In this document: positions 1-64,000 of the stretch, piece after piece
How the letters are laid out: the number at the start of each line of letters is the position of its first letter
Position numbering within the stretch: position 1 is the stretch's first letter
Assembly: GCA_031432545.1 (NCBI GenBank)
Contig: JAVKGX010000007.1
Coordinates: 1-64,000 of the forward strand
Source of the DNA: Armatimonadota bacterium
GTDB taxonomy: Bacteria > Sysuimicrobiota > Sysuimicrobiia > Sysuimicrobiales > Sysuimicrobiaceae
DNA: 64,000 nt
Direction: 5' to 3'
Notes under the pieces: model-generated
What the model saw: only the letters and a program-made list of their open reading frames with translations
Told to the model about the DNA's origin: nothing
The model's database searches: none
Program-made: the position numbers and the translations under genes

Positions 1-55
1 CGCCCGCGAGAAGCGCGAGGAGATGCTGGGCCGTCTGGAAGAGATGGAGGGGTAG
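1..55 (+). CDS. 3' end of an unidentified CDS
   Basis: The window opens inside an open frame (codons in phase from base 2) that ends at TAG 53-55. The 17 visible residues are charged and look helical, ending in LEEMEG. The fragment is too short to assign. It ends 16 bases before the CCA-adding enzyme start, so it may belong to the same transcript. Confidence 0.4.
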   Translation, partial: AREKREEMLGRLEEMEG

Positions 56-71
56 AGACGTCGGCCACCGG

Positions 72-1430
72 ATGACGGACGACGCCGTGGCGGAAGCGGC
101 GCGCGCCGTGGTTCGGCGGCTGCGCGACGCCGGGCACGAAGCGTACTGGGCCGGGGGCTGCGTCCGCGACATGCTGCTGGGCCGGCGGCCCAAGGACTAC
201 GACGTCGCCACCTCGGCCCGGCCGGAGCAGATCCTGTCTCTCTTTCCCGGCTCGGCGTCGGTCGGCGCGGCCTTCGGTGTTGTTCAGGTGCCCCTGGACG
301 GGGCGCGCGTCGAAGTCGCAACGTTCCGTGACGAAGGGCCTTACCTGGACGGACGGCATCCCGCCTCGGTGACGTTCGCAGACGCCCGGGCGGACGTCGC
401 GCGCCGGGACTTCACGATCAACGGGTTGCTGTACGACCCGCTGACCGACCGGGTCGTAGACTGGGTGGATGGGCGGCGGGACCTGGAGGCCAGGCGCGTC
501 CGAACGATCGGCGATCCCGCCGCGCGCTTCCAGGAGGACCGCCTCCGGATGCTGCGGGCCGTCCGGCTGGCGGCCGAACTGGACTTCGAGACCGAACCCC
601 AGACCCTGGCGGCCATTCGTCGATTCGCCGACCGGATCCGCACCGTCAGCGCCGAGCGCATCCGAGACGAACTCGTTCGGATCTTCACCGGGCCCCACCC
701 GGGGGCCGGTCTGCGGAGGCTGGACGAATCCGGGCTGCTGATCCACATCCTGCCGGAAGTGGCTGCGATGAAGGGGATTCCACAGCCCTCGGAGTTCCAC
801 CCCGAAGGCGACGTCTTCGAGCACACCGCACGGACGCTGGACGCGCTGCGCTCCCCCGGCGTGGTCCTGGCCTTCGGCGCGCTGCTGCACGACGTGGGCA
901 AGCCGCGCACATACCAGGTCCGGGACCGGATCCGTTTCGATCGGCACGACGAGGTCGGTGCCCGGATCGCAGAAGAGGTCTTGCGGAGGCTGCGCTTCAG
1001 CGCCCGCGAGACCGAAGCCATCGTGGAACTGGTCCGGGAGCACATGCGCTTCAAGGAGATCCCAAGAATGCGGGAGGCCAAGCGGCGGCGCTTGTTCGCG
1101 CGGCCGGACTTCGACGACCATCTGGAACTGCACCGGGCCGACTGTCTGGCGAGCCACAAAGACCTGACGACGTACGAATGGGTCCAGCGGGCGCGGGCCG
1201 CGCTCGCACCCGAGGAGATCCGACCGCCGCGGCTGATCACCGGAGACGACCTGATCGCCATGGGCATGCGGCCGGGGCCGGCTTTCGCGAGGATCCTGGA
1301 AACGGTCGCCGATGCTCAGCTGGAGGGAAGGGTCCGCAGCCGAGAGGAGGCGCTTGAGCTGGCCGCCCGCGTCGCAGCGGAGATCGGCGGAGGAGAACCC
1401 TCGCGACGGGTCGAAGCGAAACCCCACTAG
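72..1430 (+). CDS. cca: CCA-adding enzyme / tRNA nucleotidyltransferase with HD domain
   Basis: Adds or repairs the 3' CCA (or its terminal A) of tRNAs. The 452-residue protein is a class II poly(A) polymerase-family nucleotidyltransferase. Visible motifs are GGCVRD at residues 28-33, the metal-binding DYD at 42-44, RRDFTING, and the RNA-binding motif RMLRAVRLAAELDF. A C-terminal HD phosphohydrolase domain carries HDVGKP near residue 272. A protein with an HD domain may do full CCA addition or only A addition, and the sequence alone does not decide which. No strong ribosome-binding site precedes the ATG. The ParA gene starts 40 bases downstream. Confidence 0.93.
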   Translation: MTDDAVAEAARAVVRRLRDAGHEAYWAGGCVRDMLLGRRPKDYDVATSARPEQILSLFPGSASVGAAFGVVQVPLDGARVEVATFRDEGPYLDGRHPASVTFADARADVARRDFTINGLLYDPLTDRVVDWVDGRRDLEARRVRTIGDPAARFQEDRLRMLRAVRLAAELDFETEPQTLAAIRRFADRIRTVSAERIRDELVRIFTGPHPGAGLRRLDESGLLIHILPEVAAMKGIPQPSEFHPEGDVFEHTARTLDALRSPGVVLAFGALLHDVGKPRTYQVRDRIRFDRHDEVGARIAEEVLRRLRFSARETEAIVELVREHMRFKEIPRMREAKRRRLFARPDFDDHLELHRADCLASHKDLTTYEWVQRARAALAPEEIRPPRLITGDDLIAMGMRPGPAFARILETVADAQLEGRVRSREEALELAARVAAEIGGGEPSRRVEAKPH

Positions 1431-1470
1431 GCGCCGCCGGCACCGTGCACGCCCCGGAGGGTCTGCGACA

Positions 1471-2298
1471 TTGAGCGAACGCCCGTCGCGCGTGATCGCA
1501 CTCGTCAACCAGAAGGGCGGTTGCGGCAAGACCACGACGGCCGTCAATCTCGGCGCCTGCCTGGCGGCCGAGGGGCGCAGGGTGCTGCTGGTGGATCTGG
1601 ACCCCCAGGCGAACGCGACTGTGAGCCTCGGGGTCGACCCCGCCGAGCTGGTGTTCACCATGTACCACGTGCTCGTCGACGCCCCGCGTGATGGCAGCGG
1701 CGAGCCTGTGACGATCGAAGAGATCCTGCGGCCGTCGACCGTCGACCGACTCGCGATCGCACCGTCCTCGATCGACCTGGCCGGAGCCGAGCTGGAGCTG
1801 GTTGCCCGGATCGGCCGGGAGCACGCGCTGCGCAAGAAGCTCGCACCTGTGCGCGAGCGCTACGACTTTGTGCTCATCGACACGCCGCCCTCTCTCGGCT
1901 TGCTGACGCTGAATGCGCTGGTGGCGTGCGAACAGATCATCATCCCGATCCAGACCCACTACTACGCGCTGCTGGGGATGCGCCAGCTGATGCGCACGCT
2001 GGAAGAGGTGCGCGACCAGGTCGGGCACTCGGTGGAGATCCTGGGCGTGCTGGCGACGATGTACGATTCGCGCAACAACATCAGCAAGGAGATCGTCAAC
2101 GGGATCTACGAGTTCTTCGGCGAGAAGGTCTTCGAGACCACGGTGCACTTCAGCATCAAGCTCGTCGAGTCTTCGATGGCCGGCGTCCCGATCTTCCTGC
2201 ACAACCCGCAGTCGCGCGGGGCGCAGGAATACACCGCGCTGGCGCGCGAGGTGATCGCCCGTGAGCAGGTCCCGGGAAGAGCTGCGGCGCGGCATTAG
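1471..2298 (+). CDS. ParA/Soj-family partitioning ATPase
   Basis: A 275-residue deviant-Walker ATPase with KGGCGKTT at residues 15-22, the DLDPQANAT motif, and a Walker B-type VLIDTPPSLG. These proteins dimerise with ATP and position chromosomes, plasmids or protein complexes. The open frame extends further upstream, but TTG at 1471 is the likely start: it has GGAGGG about 10 bases before it and places the Walker motif where the family has it. No ParB lies beside it in the window. The partner is instead an unrecognised Cys-rich protein whose frame overlaps the last 38 bases, so a cargo-positioning role is as plausible as chromosome segregation. Confidence 0.88.
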   Translation: MSERPSRVIALVNQKGGCGKTTTAVNLGACLAAEGRRVLLVDLDPQANATVSLGVDPAELVFTMYHVLVDAPRDGSGEPVTIEEILRPSTVDRLAIAPSSIDLAGAELELVARIGREHALRKKLAPVRERYDFVLIDTPPSLGLLTLNALVACEQIIIPIQTHYYALLGMRQLMRTLEEVRDQVGHSVEILGVLATMYDSRNNISKEIVNGIYEFFGEKVFETTVHFSIKLVESSMAGVPIFLHNPQSRGAQEYTALAREVIAREQVPGRAAARH

Positions 2299-2752
2299 GT
2301 CGCTGATCCAGGATACGCAGCGCCGGATGCGGGAAGTGGAGATGGGCTCCGCGACGCCCGGCAAACCACTGCTCCCCCGACCGGAGGAGCTGGCGTCGTC
2401 GCCCGACGGGGCAGCAGAGCAGTTGGACCTGTCGGCACCAGCCGCCGACGCGACGCGGGCCGACAACGTCCGCTACATCCAGCCCCCGGTGTCGCGGCCG
2501 GGCGCCGACCGGGAGGGGCCGCCGCCCGAGGACCCGCGCAGGCCCCTGGCCAACCTGGAGGAGCTGTCGCAGTACGACGAACGCAAGGGCGTCTGCTTCG
2601 CCTTCTTCGTGAACCGGCGCTGCTGGGAAGTCCCCGAGGCGTACTGCAACCACGCGCTGCACATCTGCATGCTCCGCAACTGCCCCGTCTACCATCTCCA
2701 CCGGCAGGACCTGGAGAAACGCTTCGCCGCCAAGTACCGACACCTCTGGTAA
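2261..2752 (+). CDS. Unrecognised Cys-rich protein overlapping the ParA gene
   Basis: A 163-residue protein from GTG 2261, starting inside the 3' end of the ParA gene, which implies translational coupling. Residues 1-30 are charged and probably helical. The middle (about 31-105) is rich in Pro, Ala and acidic residues and looks disordered. The C-terminal 60 residues are compact, with five Cys spaced C-x8-C-x7-C-x6-C-x4-C and nearby His, suggestive of a bound metal or Fe-S centre. I do not recognise the family. By position it could be the partner or adaptor of the ParA-like ATPase. That is inference only. Confidence 0.7.
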   Translation: MSRSREELRRGIRSLIQDTQRRMREVEMGSATPGKPLLPRPEELASSPDGAAEQLDLSAPAADATRADNVRYIQPPVSRPGADREGPPPEDPRRPLANLEELSQYDERKGVCFAFFVNRRCWEVPEAYCNHALHICMLRNCPVYHLHRQDLEKRFAAKYRHLW

Positions 2753-2840
2753 CGCAGGCCGGGCAGGAAGGGACGGTTACCGGCACCGCCCCAGCTCGGT
2801 CGCGGAACTTCTCAGCCTCCCCCTCCGTATACCGAGGCGA

Positions 2841-2864
2841 GCGTGAACCGATTGCGGTTCACGC
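2841..2864 (+). terminator. Perfect 10-bp stem-loop, terminator-like or operator
   Basis: GCGTGAACCG (2841-2850) pairs exactly with CGGTTCACGC (2855-2864) around the loop ATTG. It sits between the ParA/Cys-rich pair and the stalk-protein gene. It is followed by TTCGTCGT rather than a clean T-run, so it could be a weak terminator or a DNA-level operator. Confidence 0.45.
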
Positions 2865-2905
2865 TTCGTCGTGTAGTGGAGTTCACACGGAAGGGGTGAT
2901 GCCTT

Positions 2906-4144
2906 GTGAACGCACGCAGGACCACTTCCGTCGTCCTGCTCGCAGCGGCCCTCGCTGTGGCCCTCGTGGGGACGCCCTCGCTGAGCCAGACCGGGGTGCG
3001 CGTGTTCGTGGACGGCGAACGGGTCACGTTCGATCAACCCCCGGTCGTGATCGGCGGCCGCGTGCTGGTGCCCCTAAGGGGGGTCTTCGAGAGGCTGGGG
3101 GCGACCGTCGAGTGGGAGGCGTCGACGCGGACCGTGCTGGCGGTGCGGGGCGGTACGGTCGTCGAGCTGCCGGTGGGCAGTCGGATCGCCCGCGTGAACG
3201 ACCGCCCGGTGACGCTCGACGTGCCCGCGATGATCGTCGGAGGTCGGACGCTGGTCCCCCTGCGGTTCGTCAGCGAGGCGATGGGGGCGCGCGTGGAGTG
3301 GCGGGAGGCCACCCGGACCGTCCTGATCTGGTCGGGCGGACTGGCGGCACCGCCGGGGCAGCCGCCGGCGGGTGCGCAGACCCTCCGTGGCGTCATCACG
3401 CAGGTGACGCCCGCGCGCGAGCCCGGGGAGGAGCCCCGCATCCGGGTCGAGTCCGGCAACGTGGCCTACACGATCCGCATCACCGCCGAGACCGCGATCA
3501 CCCGGATTGAGACCTCGACCAACACCGGAGGCTCGGTGGGCGTGGCGGCCCTGCGTCCGGGAGACGACGCCGAGGTGACGATGAGCGGGGGTGTCGCCAC
3601 GCGGATCCGGGCCACGTACACGATGAGTACGGGTCAGATCGAGGCGATCGCGCGCGCGGGTCGGACGCTCGTGCTGCGGGACGGGCGCTCGATCCGCTAC
3701 GTGCCCGACGTGGTGGTCACGATCAATGGGCAGGTGACGCAGCGCGGCGCAGACGCCCTGGCGGCGGGCCAGGTCGTCGAGATGCGTCTCAACCCGACGA
3801 CCCGGGAAGCCTGGGAGATCAACATCGTCGCCGGCGCCCAGCAGGTGCCGCCGACCGGCGAGATGCCGCTGGAGGTGACACGCCCGCGGCCCGGCGACAC
3901 GGTCGGAAACCCGATCGAGGTCCGGGGGCGGACCGCACCCGGTGCGACGGTACAGATCTCCGTGAGCTGGATCTTGGGCATCCCCGTAGGTCAGCAGACG
4001 GTCACCGCCGGGTCCGGGGGCGGTTTTGTGGCCCGCGTGCCCATCAACGTGATCTCGCGGGGCACGCCCTACCTCGTCACCGTCACGGCGACGCACCGTG
4101 ACCTGGGGCACAGGCAGGTGCAGTTTACGGTGACGGTGCGGTAG
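2906..4144 (+). CDS. Secreted stalk-domain (copper amine oxidase N-terminal-like) protein
   Basis: A 412-residue exported protein from GTG 2906, preceded by AAGGGG. The first ~28 residues form a signal peptide (basic start, Ala/Val/Leu core). Residues ~30-145 hold the copper-amine-oxidase N-terminal 'stalk' module, seen as the paired repeats VPLRGVFERLGATVEW and VPLRFVSEAMGARVEW. A beta-rich middle follows, and a C-terminal Ig/bacterial-adhesin-like region (~315-412) begins at VTRPRPGDTVGNPIEVRG. The stalk module is a cell-envelope or protein-interaction domain, not an oxidase, so no amine-oxidase activity should be assumed. The ligand is unknown. The gene converges on the phosphofructokinase gene. 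Confidence 0.8.
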   Translation: MNARRTTSVVLLAAALAVALVGTPSLSQTGVRVFVDGERVTFDQPPVVIGGRVLVPLRGVFERLGATVEWEASTRTVLAVRGGTVVELPVGSRIARVNDRPVTLDVPAMIVGGRTLVPLRFVSEAMGARVEWREATRTVLIWSGGLAAPPGQPPAGAQTLRGVITQVTPAREPGEEPRIRVESGNVAYTIRITAETAITRIETSTNTGGSVGVAALRPGDDAEVTMSGGVATRIRATYTMSTGQIEAIARAGRTLVLRDGRSIRYVPDVVVTINGQVTQRGADALAAGQVVEMRLNPTTREAWEINIVAGAQQVPPTGEMPLEVTRPRPGDTVGNPIEVRGRTAPGATVQISVSWILGIPVGQQTVTAGSGGGFVARVPINVISRGTPYLVTVTATHRDLGHRQVQFTVTVR

Positions 4145-4167
4145 ACGCCGGCTTCTTTCGGATCGGA

Positions 4168-5442
4168 TCAGAGGTCGGCGAGGTGGCCGAAGCGCTCCCG
4201 GAAGGCCTCCGGCGTCATCCGCGCGGCCTCCGCCAGCCGCGCCAGGGTGGCCCCGTCCTCGAAGTCCGCGCGCTGCAGGCGGATCATGTACTGGCGCGCC
4301 ACGCGGTAGGAGGTCGAGTTGGGATCGACGCGCCGGACCCGGGTCTTGCCGGTGACGGGATCGCGCATCTCGGCGAAGTCGATAAAGCGCAATCGGCGCC
4401 CCTCGACGACGACCATCGCACCCGTCATGTGGTTGGCAGCGTCGCCCACGAGGAACTCGACCGCCCCGTAGCCCAGGTCGCGGACGTACTCGAGGTCCCA
4501 CGCCGCCGGCGGCGCACACCGTAGCTCGTACCCAATGCTCTTGTGTACGACCGTCACGGGATCCCCCCGCTCGGCAAACCGCCGCTCCACCGTCGTCTTG
4601 AGGATGTAGGAGAGATCGAGTTCGGCCAGCCGGATGTGGCCGTAGGGATCCCGTACGATGCGGACGCCCTCGATCGAGCGGAGTTCTTCCTCGGGGACCT
4701 TCTCCAGCACGCCTTCCGCGACGACTGCCACTCCGTCGGGACGCCCCATCGCCCGGCGTTTCAGCATCGACCCCTCGATGACGTCCGCCACGGTCTGCAA
4801 CGACACTCGCTCCGGGAATTCCTCGGGGATGATCACGACCGTCGCACCGGCGGACTTCCCGATCCCCAGCGCCAGGTGTCCGGCCGACCGACCCATGACC
4901 GTGACGACGTACCACCGGCCGGTCGTGCGGGAGTCCTCCATCAGATTGCGCACCAGTTGGAAGCCCAGGTTGCGCGCCGTGGTGTAGCCGAACGTCGGGA
5001 GGTCGCCGGGCAGGGGCAGGTCGTTGTCGATCGTCTTGGGGACGTGGGCGAAGCGGATCGCCCCGCCGGCGCGCTCGGCAACTCGGGAGGCCGCGAACGC
5101 CGTGTCGTCACCGCCGATCGTCACCAGGCGCGTGATGTCCCACTCGCGCAGGACGCGCACGACGTGCTCCAGATCCTCCTCGCGACGAGTGGGGTTGGCG
5201 CGGGAGGTGCGGAGGATCGAGCCGCCATCGAAGTGGATGCGGGAGACGTCCTCGATGCGCAGCTCCCGGATGTGGCCGCGATCTCGGAGTTCGGCGGCAC
5301 TGTGGCTCATCAGGTGCTGCCAGCCGTCGAAAATCCCCCACACGCGGTGCCCGCGGTTGCGCGCCTCGATGGTCACGGCGCTGATCACGCCGTTGATGCC
5401 TGGCGCGGGTCCGCCGCCTACGAGAATGCCCAACTCCGCCAT
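4168..5442 (-). CDS. 6-phosphofructokinase, pyrophosphate-dependent type
   Basis: A 424-residue PfkA-superfamily enzyme that phosphorylates fructose 6-phosphate in glycolysis. GGDDT at residues 110-114 has Asp where ATP-dependent enzymes have Gly (E. coli G104). PKTIDND at 135-141 has Lys where ATP enzymes have Gly (E. coli G124). This Asp/Lys pair is the classical signature of PPi-dependent, reversible phosphofructokinases. MGRSAGHLA is the substrate-binding MGR motif. A good GGAGG lies before the ATG. The gene is divergent from asnS with 84 bases between them. Phosphoryl-donor use is predicted from these residues, not proven. Confidence 0.88.
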   Translation of the reverse strand: MAELGILVGGGPAPGINGVISAVTIEARNRGHRVWGIFDGWQHLMSHSAAELRDRGHIRELRIEDVSRIHFDGGSILRTSRANPTRREEDLEHVVRVLREWDITRLVTIGGDDTAFAASRVAERAGGAIRFAHVPKTIDNDLPLPGDLPTFGYTTARNLGFQLVRNLMEDSRTTGRWYVVTVMGRSAGHLALGIGKSAGATVVIIPEEFPERVSLQTVADVIEGSMLKRRAMGRPDGVAVVAEGVLEKVPEEELRSIEGVRIVRDPYGHIRLAELDLSYILKTTVERRFAERGDPVTVVHKSIGYELRCAPPAAWDLEYVRDLGYGAVEFLVGDAANHMTGAMVVVEGRRLRFIDFAEMRDPVTGKTRVRRVDPNSTSYRVARQYMIRLQRADFEDGATLARLAEAARMTPEAFRERFGHLADL

Positions 5443-5454
5443 GGGGTTCCTCCG

Positions 5455-5482
5455 TTGCCGGGTTTGGTTTCGGCACTAGAAT
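5455..5482 (+). promoter_or_regulatory. Candidate promoter for asnS
   Basis: TTGCCG (5455-5460), a 16-base spacer, then TAGAAT (5477-5482). It lies about 45 bases before the asnS GTG, in the divergent phosphofructokinase/asnS interval. Confidence 0.42.
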
Positions 5483-5526
5483 GGCCGTAGGACACACCCG
5501 TTGCAACCCGTGCGGGAGGCGAGGGC

Positions 5527-6825
5527 GTGGCGGTCGTTTGGGTTCGCGTGGCCGAACTGGGCGGGCACACCGGACGGTCGGTCGAGGTGCGCGGCTGGCT
5601 GTATGACAAGCGCAGCAGCGGGAAGGTCCGCTTCCTGCTGGTGCGGGACGGCTCGGGCATCGTGCAGGCGGTGATGACCAAGTACGCGGTGCCGGAAGAG
5701 GTGTTCGCACGCTACGACGAGGCGACGCAGGAGTCGGCGGTCGTCGTCCGGGGCGAGGTGCGGGAGGATCGCCGCGCGCCGGGCGGGTACGAGATCGTCG
5801 TCGCGGACTTCGTGATCGTCCACCGGGCGGCGCCCTACCCCATCACGCCCAAGGAGCACGGCATCGAGTTCCTCATGGACCACCGGCACCTGTGGCTGCG
5901 CAGCCGGCGGCAGGGCGCGATTCTTCGGATCCGCAACGCCGTGGTTCGTGCCTGCGAGGACTTCCTCCAAGGTGCCGGCTACATCCGCGTGGACGCCCCC
6001 ATCCTGACCCCTTCGTCGGTCGAGGGCACGACGACGCTGTTCGAGACCGCCTACTTCGACCGCAAGGCGTACCTCACCCAGAGCGGACAGCTATACAACG
6101 AGGCGGCCGCGATGGCGTTCGGGCGGGTGTATTGCTTCGGGCCGACCTTCCGGGCCGAGAAGTCGAAGACCCGCCGCCACCTGACCGAGTTCTGGATGCT
6201 CGAGCCCGAAGCCGCCTACCTGGGACTGGACGGCTACATGGAACTGGCCGAACGCATGGTGACGGCGGTGTTGGAACGGGTGCTGCAGACGCGGCGGGCC
6301 GACTTGGAACTGCTGGAGCGCGACACCGCGCCGCTGGAGCGCGTCGCACCGCCGTTCCCCCGGATCTCCTACGACGAAGCGGTGGAGATCGTTCGCGCCG
6401 AGGGCAAGCCCATGCGTTGGGGGGACGACTTCGGCGGCGACGAGGAGACCGTCCTCAGCGAGCGCTACGACCGACCGTTCTTCGTGCACCGCTATCCGAC
6501 CGCCTGCAAGGCGTTCTACATGCAGCCGGACCCGCAGCGGCCCGACGTGGTGCTCAACGCCGACCTGCTCGCACCGGAAGGCTACGGGGAGATCGTCGGG
6601 GGAGGGCAGCGCATCCACGACCTGGCATTGCTGGAGCGGCGGCTGGAAGAGCACGGTCTGCCGCGCGAACCCTACGAGTGGTACCTGGATCTGCGGCGGT
6701 ACGGGTCGGTGCCGCACTCGGGGTTCGGTCTGGGGATCGAGCGGACCGTGGCCTGGATCTGCGGGCTGGACCACGTGCGCGAGACGATCCCGTTTCCGAG
6801 GCTGCTCAACCGGCTGTACCCGTAA
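5527..6825 (+). CDS. asnS: Asparaginyl-tRNA synthetase
   Basis: Charges tRNA-Asn with asparagine. The 432-residue class IIb synthetase has an N-terminal OB-fold anticodon-binding domain (~1-110). The catalytic core follows, with motif 2 [16 protein letters not shown] near residue 208 and motif 3 GFGLGIERT near 400. The run [12 protein letters not shown] and the EIVGGGQR motif favour AsnRS over AspRS. Translation starts at GTG 5527. A clear intrinsic terminator follows at 6874-6897, so this is probably a single-gene transcript. Confidence 0.92.
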
Positions 6826-6838
6826 GCGGGCGGCGTTG

Positions 6839-6868
6839 TTGCAGCGCCGCCGCCCGGGGTGGTATATT
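6839..6868 (+). promoter_or_regulatory. Candidate promoter of the rimP-infB operon
   Basis: TTGCAG (6839-6844), an 18-base spacer, then TATATT (6863-6868), about 100 bases before rimP. The predicted start of transcription falls at or just inside the asnS terminator hairpin, so promoter and terminator are tightly packed. Confidence 0.48.
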
Positions 6869-6873
6869 TGTGG

Positions 6874-6897
6874 GCGGGCGAAGACGCCCGCTTTTTT
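6874..6897 (+). terminator. Rho-independent terminator after asnS
   Basis: GCGGGCG (6874-6880) pairs perfectly with CGCCCGC (6885-6891) around the loop AAGA and runs straight into six T residues. This is the most canonical terminator in the window. Confidence 0.82.
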
Positions 6898-6924
6898 GTG
6901 ATCCGGCCTGCCGTAGGTCCGCGG

Positions 6925-6955
6925 GGAGTGGGTTCGTGCCCACTCCTTCGTTTTG
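6925..6955 (+). promoter_or_regulatory. rimP-type leader hairpin
   Basis: GGAGTGGG (6925-6932) pairs perfectly with CCCACTCC (6939-6946) around TTCGTG, followed by TTCGTTTT and then the rimP ribosome-binding site. Hairpins built on GAGTGGG/CCCACTC before rimP recur widely in Bacillota-type genomes. I recall this from genome browsing and have not checked it against an RNA family model. The trailing T-rich tract would allow it to act as an attenuator. Confidence 0.6.
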
Positions 6956-6969
6956 AGGAGGTGGGAGCC

Positions 6970-7467
6970 GTGCGGCGGGACGACTTGGTGCGTCGGGTCG
7001 CGGACCTGGCCCAGGGCATCGCCGACCGGCTCGGTGTGGAGCTGGTGGACGTCGAGGTGGCGGGCGAGGGCGCCCGTACGACCTTGCGGGTGTACGTGGA
7101 TCGCGTGGGCGGAGTGGGCGTCGACGACTGCGCCCGGATGAGCGAGATGCTGTCGCGCCAACTCGACATCGAAGAGCCCTTCGCCCACCACTACACCCTC
7201 GAGGTGGCCTCACCCGGGCTGGATCGCCCGCTGCGGCGCGCGGCTGACTTCGACCGGTTCGCAGGGCGGCTGGCCGAGATCACGACCGCCGCGCCGGTGG
7301 AAGGGCAGCGGCGGTTCGCAGGCCGCCTGTTGGGGATCACAGCGGGGCGTGTGGGCATGGTCCTAGAGGACGGGCGCGAGCTGCGCGTGCGGCTCGACGA
7401 GATCGCCCAGGCCCGGCTGCGGGTGGATCCGGACGAGATTCGGCAGGACCTGAAGAGGGGCCGGTAG
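6970..7467 (+). CDS. rimP: Ribosome maturation factor RimP
   Basis: Acts in maturation of the 30S ribosomal subunit. The 165-residue protein carries the family signature EVASPGLDRPL from about residue 78, with the usual N-terminal alpha/beta and C-terminal SH3-like halves. GTG 6970 is chosen because GAGGAGG lies about 9 bases before it and the family starts here. The frame is open further upstream, but that part is the structured leader. First gene of the rimP-nusA-ylxR-infB group. Confidence 0.92.
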   Translation: MRRDDLVRRVADLAQGIADRLGVELVDVEVAGEGARTTLRVYVDRVGGVGVDDCARMSEMLSRQLDIEEPFAHHYTLEVASPGLDRPLRRAADFDRFAGRLAEITTAAPVEGQRRFAGRLLGITAGRVGMVLEDGRELRVRLDEIAQARLRVDPDEIRQDLKRGR

Positions 7468-7524
7468 CGGGCCGTCGGCACCGATCGAACGTCGGCTGCC
7501 GGAGGTCGGCCGTCGAGGTGATGC

Positions 7525-8760
7525 ATGAACGGGGAACTGATCCGTGCGTTGGAGCTGCTCGAAGAGGAGCGTGGCGTCTCCAAGAACGTGCTCATCGAGG
7601 CCGTGGAGTCGGCACTGGTGTCCGCCTACAAGAAGAACTTCGGGGGCAGCGGGCAGAACGTGCGTGTGGAGGTAGATCCCAAGACCGGCGAGATCCGGGT
7701 CTTCAGCATGAAGACGATCGTGGAGCACGTGCAGGACCCCGGCACCGAGATGTCGCTGGAGGAGATGCGCGAGGAAGACCCCAGCGCCGAGCTCGGCGAC
7801 GTCGTCGAGGAGGAGATCACGCCGCGCGACTTCGGCCGGATCGCGGCGCAGGCCGCCAAGCAGGTGGTCGTGCAGCGGATCCGTGAGGCCGAGCGCGAGA
7901 TGATCAAGAAGGAGTTCGAGGAACGCGAAAAGCAGGTGGTCACCGGCATCGTCCAGCGGATCGAGAAGCGCAACGTCTTCATCGACCTGGGGCGCATCGA
8001 GGGCGTCCTGAGCCCCACCGAGCAGATCCCGCGGGAGTCCTACCGCCAGGGGGAGCGTCTGAAGGTGTACGTGACCGAGGTGCGCGACACGCCGCGCGGC
8101 CCGCAGATCCATGTCTCCCGCGCCCACCCCGGCCTCGTGCGTGCCCTGTTCGAGCAGGAGGTGCCCGAGATCCGCGAGGGGATCGTGGTCATCCAGAACA
8201 TCGCCCGCGAGCCGGGGGCGCGCACGAAGATCGCGGTGTACTCGCGCGACCGCAACGTCGACCCGGTCGGCGCGTGCGTGGGGCCGAAGGGGTCGCGTGT
8301 GCAGGCGGTCGTCGACGAGCTGCGGGGCGAGAAGATCGACATCGTGCCGTGGGCCGGCGACCCGCCGCAGTTCGTGGCGTCGGCGCTGCAGCCGGCGAAG
8401 GTCGTACGCGTGGAGATCGATGAGGAGACCAAGACCGCCAACGTGATCGTGCCGGACAACCAGCTGTCGCTGGCGATCGGGCGCGAGGGCCAGAATGCGC
8501 GGCTGGCCGCGAAACTCACCGGGTGGCGGATCGACATCAAGAGCGAGAAGCAGATGCGCGAGGAGGAGGCCCGCAAGCTGTTCGTGGACCTGCCGCCCGA
8601 GGAGCTGGCCGCGGCAGCCGGGGAGGTGGCCACCGAAGCGGTCCAAGGCGCTGAGGAGGGAACGGAACCCGCGCGGGTGGAGCCCGCGCACGTCCAGGCG
8701 GTCTCCGTGACCGCGGACGCGACCCCGGAGGCGGAGGGACAGACGGACGGCGGGCAGTAG
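7525..8760 (+). CDS. nusA: Transcription termination/antitermination protein NusA
   Basis: Binds RNA polymerase and nascent RNA, modulating pausing, termination and antitermination. The 411-residue protein has the N-terminal polymerase-binding domain (1-~130), an S1 domain starting near [19 protein letters not shown] (~138), and two KH domains (~230-345) including VGPKGSRVQ and [18 protein letters not shown]. The tail from about 365 is acidic and Ala/Glu-rich. The long acidic repeats of enterobacterial NusA are absent, as usual in Gram-positive forms. Confidence 0.95.
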
Positions 8761-8802
8761 CAGGAGGGGTGGCGGGACTACGGCCGCCGACCGGAAACGG
8801 AC

Positions 8803-9096
8803 GTGATGCCAAAGCAGCGCAGGATCCCGATGCGAATGTGTGTGGGCTGCGGCCAGATGCGGCCCAAGATGGAGATGGTGCGCGTGGTCCGCACGCCCGA
8901 GGGCCGGGTCGTGGTCGACACCACGCGCAGCGCAAAGCTGGCCGGGCGGGGGGCGTACGTGGAACCGAAGGAGGACTGCGTGGCGGCCGCTTGCAGGGCC
9001 AACCGGCTGGACCGCGCGTTGGAGGTCGCGATTCCCGCCGACGTGTTCGAACACCTGCAGCGGGTCGTCGCCCAGCGGGTGCAGACCGGCAGCTGA
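8803..9096 (+). CDS. ylxR: YlxR (DUF448) RNA-binding-type protein
   Basis: A 97-residue basic protein with the signature [20 protein letters not shown] and a later RGAYV. The family lies between nusA and infB in many bacteria. In Bacillota it has been described as a nucleoid- or RNA-associated regulator. Start is GTG 8803 or the adjacent ATG 8806. The ylxQ (L7Ae-like) gene that normally separates ylxR from infB in Bacillus is missing: infB begins 16 bases after this stop. Confidence 0.9.
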
Positions 9097-9111
9097 TCGG
9101 CCGGAGGTCCC

Positions 9112-11520
9112 ATGAGGCTACACGAGCTCGCCAAGGCACTCGGAATCTCGACCAAGGAAGCTGCCGAGCGCCTGGGCGCCCTGGGTTACCCAGTCAAGGT
9201 GAATCCGCAGTCGGCGGTACCGGAGTCGGCGTTGCGGGCACTGCGCCAGCAATTCCCGGATCTGCAGTTCGACGGAAGAATGGCACCGGCCAGACGCGTG
9301 ACGAAGGTCAAGAAGGCAGCGCCGCCTCCTCCGGCGCCGGAGCCGGCCGGGCCCAAGCGGCGCATTGTGAAGAGGGCCGAGGAGGTGGAACGCGAGCGCC
9401 GGGAACAGGAAGAGCGCGAACGCCTGGCCGCCCTGGAGGCAGCGGAGCAGGCGCGGCTGGCCGAAGAGGCAGCAAGGCGCGCGGCCGAGGAGGCCGCACG
9501 CGTGGAGGCGGCCCGCGCGCCGGCGGAGCCGACCCCCCCTCCGGTCGAAGCCCCCAAGCCCGCGGGCGTCCCGCTGCCCGAGCGACACGCCGAACCGGTG
9601 GTGACCATCTCGCCGGAGGTGCTGCGCAGGGCTGCCCAGCCGAAACCCGAGCCGCGCAAGCCGCCCCCGCCGCCTCCATCCCTGCGGGGGCGTCGGCCTC
9701 CGCCGCCCCCGCCGGCGCCGCGGCTTCGGCACCAGGCGACCCGACCCGTGGTCGAACCACCAAAGCCGGAAGTGCCGGTCATGGCGTCGGAGATCCGTCT
9801 GGAGGGCACGATCACGGTCGGCGATCTCGCTCAGCGCCTGGGCCTCCCGCCGTCAGAGGTTGTCAAGAAGCTGCTCGACGTCGGCGTCCTGGCGGGCATC
9901 AACCAACAGTTGACGCTGGAGACCGCCCGCGCCGTGACCGAAGCGTTTGGGGTCAAGGTGTTGGCGCCCGAGCCGGCGGAGGCTGCCCGGGCGGCACGCA
10001 GACTGACCGTCACCTCCGAGGGCGAGCCGCGCGCGCCGGTCGTGACCGTCATGGGGCACGTGGACCACGGCAAGACCACTCTGCTGGACGCGATCCGACA
10101 GACGAACGTCGCGGCGGGCGAGTTCGGGGGGATCACGCAGCACATCGGCGCCTACCAGGTCGAGTGGAGCGGCAAGCGGATCACCTTCATCGACACGCCT
10201 GGTCACGAAGCGTTCACCACGCTGCGGGCGCGCGGAGCGCAGGTGACCGACATCGCGGTGCTCGTGGTCGCGGCCGACGATGGGGTGATGCCGCAGACGA
10301 TCGAGGCGATCAACCACGCGAAGGCCGCCGGCGTGCCGATCGTGGTGGCGATCAACAAGATCGACCTGCCGGAAGCGAACGTCGACCGGGTGAAGCAGCA
10401 GCTCGCCGAGCACGGCCTGGTGCCCGAGGACTGGGGCGGCGACGTGATCACCGTACCGGTGTCGGCGCAGACCCAGCAGGGCCTTTCGGAGCTGCTGGAG
10501 ATGATCCTCCTGGTCGCCGAGTTGCACGAACTGCGCGCACCGCGCGACCGGCCGGCGCGGGGGACCGTGCTGGAGGCCCGGCTGGATAGGGGGCGCGGAC
10601 CCGTGGCGACCGTCCTGGTGCAGGAAGGGACGCTGCGGGTCGGCGACGCCGTCGTCGTCGGCGAATCGTACGGCAAGATCCGGGCGATGACCGACGACCG
10701 GGGGCGGCGCATGGCCGAGGCAGAACCGTCGATGCCGGTGGAGGTGATCGGACTGGCCGAAGTGCCGCTGGCCGGTGACCTCCTGGAGGTCGTCGCGGAC
10801 GAGCGGCGGGCCAAGGCGATCGCCGAGGAGCGCAGGGAGCGTCGCCGCGTCGCGGAGACGGCGGTGGCCCGAAAGGGGAGCCTGGACGAACTCGTCGACG
10901 TCCGGGAGCTGCGACTGATCGTCAAGGCCGACGTGCACGGTTCGTTGGAGGCCATCACCGGCGCGCTCCAGCGGCTGCAGAGCGAGCAGGTCAAGATCAA
11001 CATCCTGCACGCCGGCGTCGGTGCGATCACCGAGTCGGACGCGATGCTGGCCGCGGCCTCGGGTGCGGTCATCCTCGGGTTCAACGTCCGTCCGGACGGC
11101 GCGGTACGGCGGATCGCCGAGCAGGAGGGCTTGGACATCCGGCTGTACCGGGTGATCTACGAGGCGCTCGACGACGTCCGCAAGCTCGTGGCCGGACTGG
11201 TCGCCCCGGTCGTGGCCGAGGTGATCCTGGGCCGTGCTGAGGTCCGCCAGCTGTTCCGCGTGTCGCGCCTGGGCACCGTCGCCGGCTGCTACGTGACCGA
11301 AGGACGCATCCCGCGTGGGGCGCAGGTACGTGTGGTCCGCGACGGCGCGGTCGTCTACGAGGGGCGGCTGAGTTCGCTCAGGCGCTTCAAGGACGACGTC
11401 CGAGAAGTGGCCGCCGGCTTCGAGTGCGGCATGATGATCGAGAACTTCAACGACGTCAAGGAAGGCGACATCATCGAAGCGTACGAGATGCAGGAACAGT
11501 CGATCGCAGCCGGCGCGTGA
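9112..11520 (+). CDS. infB: Translation initiation factor IF-2
   Basis: GTPase that brings fMet-tRNA to the 30S subunit and promotes subunit joining. In 802 residues it shows an N-terminal IF2N module ([18 protein letters not shown]), a low-complexity Lys/Glu/Ala then Pro/Arg-rich linker (~60-230), and a second IF2N module (~240-290). The G domain has GHVDHGKTT near 314-322, DTPGHEAF and NKID. The C-terminal EF-Tu-like and IF2-C domains follow. The Pro-rich stretch around 9655-9725 is compositionally extreme but in frame. Confidence 0.95.
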
Positions 11521-11553
11521 CCCCCGACGGCGCGTGCCGGAGCGTCGATTGCC

Positions 11554-11835
11554 ATGATCGTCGGTACCCTTCGCGTCACGCTCGAACTGCCCGGTCCGCG
11601 CAACCTCAAGGACAAGCGGCGGATCGTCCAGAGCCTGTTGCGGCGCCTGCACAACGAGTTCGCGGTGGCGGCGTCGGAGGTGGACAACCAGGACACCTGG
11701 AGGCAGGCTACACTGGGCATCGCCTGCGTCGCGAACGATGGGCGCCACGCGGACCGGGTCCTGGCACAGGTGGTGCGCTACATCGAGCGGGAGCGCGAAG
11801 CGGTGCTCGTGGACTACGAGGTCGAAATGCGATGA
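11554..11835 (+). CDS. ylxP: YlxP-like DUF503 protein
   Basis: A 93-residue protein with the family start MIVGTLRVTLELPGPRNLKDKRR and the core FAVAASEVDNQD. DUF503 proteins lie between infB and rbfA in many Gram-positive genomes and are thought to act in ribosome biogenesis, though the biochemistry is unsettled. Position and length match the family. Confidence 0.88.
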   Translation: MIVGTLRVTLELPGPRNLKDKRRIVQSLLRRLHNEFAVAASEVDNQDTWRQATLGIACVANDGRHADRVLAQVVRYIEREREAVLVDYEVEMR

Positions 11836-11877
11836 GTGGGTCACAGACGGCGTCCGCCGGACCCGGGGTGATCGGCC

Positions 11878-12252
11878 ATGGCTTCTTTGCAGCGCGTCGA
11901 GAGGATGAGGGAATTCATCCGGGACGAGGTCGGCCAGATCCTGCAGCGCGGGCTGAAAGACCCGCGCATCGGTTTCGTCTCGGTCACCGACGTGGAGCTC
12001 AGCCGCGATCTGCGCCACGCGAAGATCTTCGTGAGCGTCTTCGGCACCCCCGAAGAACGCGAGCAGACGATGCAGGGGCTCGCCAGCGCCACCGGGTTCG
12101 TCCGCACCGAACTGGCCCGACGGCTCAGGGTCCATCACGCGCCGGAGATCGAGTTCCGGCTGGACGACTCGATCGAGCGGGGCACCCGGGTGATGCAGCT
12201 GCTGCGCGAACTGGGTGCGGGGCGTGCTGACACCGGCGAAGGCGATCGCTGA
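11878..12252 (+). CDS. rbfA: Ribosome-binding factor A
   Basis: Late 30S maturation factor. The 124-residue KH-like protein has the family motifs QRVERMREFIRDEVGQIL, LKDPRIGFVSVTDVELS and the helical C-terminus ending in PEIEFRLDDSIERGTRV. The ATG is 42 bases after ylxP. Its 3' end overlaps the NrnA-like gene by 38 bases (29 if that gene starts at GTG 12224), implying coupled translation. Confidence 0.93.
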   Translation: MASLQRVERMREFIRDEVGQILQRGLKDPRIGFVSVTDVELSRDLRHAKIFVSVFGTPEEREQTMQGLASATGFVRTELARRLRVHHAPEIEFRLDDSIERGTRVMQLLRELGAGRADTGEGDR

Positions 12253-13201
12253 CGGCCTGCGCGCGGCGCAGACCGTCCTCATCGTCAACCACGAGAATCC
12301 CGACGGCGATTGCCTGGGCTCGTCCCTGGCGCTTGCGCTGGCGTTGGAGTCGCTGGGCAAGCAGGTCACGGTCGCCAGCACGGACGGGGTTCCCGCGATG
12401 TACGGTTTCCTGCCGGGGGCCGACCGGATCACGGAACGCGCGGACCTGGGTGGGCCCTTCGACGTCGCGGTCGGGGTCGAGTGCAGCGACGTCCACCGGG
12501 CGGGGAAGTTCGCCGGGGCGCTGTCTGCGGCGCGGGTTGTCGTCAACATCGACCACCACCTGGACAACAGCGGATACGGCGACCTGGTGTGGTCGGACCC
12601 CGAGGCGTCCGCCGTGGCCGAGTTGTTCTACCGCCTAATCCTCGAACTCGGGTGCGAGGTCGACGAACGCATCGCCACCTGCCTGATGACGGGGTTGCTG
12701 ACCGACACCGGGTCGTTCCGGTACGCCTCGGTGCGTCCGGACAGCTACCTCCTGGCTGCCGAACTGGTCCGGCGGGGCGCCCAGCCCCACCGGATCTACG
12801 AGCGCGTCTACGAGTCGCGGCCACCAGCCGCCGTCCGCCTACTCGGTTTGGCACTCGCGCGGATGGTGCTGTCCGGCGACGGCGCGCTGGCGTGGACGGT
12901 GGTGGACGAGCCGATGCTGCAGGCCGCCGGAGCGCGATGGGAAGACACGGAGAACATCGTGGGCACTCTGCGTTCGGTCGCCGGTGTCCGGCTGGCGGTC
13001 CTGTTCAAGGTCCAGGCGCAGGAGGTCAAGGTCAGCCTGCGGGCGCGGGACGGGGTGCGGGCCAACGACGTGGCCTTGCGCTTCGGCGGGGGCGGCCACG
13101 TGGGCGCGGCGGGGTTCACGGCCCGCGGCCCCTTCGACAGCGTACTCGCACAGACCCTCCAGGCGGCCGAAGAGGAACTGCGGCGGGCAGCCGATCGGTG
13201 A
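12215..13201 (+). CDS. DHH/DHHA1 phosphoesterase (NrnA-like oligoribonuclease / pAp phosphatase)
   Basis: A 328-residue DHH-family hydrolase. It has the DHH-domain motifs HENPDGDCLGS (~25), VGVECSD, and IDHHLDNSGYG (~112), and a DHHA1 domain ending in the substrate-binding FGGGGHVGAAG (~290). Relatives (NrnA) degrade nano-RNAs and cyclic dinucleotide-derived pApA, and dephosphorylate pAp. The rbfA-nrnA-truB order is common in Gram-positive bacteria. The start is GTG 12215 or GTG 12224, both inside rbfA. Confidence 0.88.
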   Translation: MRGVLTPAKAIADGLRAAQTVLIVNHENPDGDCLGSSLALALALESLGKQVTVASTDGVPAMYGFLPGADRITERADLGGPFDVAVGVECSDVHRAGKFAGALSAARVVVNIDHHLDNSGYGDLVWSDPEASAVAELFYRLILELGCEVDERIATCLMTGLLTDTGSFRYASVRPDSYLLAAELVRRGAQPHRIYERVYESRPPAAVRLLGLALARMVLSGDGALAWTVVDEPMLQAAGARWEDTENIVGTLRSVAGVRLAVLFKVQAQEVKVSLRARDGVRANDVALRFGGGGHVGAAGFTARGPFDSVLAQTLQAAEEELRRAADR

Positions 13202-13208
13202 TCGAACC

Positions 13209-14096
13209 ATGGACGGAATCGTCAACCTCCTGAAGCCTCCGGGCATGACGTCGCACGACTGCGTGGACGTCCTGCGCCGGCTGCTGCGGACGCGGCGGGT
13301 CGGGCACACCGGTACGCTGGACCCCGGTGCTGCGGGCGTGCTCGTTCTGTGCGTGGGTTCGGCGACGAGGCTGAGCGAGTTCCTGATGGAGGCCGACAAG
13401 GCCTACCGGGTCGACTTGGTGTTGGGCGTGGCGACGACGACCGGGGATGCCTACGGCGAGGTGGTCGCGGCCACCGAGCCGGTCACCGACCGGGCGACCG
13501 TTGAGGCAGCTTTGGCGGCCCTGGTGGGCAAGCAGCAGCAGGTGCCGCCGATGGTGTCGGCGGTCCACCATCAGGGCAGACGCCTGTACGAACTGGCGCG
13601 CAAGGGCATCGAGGTCGAGCGCTCTCCCCGCGAGATCACTGTCCACGAGATCCGCATCGTGCGTTTCGCGCCGCCGTCGGTCCTGTTCGACATCGTGTGC
13701 TCGAAGGGCACTTACGTCCGGCAGCTGTGCCACGACGTCGGGGAACGGCTGGGCTGCGGTGCGCACGCCGGCTTCATGGTGCGCACCCGGGTGGGACCAC
13801 ATGTCCTGGATGACAGCGTCACCTTCGAGGAGATCGAAGTGGCGCTGGCAGACGGCGTCCCGGACCGGGTGATCGTCTCCGCGGCCCACGCCCTGCCGGA
13901 CGTGCCAGACGTCGAGGTGACCGGACGGCTACGGGCGGCGGTGTTGCAGGGCCAGGCGCTGCCCCTGTGGAAGGTGGCGCCGCACCTCTCGCTTCCGCCG
14001 CGCGCGCTGGTCAAGGTGCTGGACGAGGACGGCCGGCTGCTCGCGCTGGGTCGAGCGGAGGCCGGGAAGCTGCACCCCTTCAAGGTCATGCAGTGA
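13209..14096 (+). CDS. truB: tRNA pseudouridine-55 synthase
   Basis: Isomerises U55 in the T-loop of tRNAs. The 295-residue protein opens with the family-typical MDGIVNLLKPPGMTSHD and carries GHTGTLDPGAAGVL with the catalytic Asp near residue 38. AYRVDLVLGVATTTGD and SKGTYVRQLCHDVG also fit TruB. ATG 13209 lies 8 bases after the NrnA-like stop. The stop overlaps the ribF GTG (GTGA at 14093-14096), a coupled start. Confidence 0.94.
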   Translation: MDGIVNLLKPPGMTSHDCVDVLRRLLRTRRVGHTGTLDPGAAGVLVLCVGSATRLSEFLMEADKAYRVDLVLGVATTTGDAYGEVVAATEPVTDRATVEAALAALVGKQQQVPPMVSAVHHQGRRLYELARKGIEVERSPREITVHEIRIVRFAPPSVLFDIVCSKGTYVRQLCHDVGERLGCGAHAGFMVRTRVGPHVLDDSVTFEEIEVALADGVPDRVIVSAAHALPDVPDVEVTGRLRAAVLQGQALPLWKVAPHLSLPPRALVKVLDEDGRLLALGRAEAGKLHPFKVMQ

Positions 14097-14686
14097 AGGT
14101 CTTCCGGTCCCCTGAGGAAGTCGAGCCCCATCCCGCCGGGACGTGCCTGGCCCTGGGGACCTTCGACGGAGTCCATCGGGGTCACCAGGCGATCCTCGCG
14201 CGCACCGTACGGTGGGCACAGCAAGAGGGGTGGCGCAGTATGGCGCTGACCTTCGACCCCCACCCGCGGCAGGTGATCGCACCGTCCGTGGACTTCTTCT
14301 TGCTGACCGCGCTGGACGCGCGACTGGAGCTGATGGCCGCTGCGGGCCTGGACGCGGTGCTGCTCCTGCGCTTCGACGAAGCCCTGCGGCGGACCGAGCC
14401 CGAGGAGTTCGTACAACGGGTCGTGGTGGGGTCCGTCGGCGCGCGGGGTGTGGTCTGCGGTCCCGACTTCCGGTTCGGCCGCGAGCGTCGGGGCGACGTG
14501 GACCTGTTGCGGCGCCTGGGCGAGGCGTATGGGTTTGCGGTCGAGGTGTGCGCGCCGGTGATCGTCGGAGGTGAGCCGGTCAGCAGTTCCCGCATTCGCC
14601 GGCTCCTGCGCGAAGGCCGCACCGCCGAGGCCGAAGCGCTCATCGGGCGTCCGGACGGAGTCGACGGCGTCGAACGCGTGTGCTAA
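14093..14686 (+). CDS. ribF: FAD synthetase (FMN adenylyltransferase) domain of RibF, without riboflavin kinase domain
   Basis: The 197-residue protein has the adenylyltransferase half of bifunctional Rib[12 protein letters not shown] at residues 22-32 with its HxGH-type motif, [21 protein letters not shown] and the KMSKS-like [12 protein letters not shown]. Normal RibF is about 310 residues and continues with a flavokinase domain. Here the frame stops just after [15 protein letters not shown], and only 155 bases separate the stop from rpsO, so the kinase domain is absent rather than frameshifted. It probably makes FAD from FMN only. The riboflavin kinase must be elsewhere, or FMN is obtained another way. 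Confidence 0.88.
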
Positions 14687-14689
14687 GAT
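14681..14689 (+). promoter_or_regulatory. Extended -10 element, possible rpsO promoter
   Basis: TGCTAAGAT (TG-n-TAAGAT) overlaps the ribF stop codon, about 150 bases before rpsO. No good -35 box is visible, as is common with extended -10 promoters. Confidence 0.33.
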
Positions 14690-14841
14690 GCGGGAGGTCC
14701 CGGGGTACCCTCCCGAGGGCTGCGCGGGTGGGAGGGACGGAACCCGGACTGGTGGTCGTCCCGACTGGGGGTCCGAGGGCTCCGACGGCCCTCCGGTCGA
14801 GATCTCAGCAAACGCCGCGTCGCGGGGGAAAGGAGCAGGCT
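14687..14841 (+). other. rpsO leader region
   Basis: 155 bases without a gene, able to fold. The clearest element is GAGGGC (14775-14780) pairing with GCCCTC (14788-14793) around a 7-base loop. S15 autoregulates through its own leader in several bacteria, so a regulatory structure is plausible. I do not recognise a known class here. Confidence 0.3.
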
Positions 14842-15111
14842 GTGGCTTTGAGCAAGGAGGCCAAGCAGGGCGTGATTTCGAAGTACCGCAGGACCCCGAC
14901 CGATACCGGATCCCCCGAGGTCCAGATCGCGATCCTCACTGAGCGGATCAACATCCTGTCCGAACACCTCAGGACACACAAGAAGGACTTCCACTCGCGC
15001 AGAGGTCTGCTCAAGATGGTCGGCAAGCGCCGTCGGCTGCTGGACTACCTGGAGCGAGAGGACCTGGCGCGGTACCGGGGGGTGATCCAGGAGCTGGGCC
15101 TGCGGAGGTAG
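14842..15111 (+). CDS. rpsO: 30S ribosomal protein S15
   Basis: Primary 16S rRNA-binding protein of the central domain. The 89-residue length is exact for the family, with the motifs [15 protein letters not shown] and [22 protein letters not shown] 14842 has AAAGGAG at proper spacing. An open frame reaches further upstream, but the protein family begins here. It is followed by pnp, the usual neighbour. Confidence 0.97.
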
Positions 15112-15273
15112 CACCCCGGGGAGTCTGCACCGGCGGGCGGCCGACGGACGGGGAGGAAGGGACTGCGATCATCGAGACGCGCGCTTCCGCGGGAGCGTGC
15201 ATCCCGGTGATCGGCCCTCCTCCCAGCACCGCGCCCGGGCGGGAGCGCCCCGGGCAGATGAAGGAGGAGGCAG
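15112..15273 (+). other. pnp leader region with a GC-rich hairpin
   Basis: 162 bases between rpsO and pnp. GCCCGGG (15233-15239) pairs with CCCGGGC (15249-15255), ending 18 bases before the pnp ATG and just upstream of its AAGGAGGAGG site. In E. coli the pnp leader hairpin is the target of RNase III/PNPase autoregulation. Whether this one is comparable is unknown. Confidence 0.35.
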
Positions 15274-17511
15274 ATGAGCGTGCAACTGGCAGTACCCGAC
15301 GTGCACCGTCTCACCTTCGAGGTGGGCGGCGAGCAGTGGATCCTGGAAACCGGAAAGCTGGCCCGCCAGGCCGGCGGGGCGGTCACCGTCCAGTACGGAG
15401 AGACCGTCGTCTTGGTGACGGCCACCGCTTCGCTGCAACCCCGTGAGGGGGTCGACTTCTTTCCCCTGACCTGCGACTTCGAGGAGAGGATGTATGCGGC
15501 CGGGAAGATCCCCGGCGGCTTCTTCAAGCGCGAGGGGCGTCCGGGCGAGAAGGCAATCCTGACCTCGCGCCTGATGGACCGGCCGATCCGCCCGCTGTTC
15601 CCGAAGGGGTTTCGCAACGACGTGCAGGTGATCGCCACTACGCTGTCGGCCGACCAGATCCACGCGCCGGACGTGGCCGCGGTGGTGGGTGCGTCGGCCG
15701 CGCTCGCGCTGTCGGACATCCCGTGGGGCGGTCCGATCGGCTGCGTGCGGATCGGGCTGGTCGACGGGGAGCTCGTCATCAACCCGACCCTGCAGCAGTT
15801 GGAGACCCAGAGCGCGCTGGACCTCGTCGTGGCGGCCACCGACGAGGCGATCATCATGGTCGAGTGCGGCGCCGACGAGGTCCCCGAGGCCCGGATTCTC
15901 GAGGCCCTGGAACTGGCACACGCGGAGTGTCGCAGGATCGTCAATGCGGTCCGCGAACTCGCCGCCTCGTCCGGCAAGGCCAAGCGCGAGGTGACGCTGT
16001 TCGCCCCCGACCCCGAACTGGAGCGGGAGGTGCGCGCCGCAGCGACCGACCGGCTGGACGCGGCGCTGCGCAACCCCAACAAGCTGGTGCGGGAAGAACA
16101 GACCCGGCTGGCGGTGCAGGAGGTCGCTCAGCGCCTGTCCGAACGGTATCCGGGCCGCGAAGGGGAGATCGCCGCCGCACTGGACGACCTGCAAAAGGAA
16201 CTCGTCCGCCGGATGATCCTGCGGGAGGGCGTCCGCCCCGATGGACGCGGCACGGCCGACATCCGGCCGCTGTACATCGAGGTCGGGCTGATGCCGCGCA
16301 CACACGGCAGCGCGCTGTTTCAGCGCGGCCAGACCCAGGTGCTGACGCTGTGCACGCTCGGTACCGGAGAGGACGAACAGATCATCGACGACTTGGGCAT
16401 CGTCGAGACGAAGCGGTTCATGCACCACTACGTCTTCCCGCCGTTCAGCGTCGGGGAAGTCCGACCGCTGCGCGGGCCGGGCCGGCGAGACATAGGTCAC
16501 GGAGCCCTGGCGGAGCGGTCGTTGGTCCGGATGATCCCGCCGGAGGATGCGTTTCCGTACACGATCCGCCTGGTGTCAGAGGTGCTGGAGTCCAACGGTT
16601 CGACCTCGATGGCGTCGGTGTGCGCGAGCACGCTGGCCCTGATGGACGCGGGCATCCCGATCCGCGCGCCGGTGGCGGGGATTGCGATGGGTCTGATCAC
16701 CGGCCCAGACGGCGAAGTCGCGATCCTCACCGACATCCAGGGGATCGAGGACGCGATGGGCGACATGGACTTCAAGGTCGCCGGGACGCGCGAGGGGATC
16801 ACGGGCCTGCAGATGGACATCAAGGTACATGGACTGACCCGCGACATCCTGGCACGGGCACTGGAGCAGGCACGCGGGGCGCGGCTGGAGATCCTGGAGG
16901 CGATGCAGCAGACGCTGCCCTCGCCGCGGACCGAGCTGTCGCGGTATGCGCCGCGCCTGATCACGATCCAGATCCACCCGGACAAGATCCGCGAGGTCAT
17001 CGGCCCCGGCGGCAAGGTGATCAACAAGATCACCGCCACCACGGGCGTGAAGATCGACATCGAGCAGGACGGCCGGGTGATCATCGCGTCGAGCGACGAG
17101 GCGGCCGCGCAGCAGGCCGTCCGGATGATCCACGACATCGTCCGCGAAGTCGAAGTCGGGCAGACCTATCTGGGCCGCGTCACCCGCCTCATGAACTTCG
17201 GGGCGTTCGTCGAGATCCTGCCCGGCAAGGAGGGCCTGGTCCACATCTCCGAACTGTCCAACCGGCGTGTCGACAAGGTGGAAGACGTGGTCAAGGTGGG
17301 CGACGAGATCCTGGTCCGGGTCAAGGAGATCGACTCGATGGGGCGCGTCAACCTGACCCGGCGCGGGCTGCTGCCCGACGAACCGGAAACCCAGGGGGAG
17401 GAGGCGGCCGTGGGATCGGGCCAACGGCGCGGCGACCGGCCGGGCGAGGGCCGGCCCCGCGACCGTCGGTCCCACCGGCGCCCGGACTACAGGGGAGGGG
17501 CCCAGCGCTAG
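15274..17511 (+). CDS. pnp: Polyribonucleotide nucleotidyltransferase (PNPase)
   Basis: Phosphorolytic 3'-5' exoribonuclease, central to mRNA turnover. In 745 residues it has two RNase PH domains separated by the helical domain, the KH motif [12 protein letters not shown] near 575, and an S1 domain from about 630 ([15 protein letters not shown]). It is longer than the usual ~700 residues because of a basic Arg/Gly-rich tail after ~705. AAGGAGGAGG precedes ATG 15274. The window also encodes RNase J and RNase III, so several main RNA-decay enzymes lie close together. Confidence 0.96.
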
Positions 17512-17555
17512 CCGCGGCGTCTCCGCCACATTTCCTGGCAGCAAAGGAGCACGAC

Positions 17556-18839
17556 TTGGCCGCTGGACCAGACAGCGAGTACCGCAAGACCACACTGCCG
17601 GGCGGCATCCGTGTGGTCAGCGAGACCATCTCGGACGTCCGGACCGTCGCGCTGGGCATCTGGGCGCAGACCGGGTCGCGCTTCGAGCCGATGTCCCAAA
17701 GCGGCATCGCGCACTTCGTCGAGCACATGATGTTCAAGGGGACGCGGCGGCGGACCGCCCGCCAGATCGCCGAGGAGACGGACGCGCTGGGCGCGCAGGT
17801 GAACGCGTTCACGGACAAGGAGCTGACCTGTTACTATGCCCGGGTGCTGTCCGACCACCTCCCCAGAATCGCGGACATCCTCACCGACATGGTGACCGAC
17901 TCGCTGTTCAGCGAGGAGGCGATCGAGAAGGAGCGCCAGGTCATCTTCGAAGAGATCAAGATGTACGAGGACAGCCCCGACGACCTGGTCCAGGATCTGT
18001 TCTTGGAGACGATCTGGTCGGGCGACCCGCTCGGCCGGCCGGTCATCGGAACCACGGAGACGATCTCGCGGATCCGACGGGCGGACTTTCTCGAGTTCGT
18101 GGCGTCGGAGTACCGTCCGCAGAGGATCCTCGTGGCGGCCGCGGGCGACGTGCGGCACGAGGACCTGGTCGAGATGGTCGGTACCCCGCTCTCGCGCCTG
18201 GCCGGGGAGGCCCCACCGCGACGGACGGTCGCCCCCCAGGTGAGTCCGAGCGCGGCCTTCCGTCCGAAGGACGTCGAGCAGGTGCACCTCTGCCTGGGAT
18301 ACCCGGGTCTGCCCGCCGCGCATCCGGACCGGTTCGTGCAGTCCGTGCTCGACAACATCGCCGGAGGGGGCATGGCCTCCCGTCTGTTCCAGGAGGTGCG
18401 AGAAAGACGCGGGCTGGTCTACAGCATCGGGACGTTTTCGACCATGTACAGCGACGCGGGCACCTTCGGCGCCTACGCTGGTACGAGCCCGGAGCGGGCC
18501 GAAGAGGTCGTGCGGATCACGCTGCGCGAACTTTTGCGCCTGCGCGACCAGCCGGTCCTGCCGGACGAACTGCAACGCGCGAAGGACTCGCTCAAGGGCG
18601 GCCTGATGCTGTCGCTGGAAGGTACGGCGCCGCGCATGTTCTTCCTGTCGCGCAACGAACTGCACTTCGGCCGCCGCATCACCCTGGACCAAGTGCTCGC
18701 GGAAATCGAAGCGGTCACGGCCGAGCGCATCCAGCGCCTGGCCGCGCAGATCCTCGACGGGGAGCCCGCCCTGGCCGCCATCGGCCCGGCGGGGTCGGAG
18801 GCGATCGTCCGCCGGGCGCTGGAGATGGCCGCGGCATGA
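17556..18839 (+). CDS. M16-family zinc peptidase (MlpA/YmxG-like)
   Basis: A 427-residue insulinase-family (pitrilysin) protease. The inverted zinc motif HFVEH lies at residues 53-57, with the distal Glu in FEEIKMYED, and a C-terminal inactive M16 domain containing VRERRGLVYSIGTF. TTG 17556 is chosen because AAAGGAG lies 8 bases before it and the sequence matches the family from there on. The open frame reaches back much further, but that stretch only shadows pnp. The position after pnp matches B. subtilis mlpA. The substrate is unknown. Confidence 0.9.
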   Translation: MAAGPDSEYRKTTLPGGIRVVSETISDVRTVALGIWAQTGSRFEPMSQSGIAHFVEHMMFKGTRRRTARQIAEETDALGAQVNAFTDKELTCYYARVLSDHLPRIADILTDMVTDSLFSEEAIEKERQVIFEEIKMYEDSPDDLVQDLFLETIWSGDPLGRPVIGTTETISRIRRADFLEFVASEYRPQRILVAAAGDVRHEDLVEMVGTPLSRLAGEAPPRRTVAPQVSPSAAFRPKDVEQVHLCLGYPGLPAAHPDRFVQSVLDNIAGGGMASRLFQEVRERRGLVYSIGTFSTMYSDAGTFGAYAGTSPERAEEVVRITLRELLRLRDQPVLPDELQRAKDSLKGGLMLSLEGTAPRMFFLSRNELHFGRRITLDQVLAEIEAVTAERIQRLAAQILDGEPALAAIGPAGSEAIVRRALEMAAA

Positions 18840-18867
18840 CCCGGCAGGGATCGGTGCCGGAGGAGGG

Positions 18868-19689
18868 ATGACCGAGCCTCTTCGCGTCGCGGTATGTGGG
18901 GCTGCCGGCCGCATGGGGCGCGCGGTGGTCCGGGCGGTGACCTTTCAGCCCGACATGCGCCTGGTGGCCGCCTTCGGTCGCCAGCGGGGCATCGGACAGG
19001 ATGCTGGGTCGGTGGCGGGGGCTGGGCCGCTGGGCGTAGCGATCGAACCGGCCGAGGGTGTCGGGCGGCTGGGGGGCGTCGCCGATGTCCTCGTGGAGTT
19101 CAGCGTCGGGGATGGGGCGGTGCACAACGCCGTGCGAGCGGCTCGGGTCGGGGTGCGTCCGGTCGTGGGAGCCACCGGGTACGCGCCCGGGAGGCTGGAC
19201 GAACTCGCCCAGGCCTGCGCGCAGGCACACATCGGCGGCCTGGTCGCTCCGAACTTCGCCCTGGGGGCTGTGCTCATGATGGAGTTCGCGCAGCGGGCCG
19301 CAGCGTACTTCCCGCACGCCGAGATCATAGAGCTGCACCACGACCGCAAGCGAGACGCTCCATCCGGAACGGCGGCGCGCACGGCACACCTGATCGCCGC
19401 CGCGCGCGGCCGAGTCCCGCAGCCCGCGGTGCAGGAGGAAGAGACCGCACCCGGTGCGCGTGGGGCGTCACAGGCAGGCGTTCGCGTCCACAGCGTGCGC
19501 CTGCCCGGCCTGGTCGCCCACCAGGAGGTGATCTTCGGCGGACCGGGACAGACCCTCACCATCCGGCACGACTCGGTGAGCGAGGAGTCCTTCCTCTCCG
19601 GCGTGCTGCTGGCGATCCGCCGCGTGGGTGCGCTCGATTCGCTCGTGGTCGGGCTGGAGAGGCTGCTGCATATCGAGGAGGGAGGGTAG
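18868..19689 (+). CDS. dapB: 4-hydroxy-tetrahydrodipicolinate reductase
   Basis: Second committed step of lysine/diaminopimelate synthesis, NAD(P)H-dependent. The 273-residue protein has the cofactor loop GAAGRMG at 11-17, VVGATGYAPG, and the catalytic ELHHDRKRDAPSGTA with His157, His158 and Lys161. The C-terminal SVRLPGLVAHQEVIFG is also typical. GGAGGAGGG precedes the ATG. All key residues are present, unlike the paralogue at 39140. It heads a dapB-asd-dapG-dapA run. Confidence 0.94.
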   Translation: MTEPLRVAVCGAAGRMGRAVVRAVTFQPDMRLVAAFGRQRGIGQDAGSVAGAGPLGVAIEPAEGVGRLGGVADVLVEFSVGDGAVHNAVRAARVGVRPVVGATGYAPGRLDELAQACAQAHIGGLVAPNFALGAVLMMEFAQRAAAYFPHAEIIELHHDRKRDAPSGTAARTAHLIAAARGRVPQPAVQEEETAPGARGASQAGVRVHSVRLPGLVAHQEVIFGGPGQTLTIRHDSVSEESFLSGVLLAIRRVGALDSLVVGLERLLHIEEGG

Positions 19690-19692
19690 GCG

Positions 19693-20733
19693 TTGGCGGC
19701 GCGAGGCTACGTGGTGACCGTCGTCGGGGCGACCGGCGCGGTCGGGCGGCAGGTGCTGACCATCCTGGAGTCGCGGCGGTTCCCGGTCCGGGAGTTGCGC
19801 CTGGCGGCGTCTGCGCGCTCGGCGGGCAGGCGCGTCGACGGGCACGTCGTGCGCTCCCTGTCCGAGGAGGTCTTCGAAGGCTGTGACCTCGCCGTCTTCG
19901 ACGTCCCGGACGCCGTGTCCGCGGAGTGGGTGCCCCGCGCGGCGCAAGCCGGCGCGGTCGTGATCGACAACGCCGCCACCTTTCGCCTGGATCCCCACGT
20001 GCCTCTGGTGATCCCGGAGATCAACGCAGAGGCGGTCCGCCACCGCCCACACGGCATCATCGCCAATCCGAACTGCACCACCGCGACGTTTTTGCTCCCG
20101 CTGGCGCCGCTGCACCGCGCCTACGGGCTGCGGCGCGTGGTCGCCTGCTCGTACCAGTCGGTGTCCGGAGCCGGGCAGGCCGGCGTCGAGCAGCTGTGGG
20201 CGGAGATGCGGGCGGTGGTCGAGCGCGGTGAGCCCCTCTCGGAGTCCCTGGGGGCTGCCTTCCCACATCCGATCGCGATGAACGTCATCCCCGCGATCGG
20301 TTCGGTGCGCGAGGGCGATCACACGAGCGAAGAGGTGAAGGCGGCGGCCGAGAGCCGCAAGATCCTCGACCACCCCACACTGGAACTGGGCATCACCTGT
20401 GTCCGTGTGCCGACGCTTGTGGGGCATGCCGTCGCCGTCCACGCGACCTTCGAGCGAACGCCGGATCCGGCGGAGGCGCGCCGCATCCTGCGTTCGGCTC
20501 CGGGCATCGAGGTTGTGGACGAACCGCGGGCCTCCCGCTACCCGACACCGCTGGGCGCCGCAGCCCGCGATCCCGCCTACGTCGGTCGGATCCGCCTGGA
20601 CGGCGCCGGCAATCTGGCGTTCTTCGTGGTCGCGGACAACCTGAGGAAGGGGGCGGCGCTGAACGCGGTCCAGGTCGCGGAGACACTGATCACCCTGGAT
20701 CCGAACTTCAACGCCCGACCCGCCAGGATATGA
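19693..20733 (+). CDS. asd: Aspartate-semialdehyde dehydrogenase
   Basis: Reduces aspartyl phosphate to aspartate semialdehyde, the branch point to lysine/DAP, threonine and methionine. The 346-residue enzyme has VVGATGAVGRQVL, the catalytic Cys128 in NPNCTT, and CSYQSVSGAGQAG. Start is TTG 19693, four bases after the dapB stop, with a strong GAGGAGGG upstream. Its stop overlaps the following ATG (ATGA). Confidence 0.94.
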   Translation: MAARGYVVTVVGATGAVGRQVLTILESRRFPVRELRLAASARSAGRRVDGHVVRSLSEEVFEGCDLAVFDVPDAVSAEWVPRAAQAGAVVIDNAATFRLDPHVPLVIPEINAEAVRHRPHGIIANPNCTTATFLLPLAPLHRAYGLRRVVACSYQSVSGAGQAGVEQLWAEMRAVVERGEPLSESLGAAFPHPIAMNVIPAIGSVREGDHTSEEVKAAAESRKILDHPTLELGITCVRVPTLVGHAVAVHATFERTPDPAEARRILRSAPGIEVVDEPRASRYPTPLGAAARDPAYVGRIRLDGAGNLAFFVVADNLRKGAALNAVQVAETLITLDPNFNARPARI

Positions 20734-22004
20734 CCGGTACCGAGAACCGGCACCACGAACCCATGGGCATCGTGGTCCAGAAGTACGGCGGCACGCTGCT
20801 GCAGACCGAGGAAGGTCGCGCCAGGGTGGCCAGCCAGATCGAAGCCACCCGCGCCGCCGGCCACGAGGTGGTGGTGGTCGCCTCGGCGATCGGCAGGGCC
20901 GGGGAGCCCTACGCCACCGATACGCTACTGGGCCTGGCGAAGGAGATCGACCCCGACGTCGAGCCGCGGACGCTGGACCTGCTGCTGTCGTGCGGCGAGA
21001 TCATCTCGACCGCGTTGCTGGCCCACCTCCTGACCCGCAGACACCACCCCGCCGTCGCCCTAACCGGAGCACAGGCCGGGATCCTCACGAGCGAACAGTT
21101 CGGCGATGCCCGGATCCTCACCATCCGGCCGGGACGCGTGTGGCGGGCGCTGGGAGAGGGGCGCATCCCGGTCGTGGCGGGCTTCCAGGGCGTGACCGCC
21201 ACCGGCGAGATCACCACGCTGGGCCGTGGCGGCAGTGACACGACCGCCGTCGCGATGGGAGCGGCGCTGGGCGCCGACCTGGTGGAGATCTTCAAGGACG
21301 TGGACGGTGTGATGACCTCGGATCCGCAGATCGTCCCGGACGCGCGGCCGATCCCGCGGATCAGCTACGACGAGGTCTCGCAGATGGCCTGGTTGGGCGC
21401 GCGGGTCCTGCACCCGCGTGCGGCCGACATCGGGCGCGAGCACGGCGTGCGGCTGATCGTGCGCAAACTCGGATCGCAAAGGGGGACGGAGATCGTGAGA
21501 GGCGCCGACATCGACGTTCCGATCCACGACGGACGCGTGGTGATCGGCCTGGCGCACCTGCCGGACGTGACGCAACTCCGGCTGCGCCGCCGCGCGCGCG
21601 ACGGCCTCGAGGAGCCCTTGAAGGCGTTGCGGGTGTTGGCCGAGGCCGGGATCAGCATCGACCTCATCAACCTCCTACCCGAACTGCTGGCGTTCACCGT
21701 GCGCGAGGAAGACGGCGATCGGGCGGAGCAGCTCCTGGAAGACGGCGGATTCGACGTCGAGCGCAGCGGTCCGTGCGCCAAGGTTTCGATCATCGGCGCC
21801 GGCATCCGAGGCGTCCCCGGCGTGATGATGCGGGTGGTGCGCGCGCTGCAGGCGGCCGGCATCGACATCCTCGAGACGGCGGACTCGCACACGACCATCT
21901 CCTGCCTGGTGCACCGCAAGCATATGGAGGCGGCACTGCGGGCGCTGCACGACGAATTCCGCCTGGCCGCAGAGGTACACTCGGTGCAGGAGGTGACGAT
22001 CTGA
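20730..22004 (+). CDS. dapG: Aspartokinase (DapG/LysC type)
   Basis: Phosphorylates aspartate, the first step of the pathway. The catalytic domain shows VVVASAIGRAG, LLSCGEIIST, TGAQAGILT and GRGGSDTTAVA, closest in pattern to B. subtilis DapG. Two ACT domains follow (from ~295 and ~360), for allosteric control by lysine or DAP. The nucleotide-binding motif reads KYGGTLL where the family usually has KFGGTS(V/L), so the Ser is replaced by Leu. Start is ATG 20730 (overlapping asd) or ATG 20763, where the conserved protein begins. Confidence 0.92.
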   Translation: MTGTENRHHEPMGIVVQKYGGTLLQTEEGRARVASQIEATRAAGHEVVVVASAIGRAGEPYATDTLLGLAKEIDPDVEPRTLDLLLSCGEIISTALLAHLLTRRHHPAVALTGAQAGILTSEQFGDARILTIRPGRVWRALGEGRIPVVAGFQGVTATGEITTLGRGGSDTTAVAMGAALGADLVEIFKDVDGVMTSDPQIVPDARPIPRISYDEVSQMAWLGARVLHPRAADIGREHGVRLIVRKLGSQRGTEIVRGADIDVPIHDGRVVIGLAHLPDVTQLRLRRRARDGLEEPLKALRVLAEAGISIDLINLLPELLAFTVREEDGDRAEQLLEDGGFDVERSGPCAKVSIIGAGIRGVPGVMMRVVRALQAAGIDILETADSHTTISCLVHRKHMEAALRALHDEFRLAAEVHSVQEVTI

Positions 22005-22089
22005 CGACCCATCGGCCGCCCACCTGCCGGAAGGGTTTGCCCGGGCGGCGCGGAAAGCCTAAGCAGACCGTGTGCGGGAGGCGATGGAG

Positions 22090-22977
22090 ATGAACTGGGG
22101 ACGTGTGATCACGGCGATGGCCACGCCGTTCGCACCTGACGGCTCCGTCGATTTCGACCGGGCGGGCGAACTCGCCAGGCGGCTGGTGGACACCGGGACC
22201 GACAGCCTGGTGGTGGCCGGCACGACCGGCGAGGCGCCGACCCTCACCGACGAGGAGAAGATCCGGCTGTTCCGGATCGTCAAGGAGGCGGTGGGTCCCC
22301 GTGCCGCGGTGTTGGCCGGGACCGGGACGTACGACACGGCGCACTCGGTGCACCTCAGCCGGGAGGCGAAGCGGGCGGGCGCCGACGGTCTGCTGCTGGT
22401 CGTTCCGTACTACAACCGGCCCTCGCAGGAAGGCCTGTACCGCCACTTCCGAACGATCGCCGAGAGCGTCGACCTCCCCGTGATGATGTACAACATCCCC
22501 GGCCGCACCGGCACGAACATGCTTGCGGAGACGATCGCGCGCCTGAGCGAGGTGCCGAACATCGTCGCGGTGAAAGAAGCGGCCGGGAGTCTCGAGCAGG
22601 TCTCGGAGATCCGGCGCCGTACCCCGGAGACGTTCCTGATCTACAGCGGGGACGACAGCCTCACCCTACCGTTCTGCAGCGTCGGAGCAGTCGGCGTCGT
22701 GAGCGTGGCCTCGCACCTGGTGGGAGGGGAGATCGGAGAGATGATCGACGCCTACCACGCCGGCCGGGTGGCCGAGGCACGGCGCATCCACTTCCGGTTG
22801 CTCCCGCTGTTCAAGGCGCTGTTCATCGCGCCCAACCCGGTGCCGCTGAAGGCCGCGATGGAGCTCAGCGGCTTTCCGATCGGCCAGCCGCGCCTGCCGC
22901 TGGTCCCGGCGACGGAGGCGGAGCAGGCCCAGATCGCGGCCGTCCTGCGCGAAACGGTCGGCGCCCCCGTCGCATAA
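22090..22977 (+). CDS. dapA: 4-hydroxy-tetrahydrodipicolinate synthase
   Basis: Condenses pyruvate with aspartate semialdehyde. The 295-residue Schiff-base aldolase has GTTGEAPTL, Tyr108 in PYYNRPS, Tyr134 in MMYNIPGRTG and the catalytic Lys162 in AVKEAAG. ATG 22090 is preferred over upstream GTG/ATG codons because GGGAGG sits 8 bases before it and family members begin MN(F/W)G. It follows dapG after 85 bases, which can form a GCCGCCC/GGGCGGC stem (22015-22021 with 22043-22049). Confidence 0.94.
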   Translation: MNWGRVITAMATPFAPDGSVDFDRAGELARRLVDTGTDSLVVAGTTGEAPTLTDEEKIRLFRIVKEAVGPRAAVLAGTGTYDTAHSVHLSREAKRAGADGLLLVVPYYNRPSQEGLYRHFRTIAESVDLPVMMYNIPGRTGTNMLAETIARLSEVPNIVAVKEAAGSLEQVSEIRRRTPETFLIYSGDDSLTLPFCSVGAVGVVSVASHLVGGEIGEMIDAYHAGRVAEARRIHFRLLPLFKALFIAPNPVPLKAAMELSGFPIGQPRLPLVPATEAEQAQIAAVLRETVGAPVA

Positions 22978-23016
22978 CTCGGCGAGGCGGCTGACCACCG
23001 ACCGCTCCACGGCCCG

Positions 23017-24684
23017 ATGCCTCGCAGACGCAGGACAACAGGCACCGGCACGCTGCGCATCGTGCCGCTGGGTGGTTTGGGCGAGATCGGGAAGAACTGC
23101 ACCGCGATCCAGTGGGGCTCCGACGTCGTGCTCGTCGATGCCGGTGTGATGTTCCCGGAAGAGGAACTGTACGGCGTCGACCTGGTCATCCCCGATTTCG
23201 GCCCGTTGCGTAAGGGCGGGCGGCGCCTGACCGGCGTGCTGCTGACCCACGCGCACGAGGACCACGTCGGCGCCCTCCCGTTCCTTCTGCGCGACCTGCC
23301 CGCGGCGGTCTACGGCACCAAGTTGACCGTCGGGCTGGCACGCGCGAAGAGCGAGGGGCACAAGGACTTCCACGCCGTCCGACCGCGGGAGCGGGTCCGG
23401 ATCGGCCCGTTCGAGGCTGAGTGGATCCGGGTCGGCCACAGCATCCCCGACGCATGCAGCGTCGCGGTCCACACGCCCGGCGGCACGGTCGTCGTCAGCG
23501 GCGACTTCAAGTTCGATCAGACGCCGATCGACGGCAGGCCCACCGACGTCGCACGCCTGGCGGCGTTGGGGGAAGAGGGGGTCCTCGCGCTGCTGCTGGA
23601 CAGCACGAACGTCGAGCGGGTGGGCATGACGCCCTCCGAGCGTGTGGTCGGGGACGCTTTTGCCGAGCTGTTCCCGCGCATCCGCGGCCGCATCCTCCTC
23701 ACCACGTTCGCCAGCAACGTCCACAGGCTGCAGCAGGCCTTCGACGCCGGTGCGGCGACCGGCCGCAAAATCACCGCGGTGGGCCGCGGAATGGTCGAGG
23801 TGATCGGGACCGCGGTCGACCTCGGCTACCTGCGCATCCCCAAGGGTGCCTACGTAGCCGTGGAGCAGGCGAACCGGCTGCCGGACGGCAAGGTCCTGAT
23901 CCTCGTCACCGGATCCCAGGGCGAACCGCTGGCGGCCCTGACGCGGATCTCCACCGGGTCGCACAAGCAGGTCCGGCTCAAGCGCGGTGACACGGTGATC
24001 TTCTCCGCCTCCCCGATCCCCGGCAACGAAGCGATGGTCGCGCGCACCATCAATTATCTGTTCCGCCAGGGGGCCGAAGTGGTCTACGGGCCGGACTCCG
24101 GCGTGCACGTCTCCGGGCACGCCGCGCAGGAGGAACTGCGCATGATGATCAACCTGCTGCGGCCGCGCTACGTAGTGCCGGTCCACGGGGAGTACCGCCA
24201 CCTCGTCCTCAACGCACGCCTGGCGCAAGGAGTCGGCATCCCCGCCGACCGCGTGCTGTTGGGGGAGAACGGGACGGTGTTCGAGTTCCGCAACGGCACC
24301 GGACGGGTGGCCGGCCGCGAGGATGTCGGGAACGTGCTCGTGGACGGGTTGGGCGTCGGTGACGTCGGCACGGTGGTGCTGCGTGACCGTCAGCACCTGG
24401 CCCGCGACGGCGTGGTGATCGCACAGGTGGCGATCGAGCGCCAGACCGGTCGACTGGTGCAGGAACCCGAGGTCATCTCCCGCGGATTCGTCTACGAGCG
24501 GGAGGCCGCCGACTTGATCCGCAGGGCCGAAGAGCAGGTGCGCAACGCCGTTGCGCGCTGCCGCAAACAGGGGCAGACGGACTTCGGAGCCGTTCGCGGC
24601 GAGATCCGCGACACCCTGGCGAAGTTCCTGTATGAGCGCACCGGCCGCCAGCCGATGGTGTTGCCACTGCTCGTGGAAGTGTGA
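23017..24684 (+). CDS. rnj: Ribonuclease J
   Basis: Metallo-beta-lactamase/beta-CASP RNase with 5'-3' exo- and endonuclease activity, the RNase E counterpart in Gram-positive-type bacteria. In 555 residues it shows VPLGGLGEIGKNCT, the zinc motif HAHEDH at 78-83, SGDFKFDQTP, the beta-CASP segments LLTTFASNVHR and SGHAAQEELRMMI, then the C-terminal dimerisation domain. Location right after dapA matches rnjB in Bacillus. Confidence 0.95.
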   Translation: MPRRRRTTGTGTLRIVPLGGLGEIGKNCTAIQWGSDVVLVDAGVMFPEEELYGVDLVIPDFGPLRKGGRRLTGVLLTHAHEDHVGALPFLLRDLPAAVYGTKLTVGLARAKSEGHKDFHAVRPRERVRIGPFEAEWIRVGHSIPDACSVAVHTPGGTVVVSGDFKFDQTPIDGRPTDVARLAALGEEGVLALLLDSTNVERVGMTPSERVVGDAFAELFPRIRGRILLTTFASNVHRLQQAFDAGAATGRKITAVGRGMVEVIGTAVDLGYLRIPKGAYVAVEQANRLPDGKVLILVTGSQGEPLAALTRISTGSHKQVRLKRGDTVIFSASPIPGNEAMVARTINYLFRQGAEVVYGPDSGVHVSGHAAQEELRMMINLLRPRYVVPVHGEYRHLVLNARLAQGVGIPADRVLLGENGTVFEFRNGTGRVAGREDVGNVLVDGLGVGDVGTVVLRDRQHLARDGVVIAQVAIERQTGRLVQEPEVISRGFVYEREAADLIRRAEEQVRNAVARCRKQGQTDFGAVRGEIRDTLAKFLYERTGRQPMVLPLLVEV

Positions 24685-24799
24685 GGAGCCGGCTCGTGGC
24701 AGCCGACGGGACCGTGGGAGGAAACCCGCGCGCCCAGGTCGTAGTCTGATGGGTTGAGCACGCAACGGCAGAGGCGACGCAGCGTCCAACGGAGCAACG

Positions 24800-25615
24800 A
24801 TGTCGCAGGCATGGCAGCTCGCGCTGCTCGGCGCGGTACAGGGTCTGACCGAGTTCCTCCCGGTCAGCAGTTCCGCCCACCTGGTCTTCGCCCAGTACCT
24901 GCTCGGGCTGCAGCGGCCCGGCGTGCTGCTGGAGGCGGTCCTGCACCTGGGCACCGTCGCGGCCGTGCTGGTGCTGTACGGGCGCGACCTGTTCGCCATC
25001 GTGACCGACTGGTTGCGGGCGCCGCTGGACATCCGGACGCCGCGGGCGGGGCGGGTGGTGTGGCTAATCGCGCTGACCACCGCCGTGACGGCCGCACCGG
25101 GGCTGGTGTTCGAGCGACCCCTGCGGGCGGTCTTCGATTCGGTCACGTGGACCGCGGGGGCTTTGTTGGTGACCGGGTTCCTGTTGTGGTTCGCCCGCGA
25201 GCGCGCGCGCCGACCGATGCACGCGATGACCCTTTGGGACGCCGGCCTGATCGGGCTGGCGCAGGCGGTATCGATCCTTCCGGGCATCTCGCGCTCCGGC
25301 GTCACCATCGCGACAGGTCTGTGGCGCGGCGTGGCGCGTGAGGACGCCGCCCGCTACTCCTTTCTCGCATCGGTGCCGGCGATTCTGGGCGCGGGCGGAT
25401 ATTCGCTGGCCAAGGAGTGGCGTGTTGCGCTCGCGCACGGACACACACCCGGCGAGTTTGCTGTGGGTTTCGCGGTGTCGTTGGTGGCCGGCACGGCCGC
25501 GATCCTGTGGCTCGTGGACTTCGTGCGCCGGGGGCGGCTGGGGCGTTTTTCCTACTACTGCTGGGGCGTGGGGCTGGTGATGCTCGCCGTGGGCGTCGCC
25601 CGGGGTGGGACATGA
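24800..25615 (+). CDS. uppP: Undecaprenyl-diphosphatase (BacA/UppP)
   Basis: Integral-membrane phosphatase that recycles undecaprenyl pyrophosphate, the lipid carrier for peptidoglycan and other wall polymers. The 271-residue protein has the two signature loops GLTEFLPVSSSAHL (from ~15) and LPGISRSGVT, separated by about eight hydrophobic segments. GGAG precedes ATG 24800. The stop overlaps the ftsK ATG (ATGA), so the two are probably co-translated. In Bacillus this place is held by tepA. Confidence 0.94.
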   Translation: MSQAWQLALLGAVQGLTEFLPVSSSAHLVFAQYLLGLQRPGVLLEAVLHLGTVAAVLVLYGRDLFAIVTDWLRAPLDIRTPRAGRVVWLIALTTAVTAAPGLVFERPLRAVFDSVTWTAGALLVTGFLLWFARERARRPMHAMTLWDAGLIGLAQAVSILPGISRSGVTIATGLWRGVAREDAARYSFLASVPAILGAGGYSLAKEWRVALAHGHTPGEFAVGFAVSLVAGTAAILWLVDFVRRGRLGRFSYYCWGVGLVMLAVGVARGGT

Positions 25616-27957
25616 GCCGTCGCGTGGTGGCCGCCCGACGGGCGGCGACGCGGCATCCGGCGGCTCGGAGGAGTCGGCCGCGACCGACGTCCCGGCGCCG
25701 CGCGGTCGGAGCGCTCGCCCTCGCCGCAGCTTTGGTGGCCGCGGCGAGCCTGATCCCCGGCGCCGGCGGCGTGATTCCCCGCTACCTCGCCTCCTGGCAG
25801 AGGTGGTTGTTCGGGCTGCACGCCTGGGCGGTACCGGTCCTGCTGGCGCTGGCCGGTCTGGTGCTGCTGGTGGTGGAGCGCCCGCGCCTGACGAAGCGTC
25901 TGGCAGGGCTGCTCGTTCTGCTGCTCACGGTCCTGCTCGCCGAACACCTCCCCCTGGAACCCGGCCGCGAGATGGCGCAAGGCGCCAGCGGACACGGCGG
26001 CGGCAGCGTGGGCGGTGCGCAGGCGTGGCTGTGGAGGAGGCTGCTGGGCGATCCCGGCCCCGCGGTTGGTGTGGCGCTCGGCGCAGTGGCAGCGTTTTTC
26101 CTGGTCACTCGCCTGAGCCCCCTGCGCGTGATCGAGGCCGTGGCCCTGGGCGTGCTGCGCGCCGCAGCGGCGATTTGGCGGTCGGTTCCGGGAGTCGCGC
26201 GCACGATTGGAAGAGCGGCGGCGGCGGCGTGGACCTGGATTGTGGGGGCGGTGGTTGGGGTCGCGTCTTGGTTGTGGGGGATCGTACCCAGGCACGAAGA
26301 GCGTCGCGGAGAACAGACCCCCGCACCGGAGTTCGTGCTGTGCGCCCCAGAGCTGTCAAGCGAGCCCGCCGCCCAGGCTCCGGCCGCCCAGGACGCCCCC
26401 GAGCCGAAGACCGCGCTGGCCCGGAAGCCCAGACCGAAGGTGCGCCAGCAAGCCCTCGCCCTCGAGCCGGACGCCGCCTCGCACGGTCCGTGGACCGTCC
26501 CACCGCGTTCGATCCTCCAGCCTTCCCCTCCTGGCCGCGGCCGCCAGAAGCTCGATCCGCAGGAGGTCGGCCGGAGCCTGGAAGCCGTCCTGCGCTCGTT
26601 CGGGGTCGAGGTAAAGTGCGTGGGCTGGGAGCAGGGCCCGGTCGTGACGCGCTACGAACTGCAGCCGGCGCCGGGCGTGAAGGTCCAGCGCATCACGAGC
26701 CTGACCAACGACATCGCGCTTGCGCTGGCGGCCCAGTCGGTACGGATCGAAGCGCCCATCCCCGGCAAGTCCGCGGTCGGCATCGAACTCCCCAACGAAA
26801 AGGCGGCGCTGGTCACCCTGCACGAGATCCTCGACGCGCCCGAGTTCGGCCACCCCGACCCGTTGCTGGTCGCGCTCGGAAAGGACATCGCCGGCTATCC
26901 GGTCGTCGCCAACCTCGTGGAGATGCCGCACCTGCTCATCGCGGGTGCCACGGGATCGGGCAAGAGCGTCACGTTGAACACGATCATCGCCAGCGTCCTG
27001 ATGCGGGCGACGCCGGACCAGGTTCGGTTCGTGATGATCGACCCCAAGCGCGTGGAGCTGACGCACTACGACGACATTCCTCACCTGCTCATCCCCGTCG
27101 TGCGCAGCGCGAAGGACGCCGCCGCCAAGCTGCGCAAGATCATCGCCGGCATGGAGCGGCGCTACGAGGTGTTCGCCGCGGCGACGGCGCGCAACGTGCA
27201 GGCCTTCAACGCGTTGTCCTCAGAAGAGCGCGTGCGGGCGATGGAGGCAGTGTCCGGTGACAAGCTCGGCGAGGGCCAGGATGGCTTCCTGCCGTACGTG
27301 GTGGTCGTGATCGACGAGCTGGCCGATCTGATGATGGTCGCCCCGGCGGACTTCGAGGACAGCATCGTCCGCCTGGCCCAGATGGCGCGCGCCACCGGGA
27401 TCCACCTCGTCGTCGCGACCCAACGCCCGTCGGTGGATGTGATCACGGGGCTGATCAAGGCAAACATCCCATCTCGGATCGCGTTCGCGGTCTCCTCGAT
27501 GGTCGATTCCCGCACGATCCTCGACACCCCGGGGGCGGAGAAACTGCTGGGGCGCGGCGACATGCTCTACCTGCCGACCGGAGCGAACCGGCCGACCCGC
27601 GTACAGGGTGCCTACGTCTCCGATCAGGAGATCGAGCGCATCGCGGACTTCTGGAAGGATCAGGGCCGACCCGCCTACGACGACTCCCTGCTGCAGGCCG
27701 ACGGGCAGGAAGTGGGAGAGGAAGGAGAGGACGAACTGCTCGGGCAGGCCGCCCGGATCGTCGTCCAGACAGGCTACGGCTCGGTGTCGCTGCTGCAGCG
27801 CAAGATGAAGATCGGATACGTGCGCGCCGCCCGGATCGTCGACCAGCTCGAAGCGCGTGGCATCGTCGGCCCGCCCCAGGGCAGCAACCCCCGAGAGGTG
27901 CTAATCGGCCTGGAGGAAGTGGACCGGCTGTTTTCGGCCACCGCGCAGACCCCGTAG
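25612..27957 (+). CDS. ftsK: FtsK/SpoIIIE-type DNA translocase
   Basis: Septal DNA pump that clears chromosome ends during division. The 781-residue protein starts at ATG 25612, overlapping uppP. It has an Arg-rich cytoplasmic start, four to five membrane helices within ~30-230, a Pro/Ala-rich linker, then the motor domain. Walker A GATGSGKS is near residue 445 and Walker B is VVVIDELADLMM. The C-terminal winged-helix gamma domain (GYGSVSLLQRKMKIGYVRA) recognises orientation sequences. Gene order matches spoIIIE in Bacillus. With no sporulation genes nearby, a vegetative FtsK role is likelier. Confidence 0.95.
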   Translation: MSRRVVAARRAATRHPAARRSRPRPTSRRRAVGALALAAALVAAASLIPGAGGVIPRYLASWQRWLFGLHAWAVPVLLALAGLVLLVVERPRLTKRLAGLLVLLLTVLLAEHLPLEPGREMAQGASGHGGGSVGGAQAWLWRRLLGDPGPAVGVALGAVAAFFLVTRLSPLRVIEAVALGVLRAAAAIWRSVPGVARTIGRAAAAAWTWIVGAVVGVASWLWGIVPRHEERRGEQTPAPEFVLCAPELSSEPAAQAPAAQDAPEPKTALARKPRPKVRQQALALEPDAASHGPWTVPPRSILQPSPPGRGRQKLDPQEVGRSLEAVLRSFGVEVKCVGWEQGPVVTRYELQPAPGVKVQRITSLTNDIALALAAQSVRIEAPIPGKSAVGIELPNEKAALVTLHEILDAPEFGHPDPLLVALGKDIAGYPVVANLVEMPHLLIAGATGSGKSVTLNTIIASVLMRATPDQVRFVMIDPKRVELTHYDDIPHLLIPVVRSAKDAAAKLRKIIAGMERRYEVFAAATARNVQAFNALSSEERVRAMEAVSGDKLGEGQDGFLPYVVVVIDELADLMMVAPADFEDSIVRLAQMARATGIHLVVATQRPSVDVITGLIKANIPSRIAFAVSSMVDSRTILDTPGAEKLLGRGDMLYLPTGANRPTRVQGAYVSDQEIERIADFWKDQGRPAYDDSLLQADGQEVGEEGEDELLGQAARIVVQTGYGSVSLLQRKMKIGYVRAARIVDQLEARGIVGPPQGSNPREVLIGLEEVDRLFSATAQTP

Positions 27958-28050
27958 ACCGACGATCCACCCGCGGCCTTCCCGCAGGGACGCCCGACCG
28001 TGGCGGAGAAGTCTTCCGACGATTGCTCAAACCTAGCCCAGGGGGAGCGC

Positions 28051-29130
28051 ATGAGGCTTCAGCCACATATACGTTCGTTCGTAGCCGTGCTTGTGACGAC
28101 TTTGCTGTTCGCGGCGGCCTGCCAGCCCCGCCAGGCCGCCCAGCCGACGGCCGAGAAGATCAGGGTCGGCATCGTGTACGACGTCGGCGGCCGGGGAGAC
28201 CTCTCGTTCAACGACATGGCCTTCGCCGGTCTGGAGCGTGCCCAGCAAGAGTTCGGCGACCGCATCGAGACCCGGGACCTCGAACCGGCCGCGGGTGGGG
28301 AGAACCGCGAGGAGCTCCTGCGGCTGCTGGCCGGCGAGGGCTTCGCGCTGGTGTTCGGGATCGGGTTCCTGTTCACCGACAGCATCAAGCGCGTGGCGGA
28401 GGAGTTCCCCAACGTCAAGTTCGGCCTGGTAGACGGATTCATCGAGGAACTGAACGAGGACTCCAACATCGTCTGCCTGCTGTTCAACGAGCACGAGGGA
28501 TCGTTCCTCGTGGGGGCCGCGGCGGCGATGAAGTCCCAGACGGGCAGGGTCGGCTTCGTCGGCGGCATGAGGATCCCTCTGATCGAGAAGTTCGAAGCGG
28601 GCTTCATCGCAGGCGCCAAATACGTCAACCCGCACATCGAGGTCTTCTCAGACTACGCGGGCACAACCGGTGAGGCGTTCCGGGACCCGGTCAAGGGCCG
28701 CGAGCTCGCCCTGGCCCAGTACGATCGCGGCGCGGACATCATCTACCACGCCTCCGGCGGCACGGGGATCGGTGTCTTCGAGGCGGCCGTCGAGAGGCGG
28801 CGGCTGGCGATCGGGGTGGACGCCGATCAGTCGCTGACAGTGAAGGAAGACCAGCGACCGCACATCCTCACCAGCATGCTCAAGCGCGTCGACGTGGCCG
28901 TCTACGAGACGATCAAGGCCCTGGTCGAGGGGCAGTTTAAGGGCGGTTACCGCAACTTCGGCTTGGCCGACGACGGCGTGGGCTACGCCGAGAACGACTA
29001 CAACCGCGACATGATCGCCGACATCAAGCCGCGCCTGGAGGAACTCAAGCAGAAGATCGTGGCCGGTGAGATCCGGGTGCCGTCCACCCGGCAGGAACTG
29101 GAAGAGTTCCTCAGGACGCTGCGCCGCTAG
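28051..29130 (+). CDS. BMP-family substrate-binding lipoprotein (nucleoside ABC importer)
   Basis: A 359-residue Bmp/PnrA/NupN-type binding protein, the extracytoplasmic receptor of an ABC importer. It has an N-terminal hydrophobic signal ending in a lipobox-like AAAC (residues ~20-24), VGIVYDVGGRGDLSFND, and the domain motif IIYHASGGTGIGVFEAA. Members with this architecture bind purine nucleosides or similar small solutes. ATG 28051 is chosen for its GGGGGAG site and because the signal peptide begins there. An attenuator-like hairpin follows the stop. Confidence 0.9.
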   Translation: MRLQPHIRSFVAVLVTTLLFAAACQPRQAAQPTAEKIRVGIVYDVGGRGDLSFNDMAFAGLERAQQEFGDRIETRDLEPAAGGENREELLRLLAGEGFALVFGIGFLFTDSIKRVAEEFPNVKFGLVDGFIEELNEDSNIVCLLFNEHEGSFLVGAAAAMKSQTGRVGFVGGMRIPLIEKFEAGFIAGAKYVNPHIEVFSDYAGTTGEAFRDPVKGRELALAQYDRGADIIYHASGGTGIGVFEAAVERRRLAIGVDADQSLTVKEDQRPHILTSMLKRVDVAVYETIKALVEGQFKGGYRNFGLADDGVGYAENDYNRDMIADIKPRLEELKQKIVAGEIRVPSTRQELEEFLRTLRR

Positions 29131-29148
29131 GAGGCGGCGACGCACGAG

Positions 29149-29190
29149 GCGAGAGCGGGTGGCTGGGGCGCGCCCGCTCTCGCTTTGTCT
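29149..29190 (+). terminator. Strong intra-operon hairpin after the binding-protein gene
   Basis: GCGAGAGCGGG (29149-29159) pairs perfectly over 11 bp with CCCGCTCTCGC (29173-29183), followed by TTTGTCTT. It lies between the receptor gene and the ATPase gene. It fits a partial terminator or 3' stabiliser that keeps the receptor in excess over the membrane components. Confidence 0.75.
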
Positions 29191-29198
29191 TCACCGAC

Positions 29199-30719
29199 AT
29201 GACGCAGACTCTCCTCGAACTGCGCGGCATCTCCAAACGGTTCCCCGGCGTGGTCGCCAACGACGACATCTCGCTGAGGGTGGAACGGGGGGAGATCCAC
29301 GCGATCGTCGGCGAGAACGGCGCCGGCAAGAGCACACTGATGAAGATCCTGTACGGGCTGTACCAGCCGGACGAGGGCGAGATCCTGATCCGTGGGCGTC
29401 CTGTCCGGATGGCCGGTCCGCGCACCGCACTCATGCTGGGGATCGGAATGGTGCACCAGCACTTCATGCTGATCCCCGCGTTCACCGTCGCCGAGAACGT
29501 CATCCTGGGATCCGAACCCTCGGGGGTGCTGTCGCGGCGGGAGGCCGAAAGACGCGTGCGCGAACTCAGCGACCGGTACGGCTTCCGCCTGGACCCCTCC
29601 GCACCGGTGTCCTCGCTGTCGGTGGGCGAGCAGCAGCGCGTGGAGATCCTCAAGGTGCTGTACCGCGGGGCGGAGCTGCTGATCCTCGACGAGCCCACCG
29701 CCGTCTTGACGCCCCAGGAGGTCGAAGACCTCTTCCGGAACCTCCGCGGGCTGCGCGAGGGCGGCAAGACGATTATTTTCATCAGCCACAAGCTCGACGA
29801 AGTCCTCGCGCTGGCGGATCGGGTTAGCGTGCTTCGGCGCGGACGCATGATCGGGACGGTCCAGGCCGGCCAGACGGACGAGACGCGGCTGGCCGAGATG
29901 ATGGTCGGCCGGCCGGTTCTGATGCGTCTGGAGCGCCCGCAGGTCGCCGCCGGCGAGCCGCGTCTGGAGGCCGATCGGCTGCGCGTGCTCGGGACGCGAG
30001 GGCGCGTGGCAGTGCGCGACGTCTCGTTTGCGGTGCGGTCCGGGGAGATCTACGCGATCGCCGGTGTGGAAGGCAACGGTCAGACGGAACTGGTGGAGGC
30101 GCTGGTGGGCTTGAGACCGATCGCCGGGGGCTCGCTGCGGATCTGCGGCGCCGATGCAACGCACCTGGACGCCCGCGAGATCCGGATGCTGGGCACCGCG
30201 CACATCCCGGAGGACCGGCACCGGCGCGGGCTGGTGCTGCCGATGGAGATGCGCGAGAACGTGATCCTCGGTCACCACGTGCGCCCGGTGTTCGGGCGCG
30301 GCTTCGTGCTTGACGATCGTGCCGTGGATGCGTTCGCGCAGCAGAAGATCCACGAGTACGACATCCGTGTGACCTCCACGCGCACGCCCGTTCTGGCGAT
30401 GTCGGGCGGGAACCAGCAGAAGGTCGTCGTGGCGCGGGAGTTCGCCTTCGAGCCCCGGGTGCTCGTCGCAGCGCAGCCGACGCGGGGCTTGGACATCGGT
30501 GCGACGGAGTTCGTCAGCGGGAAGGTCCTGGAAGCCAAGGCGCAGGGGATGGCGGTGGTGCTCGTCTCGTCCGATCTGGACGAGGCCCTCGCCCTGGGAG
30601 ACCGGATCGGCGTGATGTTCGGAGGCGAACTCGTTGGGGAGTTCTCCGCCGAGGCGGTCACGGCATCCGAGCTGGGTCTGTACATGACCGGGGCGCGGCG
30701 GCAGGAGGCGGGCACGTGA
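29199..30719 (+). CDS. ABC importer ATPase with two nucleotide-binding domains (NupO/RbsA-like)
   Basis: Energises the BMP-type importer. The 506-residue protein has tandem ABC domains. The first has Walker A GENGAGKST, signature SLSVGEQQR and Walker B LLILDEPTAV. The second has the degenerate Walker A GVEGNGQTEL and signature AMSGGNQQK, with Ala-Ala-Gln where DEP is expected (VLVAAQPTRGLD). This asymmetry is normal for sugar/nucleoside importers of this class. No ribosome-binding site is evident before ATG 29199; the bases ahead are the tail of the hairpin. Confidence 0.92.
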   Translation: MTQTLLELRGISKRFPGVVANDDISLRVERGEIHAIVGENGAGKSTLMKILYGLYQPDEGEILIRGRPVRMAGPRTALMLGIGMVHQHFMLIPAFTVAENVILGSEPSGVLSRREAERRVRELSDRYGFRLDPSAPVSSLSVGEQQRVEILKVLYRGAELLILDEPTAVLTPQEVEDLFRNLRGLREGGKTIIFISHKLDEVLALADRVSVLRRGRMIGTVQAGQTDETRLAEMMVGRPVLMRLERPQVAAGEPRLEADRLRVLGTRGRVAVRDVSFAVRSGEIYAIAGVEGNGQTELVEALVGLRPIAGGSLRICGADATHLDAREIRMLGTAHIPEDRHRRGLVLPMEMRENVILGHHVRPVFGRGFVLDDRAVDAFAQQKIHEYDIRVTSTRTPVLAMSGGNQQKVVVAREFAFEPRVLVAAQPTRGLDIGATEFVSGKVLEAKAQGMAVVLVSSDLDEALALGDRIGVMFGGELVGEFSAEAVTASELGLYMTGARRQEAGT

Positions 30720-31849
30720 GCGCGAGGTTGTGGCTACTGCAGTTGAGCACGCCGCTGCTGGCGATCCTCTTCGGTGCGCTCGTCTCCTCGGCGATCATCC
30801 TCGCCATCGGCAAGAACCCCCTCGACGTGTATACGCTGATGATCCGGTTCAACGTCACCCGCGCCGACAGCATCGCCTCGATCCTCTTCAAGACCACGCC
30901 GCTCATCCTGGCCGGATTGGCGGTGGCCCTCAGCTTCCGTGCAGCCCTGTGGAACATCGGCGTCGAGGGGCAGTACTACATCGGCGCTCTTTGCGCCGCG
31001 GTGGTCGCGTTCGGCGTCAAGGGGCTGCCGGCCGTGGTCCACCTGCCGCTGACCATGGCGGCCGCCGTGATCGGCGGGATGGCGTGGGCACTGGTGCCGA
31101 TCGCACTGAAGCTGCGGCGGGGCGCTCACGAGGTCATCACGACGATCATGATGAACCACATCGCCGCCGCCACGATCCTCTACTTCCTCACCGACGTCTT
31201 GCGGGACCCGACCCAGGTTGGGACGCCACGGGTCCGGACGCCGATCTTCGAGCCGACGGCGCGGATCCCGTCGATGCGGGGGGTGCTCGACGCGATCGGT
31301 TTTCAGATCCCGGGATATTCGAGCCTCAACTGGCTGCTGCCGGTCGGAGTGGCGTTGGCGATCGCACTGTACCTCTTGCTGAGCCGCACGCGGTTCGGCT
31401 ACGAGGTGCGGGCGATGGCACTCAACCCCGACGCGGCGGAGGCCGGCGGGATCCGCATCGGTCGCGTGCAGTTCACGATGTTCATGCTCAGCGGGGCGGT
31501 CGCGGGACTGGTCGGGCTCAACGACGTGCTGGGCTTTTTCGGCTACCTGGACATCGACTTTCCGAAGGGGCTGGGGTTTTTGGGGATCTCCATCGCGCTG
31601 CTCGCCAAAAACAACCCCCTGGGCGTCATCCCCTCAGCGCTGCTGATCGCGTTCCTAGACCGGGGCGCGCAGGGCGTGCAGGTCTTCGCCGGCGTGCCGC
31701 GGGAGGTGATTACGATCCTCCAGGCGGTGATCATCCTGGCGATCGTGGTAGCGTACGAACTGTTGACCCGCTACGTCCGCAACGTGCGCAAGCGCGAGGC
31801 CGGTCGCGTCGTCGCAGCCGCCGGACCGGTGCTGGAGCCCGGCGGCTGA
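30716..31849 (+). CDS. ABC importer permease (NupP-like)
   Basis: Membrane subunit of the nucleoside-type importer, BPD_transp_2 family. The 377-residue protein is hydrophobic with roughly 9-10 membrane segments. The family motif ALWNIGVEGQYYIGAL lies near residue 80, and GYEVRAMALNPDAAEAGGI is the cytoplasmic coupling loop. GTG 30716 overlaps the ATPase stop (GTGA). Confidence 0.9.
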   Translation: MSARLWLLQLSTPLLAILFGALVSSAIILAIGKNPLDVYTLMIRFNVTRADSIASILFKTTPLILAGLAVALSFRAALWNIGVEGQYYIGALCAAVVAFGVKGLPAVVHLPLTMAAAVIGGMAWALVPIALKLRRGAHEVITTIMMNHIAAATILYFLTDVLRDPTQVGTPRVRTPIFEPTARIPSMRGVLDAIGFQIPGYSSLNWLLPVGVALAIALYLLLSRTRFGYEVRAMALNPDAAEAGGIRIGRVQFTMFMLSGAVAGLVGLNDVLGFFGYLDIDFPKGLGFLGISIALLAKNNPLGVIPSALLIAFLDRGAQGVQVFAGVPREVITILQAVIILAIVVAYELLTRYVRNVRKREAGRVVAAAGPVLEPGG

Positions 31850-31857
31850 GGAACCCG

Positions 31858-32790
31858 ATGGAGGTCGTGAGCGTCCTGTTCGACATGGCACTGATCGCCT
31901 CGGCGATCCGGCTGACGGTGCCGATCGTCCTGGCGGCGCTGGGGGCGGTGTTCTCCGAGCGCGGCGGGGTCATCAACATCGGCCTGGAAGGCATCATGAT
32001 CATGGGCACGTTCTTCGGCGCCGTCGGCACGCTGTACGGGGGGCCGACGGTTGGGGTGTTCGCCGCGGTGACCGCGGGTGTGGCGTTCGCGGCCATCCAC
32101 GCCCTGGTCACGATCACCTTCCGCGTCGACCAGATCATCAGCGGCGTCGTGCTGAACCTGCTGGCCGTGGGGCTGGCGCGCTTTTTGAACATCCTCCTGT
32201 TCGGAGTGGCCACACAGTCGCCAGGCATCGGGGGCTTCGCGCCGGTGAGCATCCCGCTGCTGCGCGACGTCCCGGGACTGCGGCCGGTCGCCACCGGGAT
32301 CTCGCCTCTGATCCTGGTCGCGATCCTGCTCGTGTTCGTCGGGCAGTGGGTCCTCGTCAGGACCAAGTTCGGGCTGCGGCTGCGCGCAGTGGGTGAGAAC
32401 CCCGCGGCGGCGGACACGCTGGGCGTCAACGTCTACCTGATGCGGTATCTGGGCGTGCTGATCAGCGGCGCGCTGGCGGGCATGGCCGGGGCGTACCTGG
32501 CGATCGAGCAGGGCCGGGGCTACCTCGAGGGGATGACGCAGGGCCGCGGCTTCATCGCCCTGGCGGCGATGATCTTCGGCAACTGGTGGCCGATCGGAGC
32601 CCTGGGGGCCTCAGCCCTGTTCGGCTACTTCGACGCCCTCAGCCTGCGGGTCGTCGTTCTCAACGTCCCGCACCAGTTCCTGAACGTCCTGCCGCACATC
32701 GTGACGATCCTCGTCCTGGCGGGGTTCGTTCGGCGGGCCCGGCCACCTGCCGCCGACGGCGTACCGTACACAAAGGGCGAGGAGAGCTGA
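31858..32790 (+). CDS. ABC importer permease (NupQ-like)
   Basis: Second permease of the same importer. The 310-residue hydrophobic protein has the family motif GGVINIGLEGIMIMG (~35-50) and the coupling loop LRAVGENPAAADTLGVNV. ATG 31858 comes 8 bases after the partner permease stop. The open frame reaches back over that gene but is only its shadow. It ends the four-gene transport operon. rodZ starts 21 bases later from what looks like its own promoter. Confidence 0.91.
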   Translation: MEVVSVLFDMALIASAIRLTVPIVLAALGAVFSERGGVINIGLEGIMIMGTFFGAVGTLYGGPTVGVFAAVTAGVAFAAIHALVTITFRVDQIISGVVLNLLAVGLARFLNILLFGVATQSPGIGGFAPVSIPLLRDVPGLRPVATGISPLILVAILLVFVGQWVLVRTKFGLRLRAVGENPAAADTLGVNVYLMRYLGVLISGALAGMAGAYLAIEQGRGYLEGMTQGRGFIALAAMIFGNWWPIGALGASALFGYFDALSLRVVVLNVPHQFLNVLPHIVTILVLAGFVRRARPPAADGVPYTKGEES

Positions 32791-32795
32791 CGGCT

Positions 32796-32804
32796 TGTTA
32801 CACT
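32796..32804 (+). promoter_or_regulatory. Extended -10 of a possibly leaderless rodZ transcript
   Basis: TG-T-TACACT ends 7 bases before ATG 32812, so transcription would begin at or next to the start codon. No ribosome-binding site is visible there. The ten-base run TTGTTACACT recurs before fumC (51331-51340). Confidence 0.42.
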
Positions 32805-32811
32805 ACTGTTG

Positions 32812-33630
32812 ATGAGCCGTCCGGCGGCCCGCACCGACGCTCGCGAGGCCCGGCCGGGGCCCCTGGGGATCGGGGAGACCCTGCGCCGCCGCCGCGAGAA
32901 TCTGAACGTCTCCCTGGAGCAGGTCCACGAGCGCATCCGCATCCCCGTCGCCTCCCTCCGAGCCCTCGAGGAGGAACGCTTCGAGGTCTTCGCGGCTGCC
33001 CAGTACGCGAAGGGATTCCTGCGCTCGTACGCGGCGTTTTTGGACCTGGATCCGCAACCGCTCCTTGAGCGTCTGAGCACCGTCGTCCGAGCCGACCGGA
33101 AGCCGGAGCTGGTCGCCCGCAGCGGGGAGGTGCCGATTCGGCCGGCAGCACCGCCGTCGCCGCTGCGCCGCGTGCTGCGGTGGGCCGTCGCGGTGCTGGT
33201 CGTGCTGTTCGGGGTGGTCGCCTACGTGGGATACAGGGAAATCCGCGCGTTCTACGCGACTCCCATTCCTACGCCGGAACCGCTGGCCGCCACCCCCGTG
33301 CCGACGGTGCCCCAGCCGGTGGCCGCCGAGCCTTCGCCGGAGTTGCCGCCGCCGACGCCGGCGACCGTGGACGGAGTCCGGCTGGTGGCCCGCGCCGCGG
33401 ACGTGTCCTGGCTGCGCGTGGTGGCCGATGGCCGCCGCGTCTTTGAGGGATTCATCCGTCCCGGGGAGAGCCAGGTGTGGGAGGCCCAGCAGACGCTGAA
33501 CATCGTCATCGGCAATGCGTCCGCCGTCGCCCTGGAGGTCAACGGTCGGCAGATGGGTACGCTGGGCGGGCCTGGGGAGGTCGTCCGCCGCACCTTCACG
33601 ATCGGCGAGGTCGCTCCGGTGCTGCCGTAG
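32812..33630 (+). CDS. rodZ: RodZ-like cytoskeletal membrane protein
   Basis: Links MreB and the cell-elongation machinery to the membrane. The 272-residue protein has an N-terminal helix-turn-helix of the HTH_25 type (IGETLRRRRENLNVSLEQV, then YAKGFLRSYAAFLDLD). A single membrane helix lies near 123-142 (VAVLVVLFGVVAYVGY), followed by a Pro-rich linker and a C-terminal DUF4115 beta domain (~185-270). It lies before cinA and recA, as ymfM does in Bacillus. The pgsA gene usually found next is replaced here by an aidB-like gene. Confidence 0.9.
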   Translation: MSRPAARTDAREARPGPLGIGETLRRRRENLNVSLEQVHERIRIPVASLRALEEERFEVFAAAQYAKGFLRSYAAFLDLDPQPLLERLSTVVRADRKPELVARSGEVPIRPAAPPSPLRRVLRWAVAVLVVLFGVVAYVGYREIRAFYATPIPTPEPLAATPVPTVPQPVAAEPSPELPPPTPATVDGVRLVARAADVSWLRVVADGRRVFEGFIRPGESQVWEAQQTLNIVIGNASAVALEVNGRQMGTLGGPGEVVRRTFTIGEVAPVLP

Positions 33631-33639
33631 GAACACCCG

Positions 33640-35271
33640 TTGGCCACGCACGAAGTCACCAACCAACCCCCGCCGCTGGTCGGCTACGACGCCTATACCG
33701 CGGATCTGGCCCTCGTCGAGGCCGTCTGCCGCGAGGGAGGTGGCTGGGCGGAAGGGGAGTTGCGCAAGATCGGGGCGTTCTGCGGCTCTGCGGCCGCCCA
33801 TGAACTCGGCTTTCTCGCCAACGGCCATCCCCCGGTCCTGCACACCCACGACCGGTTCGGGTTCCGCCGCGACGAGGTCACCTACCACCCCGCCTACCAC
33901 GAGCTGATGCGCCACGCCGTGGCGTTCGGCGCGCACGCCGCTCCCTGGGGCGATCCGCACCCGGGCGCGCACGTCGTCCGCGCGGCCAAGTTTTTCCTGC
34001 TCACGCAGGTCGAAGCGGGCCACGGTTGTCCGGTCTCGATGACCTACGCGGCCGTCCCGGCGCTGCGGACGACCCCAGACGTCGCGTCCGAGTGGGAGGG
34101 CCGTCTGTTTTCGCGCGTCTACGACCCGAGCTTCCGGCCGGTGTCCGAAAAGGCGGGGGCATTGATGGGCATGGCCATGACCGAAAAGCAAGGTGGATCG
34201 GACGTGCGGGCCAACACCACCCGGGCCGAGCCGATCGGGAAACCCGGCCCAGGCGGGGAGTACCGGATCACCGGTCACAAGTGGTTCTGCTCGGCGCCGA
34301 TGTCCGACGCGTTCTTGGTCCTCGCCCAAGCACCCGGTGGGTTGTCGTGCTTCCTGTTGCCGCGGTGGACGCCCGACGGTCAGCGCAATGCCTTTTTCCT
34401 CCAGCGGCTGAAGGACAAGCTCGGCAACCGGTCCAACGCGTCGGTCGAGGTGGAGTTCGATGGAGCCTGGGCACGGATGGTCGGGGAGGAGGGGCGCGGC
34501 GTGCGGACGATCCTCGAGATGGTCACCCACACGCGCCTGGACTGCGTGATCGGCTCGGCGGCCGGAATGCGTCACGCTGTCGCCGAGGCCATCCACCACG
34601 CCGCCCATCGCCGGGCGTTCGGTAGGCTCTTGCTCGATCAGCCGCTCATGCAGAACGTGCTGGCCGACCTCGCATTGGAGAGCGAGGCGGCCACGGTGCT
34701 GGCCATGCGGCTCGCCCGTGCCTACGACACGACCGCTCCGGAGGAAGTGGCCTTCCGGCGCCTGGCGACCGCGGTCGCCAAGTACTGGGTCTGCAAGCGC
34801 ACTCCGCCGCACGCGGCTGAGGCCCTCGAGTGCCTGGGCGGCAACGGCTACGTCGAAGAGTCCGTGATGCCGCGTCTGTTCCGCGAGAGCCCGCTCAACG
34901 GCCTGTGGGAAGGAGCCGGCAACGTCATCTGTCTGGACGTGCTGCGCGCGATCCGGCGCGACCCCCAATCCGTAGAGGCCTTCTGGAACGAGGTCCGGCT
35001 GGCCCACGGTGGGGATGCGCGCTTGGACGCGTTCGTCCGCCGTCTGGAACGGGACATAGCCGAACCCGACGAAGCCGCCGCGAGGCGGCTCACGGAGGAC
35101 ATGGCACTGGCCCTGCAGGCCTCCTTGCTGGTGTGTTGTGGTCCCCCCGCCGTGGCGGACGCATTCTGCGCGAGCCGGCTGGGGGCAGACCCCAGGCGCG
35201 CCTTCGGCACCCTTCCGGCGGGCGTCGATCTGTCGGCGATCGTGGAGCGCGCCCGCCCACGACTCCCATGA
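33640..35271 (+). CDS. aidB: AidB-like acyl-CoA dehydrogenase-family flavoprotein
   Basis: A 543-residue acyl-CoA-dehydrogenase fold protein far closer in motif pattern to E. coli AidB than to catabolic dehydrogenases. It has MAMTEKQGGSDVRANTTRAE, KWFCSAPMSDAFLVLAQ, RLKDKLGNRSNASVEVEF, CLGGNGYVEES and WEGAGNVICLDVLR. AidB binds FAD and DNA and belongs to the adaptive response to alkylating agents in E. coli; its exact reaction is unresolved. Start is TTG 33640, nine bases after rodZ. Its stop overlaps the cinA ATG. Its place among recA/cinA genes suits a DNA-protection role. Confidence 0.9.
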   Translation: MATHEVTNQPPPLVGYDAYTADLALVEAVCREGGGWAEGELRKIGAFCGSAAAHELGFLANGHPPVLHTHDRFGFRRDEVTYHPAYHELMRHAVAFGAHAAPWGDPHPGAHVVRAAKFFLLTQVEAGHGCPVSMTYAAVPALRTTPDVASEWEGRLFSRVYDPSFRPVSEKAGALMGMAMTEKQGGSDVRANTTRAEPIGKPGPGGEYRITGHKWFCSAPMSDAFLVLAQAPGGLSCFLLPRWTPDGQRNAFFLQRLKDKLGNRSNASVEVEFDGAWARMVGEEGRGVRTILEMVTHTRLDCVIGSAAGMRHAVAEAIHHAAHRRAFGRLLLDQPLMQNVLADLALESEAATVLAMRLARAYDTTAPEEVAFRRLATAVAKYWVCKRTPPHAAEALECLGGNGYVEESVMPRLFRESPLNGLWEGAGNVICLDVLRAIRRDPQSVEAFWNEVRLAHGGDARLDAFVRRLERDIAEPDEAAARRLTEDMALALQASLLVCCGPPAVADAFCASRLGADPRRAFGTLPAGVDLSAIVERARPRLP

Positions 35272-36536
35272 GAGCCGGCGAGGTCGTCTCCGTCGGGACC
35301 GAGCTGCTCTTGGGGCAGATCACCGACACCAACGCGACGTACATCTGCGAGCGCCTGGCCGAACTCGGCATCCCCGTCTACTTCCGGCAGACCGTGGGCG
35401 ACAACCTCGAGCGCATCCAGCAGGCTTTTCGTCTGGCGTCTTCGCGGGCCGACCTCGTCGTCTTCACGGGGGGGTTGGGACCGACCGAGGACGACCTCAC
35501 CAAGGAAGCTGTGGCTGCCGCCCTGGGCGTGGACATGGTGGTCGACGAGGCGTCGCTGGCGCACCTGGAAGCGTTCTTCGCGCGCCGCAACCGCCAGATG
35601 ACGCCGAACCAGCGGCGCCAGGCGCTCATCCCGCGTGGTGCTGAGGCGATTCCGAACCGATGGGGTACGGCGCCGGGGATTCTTTGGGAGCACGACAGTC
35701 GCCTGATCGTGATCCTGCCGGGCATCCCGCGCGAGATGCGCGGGATGTTCACCGAGACCGTGATCCCGTATCTGCGCGAACGCGGCTGGGTGGGGCGAAG
35801 CGTGATCCGCTCCCTCGTGCTGCGCACCGTCGGCGTCGGCGAGGGCGCGCTAGAAGAGCAGATCCGCGACCTCATCCACACGACCAACCCGACGGTCGCC
35901 CCGCTAGCCCATTTGGGCGAGGTGCACCTGCGCATCACCGCACGCGGTACCCCCGCTGAGGTGGACGCGATGCTGGCTTCAGCCGAAGCAGCTCTGCGGA
36001 AGCGGTTGGGCGACGCGGTGTACGGCGTGGACGACGAGACACTAGAGATGGCCGTGGCCCGGCTGCTGTCCGGGCAGGGAGTCACCGTCGCTGTCGCGGA
36101 GTCCTGCACCGGCGGGCTGGTCGGACACCGACTGACCAACGTACCGGGAAGTTCCGCCTACTTCCTCGGCGGGGTCGTGGCGTACGCGAACGAGGCCAAG
36201 CAGGCCCTACTCGGCGTGTCCCAAGCGCTGCTGGAGCGCCACGGAGCCGTCTCCGGAGAGGTCGCCGAGGCGATGGCGCGGGGCGTCCGCGAACGGTTCG
36301 GCGCAGACGTCGGTCTTGGGACCACGGGCATCGCCGGGCCCACCGGCGCCACGCCCGAAAAGCCGGTCGGGCTGGTGTTCCTGTCGCTTGCGGGAGCCGG
36401 GGACGCGCGCACCGTACGGGTGAACTTCGGGGAAGAACCCGGGCGGGAGGGCGTCAAGCACCTCGCGGCACAGGCGACGCTGAACCTGCTGCGACGGTAT
36501 CTGTTGGAGGACCGATCGCGCACGCCGCCGTCGTGA
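35268..36536 (+). CDS. cinA: CinA (competence/damage-inducible protein; NMN deamidase domain)
   Basis: A 422-residue two-domain protein. The N-terminal MoCF-like domain (VSVGTELLLGQITDTNA, FTGGLGPTEDD) is linked to ADP-ribose pyrophosphatase activity in this family. The C-terminal CinA domain (VAVAESCTGGLVGHRL, GTTGIAGPTGATPEKPVG) is linked to nicotinamide-nucleotide amidase activity in NAD salvage. ATG 35268 overlaps the aidB stop (ATGA). cinA next to recA is a widespread arrangement, often co-induced with competence or DNA damage. Confidence 0.94.
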   Translation: MRAGEVVSVGTELLLGQITDTNATYICERLAELGIPVYFRQTVGDNLERIQQAFRLASSRADLVVFTGGLGPTEDDLTKEAVAAALGVDMVVDEASLAHLEAFFARRNRQMTPNQRRQALIPRGAEAIPNRWGTAPGILWEHDSRLIVILPGIPREMRGMFTETVIPYLRERGWVGRSVIRSLVLRTVGVGEGALEEQIRDLIHTTNPTVAPLAHLGEVHLRITARGTPAEVDAMLASAEAALRKRLGDAVYGVDDETLEMAVARLLSGQGVTVAVAESCTGGLVGHRLTNVPGSSAYFLGGVVAYANEAKQALLGVSQALLERHGAVSGEVAEAMARGVRERFGADVGLGTTGIAGPTGATPEKPVGLVFLSLAGAGDARTVRVNFGEEPGREGVKHLAAQATLNLLRRYLLEDRSRTPPS

Positions 36537-36540
36537 TGTC

Positions 36541-37113
36541 ATGCGCCTGTTCGTGGCCATCCCCCTCGACCCCGCGCTGCGGCCTGCAGCCCAGCGTGTC
36601 CGCGACGAGATCGTGCGCCTGTGCCCCGAAGCGGCGACCGGCGTCAAGTGGGTTGAGCCGCACAACCTCCACTTCACGTTGAAGTTTTTGGGCGAGGTCC
36701 CCGACGCGAAGGTGCCGGAGGTTGCCGCATCGCTGGGACGCCTGCGCGAATGCGAGGCTTTCGAGATCCGCATCGAGGGCGTCGGTGCGTTTCCCACTTC
36801 CAGCAGTCCCCGGGTGGTGTGGGTCGGTGTCTTTGAGGGCGCCGACCGCCTGACGGCCCTCGCTGCCCGGGCGGAAGAGATCCTGGCTGAAGTGGGGTTT
36901 GCGCGGGAGGCCCGGCCCTTTTCGGCCCACCTGACCCTGGGCCGCGCCCGGGAGCGCAGACGCCTCCCTTGCTTGAAAGTCGCCCTGGAGGCCCAGCGGC
37001 ATACGAAAATCGGGGTCCAGTGCGTTGGTTCGGTGGTGCTGATGCAGAGCCGACTGAGCCCAAGGGGCCCGACGTACGTAGAGAGGGCGACGTTTCCACT
37101 GGTTCGGTATTGA
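36541..37113 (+). CDS. thpR: RNA 2',3'-cyclic phosphodiesterase (ThpR/LigT)
   Basis: A 190-residue 2H phosphoesterase with both catalytic H-x-T motifs: HFTL at 44-47 and HLTL at 130-133. It opens 2',3'-cyclic phosphate ends of RNA. It begins four bases after the cinA stop. Its 3' end is only a few bases from the recA promoter (37110-37138), and the last codons overlap the -35 box. Confidence 0.92.
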   Translation: MRLFVAIPLDPALRPAAQRVRDEIVRLCPEAATGVKWVEPHNLHFTLKFLGEVPDAKVPEVAASLGRLRECEAFEIRIEGVGAFPTSSSPRVVWVGVFEGADRLTALAARAEEILAEVGFAREARPFSAHLTLGRARERRRLPCLKVALEAQRHTKIGVQCVGSVVLMQSRLSPRGPTYVERATFPLVRY

Positions 37114-37138
37114 CAGGCAAACATATGTTTGGTATGAT
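37110..37138 (+). promoter_or_regulatory. recA promoter
   Basis: TTGACA (37110-37115), a 17-base spacer, then TATGAT (37133-37138) preceded by TTGG. This is a near-consensus housekeeping promoter, the best in the window, about 30 bases before the recA ATG. Confidence 0.87.
37118..37131. promoter_or_regulatory. LexA/DinR-like operator in the recA promoter spacer
   Basis: CAAACATATGTTTG is a perfect 14-bp palindrome lying wholly between the -35 and -10 boxes. It keeps the AAC-N4-GTT core of the Gram-positive SOS box (CGAAC-N4-GTTCG) with two symmetrical changes. Position and symmetry fit repression by a LexA-type protein. Confidence 0.7.
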
Positions 37139-37167
37139 CCGCGGGACAACGCAGGAGGGTGATCACG

Positions 37168-38241
37168 ATGAGCGAGCGGCAGAAGGCGCTGGACCTAGCC
37201 TTGGCGCAGATCGAAAAGCAGTTCGGCAAGGGGTCCATCATGAAGCTGGGCGAGGCGTCGCAGCGGCTTGCCGTCGAGGTCATCCCCACCGGCGCCCTGG
37301 GCGTGGACGTGGCGCTCGGGGTCGGCGGAGTGCCGCGCGGCCGGGTCGTCGAGATCTACGGCCCGGAGTCGTCGGGCAAGACCACGCTGGGATACCACAT
37401 CATGGCCGAAGCGCAGAGGGAAGGGGGGGTGGCGGCATTCATCGACGCCGAGCACGCCCTCGACCCGGCCTACGCGCGGTCGTTGGGCGTCAACGTCGAC
37501 GAACTGCTGATCTCCCAGCCGGACAGCGGGGAGCAGGCGTTGGAGATCGCCGAGACCCTGGTGCGCTCCGGCGCCGTGGACGTCATCGTTGTGGACTCAG
37601 TGGCGGCCCTCGTGCCCCGCGCCGAGCTCGAGGGTGACATGGGCGACGCCCACGTCGGGCTGCAGGCCCGCCTGATGTCGCAGGCGCTGCGCAAGCTGGT
37701 CGGTGCGATCAGCCGCTCGCGTTGCGTCGTCGTTTTCATCAACCAGATCCGCGAGAAGGTCGGGGTGATGTTCGGAAACCCCGAGACCACGACCGGCGGC
37801 CGCGCCCTGAAGTTCTACTCTTCGGTGCGCATGGAGATCCGCCGCACCGAGAACATCAAGAGCGGGGACGAGGTCCGCGGCATGCGCGCCCGGGTCAAGG
37901 TCGTCAAGAACAAGGTCGCCCCGCCGTTCCGTGATGCGGAGGTGGAGATCTACTACGGGAAGGGGATCTCCAGAGCCGCCAGCCTACTCGACGTCGCCAC
38001 CAACCTCGGGCTGATCCAGCGCGTCGGCACGTGGTTCTCCTACGGAGAGATGCGGATCGGTCAGGGCAGAGACAACGCCCGCGAGTTCCTGGAGAACAAC
38101 TCGGAACTGGCCGCGGAGATCGAGGCGAAGGTGCGCGAGAAACTGAACCTGGGCCGCGGCCGCGCCCCGCTGCCCGAGGCACCGGTGGTCGCCGAGCCGC
38201 CCTCGCGCAACAGCAAGGAGGCCCCGGCACGGACGCGGTAG
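37168..38241 (+). CDS. recA: RecA recombinase
   Basis: Forms filaments on single-stranded DNA, drives strand exchange and triggers SOS repressor cleavage. The 357-residue protein has Walker [10 protein letters not shown] at 65-73, the [19 protein letters not shown] segment, and the L2-region [25 protein letters not shown] 37168 has GGAGGG nine bases upstream. An upstream GTG (37159) would sit on that ribosome-binding site. The C-terminal tail is basic/Ala-Pro-rich rather than strongly acidic. Confidence 0.97.
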
Positions 38242-38357
38242 CGGGGCGAGTCACCCTCGGGGGTGGCGGCTCAGGATCGTTGCCGCGGATGGTGTGGCTG
38301 GGCGCAGATCGGGGGTTGAGTCCCAAAGTCCGCGCCTTGCGGGAAGGGAGGTTGACG

Positions 38358-38603
38358 ATGGCAGCCGACGTACATAACGGCGAGGCGGGCAAGGCGATAT
38401 TCAGCGAGCAGGTGCGCGCCGGAGGGCGAACCTACTTCTTTGATGTCAGGGAGTCGAAGAACCGCAGGCGCTATCTGGTCATCACCGAGACGCGCAAGAC
38501 GGGCACGGGCCGCCAGCGCGCCAGCATCCTGGTGTTTCCGGACGACGTCGAGGCGTTCGGGCAGGCCCTGCGCAAGGCGGAGGGAAGACTGCAGAACGCG
38601 TGA
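38358..38603 (+). CDS. DUF3276/PUR-alpha-like small nucleic-acid-binding protein
   Basis: An 81-residue protein matching in pattern the bacterial PUR-alpha-like family: IFSEQVRAGGRTYFFDVRESKN, RRYLVITETRK, ASILVFPDDVEAFGQALRKA. Relatives bind single-stranded nucleic acids. GGGAGG precedes ATG 38358. It lies 116 bases after recA and could be its co-transcribed partner. The family is best known from Bacteroidota and spirochaetes, so its place beside recA here is notable. Confidence 0.82.
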   Translation: MAADVHNGEAGKAIFSEQVRAGGRTYFFDVRESKNRRRYLVITETRKTGTGRQRASILVFPDDVEAFGQALRKAEGRLQNA

Positions 38604-38666
38604 TCCTGAGCGAAACGTTCTCACTCCCCCGGGAGGGAGACGACTGACGGACAGGAGGGCCGACTG

Positions 38667-38708
38667 CTGCCGTTGGTCCTCGGGCCAGCGGAGCCAACCC
38701 GACGGCAG
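38667..38708 (+). terminator. Weak stem-loop after the recA/PUR unit
   Basis: CTGCCG (38667-38672) pairs with CGGCAG (38703-38708), with an inner TTGG/CCAA. No T-run follows, so termination is uncertain. Confidence 0.28.
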
Positions 38709-38749
38709 CTGGGCGGTCGTGAGCCCATCGTATCGGCGTGAGATGTCCT

Positions 38750-39016
38750 ATGGCTTCCAAGATGCGCTCTCGGATCTTTCCGCGTCTTTGGTATTCGAGC
38801 GACGCCGAAAACGCAGCCAGTTTCTACACCTCCATTTCCCCGGATTCGCGGGTCGACCGCGTCAGGGCGCTGCTGAGTGATTCCCCAAGCGGCCCGGCCG
38901 GAACGGTGAAGGTAGTCGATTTCACCCGGCTCGGTCAACGCTTTCAAGCGATCAGCGCCGGACCTCACCACGATTTCAACGATGCGATCTCTGTGGTTGT
39001 GCTTGCGGTCGGGTGA
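38750..39016 (+). pseudogene. Truncated PhnB/VOC-superfamily gene fragment
   Basis: The 88-residue frame reproduces the N-terminal half of PhnB-like '3-demethylubiquinone methyltransferase' VOC proteins: FPRLWYSSDAENAASFYTSI, DSPSGPAGTVKVVDF and ISAGPHHDFNDAIS. Family members run on to about 140-160 residues with a second beta-alpha repeat. Here the frame ends in VVVLAVG and no continuation is visible in the 120 bases before the next gene. It is probably a decaying remnant. A short functional half-module is possible but less likely. Confidence 0.7.
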
Positions 39017-39139
39017 CAATGTCCAGCAACTTTCTGTGACATCCGGGAGGAGCCGGGATGTCTGTGGGCAAACACGAGGGGAGAGGCCAAGGACTGCACG
39101 GCCCCAAGTCACTGTCAGGACACGGCCGGGGTGGCTTCG

Positions 39140-40120
39140 ATGACCATCAGGGTATGCCTCGCGGGGTCCGAACTGGCGCGTGCCGTCGCGAGAGCTGCGG
39201 ACCTGTCTCTCGTGGCCGGCGTGTCGCGCACGCACGCGGGTCGGAACTTGGGCGAGGTATTGGGTGAGCCACACCTCGTCTGCCCCATCTACCGGTCGGT
39301 TGCAGAAGCGCTGGCCCATCCTTGCGACGTCTTCGTCGAGTACACGGAGCCGGGGACTGCCAGAACTCACGTCCTGAACGCACTCGAAAGGGGAGCCCAT
39401 GTCGTGGTGGGAAGTTCCGGGCTTGCGGATGACGACTTCGCGCGAATCGATCGGGTCGCTCGCGAGCGGCGGCGCGGCGTCCTCGCGTGCGGCAACTTCG
39501 CCCTCACGGCCGTGCTGCTGCAGAAGTTCGCCGAGGTGGCAGCCAGGTACATTCCGCAGTGGGAGATCATCGACTACGCGCACGACAACAAGGTGGACGC
39601 TCCGAGCGGAACGGTCCGTGAACTGGCCGCTCGCCTCGCCAGGGTGCGCCCTCCCAAACCGACGGTGCCCGCAGACCGGACGGTGGGGCTGCGCGAAGCG
39701 CGGGGCGCCACACTGGCGTCTTCCCAAGTCCATTCCCTCCGGCTGCCCGGGTACATGATCAGCGCCGAGATCATCTTTGGGATGCCCGACCAGCGACTGA
39801 CGATTCGTCACGACGCGGGCAGCAGCGCTCGACCCTACGTCGACGGAGCTGTGCTCGCCATCCGTAGGGTTTCGACGCTGCTCGGTCTGCACCGGACACG
39901 GAGCAAGCGGGATGCACACGCTTCTATGGGTTGTGCAGGTCGTCCTCGGCATCTACTTCTTCGTCACCGGCCTCATCCACTTCTTGGTGCCGCCGGGCTT
40001 GCCCGGGCCGATGGCGTGGATGTACGAGTTGCCCACAACACTGCACTTCGTCGCTGGCGGTGCCGAAATCCTCGCTGGTCTGGGCCTGATTCTGCCCGGA
40101 GCGATCCGCGCTCGAGGTGA
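39140..40120 (+). CDS. Divergent DapB paralogue (dihydrodipicolinate-reductase-like)
   Basis: The conserved part (to about residue 250) is DapB-like: CGNFALTAVLLQKFAEVAARY, DNKVDAPSGT, HSLRLPGYMISAEIIFG, RLTIRHDAGS. It departs from DapB at key points. The GxxGxxG cofactor loop is reduced to LAGSELARA, and the catalytic pair HH is YAHDNK, so the first His is Ala while the second His and the Lys remain. The frame has no stop where the family ends and continues 209 bases into the DoxX-like gene, adding an Arg-rich tail. A role other than lysine synthesis is likely. A complete dapB lies at 18868. Start is ATG 39140 (GTG 39131 also open). Confidence 0.75.
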   Translation: MTIRVCLAGSELARAVARAADLSLVAGVSRTHAGRNLGEVLGEPHLVCPIYRSVAEALAHPCDVFVEYTEPGTARTHVLNALERGAHVVVGSSGLADDDFARIDRVARERRRGVLACGNFALTAVLLQKFAEVAARYIPQWEIIDYAHDNKVDAPSGTVRELAARLARVRPPKPTVPADRTVGLREARGATLASSQVHSLRLPGYMISAEIIFGMPDQRLTIRHDAGSSARPYVDGAVLAIRRVSTLLGLHRTRSKRDAHASMGCAGRPRHLLLRHRPHPLLGAAGLARADGVDVRVAHNTALRRWRCRNPRWSGPDSARSDPRSR

Positions 40121-40298
40121 ACTGACGGTGCTGGCAGCGTTGGGGCTGGTCGTGGTGATGCTGGGTGCGGCTGCGTGGCACCTTTGGCGTGGGGAGTACG
40201 AGAACATCTTCATGAACCTGGTTCTGGCGGGCCTGGCGGGGTTCGTGGCCTACGGCCGATGGAAGGTGAGACCTCTGGGCGGGTCTTCGCGGCCATGA
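39912..40298 (+). CDS. DoxX-like four-helix membrane protein
   Basis: A 128-residue hydrophobic protein with four predicted membrane helices, starting MHTLLWVVQVVLGIYFFVTG, with PTTLHFVAGGAEILAGLGLI in helix 2 in the pattern of the DoxX_2 family. The function of this family is generally unknown. GGAG lies 10 bases before ATG 39912. The 5' end lies inside the open frame of the DapB paralogue. The stop overlaps the next ATG (ATGA). Confidence 0.78.
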   Translation: MHTLLWVVQVVLGIYFFVTGLIHFLVPPGLPGPMAWMYELPTTLHFVAGGAEILAGLGLILPGAIRARGELTVLAALGLVVVMLGAAAWHLWRGEYENIFMNLVLAGLAGFVAYGRWKVRPLGGSSRP

Positions 40299-41050
40299 AG
40301 GAGCGCGACCGCGCGGCACGGCGGGCGATCAAGTCGGACAGTGGGCCGCGGTCGGACCCACGGCAGGTCGGGGCTCTGCCCTCGGAGCCAAGCAGCGCGT
40401 TCGCCGCGATCGACGGGTACATCGAGGGTCTGTTCGTGCCGCAGGATGTCGCTCTGGATGCGACGGTACGCTCGATCGCGGATGCGGGGATGCCGCCGAT
40501 CCAGGTGTCTGCGGTCCAGGGAAAGTTCCTCCATCTGCTCGCCCGGCTTGTGCGAGCGCGCCGGATCCTCGAGATCGGTACGCTCGCTGGATACAGCACG
40601 ATCTGGCTGGCGCGGGCTCTGCCAGCCGACGGCAGCCTGATCTCGCTGGAACGAAACCCTCGGTACGCACAGGTGGCGCGTGCCAATCTGGCATGCGCGG
40701 GCGTGGACACCAGAGTCGAAATCGTCGTAGGCCCGGCGCTGGAAACCCTCCCGCGGCTCTGGCGCGCAGGAGGAGGCCCCTTCGACATGGTCTTCATCGA
40801 TGCCGACAAGGAGAACTACCCGGCATACTTGGATTGGAGCCTGCGCCTGACGCGCTCGGGCAGCCTGATCGTCGCGGATAACGTCGTGCGCGCAGGCCGC
40901 GTCCTCGCGGCCCACCCCGCAGACGGCGCCGACCGCGGCGCGCGGGCGTTCAACGCGGCGCTGGCGGCCGAAGCACGGGTCGAGGCGATCGTCGTGCAGC
41001 ACGTCGGCGTCAAGGGACACGACGGCATGGCGATCGCCGTCGTGAGGTAG
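40295..41050 (+). CDS. SAM-dependent O-methyltransferase, catechol/caffeoyl-CoA type
   Basis: A 251-residue class I methyltransferase of the O-methyltransferase-3 family. It has the SAM-binding motif ILEIGTLAGYSTIWLARAL, then LISLERNPRYAQVA, and the metal/substrate segment FDMVFIDADKENYPAYLDW with IVADNVVRAG. Such enzymes methylate catechols and other ortho-diphenols using a divalent metal. The N-terminal ~45 residues are basic and not conserved-looking. ATG 40295 overlaps the DoxX-like stop. The substrate is unknown. Confidence 0.88.
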   Translation: MKERDRAARRAIKSDSGPRSDPRQVGALPSEPSSAFAAIDGYIEGLFVPQDVALDATVRSIADAGMPPIQVSAVQGKFLHLLARLVRARRILEIGTLAGYSTIWLARALPADGSLISLERNPRYAQVARANLACAGVDTRVEIVVGPALETLPRLWRAGGGPFDMVFIDADKENYPAYLDWSLRLTRSGSLIVADNVVRAGRVLAAHPADGADRGARAFNAALAAEARVEAIVVQHVGVKGHDGMAIAVVR

Positions 41051-41107
41051 CCCGTCGCCGCTTACCCCGGACGTCCGCGGCGTCGGACGAGCCCGAGCCC
41101 GGCGCAG

Positions 41108-42082
41108 ATGGAGGAAGCCGTGCTGATCCTCGGTCGCCGTGACGTCGAAGCTCTGCTGGACGTCGACGTCCTGATCGATGGGCTCGCGGTGGCGATGGCC
41201 GATGTGAGCGCCGGCCGTGCGTCCGTCCCGCCCCGAAACTTCGCGACGGTGGCAGACCGAGGGCTCCTGGCCGCGATGCCCGCGTATCTGGAGACCCGCA
41301 GTGTGCTGGCGGCCAAGCTCGTGTGTGTGTTCCCGGGCAACGCCCTCCGGGGCATCGAAACGCATCAGGCTCTGATCGGCGTCTTCGAAGCGGACTCCGG
41401 CCAGCCGGTGGCGATCCTCGATGGCGCCTCGATCACGGCCGTGCGCACCGCGGCGGGCTCGGCGCTGGCGACTCGCCTGTGCGCGCGTCAGGACGCGCGC
41501 GTCCTGGCGATCCTCGGCACCGGCGTACAGGCGCGCTCCCACGCGCGCGTCGTGCCCCGCGTCCGCCGGTTCGCCGAGATCCTGGTCGCGGGCCGCACGC
41601 CCGAGAAGGTGGAGGCTCTGGCGACCGAGATCGGGGCCACGCCGGTGCGATCGTACGCCGAGGCGGTCGCGCTCGCCGATGTGGTCTGCGCATGCACCCA
41701 CGCGACCGAGCCGATCGTGCGGCGGGAGTGGCTGAGGCCGGGGACCCACGTGAACTCCGTCGGGTTCACCGCCGGGTTCGAAGTGGATCCTGCTGCGTTC
41801 GCGGACGCCGTCGTGATCGTGGAGTCCCGGGACGCAGCGATTGGTGAGTACCCCAACGGCGCGGCCGACCTGACGGCCGCCGTCCGTCAGGGACTGGCGC
41901 GCCCCGAAGACATCTGCGAAATCGGCGAACTGGTCGAGGGGCGCCGATCCGGACGCACGGACCCGGATCAGATCACGGTCTACCGCTCCGTGGGAGTGGC
42001 CGCCGAGGACGCGATCGCCGCTTGTCTGGTCGTGGAGGCGGCGCGCAGGCGGGGTCTGGGCGTAGAGGTCGATCTGTCGTGA
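41108..42082 (+). CDS. Ornithine cyclodeaminase / mu-crystallin family protein
   Basis: A 324-residue NAD(P)-dependent enzyme of the OCD/mu-crystallin/alanine-dehydrogenase-2 family. It has the active-site region LDGASITAVRTAAGSALATRL, the Rossmann motif LAILGTGVQARSHAR, and the helical segment HVNSVGFTAGFEVD. Members include ornithine cyclodeaminase, alanine dehydrogenase and ketimine reductases. The sequence does not choose among them. It follows the methyltransferase by 57 bases. Beside a DapB-like protein, an imine-reducing pathway is conceivable but speculative. Confidence 0.88.
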   Translation: MEEAVLILGRRDVEALLDVDVLIDGLAVAMADVSAGRASVPPRNFATVADRGLLAAMPAYLETRSVLAAKLVCVFPGNALRGIETHQALIGVFEADSGQPVAILDGASITAVRTAAGSALATRLCARQDARVLAILGTGVQARSHARVVPRVRRFAEILVAGRTPEKVEALATEIGATPVRSYAEAVALADVVCACTHATEPIVRREWLRPGTHVNSVGFTAGFEVDPAAFADAVVIVESRDAAIGEYPNGAADLTAAVRQGLARPEDICEIGELVEGRRSGRTDPDQITVYRSVGVAAEDAIAACLVVEAARRRGLGVEVDLS

Positions 42083-42266
42083 TCCTTGAGGCAAGGCTAC
42101 CCGCACAGGCGCTGGACCGGCGTGGCCGTCGAACGGGACGCGGCGCCGGGTCGCATGGCAGGCCTGAGGGCGGCACCACAAGACCAGCCGAACGGAGGGG
42201 AGGCGGCCGCGGACGAGCGCGCTCGGTACAATAGCGCCGGGAACACGTGGAGCGGAGGAGGGTGGC

Positions 42267-43235
42267 ATGCGCGCGATCCGGATTCACGAGACCGGTGGCC
42301 CGGAAGTGATGCGTCACGAGGAAGTGCCTACTCCCTCGCCCCAGGAGGGGCAGGCGTTGGTCCGTCTGGCGGCAGCAGGCGTAAACTTCATCGACGTGTA
42401 CCAGCGCAAGGGGCTGTACAAGCTGCCGCTCCCGGCGGTGCTCGGGCAGGAAGGAGCAGGGGTGGTGGAAGCCGTCGGCCCGGGAGTGGAGGTGGTCAGG
42501 CCCGGAGACCGTGTGGCGTTCGCAAACGTGTTGGGGGCTTACGCGGAGTACGTCGTCGCCCCCGCCGATCGTCTGGTGCTCCTTCCGGAGGGAGTGGACC
42601 TGGAGACGGCCGCCGCAGTCATGCTCCAGGGCATGACCGCACACTACCTGACCCATTCCACGTACCCCCTGCGGGAGGGGGACGTGGCGCTCGTGCATGC
42701 CGCCGCCGGTGGAGTGGGCCTGCTGCTCACCCAGATGGCCAAGCGACGGGGGGCGACGGTGATCGGAACGGTCTCGACGGAGGCGAAGGCCCGACTCGCG
42801 GAAGACGCGGGTGTGGATCACGTGGTCCTGTACACCGAGACGAATTTCGAAGCCGAGGCGCGACGCATCACGGACGGCAAGGGGGTTCAGGTCGTCTACG
42901 ACTCGGTGGGACGGGATACGTTCGAGCGCAGTCTCGGCAGCCTGACGCTGCGCGGCATGCTCGTGCTGTTCGGGCAGTCCAGCGGTCCAGTCGCTCCGTT
43001 CGACCCACAGATCCTCAACGCCAAGGGATCGCTGTTCCTGACGCGGCCCACGCTGATGCACTACACCGCCACGCGCGAAGAGTTGCTGTGGCGTGCGAAC
43101 GACGTCCTCGGATGGGTAGCCTCGGGAGAACTCAGGGTCCGGATCGACCGGACCTTCCCGCTGGATCAGGCGGCCGAAGCCCATCGGGCATTGGAGAGCC
43201 GGCAGACGACCGGCAAGGTGTTGCTGTCCATGTGA
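42267..43235 (+). CDS. Quinone oxidoreductase (zinc-independent MDR family)
   Basis: A 322-residue NADPH:quinone-reductase-like medium-chain dehydrogenase. It has [33 protein letters not shown], quoted in part: [16 protein letters not shown] and the cofactor motif [20 protein letters not shown]. The Cys/His ligands of zinc alcohol dehydrogenases are absent. Family members reduce quinones or alpha,beta-unsaturated carbonyls. A strong GGAGGAGGG precedes ATG 42267. A TACAAT (42227-42232) upstream may be its -10 box, so it may be transcribed separately from the preceding genes. Confidence 0.9.
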
Positions 43236-43323
43236 GCCGGTTGGTCAGATCTCCGGCGGCCGCACTCACAGCCGGCCGGCGCCCGGCGACCCCCCGCACC
43301 GGATGGACGTTCGCCAGCGAGAG

Positions 43324-43337
43324 GGAACGTGTGTTTG
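43324..43337. promoter_or_regulatory. LexA-like box before recX
   Basis: GGAAC-GTGT-GTTTG is an imperfect palindrome with the same AAC-RTRT-GTTTG pattern as the recA operator (CAAAC-ATAT-GTTTG). It overlaps the TG of the extended -10, so bound repressor would block polymerase. Confidence 0.56.
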
Positions 43338-43344
43338 CTATAAT
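43336..43344 (+). promoter_or_regulatory. recX promoter, extended -10
   Basis: TG-C-TATAAT is a perfect extended -10 element, 45 bases before the recX GTG. No convincing -35 box is seen. Confidence 0.66.
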
Positions 43345-43389
43345 GGGGCGGCAGGAGGCGGACTTCCTGAAACGCATCGAGAGCAGACG

Positions 43390-44097
43390 GTGACGGAACT
43401 GCAGACACCTGCGTCGCGCTCAAGACGGGCGGCTGCGCGGGGCGGCGGGCTCACACCGCAGGTCGTGAGTGTCCTTCCCGCCCGCCAGCCCGGTCTGGTG
43501 CGGATACGGATGTCCACGGGGGAGTTTCTGCGTGTCCGGGAGCAGACTTGTAGGGAGCTGGGCGTCAGCCTGGGGGCGATCACCGCCCAGACCCTGCGCC
43601 GGCTGACCGACGAAGACGCTGGCACCAGGCTCCGGGAACGCGCCCTGCGCCTGCTGGCTGCGCGTCCGAGGTCGCGGGCCGAGCTGGCTGCCAGACTGCG
43701 ACGGGTAGGCCCCGCCGCGCGGGTGGCCGGCGTGCTGGCGGAACTGGAACGGCAGGGCCTGGTGGACGACGAACGCTTCGCACGCCTGTGGACGCAGTCC
43801 CGCCGTCAGGCGCGCAGGTGGGGTGCGCTTCGGATCCGCCGGGAACTACGCGCTAAGGGAATCCCCCCCGACGTCATCGAGCGGGTGTTGGACGAAGACC
43901 CAACCGATGAAGAGGCTGTGGCCGAAGCGCTCGCCTGCCAGAGGCTGCGTGCCTACGCCGGGCTCGACCGCAAGACCGCTGCCCGCCGCCTGGCCGCGTT
44001 CTTGGCCCGCCGTGGCTTCCGGGACGGCAGCGTGATCCACGCGTTGCGCAGGGTCGGGTTGTTCGCGGACCGAACCGCAGACGAGGGGCCCGCCTGA
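43390..44097 (+). CDS. recX: RecX, RecA regulatory protein
   Basis: Limits RecA filament extension. The 235-residue basic protein shows the three-helix repeats of the family: ALRLLAARPRSRAELAARL, LVDDERFARLWTQSRRQ, GALRIRRELRAKGIPPDVIE. GTG 43390 is chosen because the frame upstream runs into the promoter. The short leader can pair CAGGA (43352-43356) with TCCTG (43365-43369). recX is about 5.1 kb from the end of recA, with an accessory block between, yet carries a similar operator. Confidence 0.88.
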   Translation: MTELQTPASRSRRAAARGGGLTPQVVSVLPARQPGLVRIRMSTGEFLRVREQTCRELGVSLGAITAQTLRRLTDEDAGTRLRERALRLLAARPRSRAELAARLRRVGPAARVAGVLAELERQGLVDDERFARLWTQSRRQARRWGALRIRRELRAKGIPPDVIERVLDEDPTDEEAVAEALACQRLRAYAGLDRKTAARRLAAFLARRGFRDGSVIHALRRVGLFADRTADEGPA

Positions 44098-44168
44098 TGC
44101 GCCAATCCATCGAATCGCCCAACCGTCCCCGGTACACCGTGGTCTTGGAGACCGAGGCCCTTCGATGA
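44097..44168 (+). CDS. Putative 23-residue peptide bridging recX and the helicase-nuclease gene
   Basis: ATG 44097 overlaps the recX stop (TGATG), and the TGA at 44166-44168 overlaps the helicase ATG (ATGA). The peptide is MRQSIESPNRPRYTVVLETE followed by ALR. By my count 17 of its 22 non-start codons end in G or C, as for real genes here. It may be a translational relay between the two genes or an uncharacterised peptide. It matches nothing I know. Confidence 0.4.
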   Translation: MRQSIESPNRPRYTVVLETEALR

Positions 44169-47100
44169 AGCAGCATGCGCCGAACCGTTCCGCAACCGGG
44201 ACCGCGGCCCGGGCAGTGCGGGCGAGCCTCCAGATCGCACTCACGCTCGATACGGCCCCCCAAGTTCCGACATCTCCGATCGAGCGCGTCGTGGACGGGT
44301 TGAACGATGAGCAGCGCCGCGCGGTGGCGTGGGATAGCGGCCCCCTGCTGATCATCGCCGGGGCCGGTACCGGGAAGACCGCCGTGATCACCCGTCGGAT
44401 CGCCTACCTGATCACCAGCAAGCGCGCACGCCCGTCGGAGATCCTCGCGCTGACGTTCACGGACAAGGCCGCCGCCGAGATGGAAGAGCGCGTCGACGTA
44501 CTCGTCCCCTACGGCTATACGGACATCTGGATCTCCACCTTCCACGCGTTCGGAGAACGCGTGCTCCGGGACAACGCCCTGGTGCTGGGGCTGCCCCCCG
44601 ACTTCCGGGTCTTGGACCGCGCCGAGCAGGTGCTGTTCTTGCGGGAAAATCTCTTCGAGCTTCCGCTGCGGATCTACCGGCCTCTGGGGGATCCCACGCG
44701 GCACCTCCAGGCGCTGGTCTCGCTGTTCAGCCGGGCCAAGGACGAGGCCGTCTCGCCGTCCGACTACCTCCAGTACGCGGAGGCGGTGGCGGCGCAGGCC
44801 ACCCAGAATCCCGGCGACGAGGAGATGCAGCGAGAGGCGGACCGGCAGATGGAGCTGGCCCAAGCCTACGCCGCGTACCAGAGGCTGCTGGGGGAGCGCG
44901 GCCTGGTGGACTTCGGCGACCTGATCACCCTGACGCTTCGGCTGTTCCGAGACCATCCGGCCGCGCTGCGACCCTACCAGGAGCGCTTCCGCTACATCCT
45001 GGTCGATGAGTTCCAGGACACCAACCACGCGCAGTTCGAGATCGTCAAGCTCCTGGCCGCCCGCCATCGGAACGTCACCGTGGTCGGCGACGATGACCAG
45101 GCCATCTACAAGTGGCGGGGAGCAGCCATCAGCAACATCCTGGACTTCGCGCGCACCTACCCCGACGCCCACAAGATCGTCCTGCTGCGCAACTACCGCA
45201 GCGGTCAGGCCATCCTCGACGCGGCCTACCGGCTGATCCGCCACAACGACCCCGACCGGCTGGAAGTACGCGAGGACGTCGACAAGCGCCTGATCGCCGA
45301 TCGGCCACAGGGGCCTTTGCCCGAACACCTGCACTTCGACACGCTCAGCACGGAGGCCGACGCGGTCGCCGCCCGAATCGCAGACCGCGTGGAAGCGGGC
45401 GAATGGCATTACCGCGACGTGGCGATCCTCGTCCGTGCCAACAACGACGCCGAGCCCTTCCTGCGGGCGCTGAACATGCGGGGGATTCCGTTCCAGTTCA
45501 GCGGCAGCCGTGGGTTGTACGACCGCGAGGAGATCCGGCTGGTGCTCGCCTTCCTCCGCGTGCTCGCCGACCCGCAGGACAGCCTCAGCCTGTACTACCT
45601 GGGCACGTCGCCTTTGTACGCCGTCGGCGCCACGGACATGGCGCGCTGCCTGGCGACCGCCCGGCAGAAGAACCGATCGCTGGAGTGGGTCTTCCGCAAC
45701 TTGGATGCGCAAGACCTCAGCGCCGAGGTGTCCCCCGAAAGCCGCGCCGCCATCGAGAAGATGCTGGCAGACCTGGAAGCGATGCGCGAGCGTAGCGCCG
45801 CACACCCGACGGGCCGCGTACTCTACGAATACCTGGTCGAGCGGACGGGCTACGTCAAGCGCCTCGCGTCCTCGGGGAACCCCAACGACGAGATGCGCGT
45901 ACGCAACCTGGCGCGCTTGTTTGACATCGTCGCCCGCACCGCACCCCTGCTGCGCTACGACCGGGCCGTGGAGTTCCTGCGCCACATCGACGAGCGGATC
46001 CAGGCCGGCGACGACCCGGCGGTGGCGGAAGCCGATCCGGATGCCGACGCCGTGCAGGTGCTGACCGTCCACAAGGCCAAGGGACTGGAGTTCCCTGTAG
46101 TGTTCGTCGTTTCGTGTGTGGACCGCCGCTTCCCCCTGGGACGGCGCGCAGATCCCATCGAGTTGCCGGACACACTCATCCGGGATGTCCTGCCCGAGGG
46201 CGACCACCACCTCCAGGAGGAGCGGAGGTTGTTCTACGTGGCGATGACGCGCGCCCGGCGTGAGCTGTACCTCACCAGCGCCCGCGACTACGGGGGGCTG
46301 CGACCCCGCAAGGTCAGCCGCTTCGTGCTCGAAGCCTTGGATGTCCCCGCGGGGTCACAGCAGCCCTTCCGGGCATCGGCGGCCGAGCAGATCCATCGGC
46401 ACGCACCGCCGGCCGGTGAGCCGCTGGCGCTGGAGGGCATCGTGCCATCGGACGGTGTCGTCAGCGTCTCCTTCCGGCAGCTGGACGACTACCAGACGTG
46501 TCCGCTGAAGTTCAAGTACGCGCACATTCTGCGCGTCCCCGTGACCCGCGATCACCGCGTGGCCTACGGCTTCGCGATCCACGAGGCGGTCCGGGAGTAC
46601 AACCGGCGGCGCGCGCGCCGTCAGGCGATCACGCTCGACGAGCTGATCGCCTACTTCGAGAAGGTGTGGGTGAACGAGGGTTTCATCAGCCGCGAGCACG
46701 AAGAGCGCCGAATGGCCGAGGGTCGCGCGGTTCTGGCGGCCTTCTACGAGCACCAGGCGTCGGCGGGCACCGTCCCGACGATGGTTGAGGCCCCGTTCTC
46801 GTTCGTCCGGGGCAACACCCGTGTGCGCGGGCGCTGGGACCGGGTCGACGTCCGCGACGGCGAGGTGTGCGTCGTGGACTTCAAGACCTCGGACGTCCGA
46901 GAGCCGGATCGGGCCGACGAGCGCGTCCGGGACAGCCTGCAGCTGCGTCTGTACGCGATGGCCTACAACGAGGTCTACGGAAAGCTGCCCGACCGTCTGG
47001 AGATGCACTTTTTGGGGCCGGGCGGCGTCGTCGTTGGGTCGCTGGCTCCGGAGCCCTCATGGGTCGCCGATGCTGCGGACGCGATCGATCGGGTGGCCGA

Positions 47101-47203
47101 CGGTATCCGGCGCGGCGACTTCGTCGCCACGCCCGACTGGTTCCGGGCCTGCCGACACTGCGCGTTCTCGGCGATCTGTCCGTACACGGCAAAGGGGGAT
47201 TGA
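44165..47203 (+). CDS. UvrD/PcrA-type helicase fused to a RecB/Cas4-type nuclease (AddAB/AdnAB-like)
   Basis: A 1012-residue DNA-repair enzyme. The N-terminal SF1A helicase has GAGTGKT (~66-72), DEFQDTN, GDDDQAIYKWRGA, LTVHKAKGLEFPVVFV and VAMTRARRELYLT. The C-terminal ~260 residues form a PD-(D/E)XK nuclease with the motif His in GFAIHEAV, RGRWDRVDV and VDFKTSD. Four Cys (TCPLKFKY, then C-x2-C-x5-C in ACRHCAFSAICPY) match Fe-S nucleases. This is the domain order of AdnB/AddA-like double-strand-break resection enzymes. No second subunit gene is adjacent. Confidence 0.9.
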   Translation: MKQHAPNRSATGTAARAVRASLQIALTLDTAPQVPTSPIERVVDGLNDEQRRAVAWDSGPLLIIAGAGTGKTAVITRRIAYLITSKRARPSEILALTFTDKAAAEMEERVDVLVPYGYTDIWISTFHAFGERVLRDNALVLGLPPDFRVLDRAEQVLFLRENLFELPLRIYRPLGDPTRHLQALVSLFSRAKDEAVSPSDYLQYAEAVAAQATQNPGDEEMQREADRQMELAQAYAAYQRLLGERGLVDFGDLITLTLRLFRDHPAALRPYQERFRYILVDEFQDTNHAQFEIVKLLAARHRNVTVVGDDDQAIYKWRGAAISNILDFARTYPDAHKIVLLRNYRSGQAILDAAYRLIRHNDPDRLEVREDVDKRLIADRPQGPLPEHLHFDTLSTEADAVAARIADRVEAGEWHYRDVAILVRANNDAEPFLRALNMRGIPFQFSGSRGLYDREEIRLVLAFLRVLADPQDSLSLYYLGTSPLYAVGATDMARCLATARQKNRSLEWVFRNLDAQDLSAEVSPESRAAIEKMLADLEAMRERSAAHPTGRVLYEYLVERTGYVKRLASSGNPNDEMRVRNLARLFDIVARTAPLLRYDRAVEFLRHIDERIQAGDDPAVAEADPDADAVQVLTVHKAKGLEFPVVFVVSCVDRRFPLGRRADPIELPDTLIRDVLPEGDHHLQEERRLFYVAMTRARRELYLTSARDYGGLRPRKVSRFVLEALDVPAGSQQPFRASAAEQIHRHAPPAGEPLALEGIVPSDGVVSVSFRQLDDYQTCPLKFKYAHILRVPVTRDHRVAYGFAIHEAVREYNRRRARRQAITLDELIAYFEKVWVNEGFISREHEERRMAEGRAVLAAFYEHQASAGTVPTMVEAPFSFVRGNTRVRGRWDRVDVRDGEVCVVDFKTSDVREPDRADERVRDSLQLRLYAMAYNEVYGKLPDRLEMHFLGPGGVVVGSLAPEPSWVADAADAIDRVADGIRRGDFVATPDWFRACRHCAFSAICPYTAKGD

Positions 47204-47208
47204 ACGAC

Positions 47209-47958
47209 GTGGTCGGCGATCGTGAGCCGGGGTCCACTGGGCCAGCAGCCACATCCGGGCGACCGCACGCGGTCCGAGCGGTGTTGTTGGACGCGGGGCA
47301 CACGATCATCGAAGGGAGGCCCTCGTGGTTCGACGTGTGGGAGGAGGCGCTCGGGGCTTTCGACGTGACGCTGGATCGCGAGGCGTTGCAGAAGGCCTAT
47401 GCGCGCGCCAGCGACGCACTCAGCCACATCCCCCCCGAGCAGTTCACCCCCGAGACGTGGCGGCAGTTCCTGCGCGAGATGGTGGCGAACCTCGAGATCC
47501 CCGGCCACGAGGATGCGATCGCCGACCGCATGCACCGGATCCTGGCCGAGGTGCGACCCCAGTACAGGGCCTACGAGGAAGTCCCCGAAGTCCTCGAGCG
47601 CCTGCGCAGGCGGGGACTGCGTCTTGCGGTGGTGTCGAACTGGGAACTGGATCTCCCGGAGGTCCTTGCCCGCGCAGGTCTGGACGGTCGGTTCGACGCC
47701 GTGGTCGCGTCCGCGGCGGTCGGCGCCGCCAAGCCCGACCCGCGCATCTTCCACATCGCCCTGGACCGGGTGGGCGTCGCGCCGTCAGCAGCGGTGCACG
47801 TGGGTGACTCGTACGAAGCCGACGTGCAAGGTGCCCGGGCGGCCGGGGTGCATCCGGTTCTGCTGGATCGGGATCGTCTGTACCATGACGTGGACTGTGA
47901 TCTGATCCGCAACCTGCGTGAACTGCCGGCCGTGTTGGACCGGCTGGAGGCACGGTGA
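47209..47958 (+). CDS. HAD-superfamily hydrolase
   Basis: A 249-residue haloacid-dehalogenase-like phosphatase. Motif I is LLDAGHTI, so the nucleophile Asp is present but the usual second Asp of DxD is Gly, as in DxG subfamilies. Motif II is in VVSNWE, motif III Lys in GAAKPDPRIF, and motif IV is GDSYEADVQGARAAG. The alpha-helical cap resembles REG-2/HDHD3-type proteins. The substrate is unknown. Start is GTG 47209, five bases after the nuclease stop. The first ~20 residues are unconserved, so a later GTG (47280) is possible. Confidence 0.86.
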   Translation: MVGDREPGSTGPAATSGRPHAVRAVLLDAGHTIIEGRPSWFDVWEEALGAFDVTLDREALQKAYARASDALSHIPPEQFTPETWRQFLREMVANLEIPGHEDAIADRMHRILAEVRPQYRAYEEVPEVLERLRRRGLRLAVVSNWELDLPEVLARAGLDGRFDAVVASAAVGAAKPDPRIFHIALDRVGVAPSAAVHVGDSYEADVQGARAAGVHPVLLDRDRLYHDVDCDLIRNLRELPAVLDRLEAR

Positions 47959-49124
47959 ACCGCCCACCCGGTGGCGCGCCGATGCCGGCGCCGCCCGCCA
48001 TGCCGGGGCCGATGCGCCTTCTGCACGTGGCCGACGTGCACCTCGGAGCTCCGCTCAGGGTACTGGGCGACCGCGGTGCCGAGCAGCGGGAGCAGATCCG
48101 GCGCACCTTCGCACGCTGTGTCGACCTGGCGCTCGAGCAGGGATGCCAGGTCGTGCTGATCGCTGGGGACCTGTTCGATTGCCCGCACCCGCCGCGTGCC
48201 CTCGTGGAGTTTGCCGGGGAGCAGCTCCGGAGGCTGCTGGCCGCGGGTATCCGGGTCTTCGCGACCTGGGGGAACCACGACGGGGGAACCGACAGTGTCT
48301 GGGTCCATCCGCAGTTTCGCGAGCGCATCGCCGGCGTGACGGTGTTTGGCGAGGAGCTACAGACGGTGGTCCTGGAGGATCTGGACCTCAGCGTCACCGG
48401 CTGCTCGCCGCGGCCGGGGGCCGGGCGCAGTCCGCTCGCCGACTGGGAACCCCGACGGGTGACGACGTTCGCGGTCGGGATGGCCCACGGGAGTGCGTAC
48501 CGAGGCGGCCAGTCCGAGCGGCCCGACGCGATCCGACCGGAACAGATCCGTTTGCTCGGACTGGACTACCTGGCCCTGGGGGACTGGCACTCGGCACAGG
48601 AGGTGCACCCGCCCCCGCAGGCGGCGTGGTACGCGGGCGCCCCAGAACTCCTGAACATCGACCAGCCGGGCAGCGGCCACGTGCTGCTGGTGACCCTCCA
48701 TCGGCCCGGTGCGGCAACCGTGGAGCCGGTCCGGGTCGGGCGGCGCATCCTGCGCCGGGAGTCCGCCGATGCTGCCGATGTGAACGAGGAGGCGTTGCGG
48801 ACCCTGCTCGAAGAGTGGGCGGATCCAGACACGGTGCTGGACCTGCGGATCCGGGGTCTGCGTCCGGTGGACCACACCCTTCCGGTGGATGCCCTGGAAC
48901 GGGAGTTCGCGGACCGGTTCTTCCGGCTGCGCATCGCCGACGTCTCGCATCCGCGGCTGGACCCCGAAGAGCTCGACCGCTTCGAGGCGACGACCGTGCT
49001 GGGGGAGTTCGTCCGCCGCATGGGCCAGCAGATCGAGCAGGCACCCCCCGAGCGGCGTGCGCTGTTGGAAGAGGCACTTCAGATCGGTGTGGCGGCCCTA
49101 CAGGGCAAGGAGGTGGGGCCGTGA
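47955..49124 (+). CDS. SbcD/YhaO-like metallophosphoesterase nuclease
   Basis: A 389-residue Mre11-family protein. It has DVHLG, GDLFDCPHP, GNHDGG and GDWHSAQ, the metal-binding motifs of the calcineurin-like nuclease fold, then a capping domain. It pairs with the downstream ATPase as SbcD does with SbcC, and as YhaO with YhaN in Bacillus. GTG 47955 overlaps the HAD stop, but the conserved domain starts at ATG 48012 (MRLLHVADVHLG), which may be the true start. Confidence 0.87.
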   Translation: MNRPPGGAPMPAPPAMPGPMRLLHVADVHLGAPLRVLGDRGAEQREQIRRTFARCVDLALEQGCQVVLIAGDLFDCPHPPRALVEFAGEQLRRLLAAGIRVFATWGNHDGGTDSVWVHPQFRERIAGVTVFGEELQTVVLEDLDLSVTGCSPRPGAGRSPLADWEPRRVTTFAVGMAHGSAYRGGQSERPDAIRPEQIRLLGLDYLALGDWHSAQEVHPPPQAAWYAGAPELLNIDQPGSGHVLLVTLHRPGAATVEPVRVGRRILRRESADAADVNEEALRTLLEEWADPDTVLDLRIRGLRPVDHTLPVDALEREFADRFFRLRIADVSHPRLDPEELDRFEATTVLGEFVRRMGQQIEQAPPERRALLEEALQIGVAALQGKEVGP

Positions 49125-51295
49125 TCCTGCGGGCCCTGCGTCTGAGGAACTTCCGGCGCCACGGCGACGCGGACTACGAGTTCACCCGCGGGCTGAACGT
49201 CGTCGTCGGCCCCAACGAGGCCGGCAAGTCCGCGATCCGCGACGCGATCCGCGTGGCCTTGTTCGAGAACGCCGAGACCCGGTCGGAATCTCTGCGCGAC
49301 AGTCTCCGCAGTTGGGGGCAGACGGACGAGGCGGTCGTAGAACTCGACTTCGAAGTGCCAGAAGGGGCGTTCCGGGTCATAAAGGACTTCGGCGGCAGGC
49401 GTGTGGCCCTAATGGGCGACCGGGGGAGGTGGGAGAAGAACAAGGTGGTCCAAGAGGCGATCGGACGGGCCCTCGGGCTGGAGCGCAAGGACGTGTTCGA
49501 AGCCACGGCACACGTCGGGCAGGCCGACCTGGCGCGGCTGGAGCAGGAGGGAGGGGACATCGCCTCGCAGCTGAGCCGGATCATCAGCGGCGCCGACGAG
49601 GACGCCGCCAGGGCGATCCAGCGGCTCCGGGCGGTTCTCAACGAACTGGAGCGCGGCGAATCCCGTCAGGCGGCCAACCCCGGCAGGATCGCCAGAGTGC
49701 GCCGGCGGGTCCAAGAACTCACCGCCGAGCGCGAACGCATCGAGCGGGAACTGCGCGAGGCTCAGCGCGCCCGGGAGCAACGGGACGCTGGGCACGCGCG
49801 CCTGCGGGAGATCGCCGACGCCCTGGCAGACCGCACGGCCCTGTTGGACCTCAACCGACGCATCCAACACAGTGTGGAGCAGGCGGACCGCATCCGGGCA
49901 CGGATGCAGGAGATCCAGGCGAAGCTCGACCACGTGGGGGCGCTGCGGGAAGCCCTCGACCGGGCACGCGAGGGCTTGGTCTCGGTACCGCAGGTCGATC
50001 CCGCTGAACTCGGACGCCTTCGTTCCCTGCTCCGCGACGCCGAATCGCTCGAGCGGCAGGCGGCAAGCTTCGACATTCAGGAGACGCCCGGACCTGTCCC
50101 CGCACCGCGACCGTGGCTGTGGTGGATCGCCGCGGCGGCGGTCGCCGGAGCGCTGTTGACCGCGCAGACCTGGAAGTGGTTGGCAATCGCGCTGGGCGGT
50201 GTGGGCCTCGGCGCGGGGTGGTTCGCCTGGCATGCCCACCGTGCGCGCGACCGGGCAGTCCGCGCACGAGAGGCTTTCGAGCGGATTCGTGAGGATCGCG
50301 CCCTGCGTGCCGAGCGGCTGCGCGCCGAGGCCGCGCGCGCCCGCGCCCAGGTGCGGGACGTGATGCGCTCGCTGGGCGTGGACAGCCTGGAGCGGCTCGA
50401 GGAAGCCGCAGCGCAACGCGCGGAACGGGAGCGCGAAGTGAGGTCGCTGTCCGAAAGGATCGCCGACGCGCTGCGCGGCCAAGACGAAGATGGCCTGCGG
50501 GAAGAACGACAGCGCCTTGCCGCCGACCTCGCTGCCCACCAAGCCTTCCTGGACAGCGACGAGGCCCGACACAAGGGATTGGGCGCCCTGGAGGTACAGA
50601 AGATCCAGCGCGAGCAGGAGGCGCTTTTGACCGAGCAGCGCGACGTGCAGCGCACCGTGGACATGCTCGAAGGCCAGCTGACCAGGGCACCGGACGAGGA
50701 GGACCTGCTGCGGGTCGACGAGGCGCTGGCGGTCGCCCACGACACTCTGAGCCGGTTGGAGCGGCGGCGGGAAGCGCTGCGCGTGGCCCTGGAGGTCCTC
50801 GAACAGGCCAAGGCCGCGGTCGAGGTCCCTGCGCGCCGCGCTGTGGAGCAGCGGGCCGGCGCGTTCCTGGAGTCCCTGACCGGGGGGCGGTACGGGAGGT
50901 TGCGGGTTCCCGAGGGATCCATGCAGATCGAGGTCTGGTCACCCGACGCCGGCCGTTGGGTGCGCCCCGCCGAACCCGACCTGAGCCGCGGCACCGCGGA
51001 CCTGGTGTACCTGGCCGCGCGCGTCGCGCTCGTCGACGTGCTGGCGGGCGGAGCGCGGCCACCCTTGCTGTTCGACGATCCGTTCGTCACCTTCGACCCC
51101 GAGCGCCAGACCCGCGCCATCGCCTGGTTGCGGGAGTTGAGCCGCGACCGCCAGATCCTCTTGTTCACCTGCAACGACGCGTACGCCGCACACGCCGATC
51201 ACGTCATCCGCCTGGGCGGTCGGCCGACGCCATCGCCCGCGTCCGACCCAGCCCAGCCGCGTGGAGAGTTCCCCGTCCAGTCGCGGCTGTTCTGA
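49121..51295 (+). CDS. SbcC/Rad50-like AAA ATPase with internal membrane segments (YhaN-like)
   Basis: A 724-residue SMC-like ATPase. Walker A is GPNEAGKS (~30-37). Long Arg/Glu/Ala coiled coils span ~170-290 and ~380-560. The C-terminal lobe has the signature SRGTADLVYLAARVALVDVL and Walker B LLFDDPFVTFDPER. Between the coils, at about residues 330-370, two adjacent hydrophobic helices (WWIAAAAVAGALLTA and AIALGGVGLGAGWFAW) replace a zinc hook and suggest membrane anchoring. GTG 49121 overlaps the nuclease stop (GTGA). Confidence 0.87.
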   Translation: MILRALRLRNFRRHGDADYEFTRGLNVVVGPNEAGKSAIRDAIRVALFENAETRSESLRDSLRSWGQTDEAVVELDFEVPEGAFRVIKDFGGRRVALMGDRGRWEKNKVVQEAIGRALGLERKDVFEATAHVGQADLARLEQEGGDIASQLSRIISGADEDAARAIQRLRAVLNELERGESRQAANPGRIARVRRRVQELTAERERIERELREAQRAREQRDAGHARLREIADALADRTALLDLNRRIQHSVEQADRIRARMQEIQAKLDHVGALREALDRAREGLVSVPQVDPAELGRLRSLLRDAESLERQAASFDIQETPGPVPAPRPWLWWIAAAAVAGALLTAQTWKWLAIALGGVGLGAGWFAWHAHRARDRAVRAREAFERIREDRALRAERLRAEAARARAQVRDVMRSLGVDSLERLEEAAAQRAEREREVRSLSERIADALRGQDEDGLREERQRLAADLAAHQAFLDSDEARHKGLGALEVQKIQREQEALLTEQRDVQRTVDMLEGQLTRAPDEEDLLRVDEALAVAHDTLSRLERRREALRVALEVLEQAKAAVEVPARRAVEQRAGAFLESLTGGRYGRLRVPEGSMQIEVWSPDAGRWVRPAEPDLSRGTADLVYLAARVALVDVLAGGARPPLLFDDPFVTFDPERQTRAIAWLRELSRDRQILLFTCNDAYAAHADHVIRLGGRPTPSPASDPAQPRGEFPVQSRLF

Positions 51296-51331
51296 CCGGA
51301 GTGCCGGCATCGGCGGTCTGCTGGCCGGTGT

Positions 51332-51340
51332 TGTTACACT
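51332..51340 (+). promoter_or_regulatory. fumC promoter, extended -10
   Basis: TG-T-TACACT, 35 bases before the fumC ATG, sharing TTGTTACACT with the rodZ promoter. Confidence 0.45.
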
Positions 51341-51375
51341 GGTCACGAGGGCTGCACGCAAACCGGGAGGCTGTT

Positions 51376-52803
51376 ATGAGTGACGGAGTCGGCACGGAGA
51401 CCAAGTATCGGACCGAGCGTGACTCTCTAGGGGAGATGGAAGTACCGGCGGATGCGCTGTACGGCGCCAGCACGCAGCGCGCGGTCCTGAACTTCCCAAT
51501 CAGTGGCATCCGATTTCCGCGCGTGTTCTTGCGGGCGCTCGGCCTGATCAAGCGGTACGCGGCCGAGGTCAACGCGGAACTCGGTCTGCTGGACCGCACG
51601 GTGGCCGACGCGATCGTCCAGGCCGCGCAGGAAGTCGCCGACGGTGCGTGGGACGACCACTTCCCGCTCGACATCTACCAGACCGGGTCGGGCACATCGA
51701 CCAACACGAACGCCAACGAGGTGATCGCCAACCGCGCCATCGAGATTCTCGGTGGCGAGCGAGGCAGCAAGAGAGTGCACCCCAACGACCACGTCAACCT
51801 GGGGCAGTCCAGCAACGACGTCATCCCGACCGCGATCCACCTCAGCGCTCTGCTGTCGATCCGCGAACAGTTGCGGCCGGCGCTGCAACGGCTGGCCGAA
51901 GCCCTGCGCGGGAAGGCCGAAGAGTTCATGCCCATCGTCAAGACCGGGCGCACGCACCTCATGGACGCCACACCGATCCGGCTCGGTCAGGAGTTTGCCG
52001 GATATGCCGGCCACGTGGAGTCGGCGCTCCGCCACCTCGAACACGCCGAGCAGGCCCTCTGCGAGGTTCCATTGGGGGGAACCGCCGTGGGGACCGGCAC
52101 GAACCGTCACCCGGAGTTCGCCGAGCGAGTGTGCGCCAGACTCCAGGTCGCCACCGGCATCCCCGTACGGGAGGCGTCCAACCACTTCCAGGCTCAGGCC
52201 TGTTTGGACGCGGTCGTGCTGACCAGCGGCGTGCTGCGGACGTATGCGACCGCTCTGATGAAGGTCGCCAACGACATCCGCTGGATGGGGTCGGGGCCGC
52301 ACGCAGGTCTGGCCGAGCTTGAACTGCCCGCCGTCCAGCCTGGATCGTCAATCATGCCGGGCAAAGTGAATCCGGTGATCGCGGAGTCGGTGATCCAGGT
52401 GTGCGCCCAGGTGCAGGGCAACGATCTCGTCGTCGCATTGGGCAACCAGTGGGGGAACTTCGAGCTGAACACGATGATGCCGGTGATGGCGCACAACCTG
52501 CTGCAGTCGATCTCACTGCTCGCGGCCGCCTCCGCAAACTTCGCGCGGCAGTGCGTCGAAGGGCTGCGGGCGACGCCGCGCGGGCCCGAGACCGTGGAGC
52601 GCGGATTGATGCTCGCCACGGCTCTGGCGCCGGTGATCGGCTACGACGCGGCGGCGGAGATCGCCAAGGAGGCGGCGCGTACCGGCCGTACCATCCGCGA
52701 CATCGCGCGCGAACGGACGCAGCTGTCCGACGAAGACCTGGCGCGTATCCTGGATCCCTCGCGGATGACCGAACCGGGATTCACGACAGGCGGCGGAGGT
52801 TGA
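51376..52803 (+). CDS. fumC: Class II fumarate hydratase
   Basis: TCA-cycle enzyme converting fumarate and malate. The 475-residue protein has TGSGTSTNTNANEVIANRA, VHPNDHVNLGQSSND, THLMDATPIRLGQEF and the superfamily signature GSSIMPGKVNP near residue 323. The opening RTERDSLGEMEVPADALYGA and the HLMDATP motif favour fumarase over aspartase. CGGGAGG precedes ATG 51376. The gene converges on the DUF420 gene with 29 bases between. Confidence 0.93.
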   Translation: MSDGVGTETKYRTERDSLGEMEVPADALYGASTQRAVLNFPISGIRFPRVFLRALGLIKRYAAEVNAELGLLDRTVADAIVQAAQEVADGAWDDHFPLDIYQTGSGTSTNTNANEVIANRAIEILGGERGSKRVHPNDHVNLGQSSNDVIPTAIHLSALLSIREQLRPALQRLAEALRGKAEEFMPIVKTGRTHLMDATPIRLGQEFAGYAGHVESALRHLEHAEQALCEVPLGGTAVGTGTNRHPEFAERVCARLQVATGIPVREASNHFQAQACLDAVVLTSGVLRTYATALMKVANDIRWMGSGPHAGLAELELPAVQPGSSIMPGKVNPVIAESVIQVCAQVQGNDLVVALGNQWGNFELNTMMPVMAHNLLQSISLLAAASANFARQCVEGLRATPRGPETVERGLMLATALAPVIGYDAAAEIAKEAARTGRTIRDIARERTQLSDEDLARILDPSRMTEPGFTTGGGG

Positions 52804-52832
52804 GCCCCACACGGGCGCGCCAACAGACTCGC

Positions 52833-53267
52833 TCACCTTCCGTAGCCCTGCGGCAGGCAGTACAGCATGGCATACACCGCCCACCCGCTGGCGGCGACGT
52901 ACAGCCAGACCGGCAGCGTCTTGCGAGCGATGCGCCTGTGGCTTGCGTACTGTCCTGCCAGGGCACGCCGCAACGTGACGAGGACCATCGGCGCCAGCGC
53001 GGTCGCCAGGATCACGTGCGTGACCAGCGTCGCCAGGTAGACGCCGCGGAGCCATCCTTCCCCTGCAAAGGGCTTCGAACCCAGCAGCGCCCACCGGATG
53101 GCGTATACGACGAGGAACAGCGCGGCGAACACCGCAGCCGTGATCATCGCACGCCTGTGCGCCGTGACGCGGCGACGCCGGATGAAGGCGTATCCTGTGA
53201 GGACCGCTACGCCGCTGATGGCGATGAGTGCAGTGTTCAGCGCCGGCAGCCACTGTTCGAGTCGCAT
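52833..53267 (-). CDS. DUF420 membrane protein (CtaM/YozB-like)
   Basis: A 144-residue protein with four membrane helices, each loop carrying Arg/His: GVAVLTGYAFIRRRRVTAHR, VVYAIRW, TLVTHVILATALAPMVLVTL and ASGWAVYAMLYCLP. It fits the DUF420 family, one member of which (CtaM) is required for cytochrome oxidase assembly in Bacillota. ATG at 53267 is chosen for the GGGGGAT before it. The open frame extends further but would cross into the divergent promoter region. Confidence 0.83.
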   Translation of the reverse strand: MRLEQWLPALNTALIAISGVAVLTGYAFIRRRRVTAHRRAMITAAVFAALFLVVYAIRWALLGSKPFAGEGWLRGVYLATLVTHVILATALAPMVLVTLRRALAGQYASHRRIARKTLPVWLYVAASGWAVYAMLYCLPQGYGR

Positions 53268-53297
53268 CAAATCCCCCGCGCGGTGAGTCCCACGACG

Positions 53298-53303
53298 ATT
53301 GTA
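53298..53303 (-). promoter_or_regulatory. Possible -10 box of the DUF420 gene
   Basis: TACAAT on the minus strand, about 30 bases before the ATG. The -35 region is poor. Confidence 0.3.
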
Positions 53304-53345
53304 GCCCTCCAAAGCCCGCACCGCAGGTCCCGTGCTGCCCTGCGA

Positions 53346-53354
53346 TGGTATAAT
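53346..53354 (+). promoter_or_regulatory. Promoter of the glycosyltransferase cluster, extended -10
   Basis: TG-G-TATAAT, a perfect extended -10 element about 100 bases before the first glycosyltransferase. Confidence 0.58.
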
Positions 53355-53397
53355 GAAATCGATCCCATAGTCGAAATCCGACTCCCAGGCGGTTCGT

Positions 53398-53422
53398 CCG
53401 CGCCGGAACGCATCCGGCGCGG
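53398..53422 (+). promoter_or_regulatory. Stable leader stem-loop before the glycosyltransferase gene
   Basis: CCGCGCCGGA (53398-53407) pairs perfectly with TCCGGCGCGG (53413-53422) around the loop ACGCA. It lies within the predicted leader, about 35 bases before the start codon. It could be an attenuator, an RNA stabiliser or a protein-binding site. Confidence 0.58.
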
Positions 53423-53456
53423 GGAGCTGTGCATTCTTCGCGGGAGGCTGTTCGCC

Positions 53457-54638
53457 GTGGAACGCTCGGTTGGCCACACGGACACGCTGGCGGTCGCGAT
53501 CGTCTCGACGTATCCGCCCCGCGCCTGCGGGATCGCGACGTTCAGCCGCGATCTGGCCGCGGCGCTGCGGGCAGCGGGCGTGCGAACGCGGGTCGTGGGG
53601 ATGAACGAGGAGGCCGCAGGCTACACGTACGAGCCCGAGGTGGCCTGGCAGATCCACGACAACGCACCCGAGGAGTACCGGGCGGTGGCCGACGCACTGA
53701 ACCACAGCGACGTCGACGTCGTCAACCTCCAGCACGAGTTCGGGATCTTCGGGGGCGAGTGGGGCGAATACGTACTGGAACTCGTGGAACGCCTAGACCG
53801 GCCGCTCGTGACGACGCTGCACACCGTGCTGCCGAATCCACCGGCCCGGGCCCGCCGTATCGTCCGGGCGCTGTCGCGGCGTTCGTCGTGCGTGGTGGTC
53901 ATGAGCCCCTCGGCCCTGTCCCTGATGGAGGAGCGGTACGGGGTGGCGCGCAACAGGCTCAGGGTGATCTGGCACGGGGTGCCCGAGATCGAGTGGGTCC
54001 CGCGCGAGCGGGCAAAGGAGCGTCTGGGGCTCGGCGGACGACAGGTGCTCTCCACCTTCGGACTCGTGAACGCGGGGAAGGGGATCGAGGACGTGCTCGA
54101 TGCGCTCCCCTCTGTCGCGACCGCCTTCCCCGACGTCCTGTACCTGATTCTCGGGGAGACCCATCCCAACGTGCGGCGGCGCGAGGGGGAGAGCTACCGC
54201 AACATGCTCCTGGACAGGGTCCGGACACTGGGGTTAGGGGGCCACGTGCGGTTCGAGAACCGCTACATGGCGGACTCGGAGCTGATCGCATATCTGCAGG
54301 TGACCGACATCTACCTAACCCCGTACCACAACCCGGACCAGATTGTGAGCGGTACCCTCTCCTGGGCGTTGGCTGCGGGGTGCGCGATCGTCTCCACACC
54401 GTACCGATATGCGCAGGACGTGCTGGCGGACGATCGCGGCGTGCTGGTCCCGTTCCGGTCGCCTTCGGCGATCGCCTCGGCGGTGCGCAACCTGCTGGCG
54501 TCTGCGGAACGACGCCAGAGCATGGGGCAGCGGGCATACCGATTCGCCCGGCAGATGCTGTGGCCGTCGGTCGGCTCCCGGTATGCAGCACTGTTCGAAG
54601 AGGTCGCCGGCCGACGGGCGGTCGAGATGGCCGGCTGA
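53457..54638 (+). CDS. GT4-family glycosyltransferase
   Basis: A 393-residue GT-B retaining glycosyltransferase. The N-terminal domain opens VAIVSTYPPRACGIATFSRDL and contains VNLQHEFGIFGGEWGEY. The C-terminal nucleotide-sugar domain has STFGLVNAGKGIEDVLDALP and the late motif SGTLSWALAAGCAIVSTPY, where the common E-x7-E is reduced. GTG 53457 has GGGAGG nine bases upstream, and the protein pattern starts just after. Donor and acceptor are unknown; neighbours suggest mannoside or related oligosaccharide synthesis. Confidence 0.87.
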   Translation: MERSVGHTDTLAVAIVSTYPPRACGIATFSRDLAAALRAAGVRTRVVGMNEEAAGYTYEPEVAWQIHDNAPEEYRAVADALNHSDVDVVNLQHEFGIFGGEWGEYVLELVERLDRPLVTTLHTVLPNPPARARRIVRALSRRSSCVVVMSPSALSLMEERYGVARNRLRVIWHGVPEIEWVPRERAKERLGLGGRQVLSTFGLVNAGKGIEDVLDALPSVATAFPDVLYLILGETHPNVRRREGESYRNMLLDRVRTLGLGGHVRFENRYMADSELIAYLQVTDIYLTPYHNPDQIVSGTLSWALAAGCAIVSTPYRYAQDVLADDRGVLVPFRSPSAIASAVRNLLASAERRQSMGQRAYRFARQMLWPSVGSRYAALFEEVAGRRAVEMAG

Positions 54639-54644
54639 TCCGTC

Positions 54645-55646
54645 ATGCGCACAGGCTCTGCGGTCCGCCCGGTGGTGTCCATCCGCCTAGACCACCTGCG
54701 CCGTCTGACGGACGACTTCGGCGTCATCCAGTTCGCGCGGGGTCGCGACCCGGATCCCGCCAGCGGATATGCCGCCGACGACGTCGCGCGCGCTCTGGTC
54801 GTCGCGGCGCGTCTGGGACAGGAGGATCTCGCTCGAATCTACCTCGCCTTCCTCGGACGTGCCCTCCGCGCCGACGGCTGGTTCCACAACCTGTGGTCCC
54901 CATTTCGCCGTCCGCTGCCCGCGGCACGCTCCGAGGACTGCCAGGGAAGGTGTCTGTGGGCGCTGGGGGAGGTGGTGGGATCCTCGCTGCCGCACGAGCT
55001 GCGCGAGCAGGCGGGCCGCCTCGTCGCCGCGGCCGCACCTACCTCCGCACAACTGCACGGCGTTCGCGGGAGAGCCAACGCGTTGCTCGGCCTGGCGGTC
55101 GCGGGGCTTCCGGAGATCGTCAACAGCCTTGCGGACGCGCTGCACCGCCAGCTGGACCGGGCGCCCGATGCCTGGCCGTGGCCGGAACCCGTGCTGACGT
55201 ACGAACTGGCGCGCGTGCCCCACGGGCTGATCAGGAGCGCCGACAGGGTTCCGGCCGGAGCTCTTGTGCTCGCCACCGCGCTGCGGACCCTGGACTTCTT
55301 GATCGATGTGATGATTGAAGACGGCGTGGTCTGGCCGGTGGGCAACCGGGGCTGGTATCCGCGCGGCGGGACCAAGGCACGATGGGACCAGCAACCTGTG
55401 GACCCCGGCGCGCTGGCGGAGGCGTGCGCGGAGGCGTACAGGGCGACCGGGCTGGAGCGGTACCGCGAGGTGGCGAGGCTGGCGGTGCAGTGGTTCGAAG
55501 GTCGGAATGCCTGCCGGGTCCCGCTCGTCGACGAGGACGGCGCCTGCCGGGACGGCCTGAGTCCGCACGGCGTCAGCGAGAATCGGGGCGCGGAGTCCTG
55601 CCTGGCCTATCTGCTCGCGGCACTCACCGCTGCATCCCTCGTCTAG
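54645..55646 (+). CDS. Six-hairpin-glycosidase-like protein between two glycosyltransferases
   Basis: A 333-residue protein with repeating helical hairpins, as in (alpha/alpha)6-barrel glycosidases: ASGYAADDVARALVVAARL, DGWFHNLWSPFRRP, EDCQGRCLWALGEV, ALAEACAEAYRATGLERY. Acidic and aromatic residues sit at the hairpin turns. I cannot assign it to a numbered family. Such proteins are often found beside GT4 enzymes and GH130 phosphorylases. It starts six bases after the first glycosyltransferase stop and is followed at once by a second one, so the three form an operon. Confidence 0.72.
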   Translation: MRTGSAVRPVVSIRLDHLRRLTDDFGVIQFARGRDPDPASGYAADDVARALVVAARLGQEDLARIYLAFLGRALRADGWFHNLWSPFRRPLPAARSEDCQGRCLWALGEVVGSSLPHELREQAGRLVAAAAPTSAQLHGVRGRANALLGLAVAGLPEIVNSLADALHRQLDRAPDAWPWPEPVLTYELARVPHGLIRSADRVPAGALVLATALRTLDFLIDVMIEDGVVWPVGNRGWYPRGGTKARWDQQPVDPGALAEACAEAYRATGLERYREVARLAVQWFEGRNACRVPLVDEDGACRDGLSPHGVSENRGAESCLAYLLAALTAASLV

Positions 55647-55661
55647 AGAGCGGAGCGACCC

Positions 55662-56789
55662 GTGCGCGTGGCGATGCTTGCACCCATCGCGTGGCGGGTC
55701 CCCCCGCGCCACTACGGCGGCTGGGAACAGGCAGTCTCGGTCCTCACGGAAGGGTTGGTGGCCGCGGGCGTAGACGTCACGCTGTTCGCTTCCGGGGATT
55801 CGATCAGCTCCGCGCGCGTGCACAGCATCGTACCGCGGCCGCTGCAGGAGGATCCCGATCTCGGACGGTTGTCCCGGGCGTACGAGATCCTGCACGCGGT
55901 CTCGTGCCTGGAACATGCCGCCCGGTTCGACATCATCCACAACCACGCCGGATCCTTCGTGGTGTCCTACGCGCCCTTCGTGGCCGCGCCCCTGGTGACG
56001 ACCCTGCACGGCTCAGGTGCGGAACCGGACAGCGCCGTCCTGTACCGGCACTTCCGTGCCCTGCCCTACATCGCCCTCAGCAGTGCCGAACGCCGCCTGA
56101 TGGGGGAGCTGAACTGCGTCGCGACCATTCCCCACGGTGTCGACGTCGAGAAGTTTCCGTTCTCGGAGAGGGCAGGGGACTACCTCCTGTACGTCGGACG
56201 GGTCGCCAGGGTCAAGGGCGTGCACAACGCGATCGCCGTGGCGAAGGCGACCGGCGTTCCGCTGGTGATCGGAGGGATCGTACCGCCCGAAGAGCGCGAC
56301 TACTTCGAGCTGGAGGTCGCCCCCCACATCGACGGACACACCGTCCGCTTCGTCGGCCCGGTGGACGCCGACCGGCGCAACCGCTACTGCCTGGGGGCGC
56401 TGGCGCTGCTACACCTTGTAGAGTACGAGGAGGCGTTCGGACTCACGATGATCGAAGCGATGGCCTGCGGACTCCCCGTGATCGGCACCGCGCGCGGATC
56501 CGTACCGGAGGTCGTGGCGCACGGACGGACCGGTTTCGTGGTGGGCGACCTGGCCGAGGCAACCGAAGCGGTCCGGCGGGCGGCTGGGATCTCTCGCGCT
56601 GCGTGCAGGGAGTGGGTGGCCCGGCGCTTCAGCGCGTCGAAGATGGTCCAGCGACACCTCCGCGCCTACCGCCGGATCGTCGAACGGTGGCGCGCGGGGT
56701 CTAGCGGGCGCCGTCCTGCCGGGCAAGCAAGGTGGCGTCGCGTGCCCAGGCCAGCATCCGATCCCGAGGCACCGACGCCACGCCGATGA
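55662..56789 (+). CDS. Second GT4-family glycosyltransferase
   Basis: A 375-residue GT-B enzyme with MLAPIAWRVPPRHYGGWEQA at the start, LLYVGRVARVKGVHNAIAVA, and the nucleotide-sugar motif EYEEAFGLTMIEAMACGLPV with both Glu of E-x7-E. The pattern is unlike the first glycosyltransferase, so the two likely act at different steps. The last ~30 residues are Arg/Pro-rich and lie over the 3' end of the opposing GH130 gene (89-bp convergent overlap). That tail may be a by-product of the overlap. Confidence 0.88.
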   Translation: MRVAMLAPIAWRVPPRHYGGWEQAVSVLTEGLVAAGVDVTLFASGDSISSARVHSIVPRPLQEDPDLGRLSRAYEILHAVSCLEHAARFDIIHNHAGSFVVSYAPFVAAPLVTTLHGSGAEPDSAVLYRHFRALPYIALSSAERRLMGELNCVATIPHGVDVEKFPFSERAGDYLLYVGRVARVKGVHNAIAVAKATGVPLVIGGIVPPEERDYFELEVAPHIDGHTVRFVGPVDADRRNRYCLGALALLHLVEYEEAFGLTMIEAMACGLPVIGTARGSVPEVVAHGRTGFVVGDLAEATEAVRRAAGISRAACREWVARRFSASKMVQRHLRAYRRIVERWRAGSSGRRPAGQARWRRVPRPASDPEAPTPRR

Positions 56790-57735
56790 CGCTGTCAGCG
56801 GCGCCGTAGTAGGCCATGATGCGCCCGCCGTAGTCGACCGCGCCGCACGAGAAGACGACGTTCGGTACGAGGCCTTCCCGTTCGTAGGGCTCTTCGGGTT
56901 CCAGGATCGGATTGTCCGAGCGCGCCACGACCCGGCGCGGGTCGTGGAGGTCGAGCAGCGCCAAACCCAACCGGTAGACGCGGTGGTCGTCGACCCCATG
57001 GTAGATCAACAGCCAACCATAGGGCGTGAACAGGGGAGGGCCCGCCACCCCGACCCGGTTGCCATCCCATTGCCCCGGTCGAACCCGGATCAGCGGACCG
57101 TAGTTATGCCAGTGGTGGAGGTCGGACGACACCCCGAGGTGGATGTCCGGGAACAGACGGTGCAGCAGGAGGTAGCGGCCCCGAATCTTGCGCGGGAACA
57201 GGGCGCCGTTCTTGTTGTCCCAGTTGCGGAACGCCAGCCCGCACCGCCGGAAGTTGCGGAAGTCACGGGTCCGGGCGATGGCGATGCGGGTACGCCAGGG
57301 TACTCCCTCGTCGGAGAACGCCGAGGGGCGCCTGTACTGTCGGGGCTTGAGCGCCGGGTACAGGGAGGCGGCGGTGTAGCACAGGTAGTAGACGTCGCCG
57401 ATGCGGGAGACCCGGGGGTCTTCGACCCCCAGACGCTCCCACGTGTTGTCGATCGCGGGTTCGAACACCGGTCGGGGGCTCCGATGGGCGACGGTGACCC
57501 CGTCCTCTTCCAGGACGGCCAGCCCCAGCCGCGAGATCCAGTCCACACCCTGGGCCCGGTACAGCAGGTGGACGCGTCCGCGGTACACCGCGGCGGCCGT
57601 GTTGTAGACCCACCGGGACTCCCACCACCTGTCGGTGGGCTGGAGGATCGGGTTGCCCCGGTACCTCTCCAGGCGCGGGGCGGAGAGGGTCGCGGGTTGG
57701 TGCCGCTCGGCGACTTGTGTGGTGGTGCTCGTCAC
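56701..57735 (-). CDS. GH130-family beta-mannoside phosphorylase/hydrolase
   Basis: A 344-residue five-bladed beta-propeller enzyme. The signature GVEDPRVSRIGDVYYLCYTA carries the catalytic Asp. It also has NPILQPTDRWWESRWVYNTA near the N-terminus, the conserved KNGALFPRKIRGRYLLLHR, and a late YYGAADSVIGVASV. GH130 members phosphorolyse or hydrolyse beta-mannosides. Family membership is clear; subfamily and substrate are not. GTG 57735 has GGAGGG nine bases before it. The gene opposes the glycosyltransferase operon and diverges from the GPH transporter. Confidence 0.88.
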   Translation of the reverse strand: MTSTTTQVAERHQPATLSAPRLERYRGNPILQPTDRWWESRWVYNTAAAVYRGRVHLLYRAQGVDWISRLGLAVLEEDGVTVAHRSPRPVFEPAIDNTWERLGVEDPRVSRIGDVYYLCYTAASLYPALKPRQYRRPSAFSDEGVPWRTRIAIARTRDFRNFRRCGLAFRNWDNKNGALFPRKIRGRYLLLHRLFPDIHLGVSSDLHHWHNYGPLIRVRPGQWDGNRVGVAGPPLFTPYGWLLIYHGVDDHRVYRLGLALLDLHDPRRVVARSDNPILEPEEPYEREGLVPNVVFSCGAVDYGGRIMAYYGAADSVIGVASVPRDRMLAWARDATLLARQDGAR

Positions 57736-57836
57736 GATCGCTCGCCCTCCGTACCCAGCCCAACAGCATACCATCCCGGGCAAGACGCTCGAAGAGGCGA
57801 TACTGAGCCCGTCGGGGCGGCGTTGCCTGAACTACG

Positions 57837-57852
57837 CATAATGTATCTTATG
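57837..57852. promoter_or_regulatory. AT-rich inverted repeat between GH130 and the transporter
   Basis: CATAA-TGTATC-TTATG, in a short AT-rich island within very GC-rich DNA, between divergent genes. It may contain promoter elements for one or both genes or an operator. Confidence 0.35.
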
Positions 57853-57929
57853 TAAACTCAGGCTCACCGACCTGGAAGGTCGGGCCGACGCTGGCCGATC
57901 AGGCATGCTGAAGGCGCGCACGGTGCCCG

Positions 57930-59252
57930 ATGAGACCTGCCGACGACACCAACCCGACGGGACGGCCTCCGGAGTCTGCCGCGCCGGCTGAGGCGCCCCG
58001 TTATGCGGTGGGGATGTTCGGCCTCACCTTGATCAGTCAGGCGTTCGGAACCTACCTGCTCTTCTACTACGTCGACGTCCTCGGTTTGCCGGCCGGGCTG
58101 GCGGCCATGGCGCGCATCGCCTACACCGCCTGGGACGTGTTCAACGACCCGCTCACGGGATATCTGTCGGACCGGACCCGTAGCCGATGGGGCCGACGGC
58201 GCCCGTGGCTGGTCGTCGGCCTACCGTTCTACTTGCTGTTCTTCCTGATGGCCTTCTGGGTGCCCGGCGGGCTGCGTGAGGAGGTGCTGTTCTGGTATCT
58301 GCTAACTGTGGTACTGCTGTTCGAGGGTGCGGCAACCGCGGTATGGACGAACTTCTCGGCCCTGTTTCCCGAGATCTTTCGCGGACTGCGGTCACGTGCG
58401 CGCGCGGCGGCGTGGAAGCACGGTGCGCAGATCGCGGGGCTCATCGCGGGGGTAGCGCTCACGCCGCTGGCGTACGACACGCTGGGGTTCGGCGGAATGG
58501 CGCTAGTGTATGCGTTGGTGGGGGCGGTGACGATGGGACCCGTCTTCGCGACCACCCCGGAGGACCGCCTGGCCACCGATCCCCGGCCGCTCGGGTTGCT
58601 GGCGGCGCTACGGCACACACTGGGCAATCGCCCGTTCTGGCTGTTCCTCGCGGCCCAGGGCCTGGTCCAGGCCGCATTCGGCGTGATGGTGGCCGGCATG
58701 GCCTTCTACGCCAGGTACACCCTCGCGTTGGATGCGCGGGAGACGTCGGCGCTGTTCACTGCGGTGTTCGCGGTCGCCCTCGCTGCGGTGGTGCCCTGGA
58801 GCCGCGCGGCGGCCCGGCGCGGTGGCAAGACCGTCTGGGCATCCGGGATCGGCGCTGTGGCCCTCGCTGTTCTGCCGCTGGCCGCCGCGCGGGATCTGTG
58901 GACGGGCGTCGCGGCCGGAGCGGCCGTGGGGTTGGCGCTGGGCGGCGTGCTGGTCGGTAGCGAGGTCGTCCTGGCGTACATCATCGATCGGGACGCGCAG
59001 GCCACCGGACGGCGTCGCGAGGCGCTGCACTACAGCATCAACGGTCTGATCACCCGCCTGGCGATCACCAGCCAGGCACTGGCCTTCGCGCTGCTGACCC
59101 CTCTGTTCGGGTACGTGAGCGGCACCGATCCGGGTCCCGCCCCGGGTGCGGCCTTCCGCTTTTTCATGACCGTCCTTCCGTTTTGTGCACTCGCCGCCGC
59201 CTGGGCGGTCGCACGCCGCTTTCCGCACGCCGCCGACGATCGGATCTCGTGA
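57930..59252 (+). CDS. GPH-family sugar:cation symporter (MFS)
   Basis: A 440-residue, 12-helix transporter of the glycoside-pentoside-hexuronide group. The hallmark loop is AWDVFNDPLTGYLSDRTRSR followed by WGRRRPWL. The N-terminal ~25 residues are polar and the protein ends shortly after helix 12. Relatives import disaccharides and other glycosides with Na+ or H+. Its divergent placement from GH130 suggests it feeds, or exports, the same glycoside. The ATG has no strong ribosome-binding site. Confidence 0.88.
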   Translation: MRPADDTNPTGRPPESAAPAEAPRYAVGMFGLTLISQAFGTYLLFYYVDVLGLPAGLAAMARIAYTAWDVFNDPLTGYLSDRTRSRWGRRRPWLVVGLPFYLLFFLMAFWVPGGLREEVLFWYLLTVVLLFEGAATAVWTNFSALFPEIFRGLRSRARAAAWKHGAQIAGLIAGVALTPLAYDTLGFGGMALVYALVGAVTMGPVFATTPEDRLATDPRPLGLLAALRHTLGNRPFWLFLAAQGLVQAAFGVMVAGMAFYARYTLALDARETSALFTAVFAVALAAVVPWSRAAARRGGKTVWASGIGAVALAVLPLAAARDLWTGVAAGAAVGLALGGVLVGSEVVLAYIIDRDAQATGRRREALHYSINGLITRLAITSQALAFALLTPLFGYVSGTDPGPAPGAAFRFFMTVLPFCALAAAWAVARRFPHAADDRIS

Positions 59253-59291
59253 CGGGAGCCCACGCCTTTGGCTGTGCGCGAGACGCGGGAC

Positions 59292-59525
59292 TCAGGGGAA
59301 CAGCCGCTCTCCGGTCTCCGCGTCCTCGACGAGGATGGCCATCGTGGGACAACCTTCGGCGGCTTCCAGGATCTTGTCCGGGCCATCGCCGGCTGTGTCC
59401 AGCACCGACGACTGGCCGGCCTCGTTGAGCGTGAAGACGGCCGGGGCGATCCGCACGCAGATCGCCGAACCCACGCAGCGGTCGTAGTCGATGCGGATGC
59501 GCAGCCGGCGCTCCACCGCTACCAC
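59292..59525 (-). CDS. 3Fe-4S ferredoxin, P450 electron donor
   Basis: A 77-residue ferredoxin with DYDRCVGSAICVRIAPAVF (C-x5-C) and the later EGCPTMAI, three Cys in the pattern of single 3Fe-4S cluster ferredoxins that reduce bacterial P450s. GTG 59525 lies within the last codons of the P450 gene (overlap 59519-59525), so the two are translationally coupled and very probably partners. No ferredoxin reductase is nearby. Confidence 0.88.
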   Translation of the reverse strand: MVAVERRLRIRIDYDRCVGSAICVRIAPAVFTLNEAGQSSVLDTAGDGPDKILEAAEGCPTMAILVEDAETGERLFP

Positions 59526-60727
59526 TCCACGTGCAGCGCCGACAGCGCCCGCGAGACGAGCGTGGGATGGTACTCCAGGTCCTCGCTGGCAAGCCGCATC
59601 CGGGGGAACCGCTCCGCCAGCGCGGCAAAGGCCTCCTGCCCTTCGACCCGCGCCAAGGGGGCGCCCAAGCAGACGTGAATGCCGTGCCCGAATGCTACGT
59701 GCGGGTTGGGGCTGCGTGTGATGTCAACCCGATCGGGGTCCGGATACCTGGCGGGATCGCGGTTGGCCGAAGCCAGCACCAACAGCATGCGGTCCCCCGA
59801 GCGCATCGTCTTTCCGCCCATCTCCACGTCGACCTTGGCCCAGCGGAACGTGGCCTTGACGGGCCCATCGTATCGCAGCAGCTCCTCGGTCGCCGACCGG
59901 CTGAGCGAAGCATCGCGCCGCAGCAGTTCCCACTGATCGCGGTTGCGCAGCAGTGCCAGCAGGCCGTTGGCCAGCAGGTTCGTGGTGGTCTCGTGGCCGG
60001 CAAACAGCAACACGGTGCACGTGGCCAGCAGTTCCTCCTCCGATAGCAGATCGCCCCTCTCCTCGGCCTGCACGAGAGCGGAGATCAGGTCGTCGCGCGG
60101 ATTGCGGCGCCGGTCGTGGATGAGTGGCTGGAAGTACTCGAGCAGATGGATCAGACCACGCTGCGATCGGTCTCGCCGGTGTGGGTCGTCGGCCCGGATG
60201 AAGAAGATGCGGGACGTCTCGTCCGACCACTCCTTCACCGCTTCGCGGTCCTCCGGCGGGACGCCCATGTATTCGGAGATCACGATGACGGGCAGGTGGA
60301 AGGCGAAGTCTCGGATGAACTCCATCTGCCCCCTGCCTTCGACTGCGTCCAGGAGTTCGTGGACGATCTGCCGCGTGCGGGGTCTCAGCCGCTCCACGCT
60401 GGTGGGTGTGAACGCCTTGTTCACGAGCATCCGGACACGTGTATGGTAGGGAGGGTCGGTGAACACGAGCCACTTGGAGAAGTACTGAATGAGGACGTGC
60501 AGACGCTCGCGGTCGTATTCGGACAGCTCCCGCACGAAGTGGGCCATCCGATCCGACGAAAGCCGTTCGGGATCGCGGAACGCCCGCACGACGTCGTCAT
60601 ATCGGGTGACCAGCCACCCGCCCCACCGCTCGTTCCAATGCACGGGGTCGTGCTCGCGCAGCCACGCAAAGTACGTGTACGGATCGGCCACCACGTCCGG
60701 CGCGAGCAGGTCGTCCTGGACGATCAT
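59519..60727 (-). CDS. Cytochrome P450, soluble bacterial type
   Basis: A 402-residue haem monooxygenase. The I-helix oxygen-activation motif is AGHETTTNLLANG, the K-helix ExxR is in EELLR, and the haem-binding loop is FGHGIHVCLGAPLAR with Cys353 as thiolate ligand. The pattern resembles soluble CYP107-like enzymes, with no membrane anchor. ATG 60727 follows a GGGGGAGAGGGAG run, and an upstream TACAAT (minus strand, 60781-60776) may be the -10. The substrate is unknown. Confidence 0.92.
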   Translation of the reverse strand: MIVQDDLLAPDVVADPYTYFAWLREHDPVHWNERWGGWLVTRYDDVVRAFRDPERLSSDRMAHFVRELSEYDRERLHVLIQYFSKWLVFTDPPYHTRVRMLVNKAFTPTSVERLRPRTRQIVHELLDAVEGRGQMEFIRDFAFHLPVIVISEYMGVPPEDREAVKEWSDETSRIFFIRADDPHRRDRSQRGLIHLLEYFQPLIHDRRRNPRDDLISALVQAEERGDLLSEEELLATCTVLLFAGHETTTNLLANGLLALLRNRDQWELLRRDASLSRSATEELLRYDGPVKATFRWAKVDVEMGGKTMRSGDRMLLVLASANRDPARYPDPDRVDITRSPNPHVAFGHGIHVCLGAPLARVEGQEAFAALAERFPRMRLASEDLEYHPTLVSRALSALHVEW

Positions 60728-60860
60728 CTCCCTCTCCCCCATTCGACGTGGGCCGCGCACTGGCCACCCCCGACCATTGTACATCCCGCGGGGCCGCGCA
60801 ACGCCGTCTGCGCCGAGATCGGCAGCGTCAACAGGCAGACGAGCGGGATCGTGCGCAGCG

Positions 60861-62129
60861 TCAACGACGGGCCGGGCTTGCGAGATCCATGGCTGCACGG
60901 CTCGGGGTCGATGCGGCCGCCGCCCCGGATCGGGCAATCGCGACGGCCAGCCGCACCACCGGGTCCAGCAGTTCCGGCCGGACCTTGTCGGCGGTGTCCT
61001 GGGGCGTGTGGTAGTTCGGGTCGTCGGGACGGTGCAGGAAGGCGACCGGTATGCCGGCGCGCTCGAACGCCACGTGGTCGCTGGCACCCATGCGGCGTTG
61101 CTCGATCCGGATGCCCATTGCCCGCGCCGCTTCCAAGCCCGCCTCCACCAGCCTCGGGTCGCCGCCGCCGTTTCCGATCAGCAGTCGCTCGCCCACGCCG
61201 ACCATGTCCAGGTTGATCATGCCGACCACACCGCGGATCCGGTCGCCGTTCGCGTAGGCGAACGAGCCGAACAGCCCGAGTTCTTCGGCGCCGAAGGCGA
61301 CGAACTCCGGCGCAACCCGCGGGGGCTGCTGGCGCAGAAGCCGCGCAGCCTCGAGCATCGCCCCTACCCCCGAGGCGTTGTCGTTGGCGCCGGGGCTGCC
61401 CTCGACGGAATCCATGTGTCCTCCGATGACCAGCCGGCGCTCCCCGGGACCGGCCACGCTCCCGATGACGTTCCACGACGGTCGCTGCTCGTTGATCGTG
61501 TCCACCAGCAGCGTCGCGGTGACGGGCCCCGCCCGGACCATACCCAGCAACCGCTGCCCTTCCTCCTGCGAGATCATCACCGCAGGAATGCTCGTCACGC
61601 GCCCCAGCGTGCCGACCACCAGCCCCGGCTGGTGGTTGTACACGATGACCGCGACCGCCCCCGCCCGGGACGCGTTGTCGACCTTCTCGAAGAACGTGAT
61701 GTCGCCTCGCTCGACCAGAACGATCCTGCCGCGTACGTCCGTGCCGGCGAAGTCGCTCGGCAGGCCACGTCCGGCGGCTACGACCTGCGCGCGGATCGGG
61801 CCAGGGGTCGACGGCGAGTAGAACAGGGCCCGCGCGTCCAGACGCAGCGGTTGCGGCCCACTGAGTTCGAGAGCGACCTGTCGGGTTTCGAAATACGGAA
61901 ACGGAAAAGAGACCACCTCGGCATGGTAACCGTAGGCGCGCAGCTGTGAGGCGATGTACTCGGCTCCGCGGCGCTCGGTCAGCGTTCCGGCCACCCGCGG
62001 TCCCATCCCCGCCAGCACGCGTACGTGCTCGTACGCCCGGTCGCCCGCGCTGGCCGGCCCACCATGCGCAACCGGCAGCGCCGACGCCGCCACGAAAACC
62101 ACTATCCACAGCAGCGCACTCCGTCGCAC
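60861..62129 (-). CDS. Secreted M28-family aminopeptidase with PA domain
   Basis: A 422-residue exported zinc peptidase. It has a signal peptide (~1-28: RRSALLWIVVFVAASALPVA), a protease-associated insert (~95-200, GRIVLVERGDITFFEKVDNA), then the M28 core. Core metal ligands and catalytic residues are in GGHMDSVEGSPGANDNASG, FGAEELGLFG, NLDMVG and NYHTPQDTADK, so the site is complete. GTG 62129 has TGGAGG nine bases upstream. The frame upstream is open but would precede the signal peptide. Likely role: extracellular peptide degradation. Confidence 0.91.
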   Translation of the reverse strand: MRRSALLWIVVFVAASALPVAHGGPASAGDRAYEHVRVLAGMGPRVAGTLTERRGAEYIASQLRAYGYHAEVVSFPFPYFETRQVALELSGPQPLRLDARALFYSPSTPGPIRAQVVAAGRGLPSDFAGTDVRGRIVLVERGDITFFEKVDNASRAGAVAVIVYNHQPGLVVGTLGRVTSIPAVMISQEEGQRLLGMVRAGPVTATLLVDTINEQRPSWNVIGSVAGPGERRLVIGGHMDSVEGSPGANDNASGVGAMLEAARLLRQQPPRVAPEFVAFGAEELGLFGSFAYANGDRIRGVVGMINLDMVGVGERLLIGNGGGDPRLVEAGLEAARAMGIRIEQRRMGASDHVAFERAGIPVAFLHRPDDPNYHTPQDTADKVRPELLDPVVRLAVAIARSGAAAASTPSRAAMDLASPARR

Positions 62130-62241
62130 GGAGACGACCTCCACGTAACCATGATCCCGGGATGGTGCAAGCCTCACGCAGAATCGTCGCCGGAGAATTT
62201 GTCGGATCCGTGAAGGGTGCGACGGCCGATGTCGGTGCAAA

Positions 62242-62772
62242 TCAGCGCGGTGCCAGGTTCTCTCGCTGCCCCCGACCCGCCGGCGATGCCTCCAGCGACG
62301 CAAAGGCGTCCCGCAGGACGCGGTAGGTGTCTTCGATGTGCTGCGGAATCACCTTGACGTCGGCGAGGACCGGCATAAAATTGGTGTCTCCGGCCCACCG
62401 CGGTACGACGTGGACGTGCAGGTGGTCCTCGATGCCCGCGCCGGCGGCGCGGCCCAGGTTCAGGCCGATGTTGAAAGCCTCGGCGCCCAAACCGGCTCGC
62501 AGTGCGGCCACGCTCCTGCACACCGCGTCCCACAGGCCCAGCGTCTCCGGGTCCGTCAGCGCGTTCAGGTTTGCCGTGTGCCGATGCGGGACCGCCATCA
62601 GATGCCCACTGCTGTACGGATAACGGTTGAGCATCACGAAGACCCGCTCACCCCGCCACACCACCAGGCTCTCCGCATCGGCGTCGGAGTCGCGCGCGGC
62701 GCAAAAGATGCACTCAGCAGCCGGCGGCGACTTGATGTAGGCGAGGCGCCAGGGCGCCCACAGCTGTCTCAC
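62242..62772 (-). CDS. HIT-family nucleotide hydrolase/phosphorylase
   Basis: A 176-residue histidine-triad protein with HLHVHVVPRW (H-phi-H-phi-H). The start [12 protein letters not shown] and a CIFC pair are typical of the Ap4A-hydrolase/phosphorylase-like branch found in Gram-positive bacteria. It acts on dinucleoside polyphosphates or AMP-linked compounds. GTG 62772 overlaps the RNase III stop (GTGA), so it is co-translated. Confidence 0.89.
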   Translation of the reverse strand: MRQLWAPWRLAYIKSPPAAECIFCAARDSDADAESLVVWRGERVFVMLNRYPYSSGHLMAVPHRHTANLNALTDPETLGLWDAVCRSVAALRAGLGAEAFNIGLNLGRAAGAGIEDHLHVHVVPRWAGDTNFMPVLADVKVIPQHIEDTYRVLRDAFASLEASPAGRGQRENLAPR

Positions 62773-63515
62773 CGCGCCCGCAGCCCCAGTCGGACCAGCG
62801 CTTCGGCCGCCGCCGCCTGTTCGGCTTCCTTCTTGCTGCGGCCGCGGCCCTCTCCCAGGAGGCGCCCGTTGACTTCGACGGTCGCGCGGAACGCCTTTGC
62901 GTGATCTGGGCCTTCCGTCGAGGTGATGCGGTAGCGCGGCAGTCTGCGTTCCGTCTGCTGCACGAACTCCTGCAACCGGCTCTTGTAGTCCCCGTGGGGT
63001 TCGTCGAGGTCCTGCATCAGATCTCGGTACCAGCCGCTGACGACCGCGTGCGCCACGCCGAACCCCGCGTCCAGGTAGATCGCGCCCACCACAGCCTCCA
63101 GCACGTCGGCCAGCATGGACGTGCGTTCGCGGCCCCCGCCCCGCTCTTCGCCGCGACCCAGCCGGACATAAGACCCCAGATCGAGCGAACGGGCGATGTT
63201 CGCCAGTGTGGGCTCGTTGACCAGGCGCGCGCGCAGACGTGCCAAGTCGCCCTCGGGACGGTCGGGGAACCGACGGTACAAGTGGTCGCTCACCACGAGG
63301 TTGAGCACCGCATCACCCAGAAACTCCATCCGCTCGTAGCTGTCGCCGCGGCCCGTCCTGCCCTCGTGCGCGTAAGACCCGTGGGTGAGCGCCAGGTTGA
63401 GCAGACCGAGGTCGCGGAAGCGGACCCCGAGTCGATCGCACAGCGTGCGCAACTGCTCGGCGCGTTGTCTTTCCAGTTCCTCCGCCGACGCCGGGACGAC
63501 GCGTGTCTCAGCCAT
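62769..63515 (-). CDS. rnc: Ribonuclease III
   Basis: Double-strand-specific endoribonuclease for rRNA and mRNA processing. The 248-residue protein has the signature [17 protein letters not shown] with catalytic acidic residues, the second acidic patch [17 protein letters not shown], and a C-terminal dsRNA-binding domain (~175-246) ending [21 protein letters not shown] 63515 overlaps the fabF stop by 8 bases. fabF-rnc order is common in Gram-positive-type genomes. Confidence 0.95.
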
Positions 63516-64000
63516 CTTTGAGAGCGCGCACAGCCAGGGTGGTGTTGTGACCGCCGAATCCGAACGCGTTGGAGAGGGCCACCCGGACCCGTGCGCTGCG
63601 TGCCTTGTTGGGCACGTAGTCGAGGTCACATTCCGGATCGGGCTTCTCGTAGTTGATCGTCGGAGGCAGCCGGCCGTGGTGGATGGCCAGCGCGCACGCG
63701 ATGAGTTCCACGCCGCCGGCCGCCCCCAGCAGGTGCCCGGTCATCGACTTCGTCGAGCTCACCGCCAGGCGGTACGCGTGATCCCCGAAGACGCGCTTGA
63801 TGGCCATCGTCTCGAACTTGTCGTTGTAGGGCGTGCTGGTGCCGTGGGCGTTGATGTAGTCTACGTCCTCGGGGCGGAGCCCGGCGTCCTGCAGACAGGC
63901 GCGCATCGCCCGCGCCGCGCCGTCGCCCTCGGGGTCGGGCATCGTGATGTGGTAGGCGTCGGCACTCATGCCGTAACCGACGATTTCGCAGTAGATCGGA
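63508..64000 (-). CDS. fabF: 3-oxoacyl-[acyl-carrier-protein] synthase II, 3' part
   Basis: Chain-elongating ketosynthase of fatty-acid synthesis. The window holds the C-terminal ~163 residues; the frame runs off the edge at 64000. Both catalytic His are present ([11 protein letters not shown] and [15 protein letters not shown]) along with the late [12 protein letters not shown] glycine loop. The active-site Cys lies in the missing N-terminal part. Upstream residues [18 protein letters not shown] confirm that ATG 63969 is internal, not the start. Confidence 0.95.

Follow-up and report, generated by a model that had tools for sequence, protein, structure and literature searches.

The recA promoter of an Armatimonadota bacterium, placed in the phylum Sysuimicrobiota, raises the question whether a palindrome lying between its -35 and -10 boxes is an SOS operator and, if so, whether it points to a LexA protein with a specificity of its own. 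The window, that is, the whole stretch of 64,000 nucleotides that was analysed, encodes recA on the forward strand (37168-38241, stop included; TIGR02012, E 1.7e-166). The ATG start at 37168 follows from a phylum-wide match beginning at the first residue, and a Shine-Dalgarno sequence, AGGAGG, is found at 37153-37158. The -35 box TTGACA (37110-37115, forward strand), which was read in the sequence and is kept at this place, in this or a near form, before recA phylum-wide, overlaps the stop codon of the preceding gene, which encodes an RNA 2',3'-cyclic phosphodiesterase (36541-37113). A spacer of 17 nucleotides (37116-37132) separates it from the -10 box TATGAT (37133-37138, forward strand), which was likewise read in the sequence; in a search for sigma-70-like promoters, the recA promoter, with 11 of 12 matches and an extended -10 TG, was the sole site between positions 36000 and 39000. 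The spacer is filled by CAAACATATGTTTG (37118-37131, no strand assigned), a perfect 14-nucleotide palindrome starting two nucleotides after the -35 box and ending one nucleotide before the -10 box. The original prediction of an SOS-type operator within a consensus recA promoter, with a perfect palindrome exactly between the two boxes, is thus confirmed, and the gene downstream is a true recA. The site keeps the Gram-positive-type frame CGAAC-N4-GTTCG, with GTTTG allowed as half-site, in the promoter of an SOS gene.

Two LexA proteins, LexA1 (C12:48196) and LexA2 (C1:64023), are encoded in this genome over the curated cut-off. Within the window, the pattern RAAC-N4-GTTTG occurs only at recA and at a second LexA1-class operator, GGAACGTGTGTTTG (43324-43337, forward strand), which adjoins an extended -10 element (TGC TATAAT, 43336-43344) and lies upstream of recX (43390-44097, forward strand; RecX models, E 7e-29), whose probable GTG start was deduced from frame and position. 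A genuine SOS box had been expected to recur before lexA and other damage genes, in a genome with a LexA of its own, and same-class boxes were indeed found before lexA1 (GGAACAGACGTTTG, which shares its GGAAC form with the recX box), ruvC (CAAACAGAAGTTTG) and dnaB (CGAACATACGTTTG, adjoining TATAAT) in addition to recX; dnaB has this LexA1-class box despite the presence of LexA2. The genome box search yielded 20 sites as compared to 5 for the reversed-pattern control, and the other genome matches of the recA-type box, which are mostly coding and have GC-rich spacers, were set aside as chance. Starting 68 nucleotides downstream of recX, a further gene (window 44165-47203) encodes a fusion of a UvrD/PcrA-like helicase with a PD-(D/E)XK nuclease domain and may be transcribed from the LexA1-class promoter of recX.

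Short palindromes are likelier in AT-rich spacers, and CAAACATATGTTTG could in principle have arisen in this way; however, it occurs only once within two mismatches in the 64-kb window, against 0.03 occurrences expected from dinucleotide shuffles. Moreover, of the 29 recA upstream regions of the phylum that could be used, 28 show the arrangement TTGACA-nn-[C(G/A)AAC-N4-GTTTG]-n-TA.., with place and class kept though the flanks vary, which rules out chance, an explanation to which we give a negligible probability. As judged from the sequence, CAAACATATGTTTG is a genuine LexA-type operator of recA; it belongs to a common type and, taken by itself, is ordinary. It had further been proposed that the symmetrical A/T substitutions of the box reflect a LexA specificity particular to this lineage, and this proposal has a point in its favour, as CAAAC-N4-GTTTG precedes recA in all seven genomes of the window's family that were read, whereas the other families having the box carry CGAAC-N4-GTTTG (21 genomes). 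The proposal is nevertheless not borne out. C[G/A]AAC-N4-GTTTG belongs to the ordinary variants of the Gram-positive box and precedes recA in many Bacillota, and GTTTG half-sites, including the symmetric CAAAC-N4-GTTTG, are present before recA in unrelated members of that phylum. Among named relatives and Bacillota, same-class boxes precede recA in L025 (CGAACAAATGTTTG; the ANGP1 record, the nearest named record, with a RecA identity of 82%), L027 (CGAACATACGTTTG), L063 (CAAACAAGCGTTTG) and L035 (CAAACAACCGTTTG). Furthermore, the boxes at dnaB and lexA1 of the same genome are CGAACATACGTTTG and GGAACAGACGTTTG, and the recognition helix of LexA1, SSSTVHSHL, is identical in 39/39 proteins, including those of families with a CGAAC-N4-GTTTG recA box. 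A lineage-specific LexA visible in the symmetric recA box is therefore very improbable; within the phylum, preference for CAAAC is a trait of the family, and divergent specificity probably lies in the second LexA.

LexA1 and LexA2 share about 45% identity, and both possess the LexA DNA-binding domain and the S24 protease domain over curated cut-offs, match the lexA model over its cut-off and retain the Ala-Gly cleavage site and the protease Ser/Lys (VTAG; GESM or GDSM; ATVKR). LexA2 forms a single clade (support 98/94). The helix SSSTVHSHL is never seen in LexA2, 25 of 30 of which carry SPSTVHQHL and the rest other forms; the deviation is larger in the window's family, with SAATAQQHI in this genome, and in G042. 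The upstream region of lexA2 in this genome carries GCGTACGCTTGTTCGC, and a box of the same class, GCGAACGTATGTACGC, lies before the imuA-imuB-dnaE2 cassette (C5:72870), of which ImuA and ImuB match their families weakly and the start of the third gene best fits the model of the error-prone polymerase DnaE2. GCGAACGTATGTACGC also precedes a gene for a radical-SAM protein of the Rv2578c/PA0069 kind (C1:225710), there in the arrangement TTGACA-g-box-TATACG, which is the recA layout again.

The distribution of these boxes was followed in 43 genomes from 22 genera of the phylum, using the upstream regions of lexA2, imuB, recA, lexA1, the radical-SAM gene, dnaB and ruvC. The box classes were defined after part of the data had been seen and the exact fractions are descriptive: the GTTTG half-site was found in 28/29 recA and 39/39 lexA1 regions (67/68 together), none of which carried the other class, and CG[T/A]AC-N4-GTTCG or CGAAC-N4-GTACG was found in 29/32 lexA2 and 16/16 imuA-imuB-dnaE2 regions (45/48), none of them with GTTTG, the main point being the absence of any class crossing among these 116 regions. 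Shuffled upstream regions contained 0.01 to 0.1 boxes on average, and the three failing lexA2 regions (G035, G036 and G042) have sequences that differ from the box by one base. The radical-SAM upstream regions showed the GTTCG/GTACG class in 14 of 24 cases and GTTTG in none, and the ruvC boxes are mixed in class across the phylum. Since the upstream region of each paralogue has its own box class, protein can be linked to box. In genus g3 (G037-G040), LexA2 was not found by a protein search or by searches with two Pfam domains, though the genus keeps CGAAC-N4-GTACG before imuA (L178-L181); this box may be used there by LexA1 or another factor.

A box is also present in 28/29 dnaB upstream regions, which suggests, as far as sequence conservation can tell, SOS control of the replicative helicase; no report of such control was found in the literature searched. 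The GTTTG/CAAAC half occurs in all seven genomes without a detected LexA2 (G015, G016 and G037-G041), but in only 6 of 21 genomes with LexA2, in two of these solely at a second copy overlapping the ribosome-binding site. This association between half-site class and lack of a detected LexA2 (Fisher p 0.0014) is not corrected for relatedness, and it includes G037, which is 72% complete, shows no LexA of either kind and is of uncertain LexA2 status. In this genome, the dnaB gene (L020:5893-8286; G000 C14:30892 onward), whose LexA1-class box is located at L020:5857, carries an intein, as matches to the intein terminal regions indicate.

We consider it likely that CAAACATATGTTTG is the operator of LexA1 and that the two LexA paralogues have distinct box classes and regulons. 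By analogy with the LexA family, a LexA1 dimer bound between the -35 and -10 boxes of recA would block RNA polymerase, and upon DNA damage, activated RecA would trigger LexA self-cleavage, thereby lifting the block and inducing recA. LexA1 would read N(G/A)AAC-N4-GTTTG sites and control recA and lexA1, and in this genome probably also recX, dnaB and ruvC. LexA2, in turn, would read CG(T/A)AC-N4-GTTCG or CGAAC-N4-GTACG and control lexA2 itself, the mutagenesis cassette imuA-imuB-dnaE2 and the radical-SAM gene. Via their different recognition helices, the two proteins probably distinguish the sites by the fourth base of GTT(T/C)G, T or C, together with the GTAC half-site. Somewhat more tentatively, but still on the probable side, most of the phylum may possess two parallel SOS circuits of the Gram-positive type, which differ by one to two bases per half-site and divide repair (LexA1) from mutagenesis (LexA2), and between which the dnaB operator moves, belonging to the LexA1 class in genomes without a detected LexA2.

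Several observations do not fit such a partition easily, namely the LexA2-class imuA boxes of genus g3, the mixed ruvC boxes, the incomplete occurrence of the radical-SAM box, and the dnaB association, which is uncorrected for relatedness and includes the incomplete genome G037. In a rival reading, there is one broad Gram-positive SOS specificity, in which both LexA proteins bind all boxes and the choice of GTTTG or GTTCG sets affinity and timing for each gene instead of separating two regulons. The classes are indeed only one to two bases apart per half-site, only LexA1 was found in the genus g3 genomes with LexA2-class imuA boxes, and the lexA2 and imuA boxes of several genomes are plain CGAAC-N4-GTTCG, the B. 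subtilis consensus (PMC9578287). However, crossing is zero in 116 regions, the recognition helices of the paralogues differ consistently and the dnaB boxes track the set of LexA proteins present, all of which speaks against a shared specificity, and we regard it as unlikely. The predicted arrangement of two LexA proteins with separate operators, which is well supported by conservation, is the notable finding.

The LexA box of B. subtilis is CGAACN4GTTCG (PMC9578287, Table 1; PMC3091678). The system described here resembles the B. subtilis type in the frame of the palindrome, the AAC-N4-GTT core, the place in the recA promoter and a LexA1 with the domains of the family; it differs in that the recA and lexA1 sites of the phylum carry GTTTG half-sites and none of the other class (67/68), and in that both halves of the recA box are of the GTTTG kind in the window's family, a variant that is itself common before recA of Bacillota. 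Two LexA regulons are known from Pseudomonas putida, in which LexA2 is reported to act over lexA2-imuABC (cited in PMC3901139 and PMC5261740), and a two-LexA system is also present in Xanthomonas (PMC9578287). As in P. putida, two LexA proteins with apparently different operator classes coexist in one genome, and the LexA2-class box is found both at lexA2 and before imuA-imuB-dnaE2 (16/16 imuA regions). In contrast to the single operon of P. putida, lexA2 (C1:64023) and the cassette (C5:72870 onward) are located on different contigs, and since lexA2 is not co-transcribed with the cassette, the system resembles that of P. putida but is not classed as a member. In a further difference from P. 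putida, the two boxes here remain very alike. Leptospira interrogans likewise has two LexA proteins with divergent motifs and a lexA2 with a palindrome of its own; however, its LexA2 is only 28% identical to LexA1, binds TTGTA-N10-TACAA and was suggested to stem from lateral transfer (PMC3789691), whereas the paralogues here are about 45% identical and the change amounts to one to two bases per half-site. The cyanobacterial LexA box, RGTACNNNDGTWCB (PMC3091678), has a core, GTAC-N4-GTTC or GTAC-N4-GTAC, that fits LexA2 boxes of the form CGTAC-N4-GTTCG, but the outer C and G are peculiar to the latter, which here go with the second of two paralogues, the first being a LexA1 of Gram-positive type. 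SplB radical-SAM proteins are members of the SOS response (PMC8565304), and the description of the phylum Sysuimicrobiota (CSP1-3) does not mention LexA or SOS (PMC11604079).

According to a proposed model, the many known LexA motifs arose through duplication of lexA and subsequent divergence of the motif (PMC8565304, Figure 10). In many genera of the phylum, two paralogues whose operators differ slightly coexist, and in some others the second paralogue was not found; the duplication-divergence model can thus be tested here with few proteins and synthetic boxes. The match between the GTAC half-site of LexA2 and the cyanobacterial box suggests that the step from GAAC to GTAC can recur. A little-studied phylum carries two SOS repressors, which are apparently told apart by small but consistent differences in the DNA that they bind.

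A few further matches were noted in this genome. An exact match to the LexA2 pattern is located in an intergenic region about 90 nucleotides before a gene for a MerR-like regulator (L127:1501-1516; G000 C1:439341) and was not counted; the same applies to exact matches inside a ComEC-like gene (C4:88307) and at C10:56397. The box CGGACATACGTTCG upstream of a LysM-NlpC/P60 gene (C1:321777) was considered too weak a candidate. CGAACAAACGATTG (L112:2095; G000 C7:73394) is close to the LexA1 class and directly precedes a gene resembling recG, at a place where no promoter elements were seen. Finally, CGAACCGCGGTTTG (L005:1501-1514; G000 C1:571805) overlaps the -35 box of a strong promoter, TTGACA-17-TATAAT, that precedes a phosphoribosyltransferase-like gene, where it reflects either SOS control or chance.
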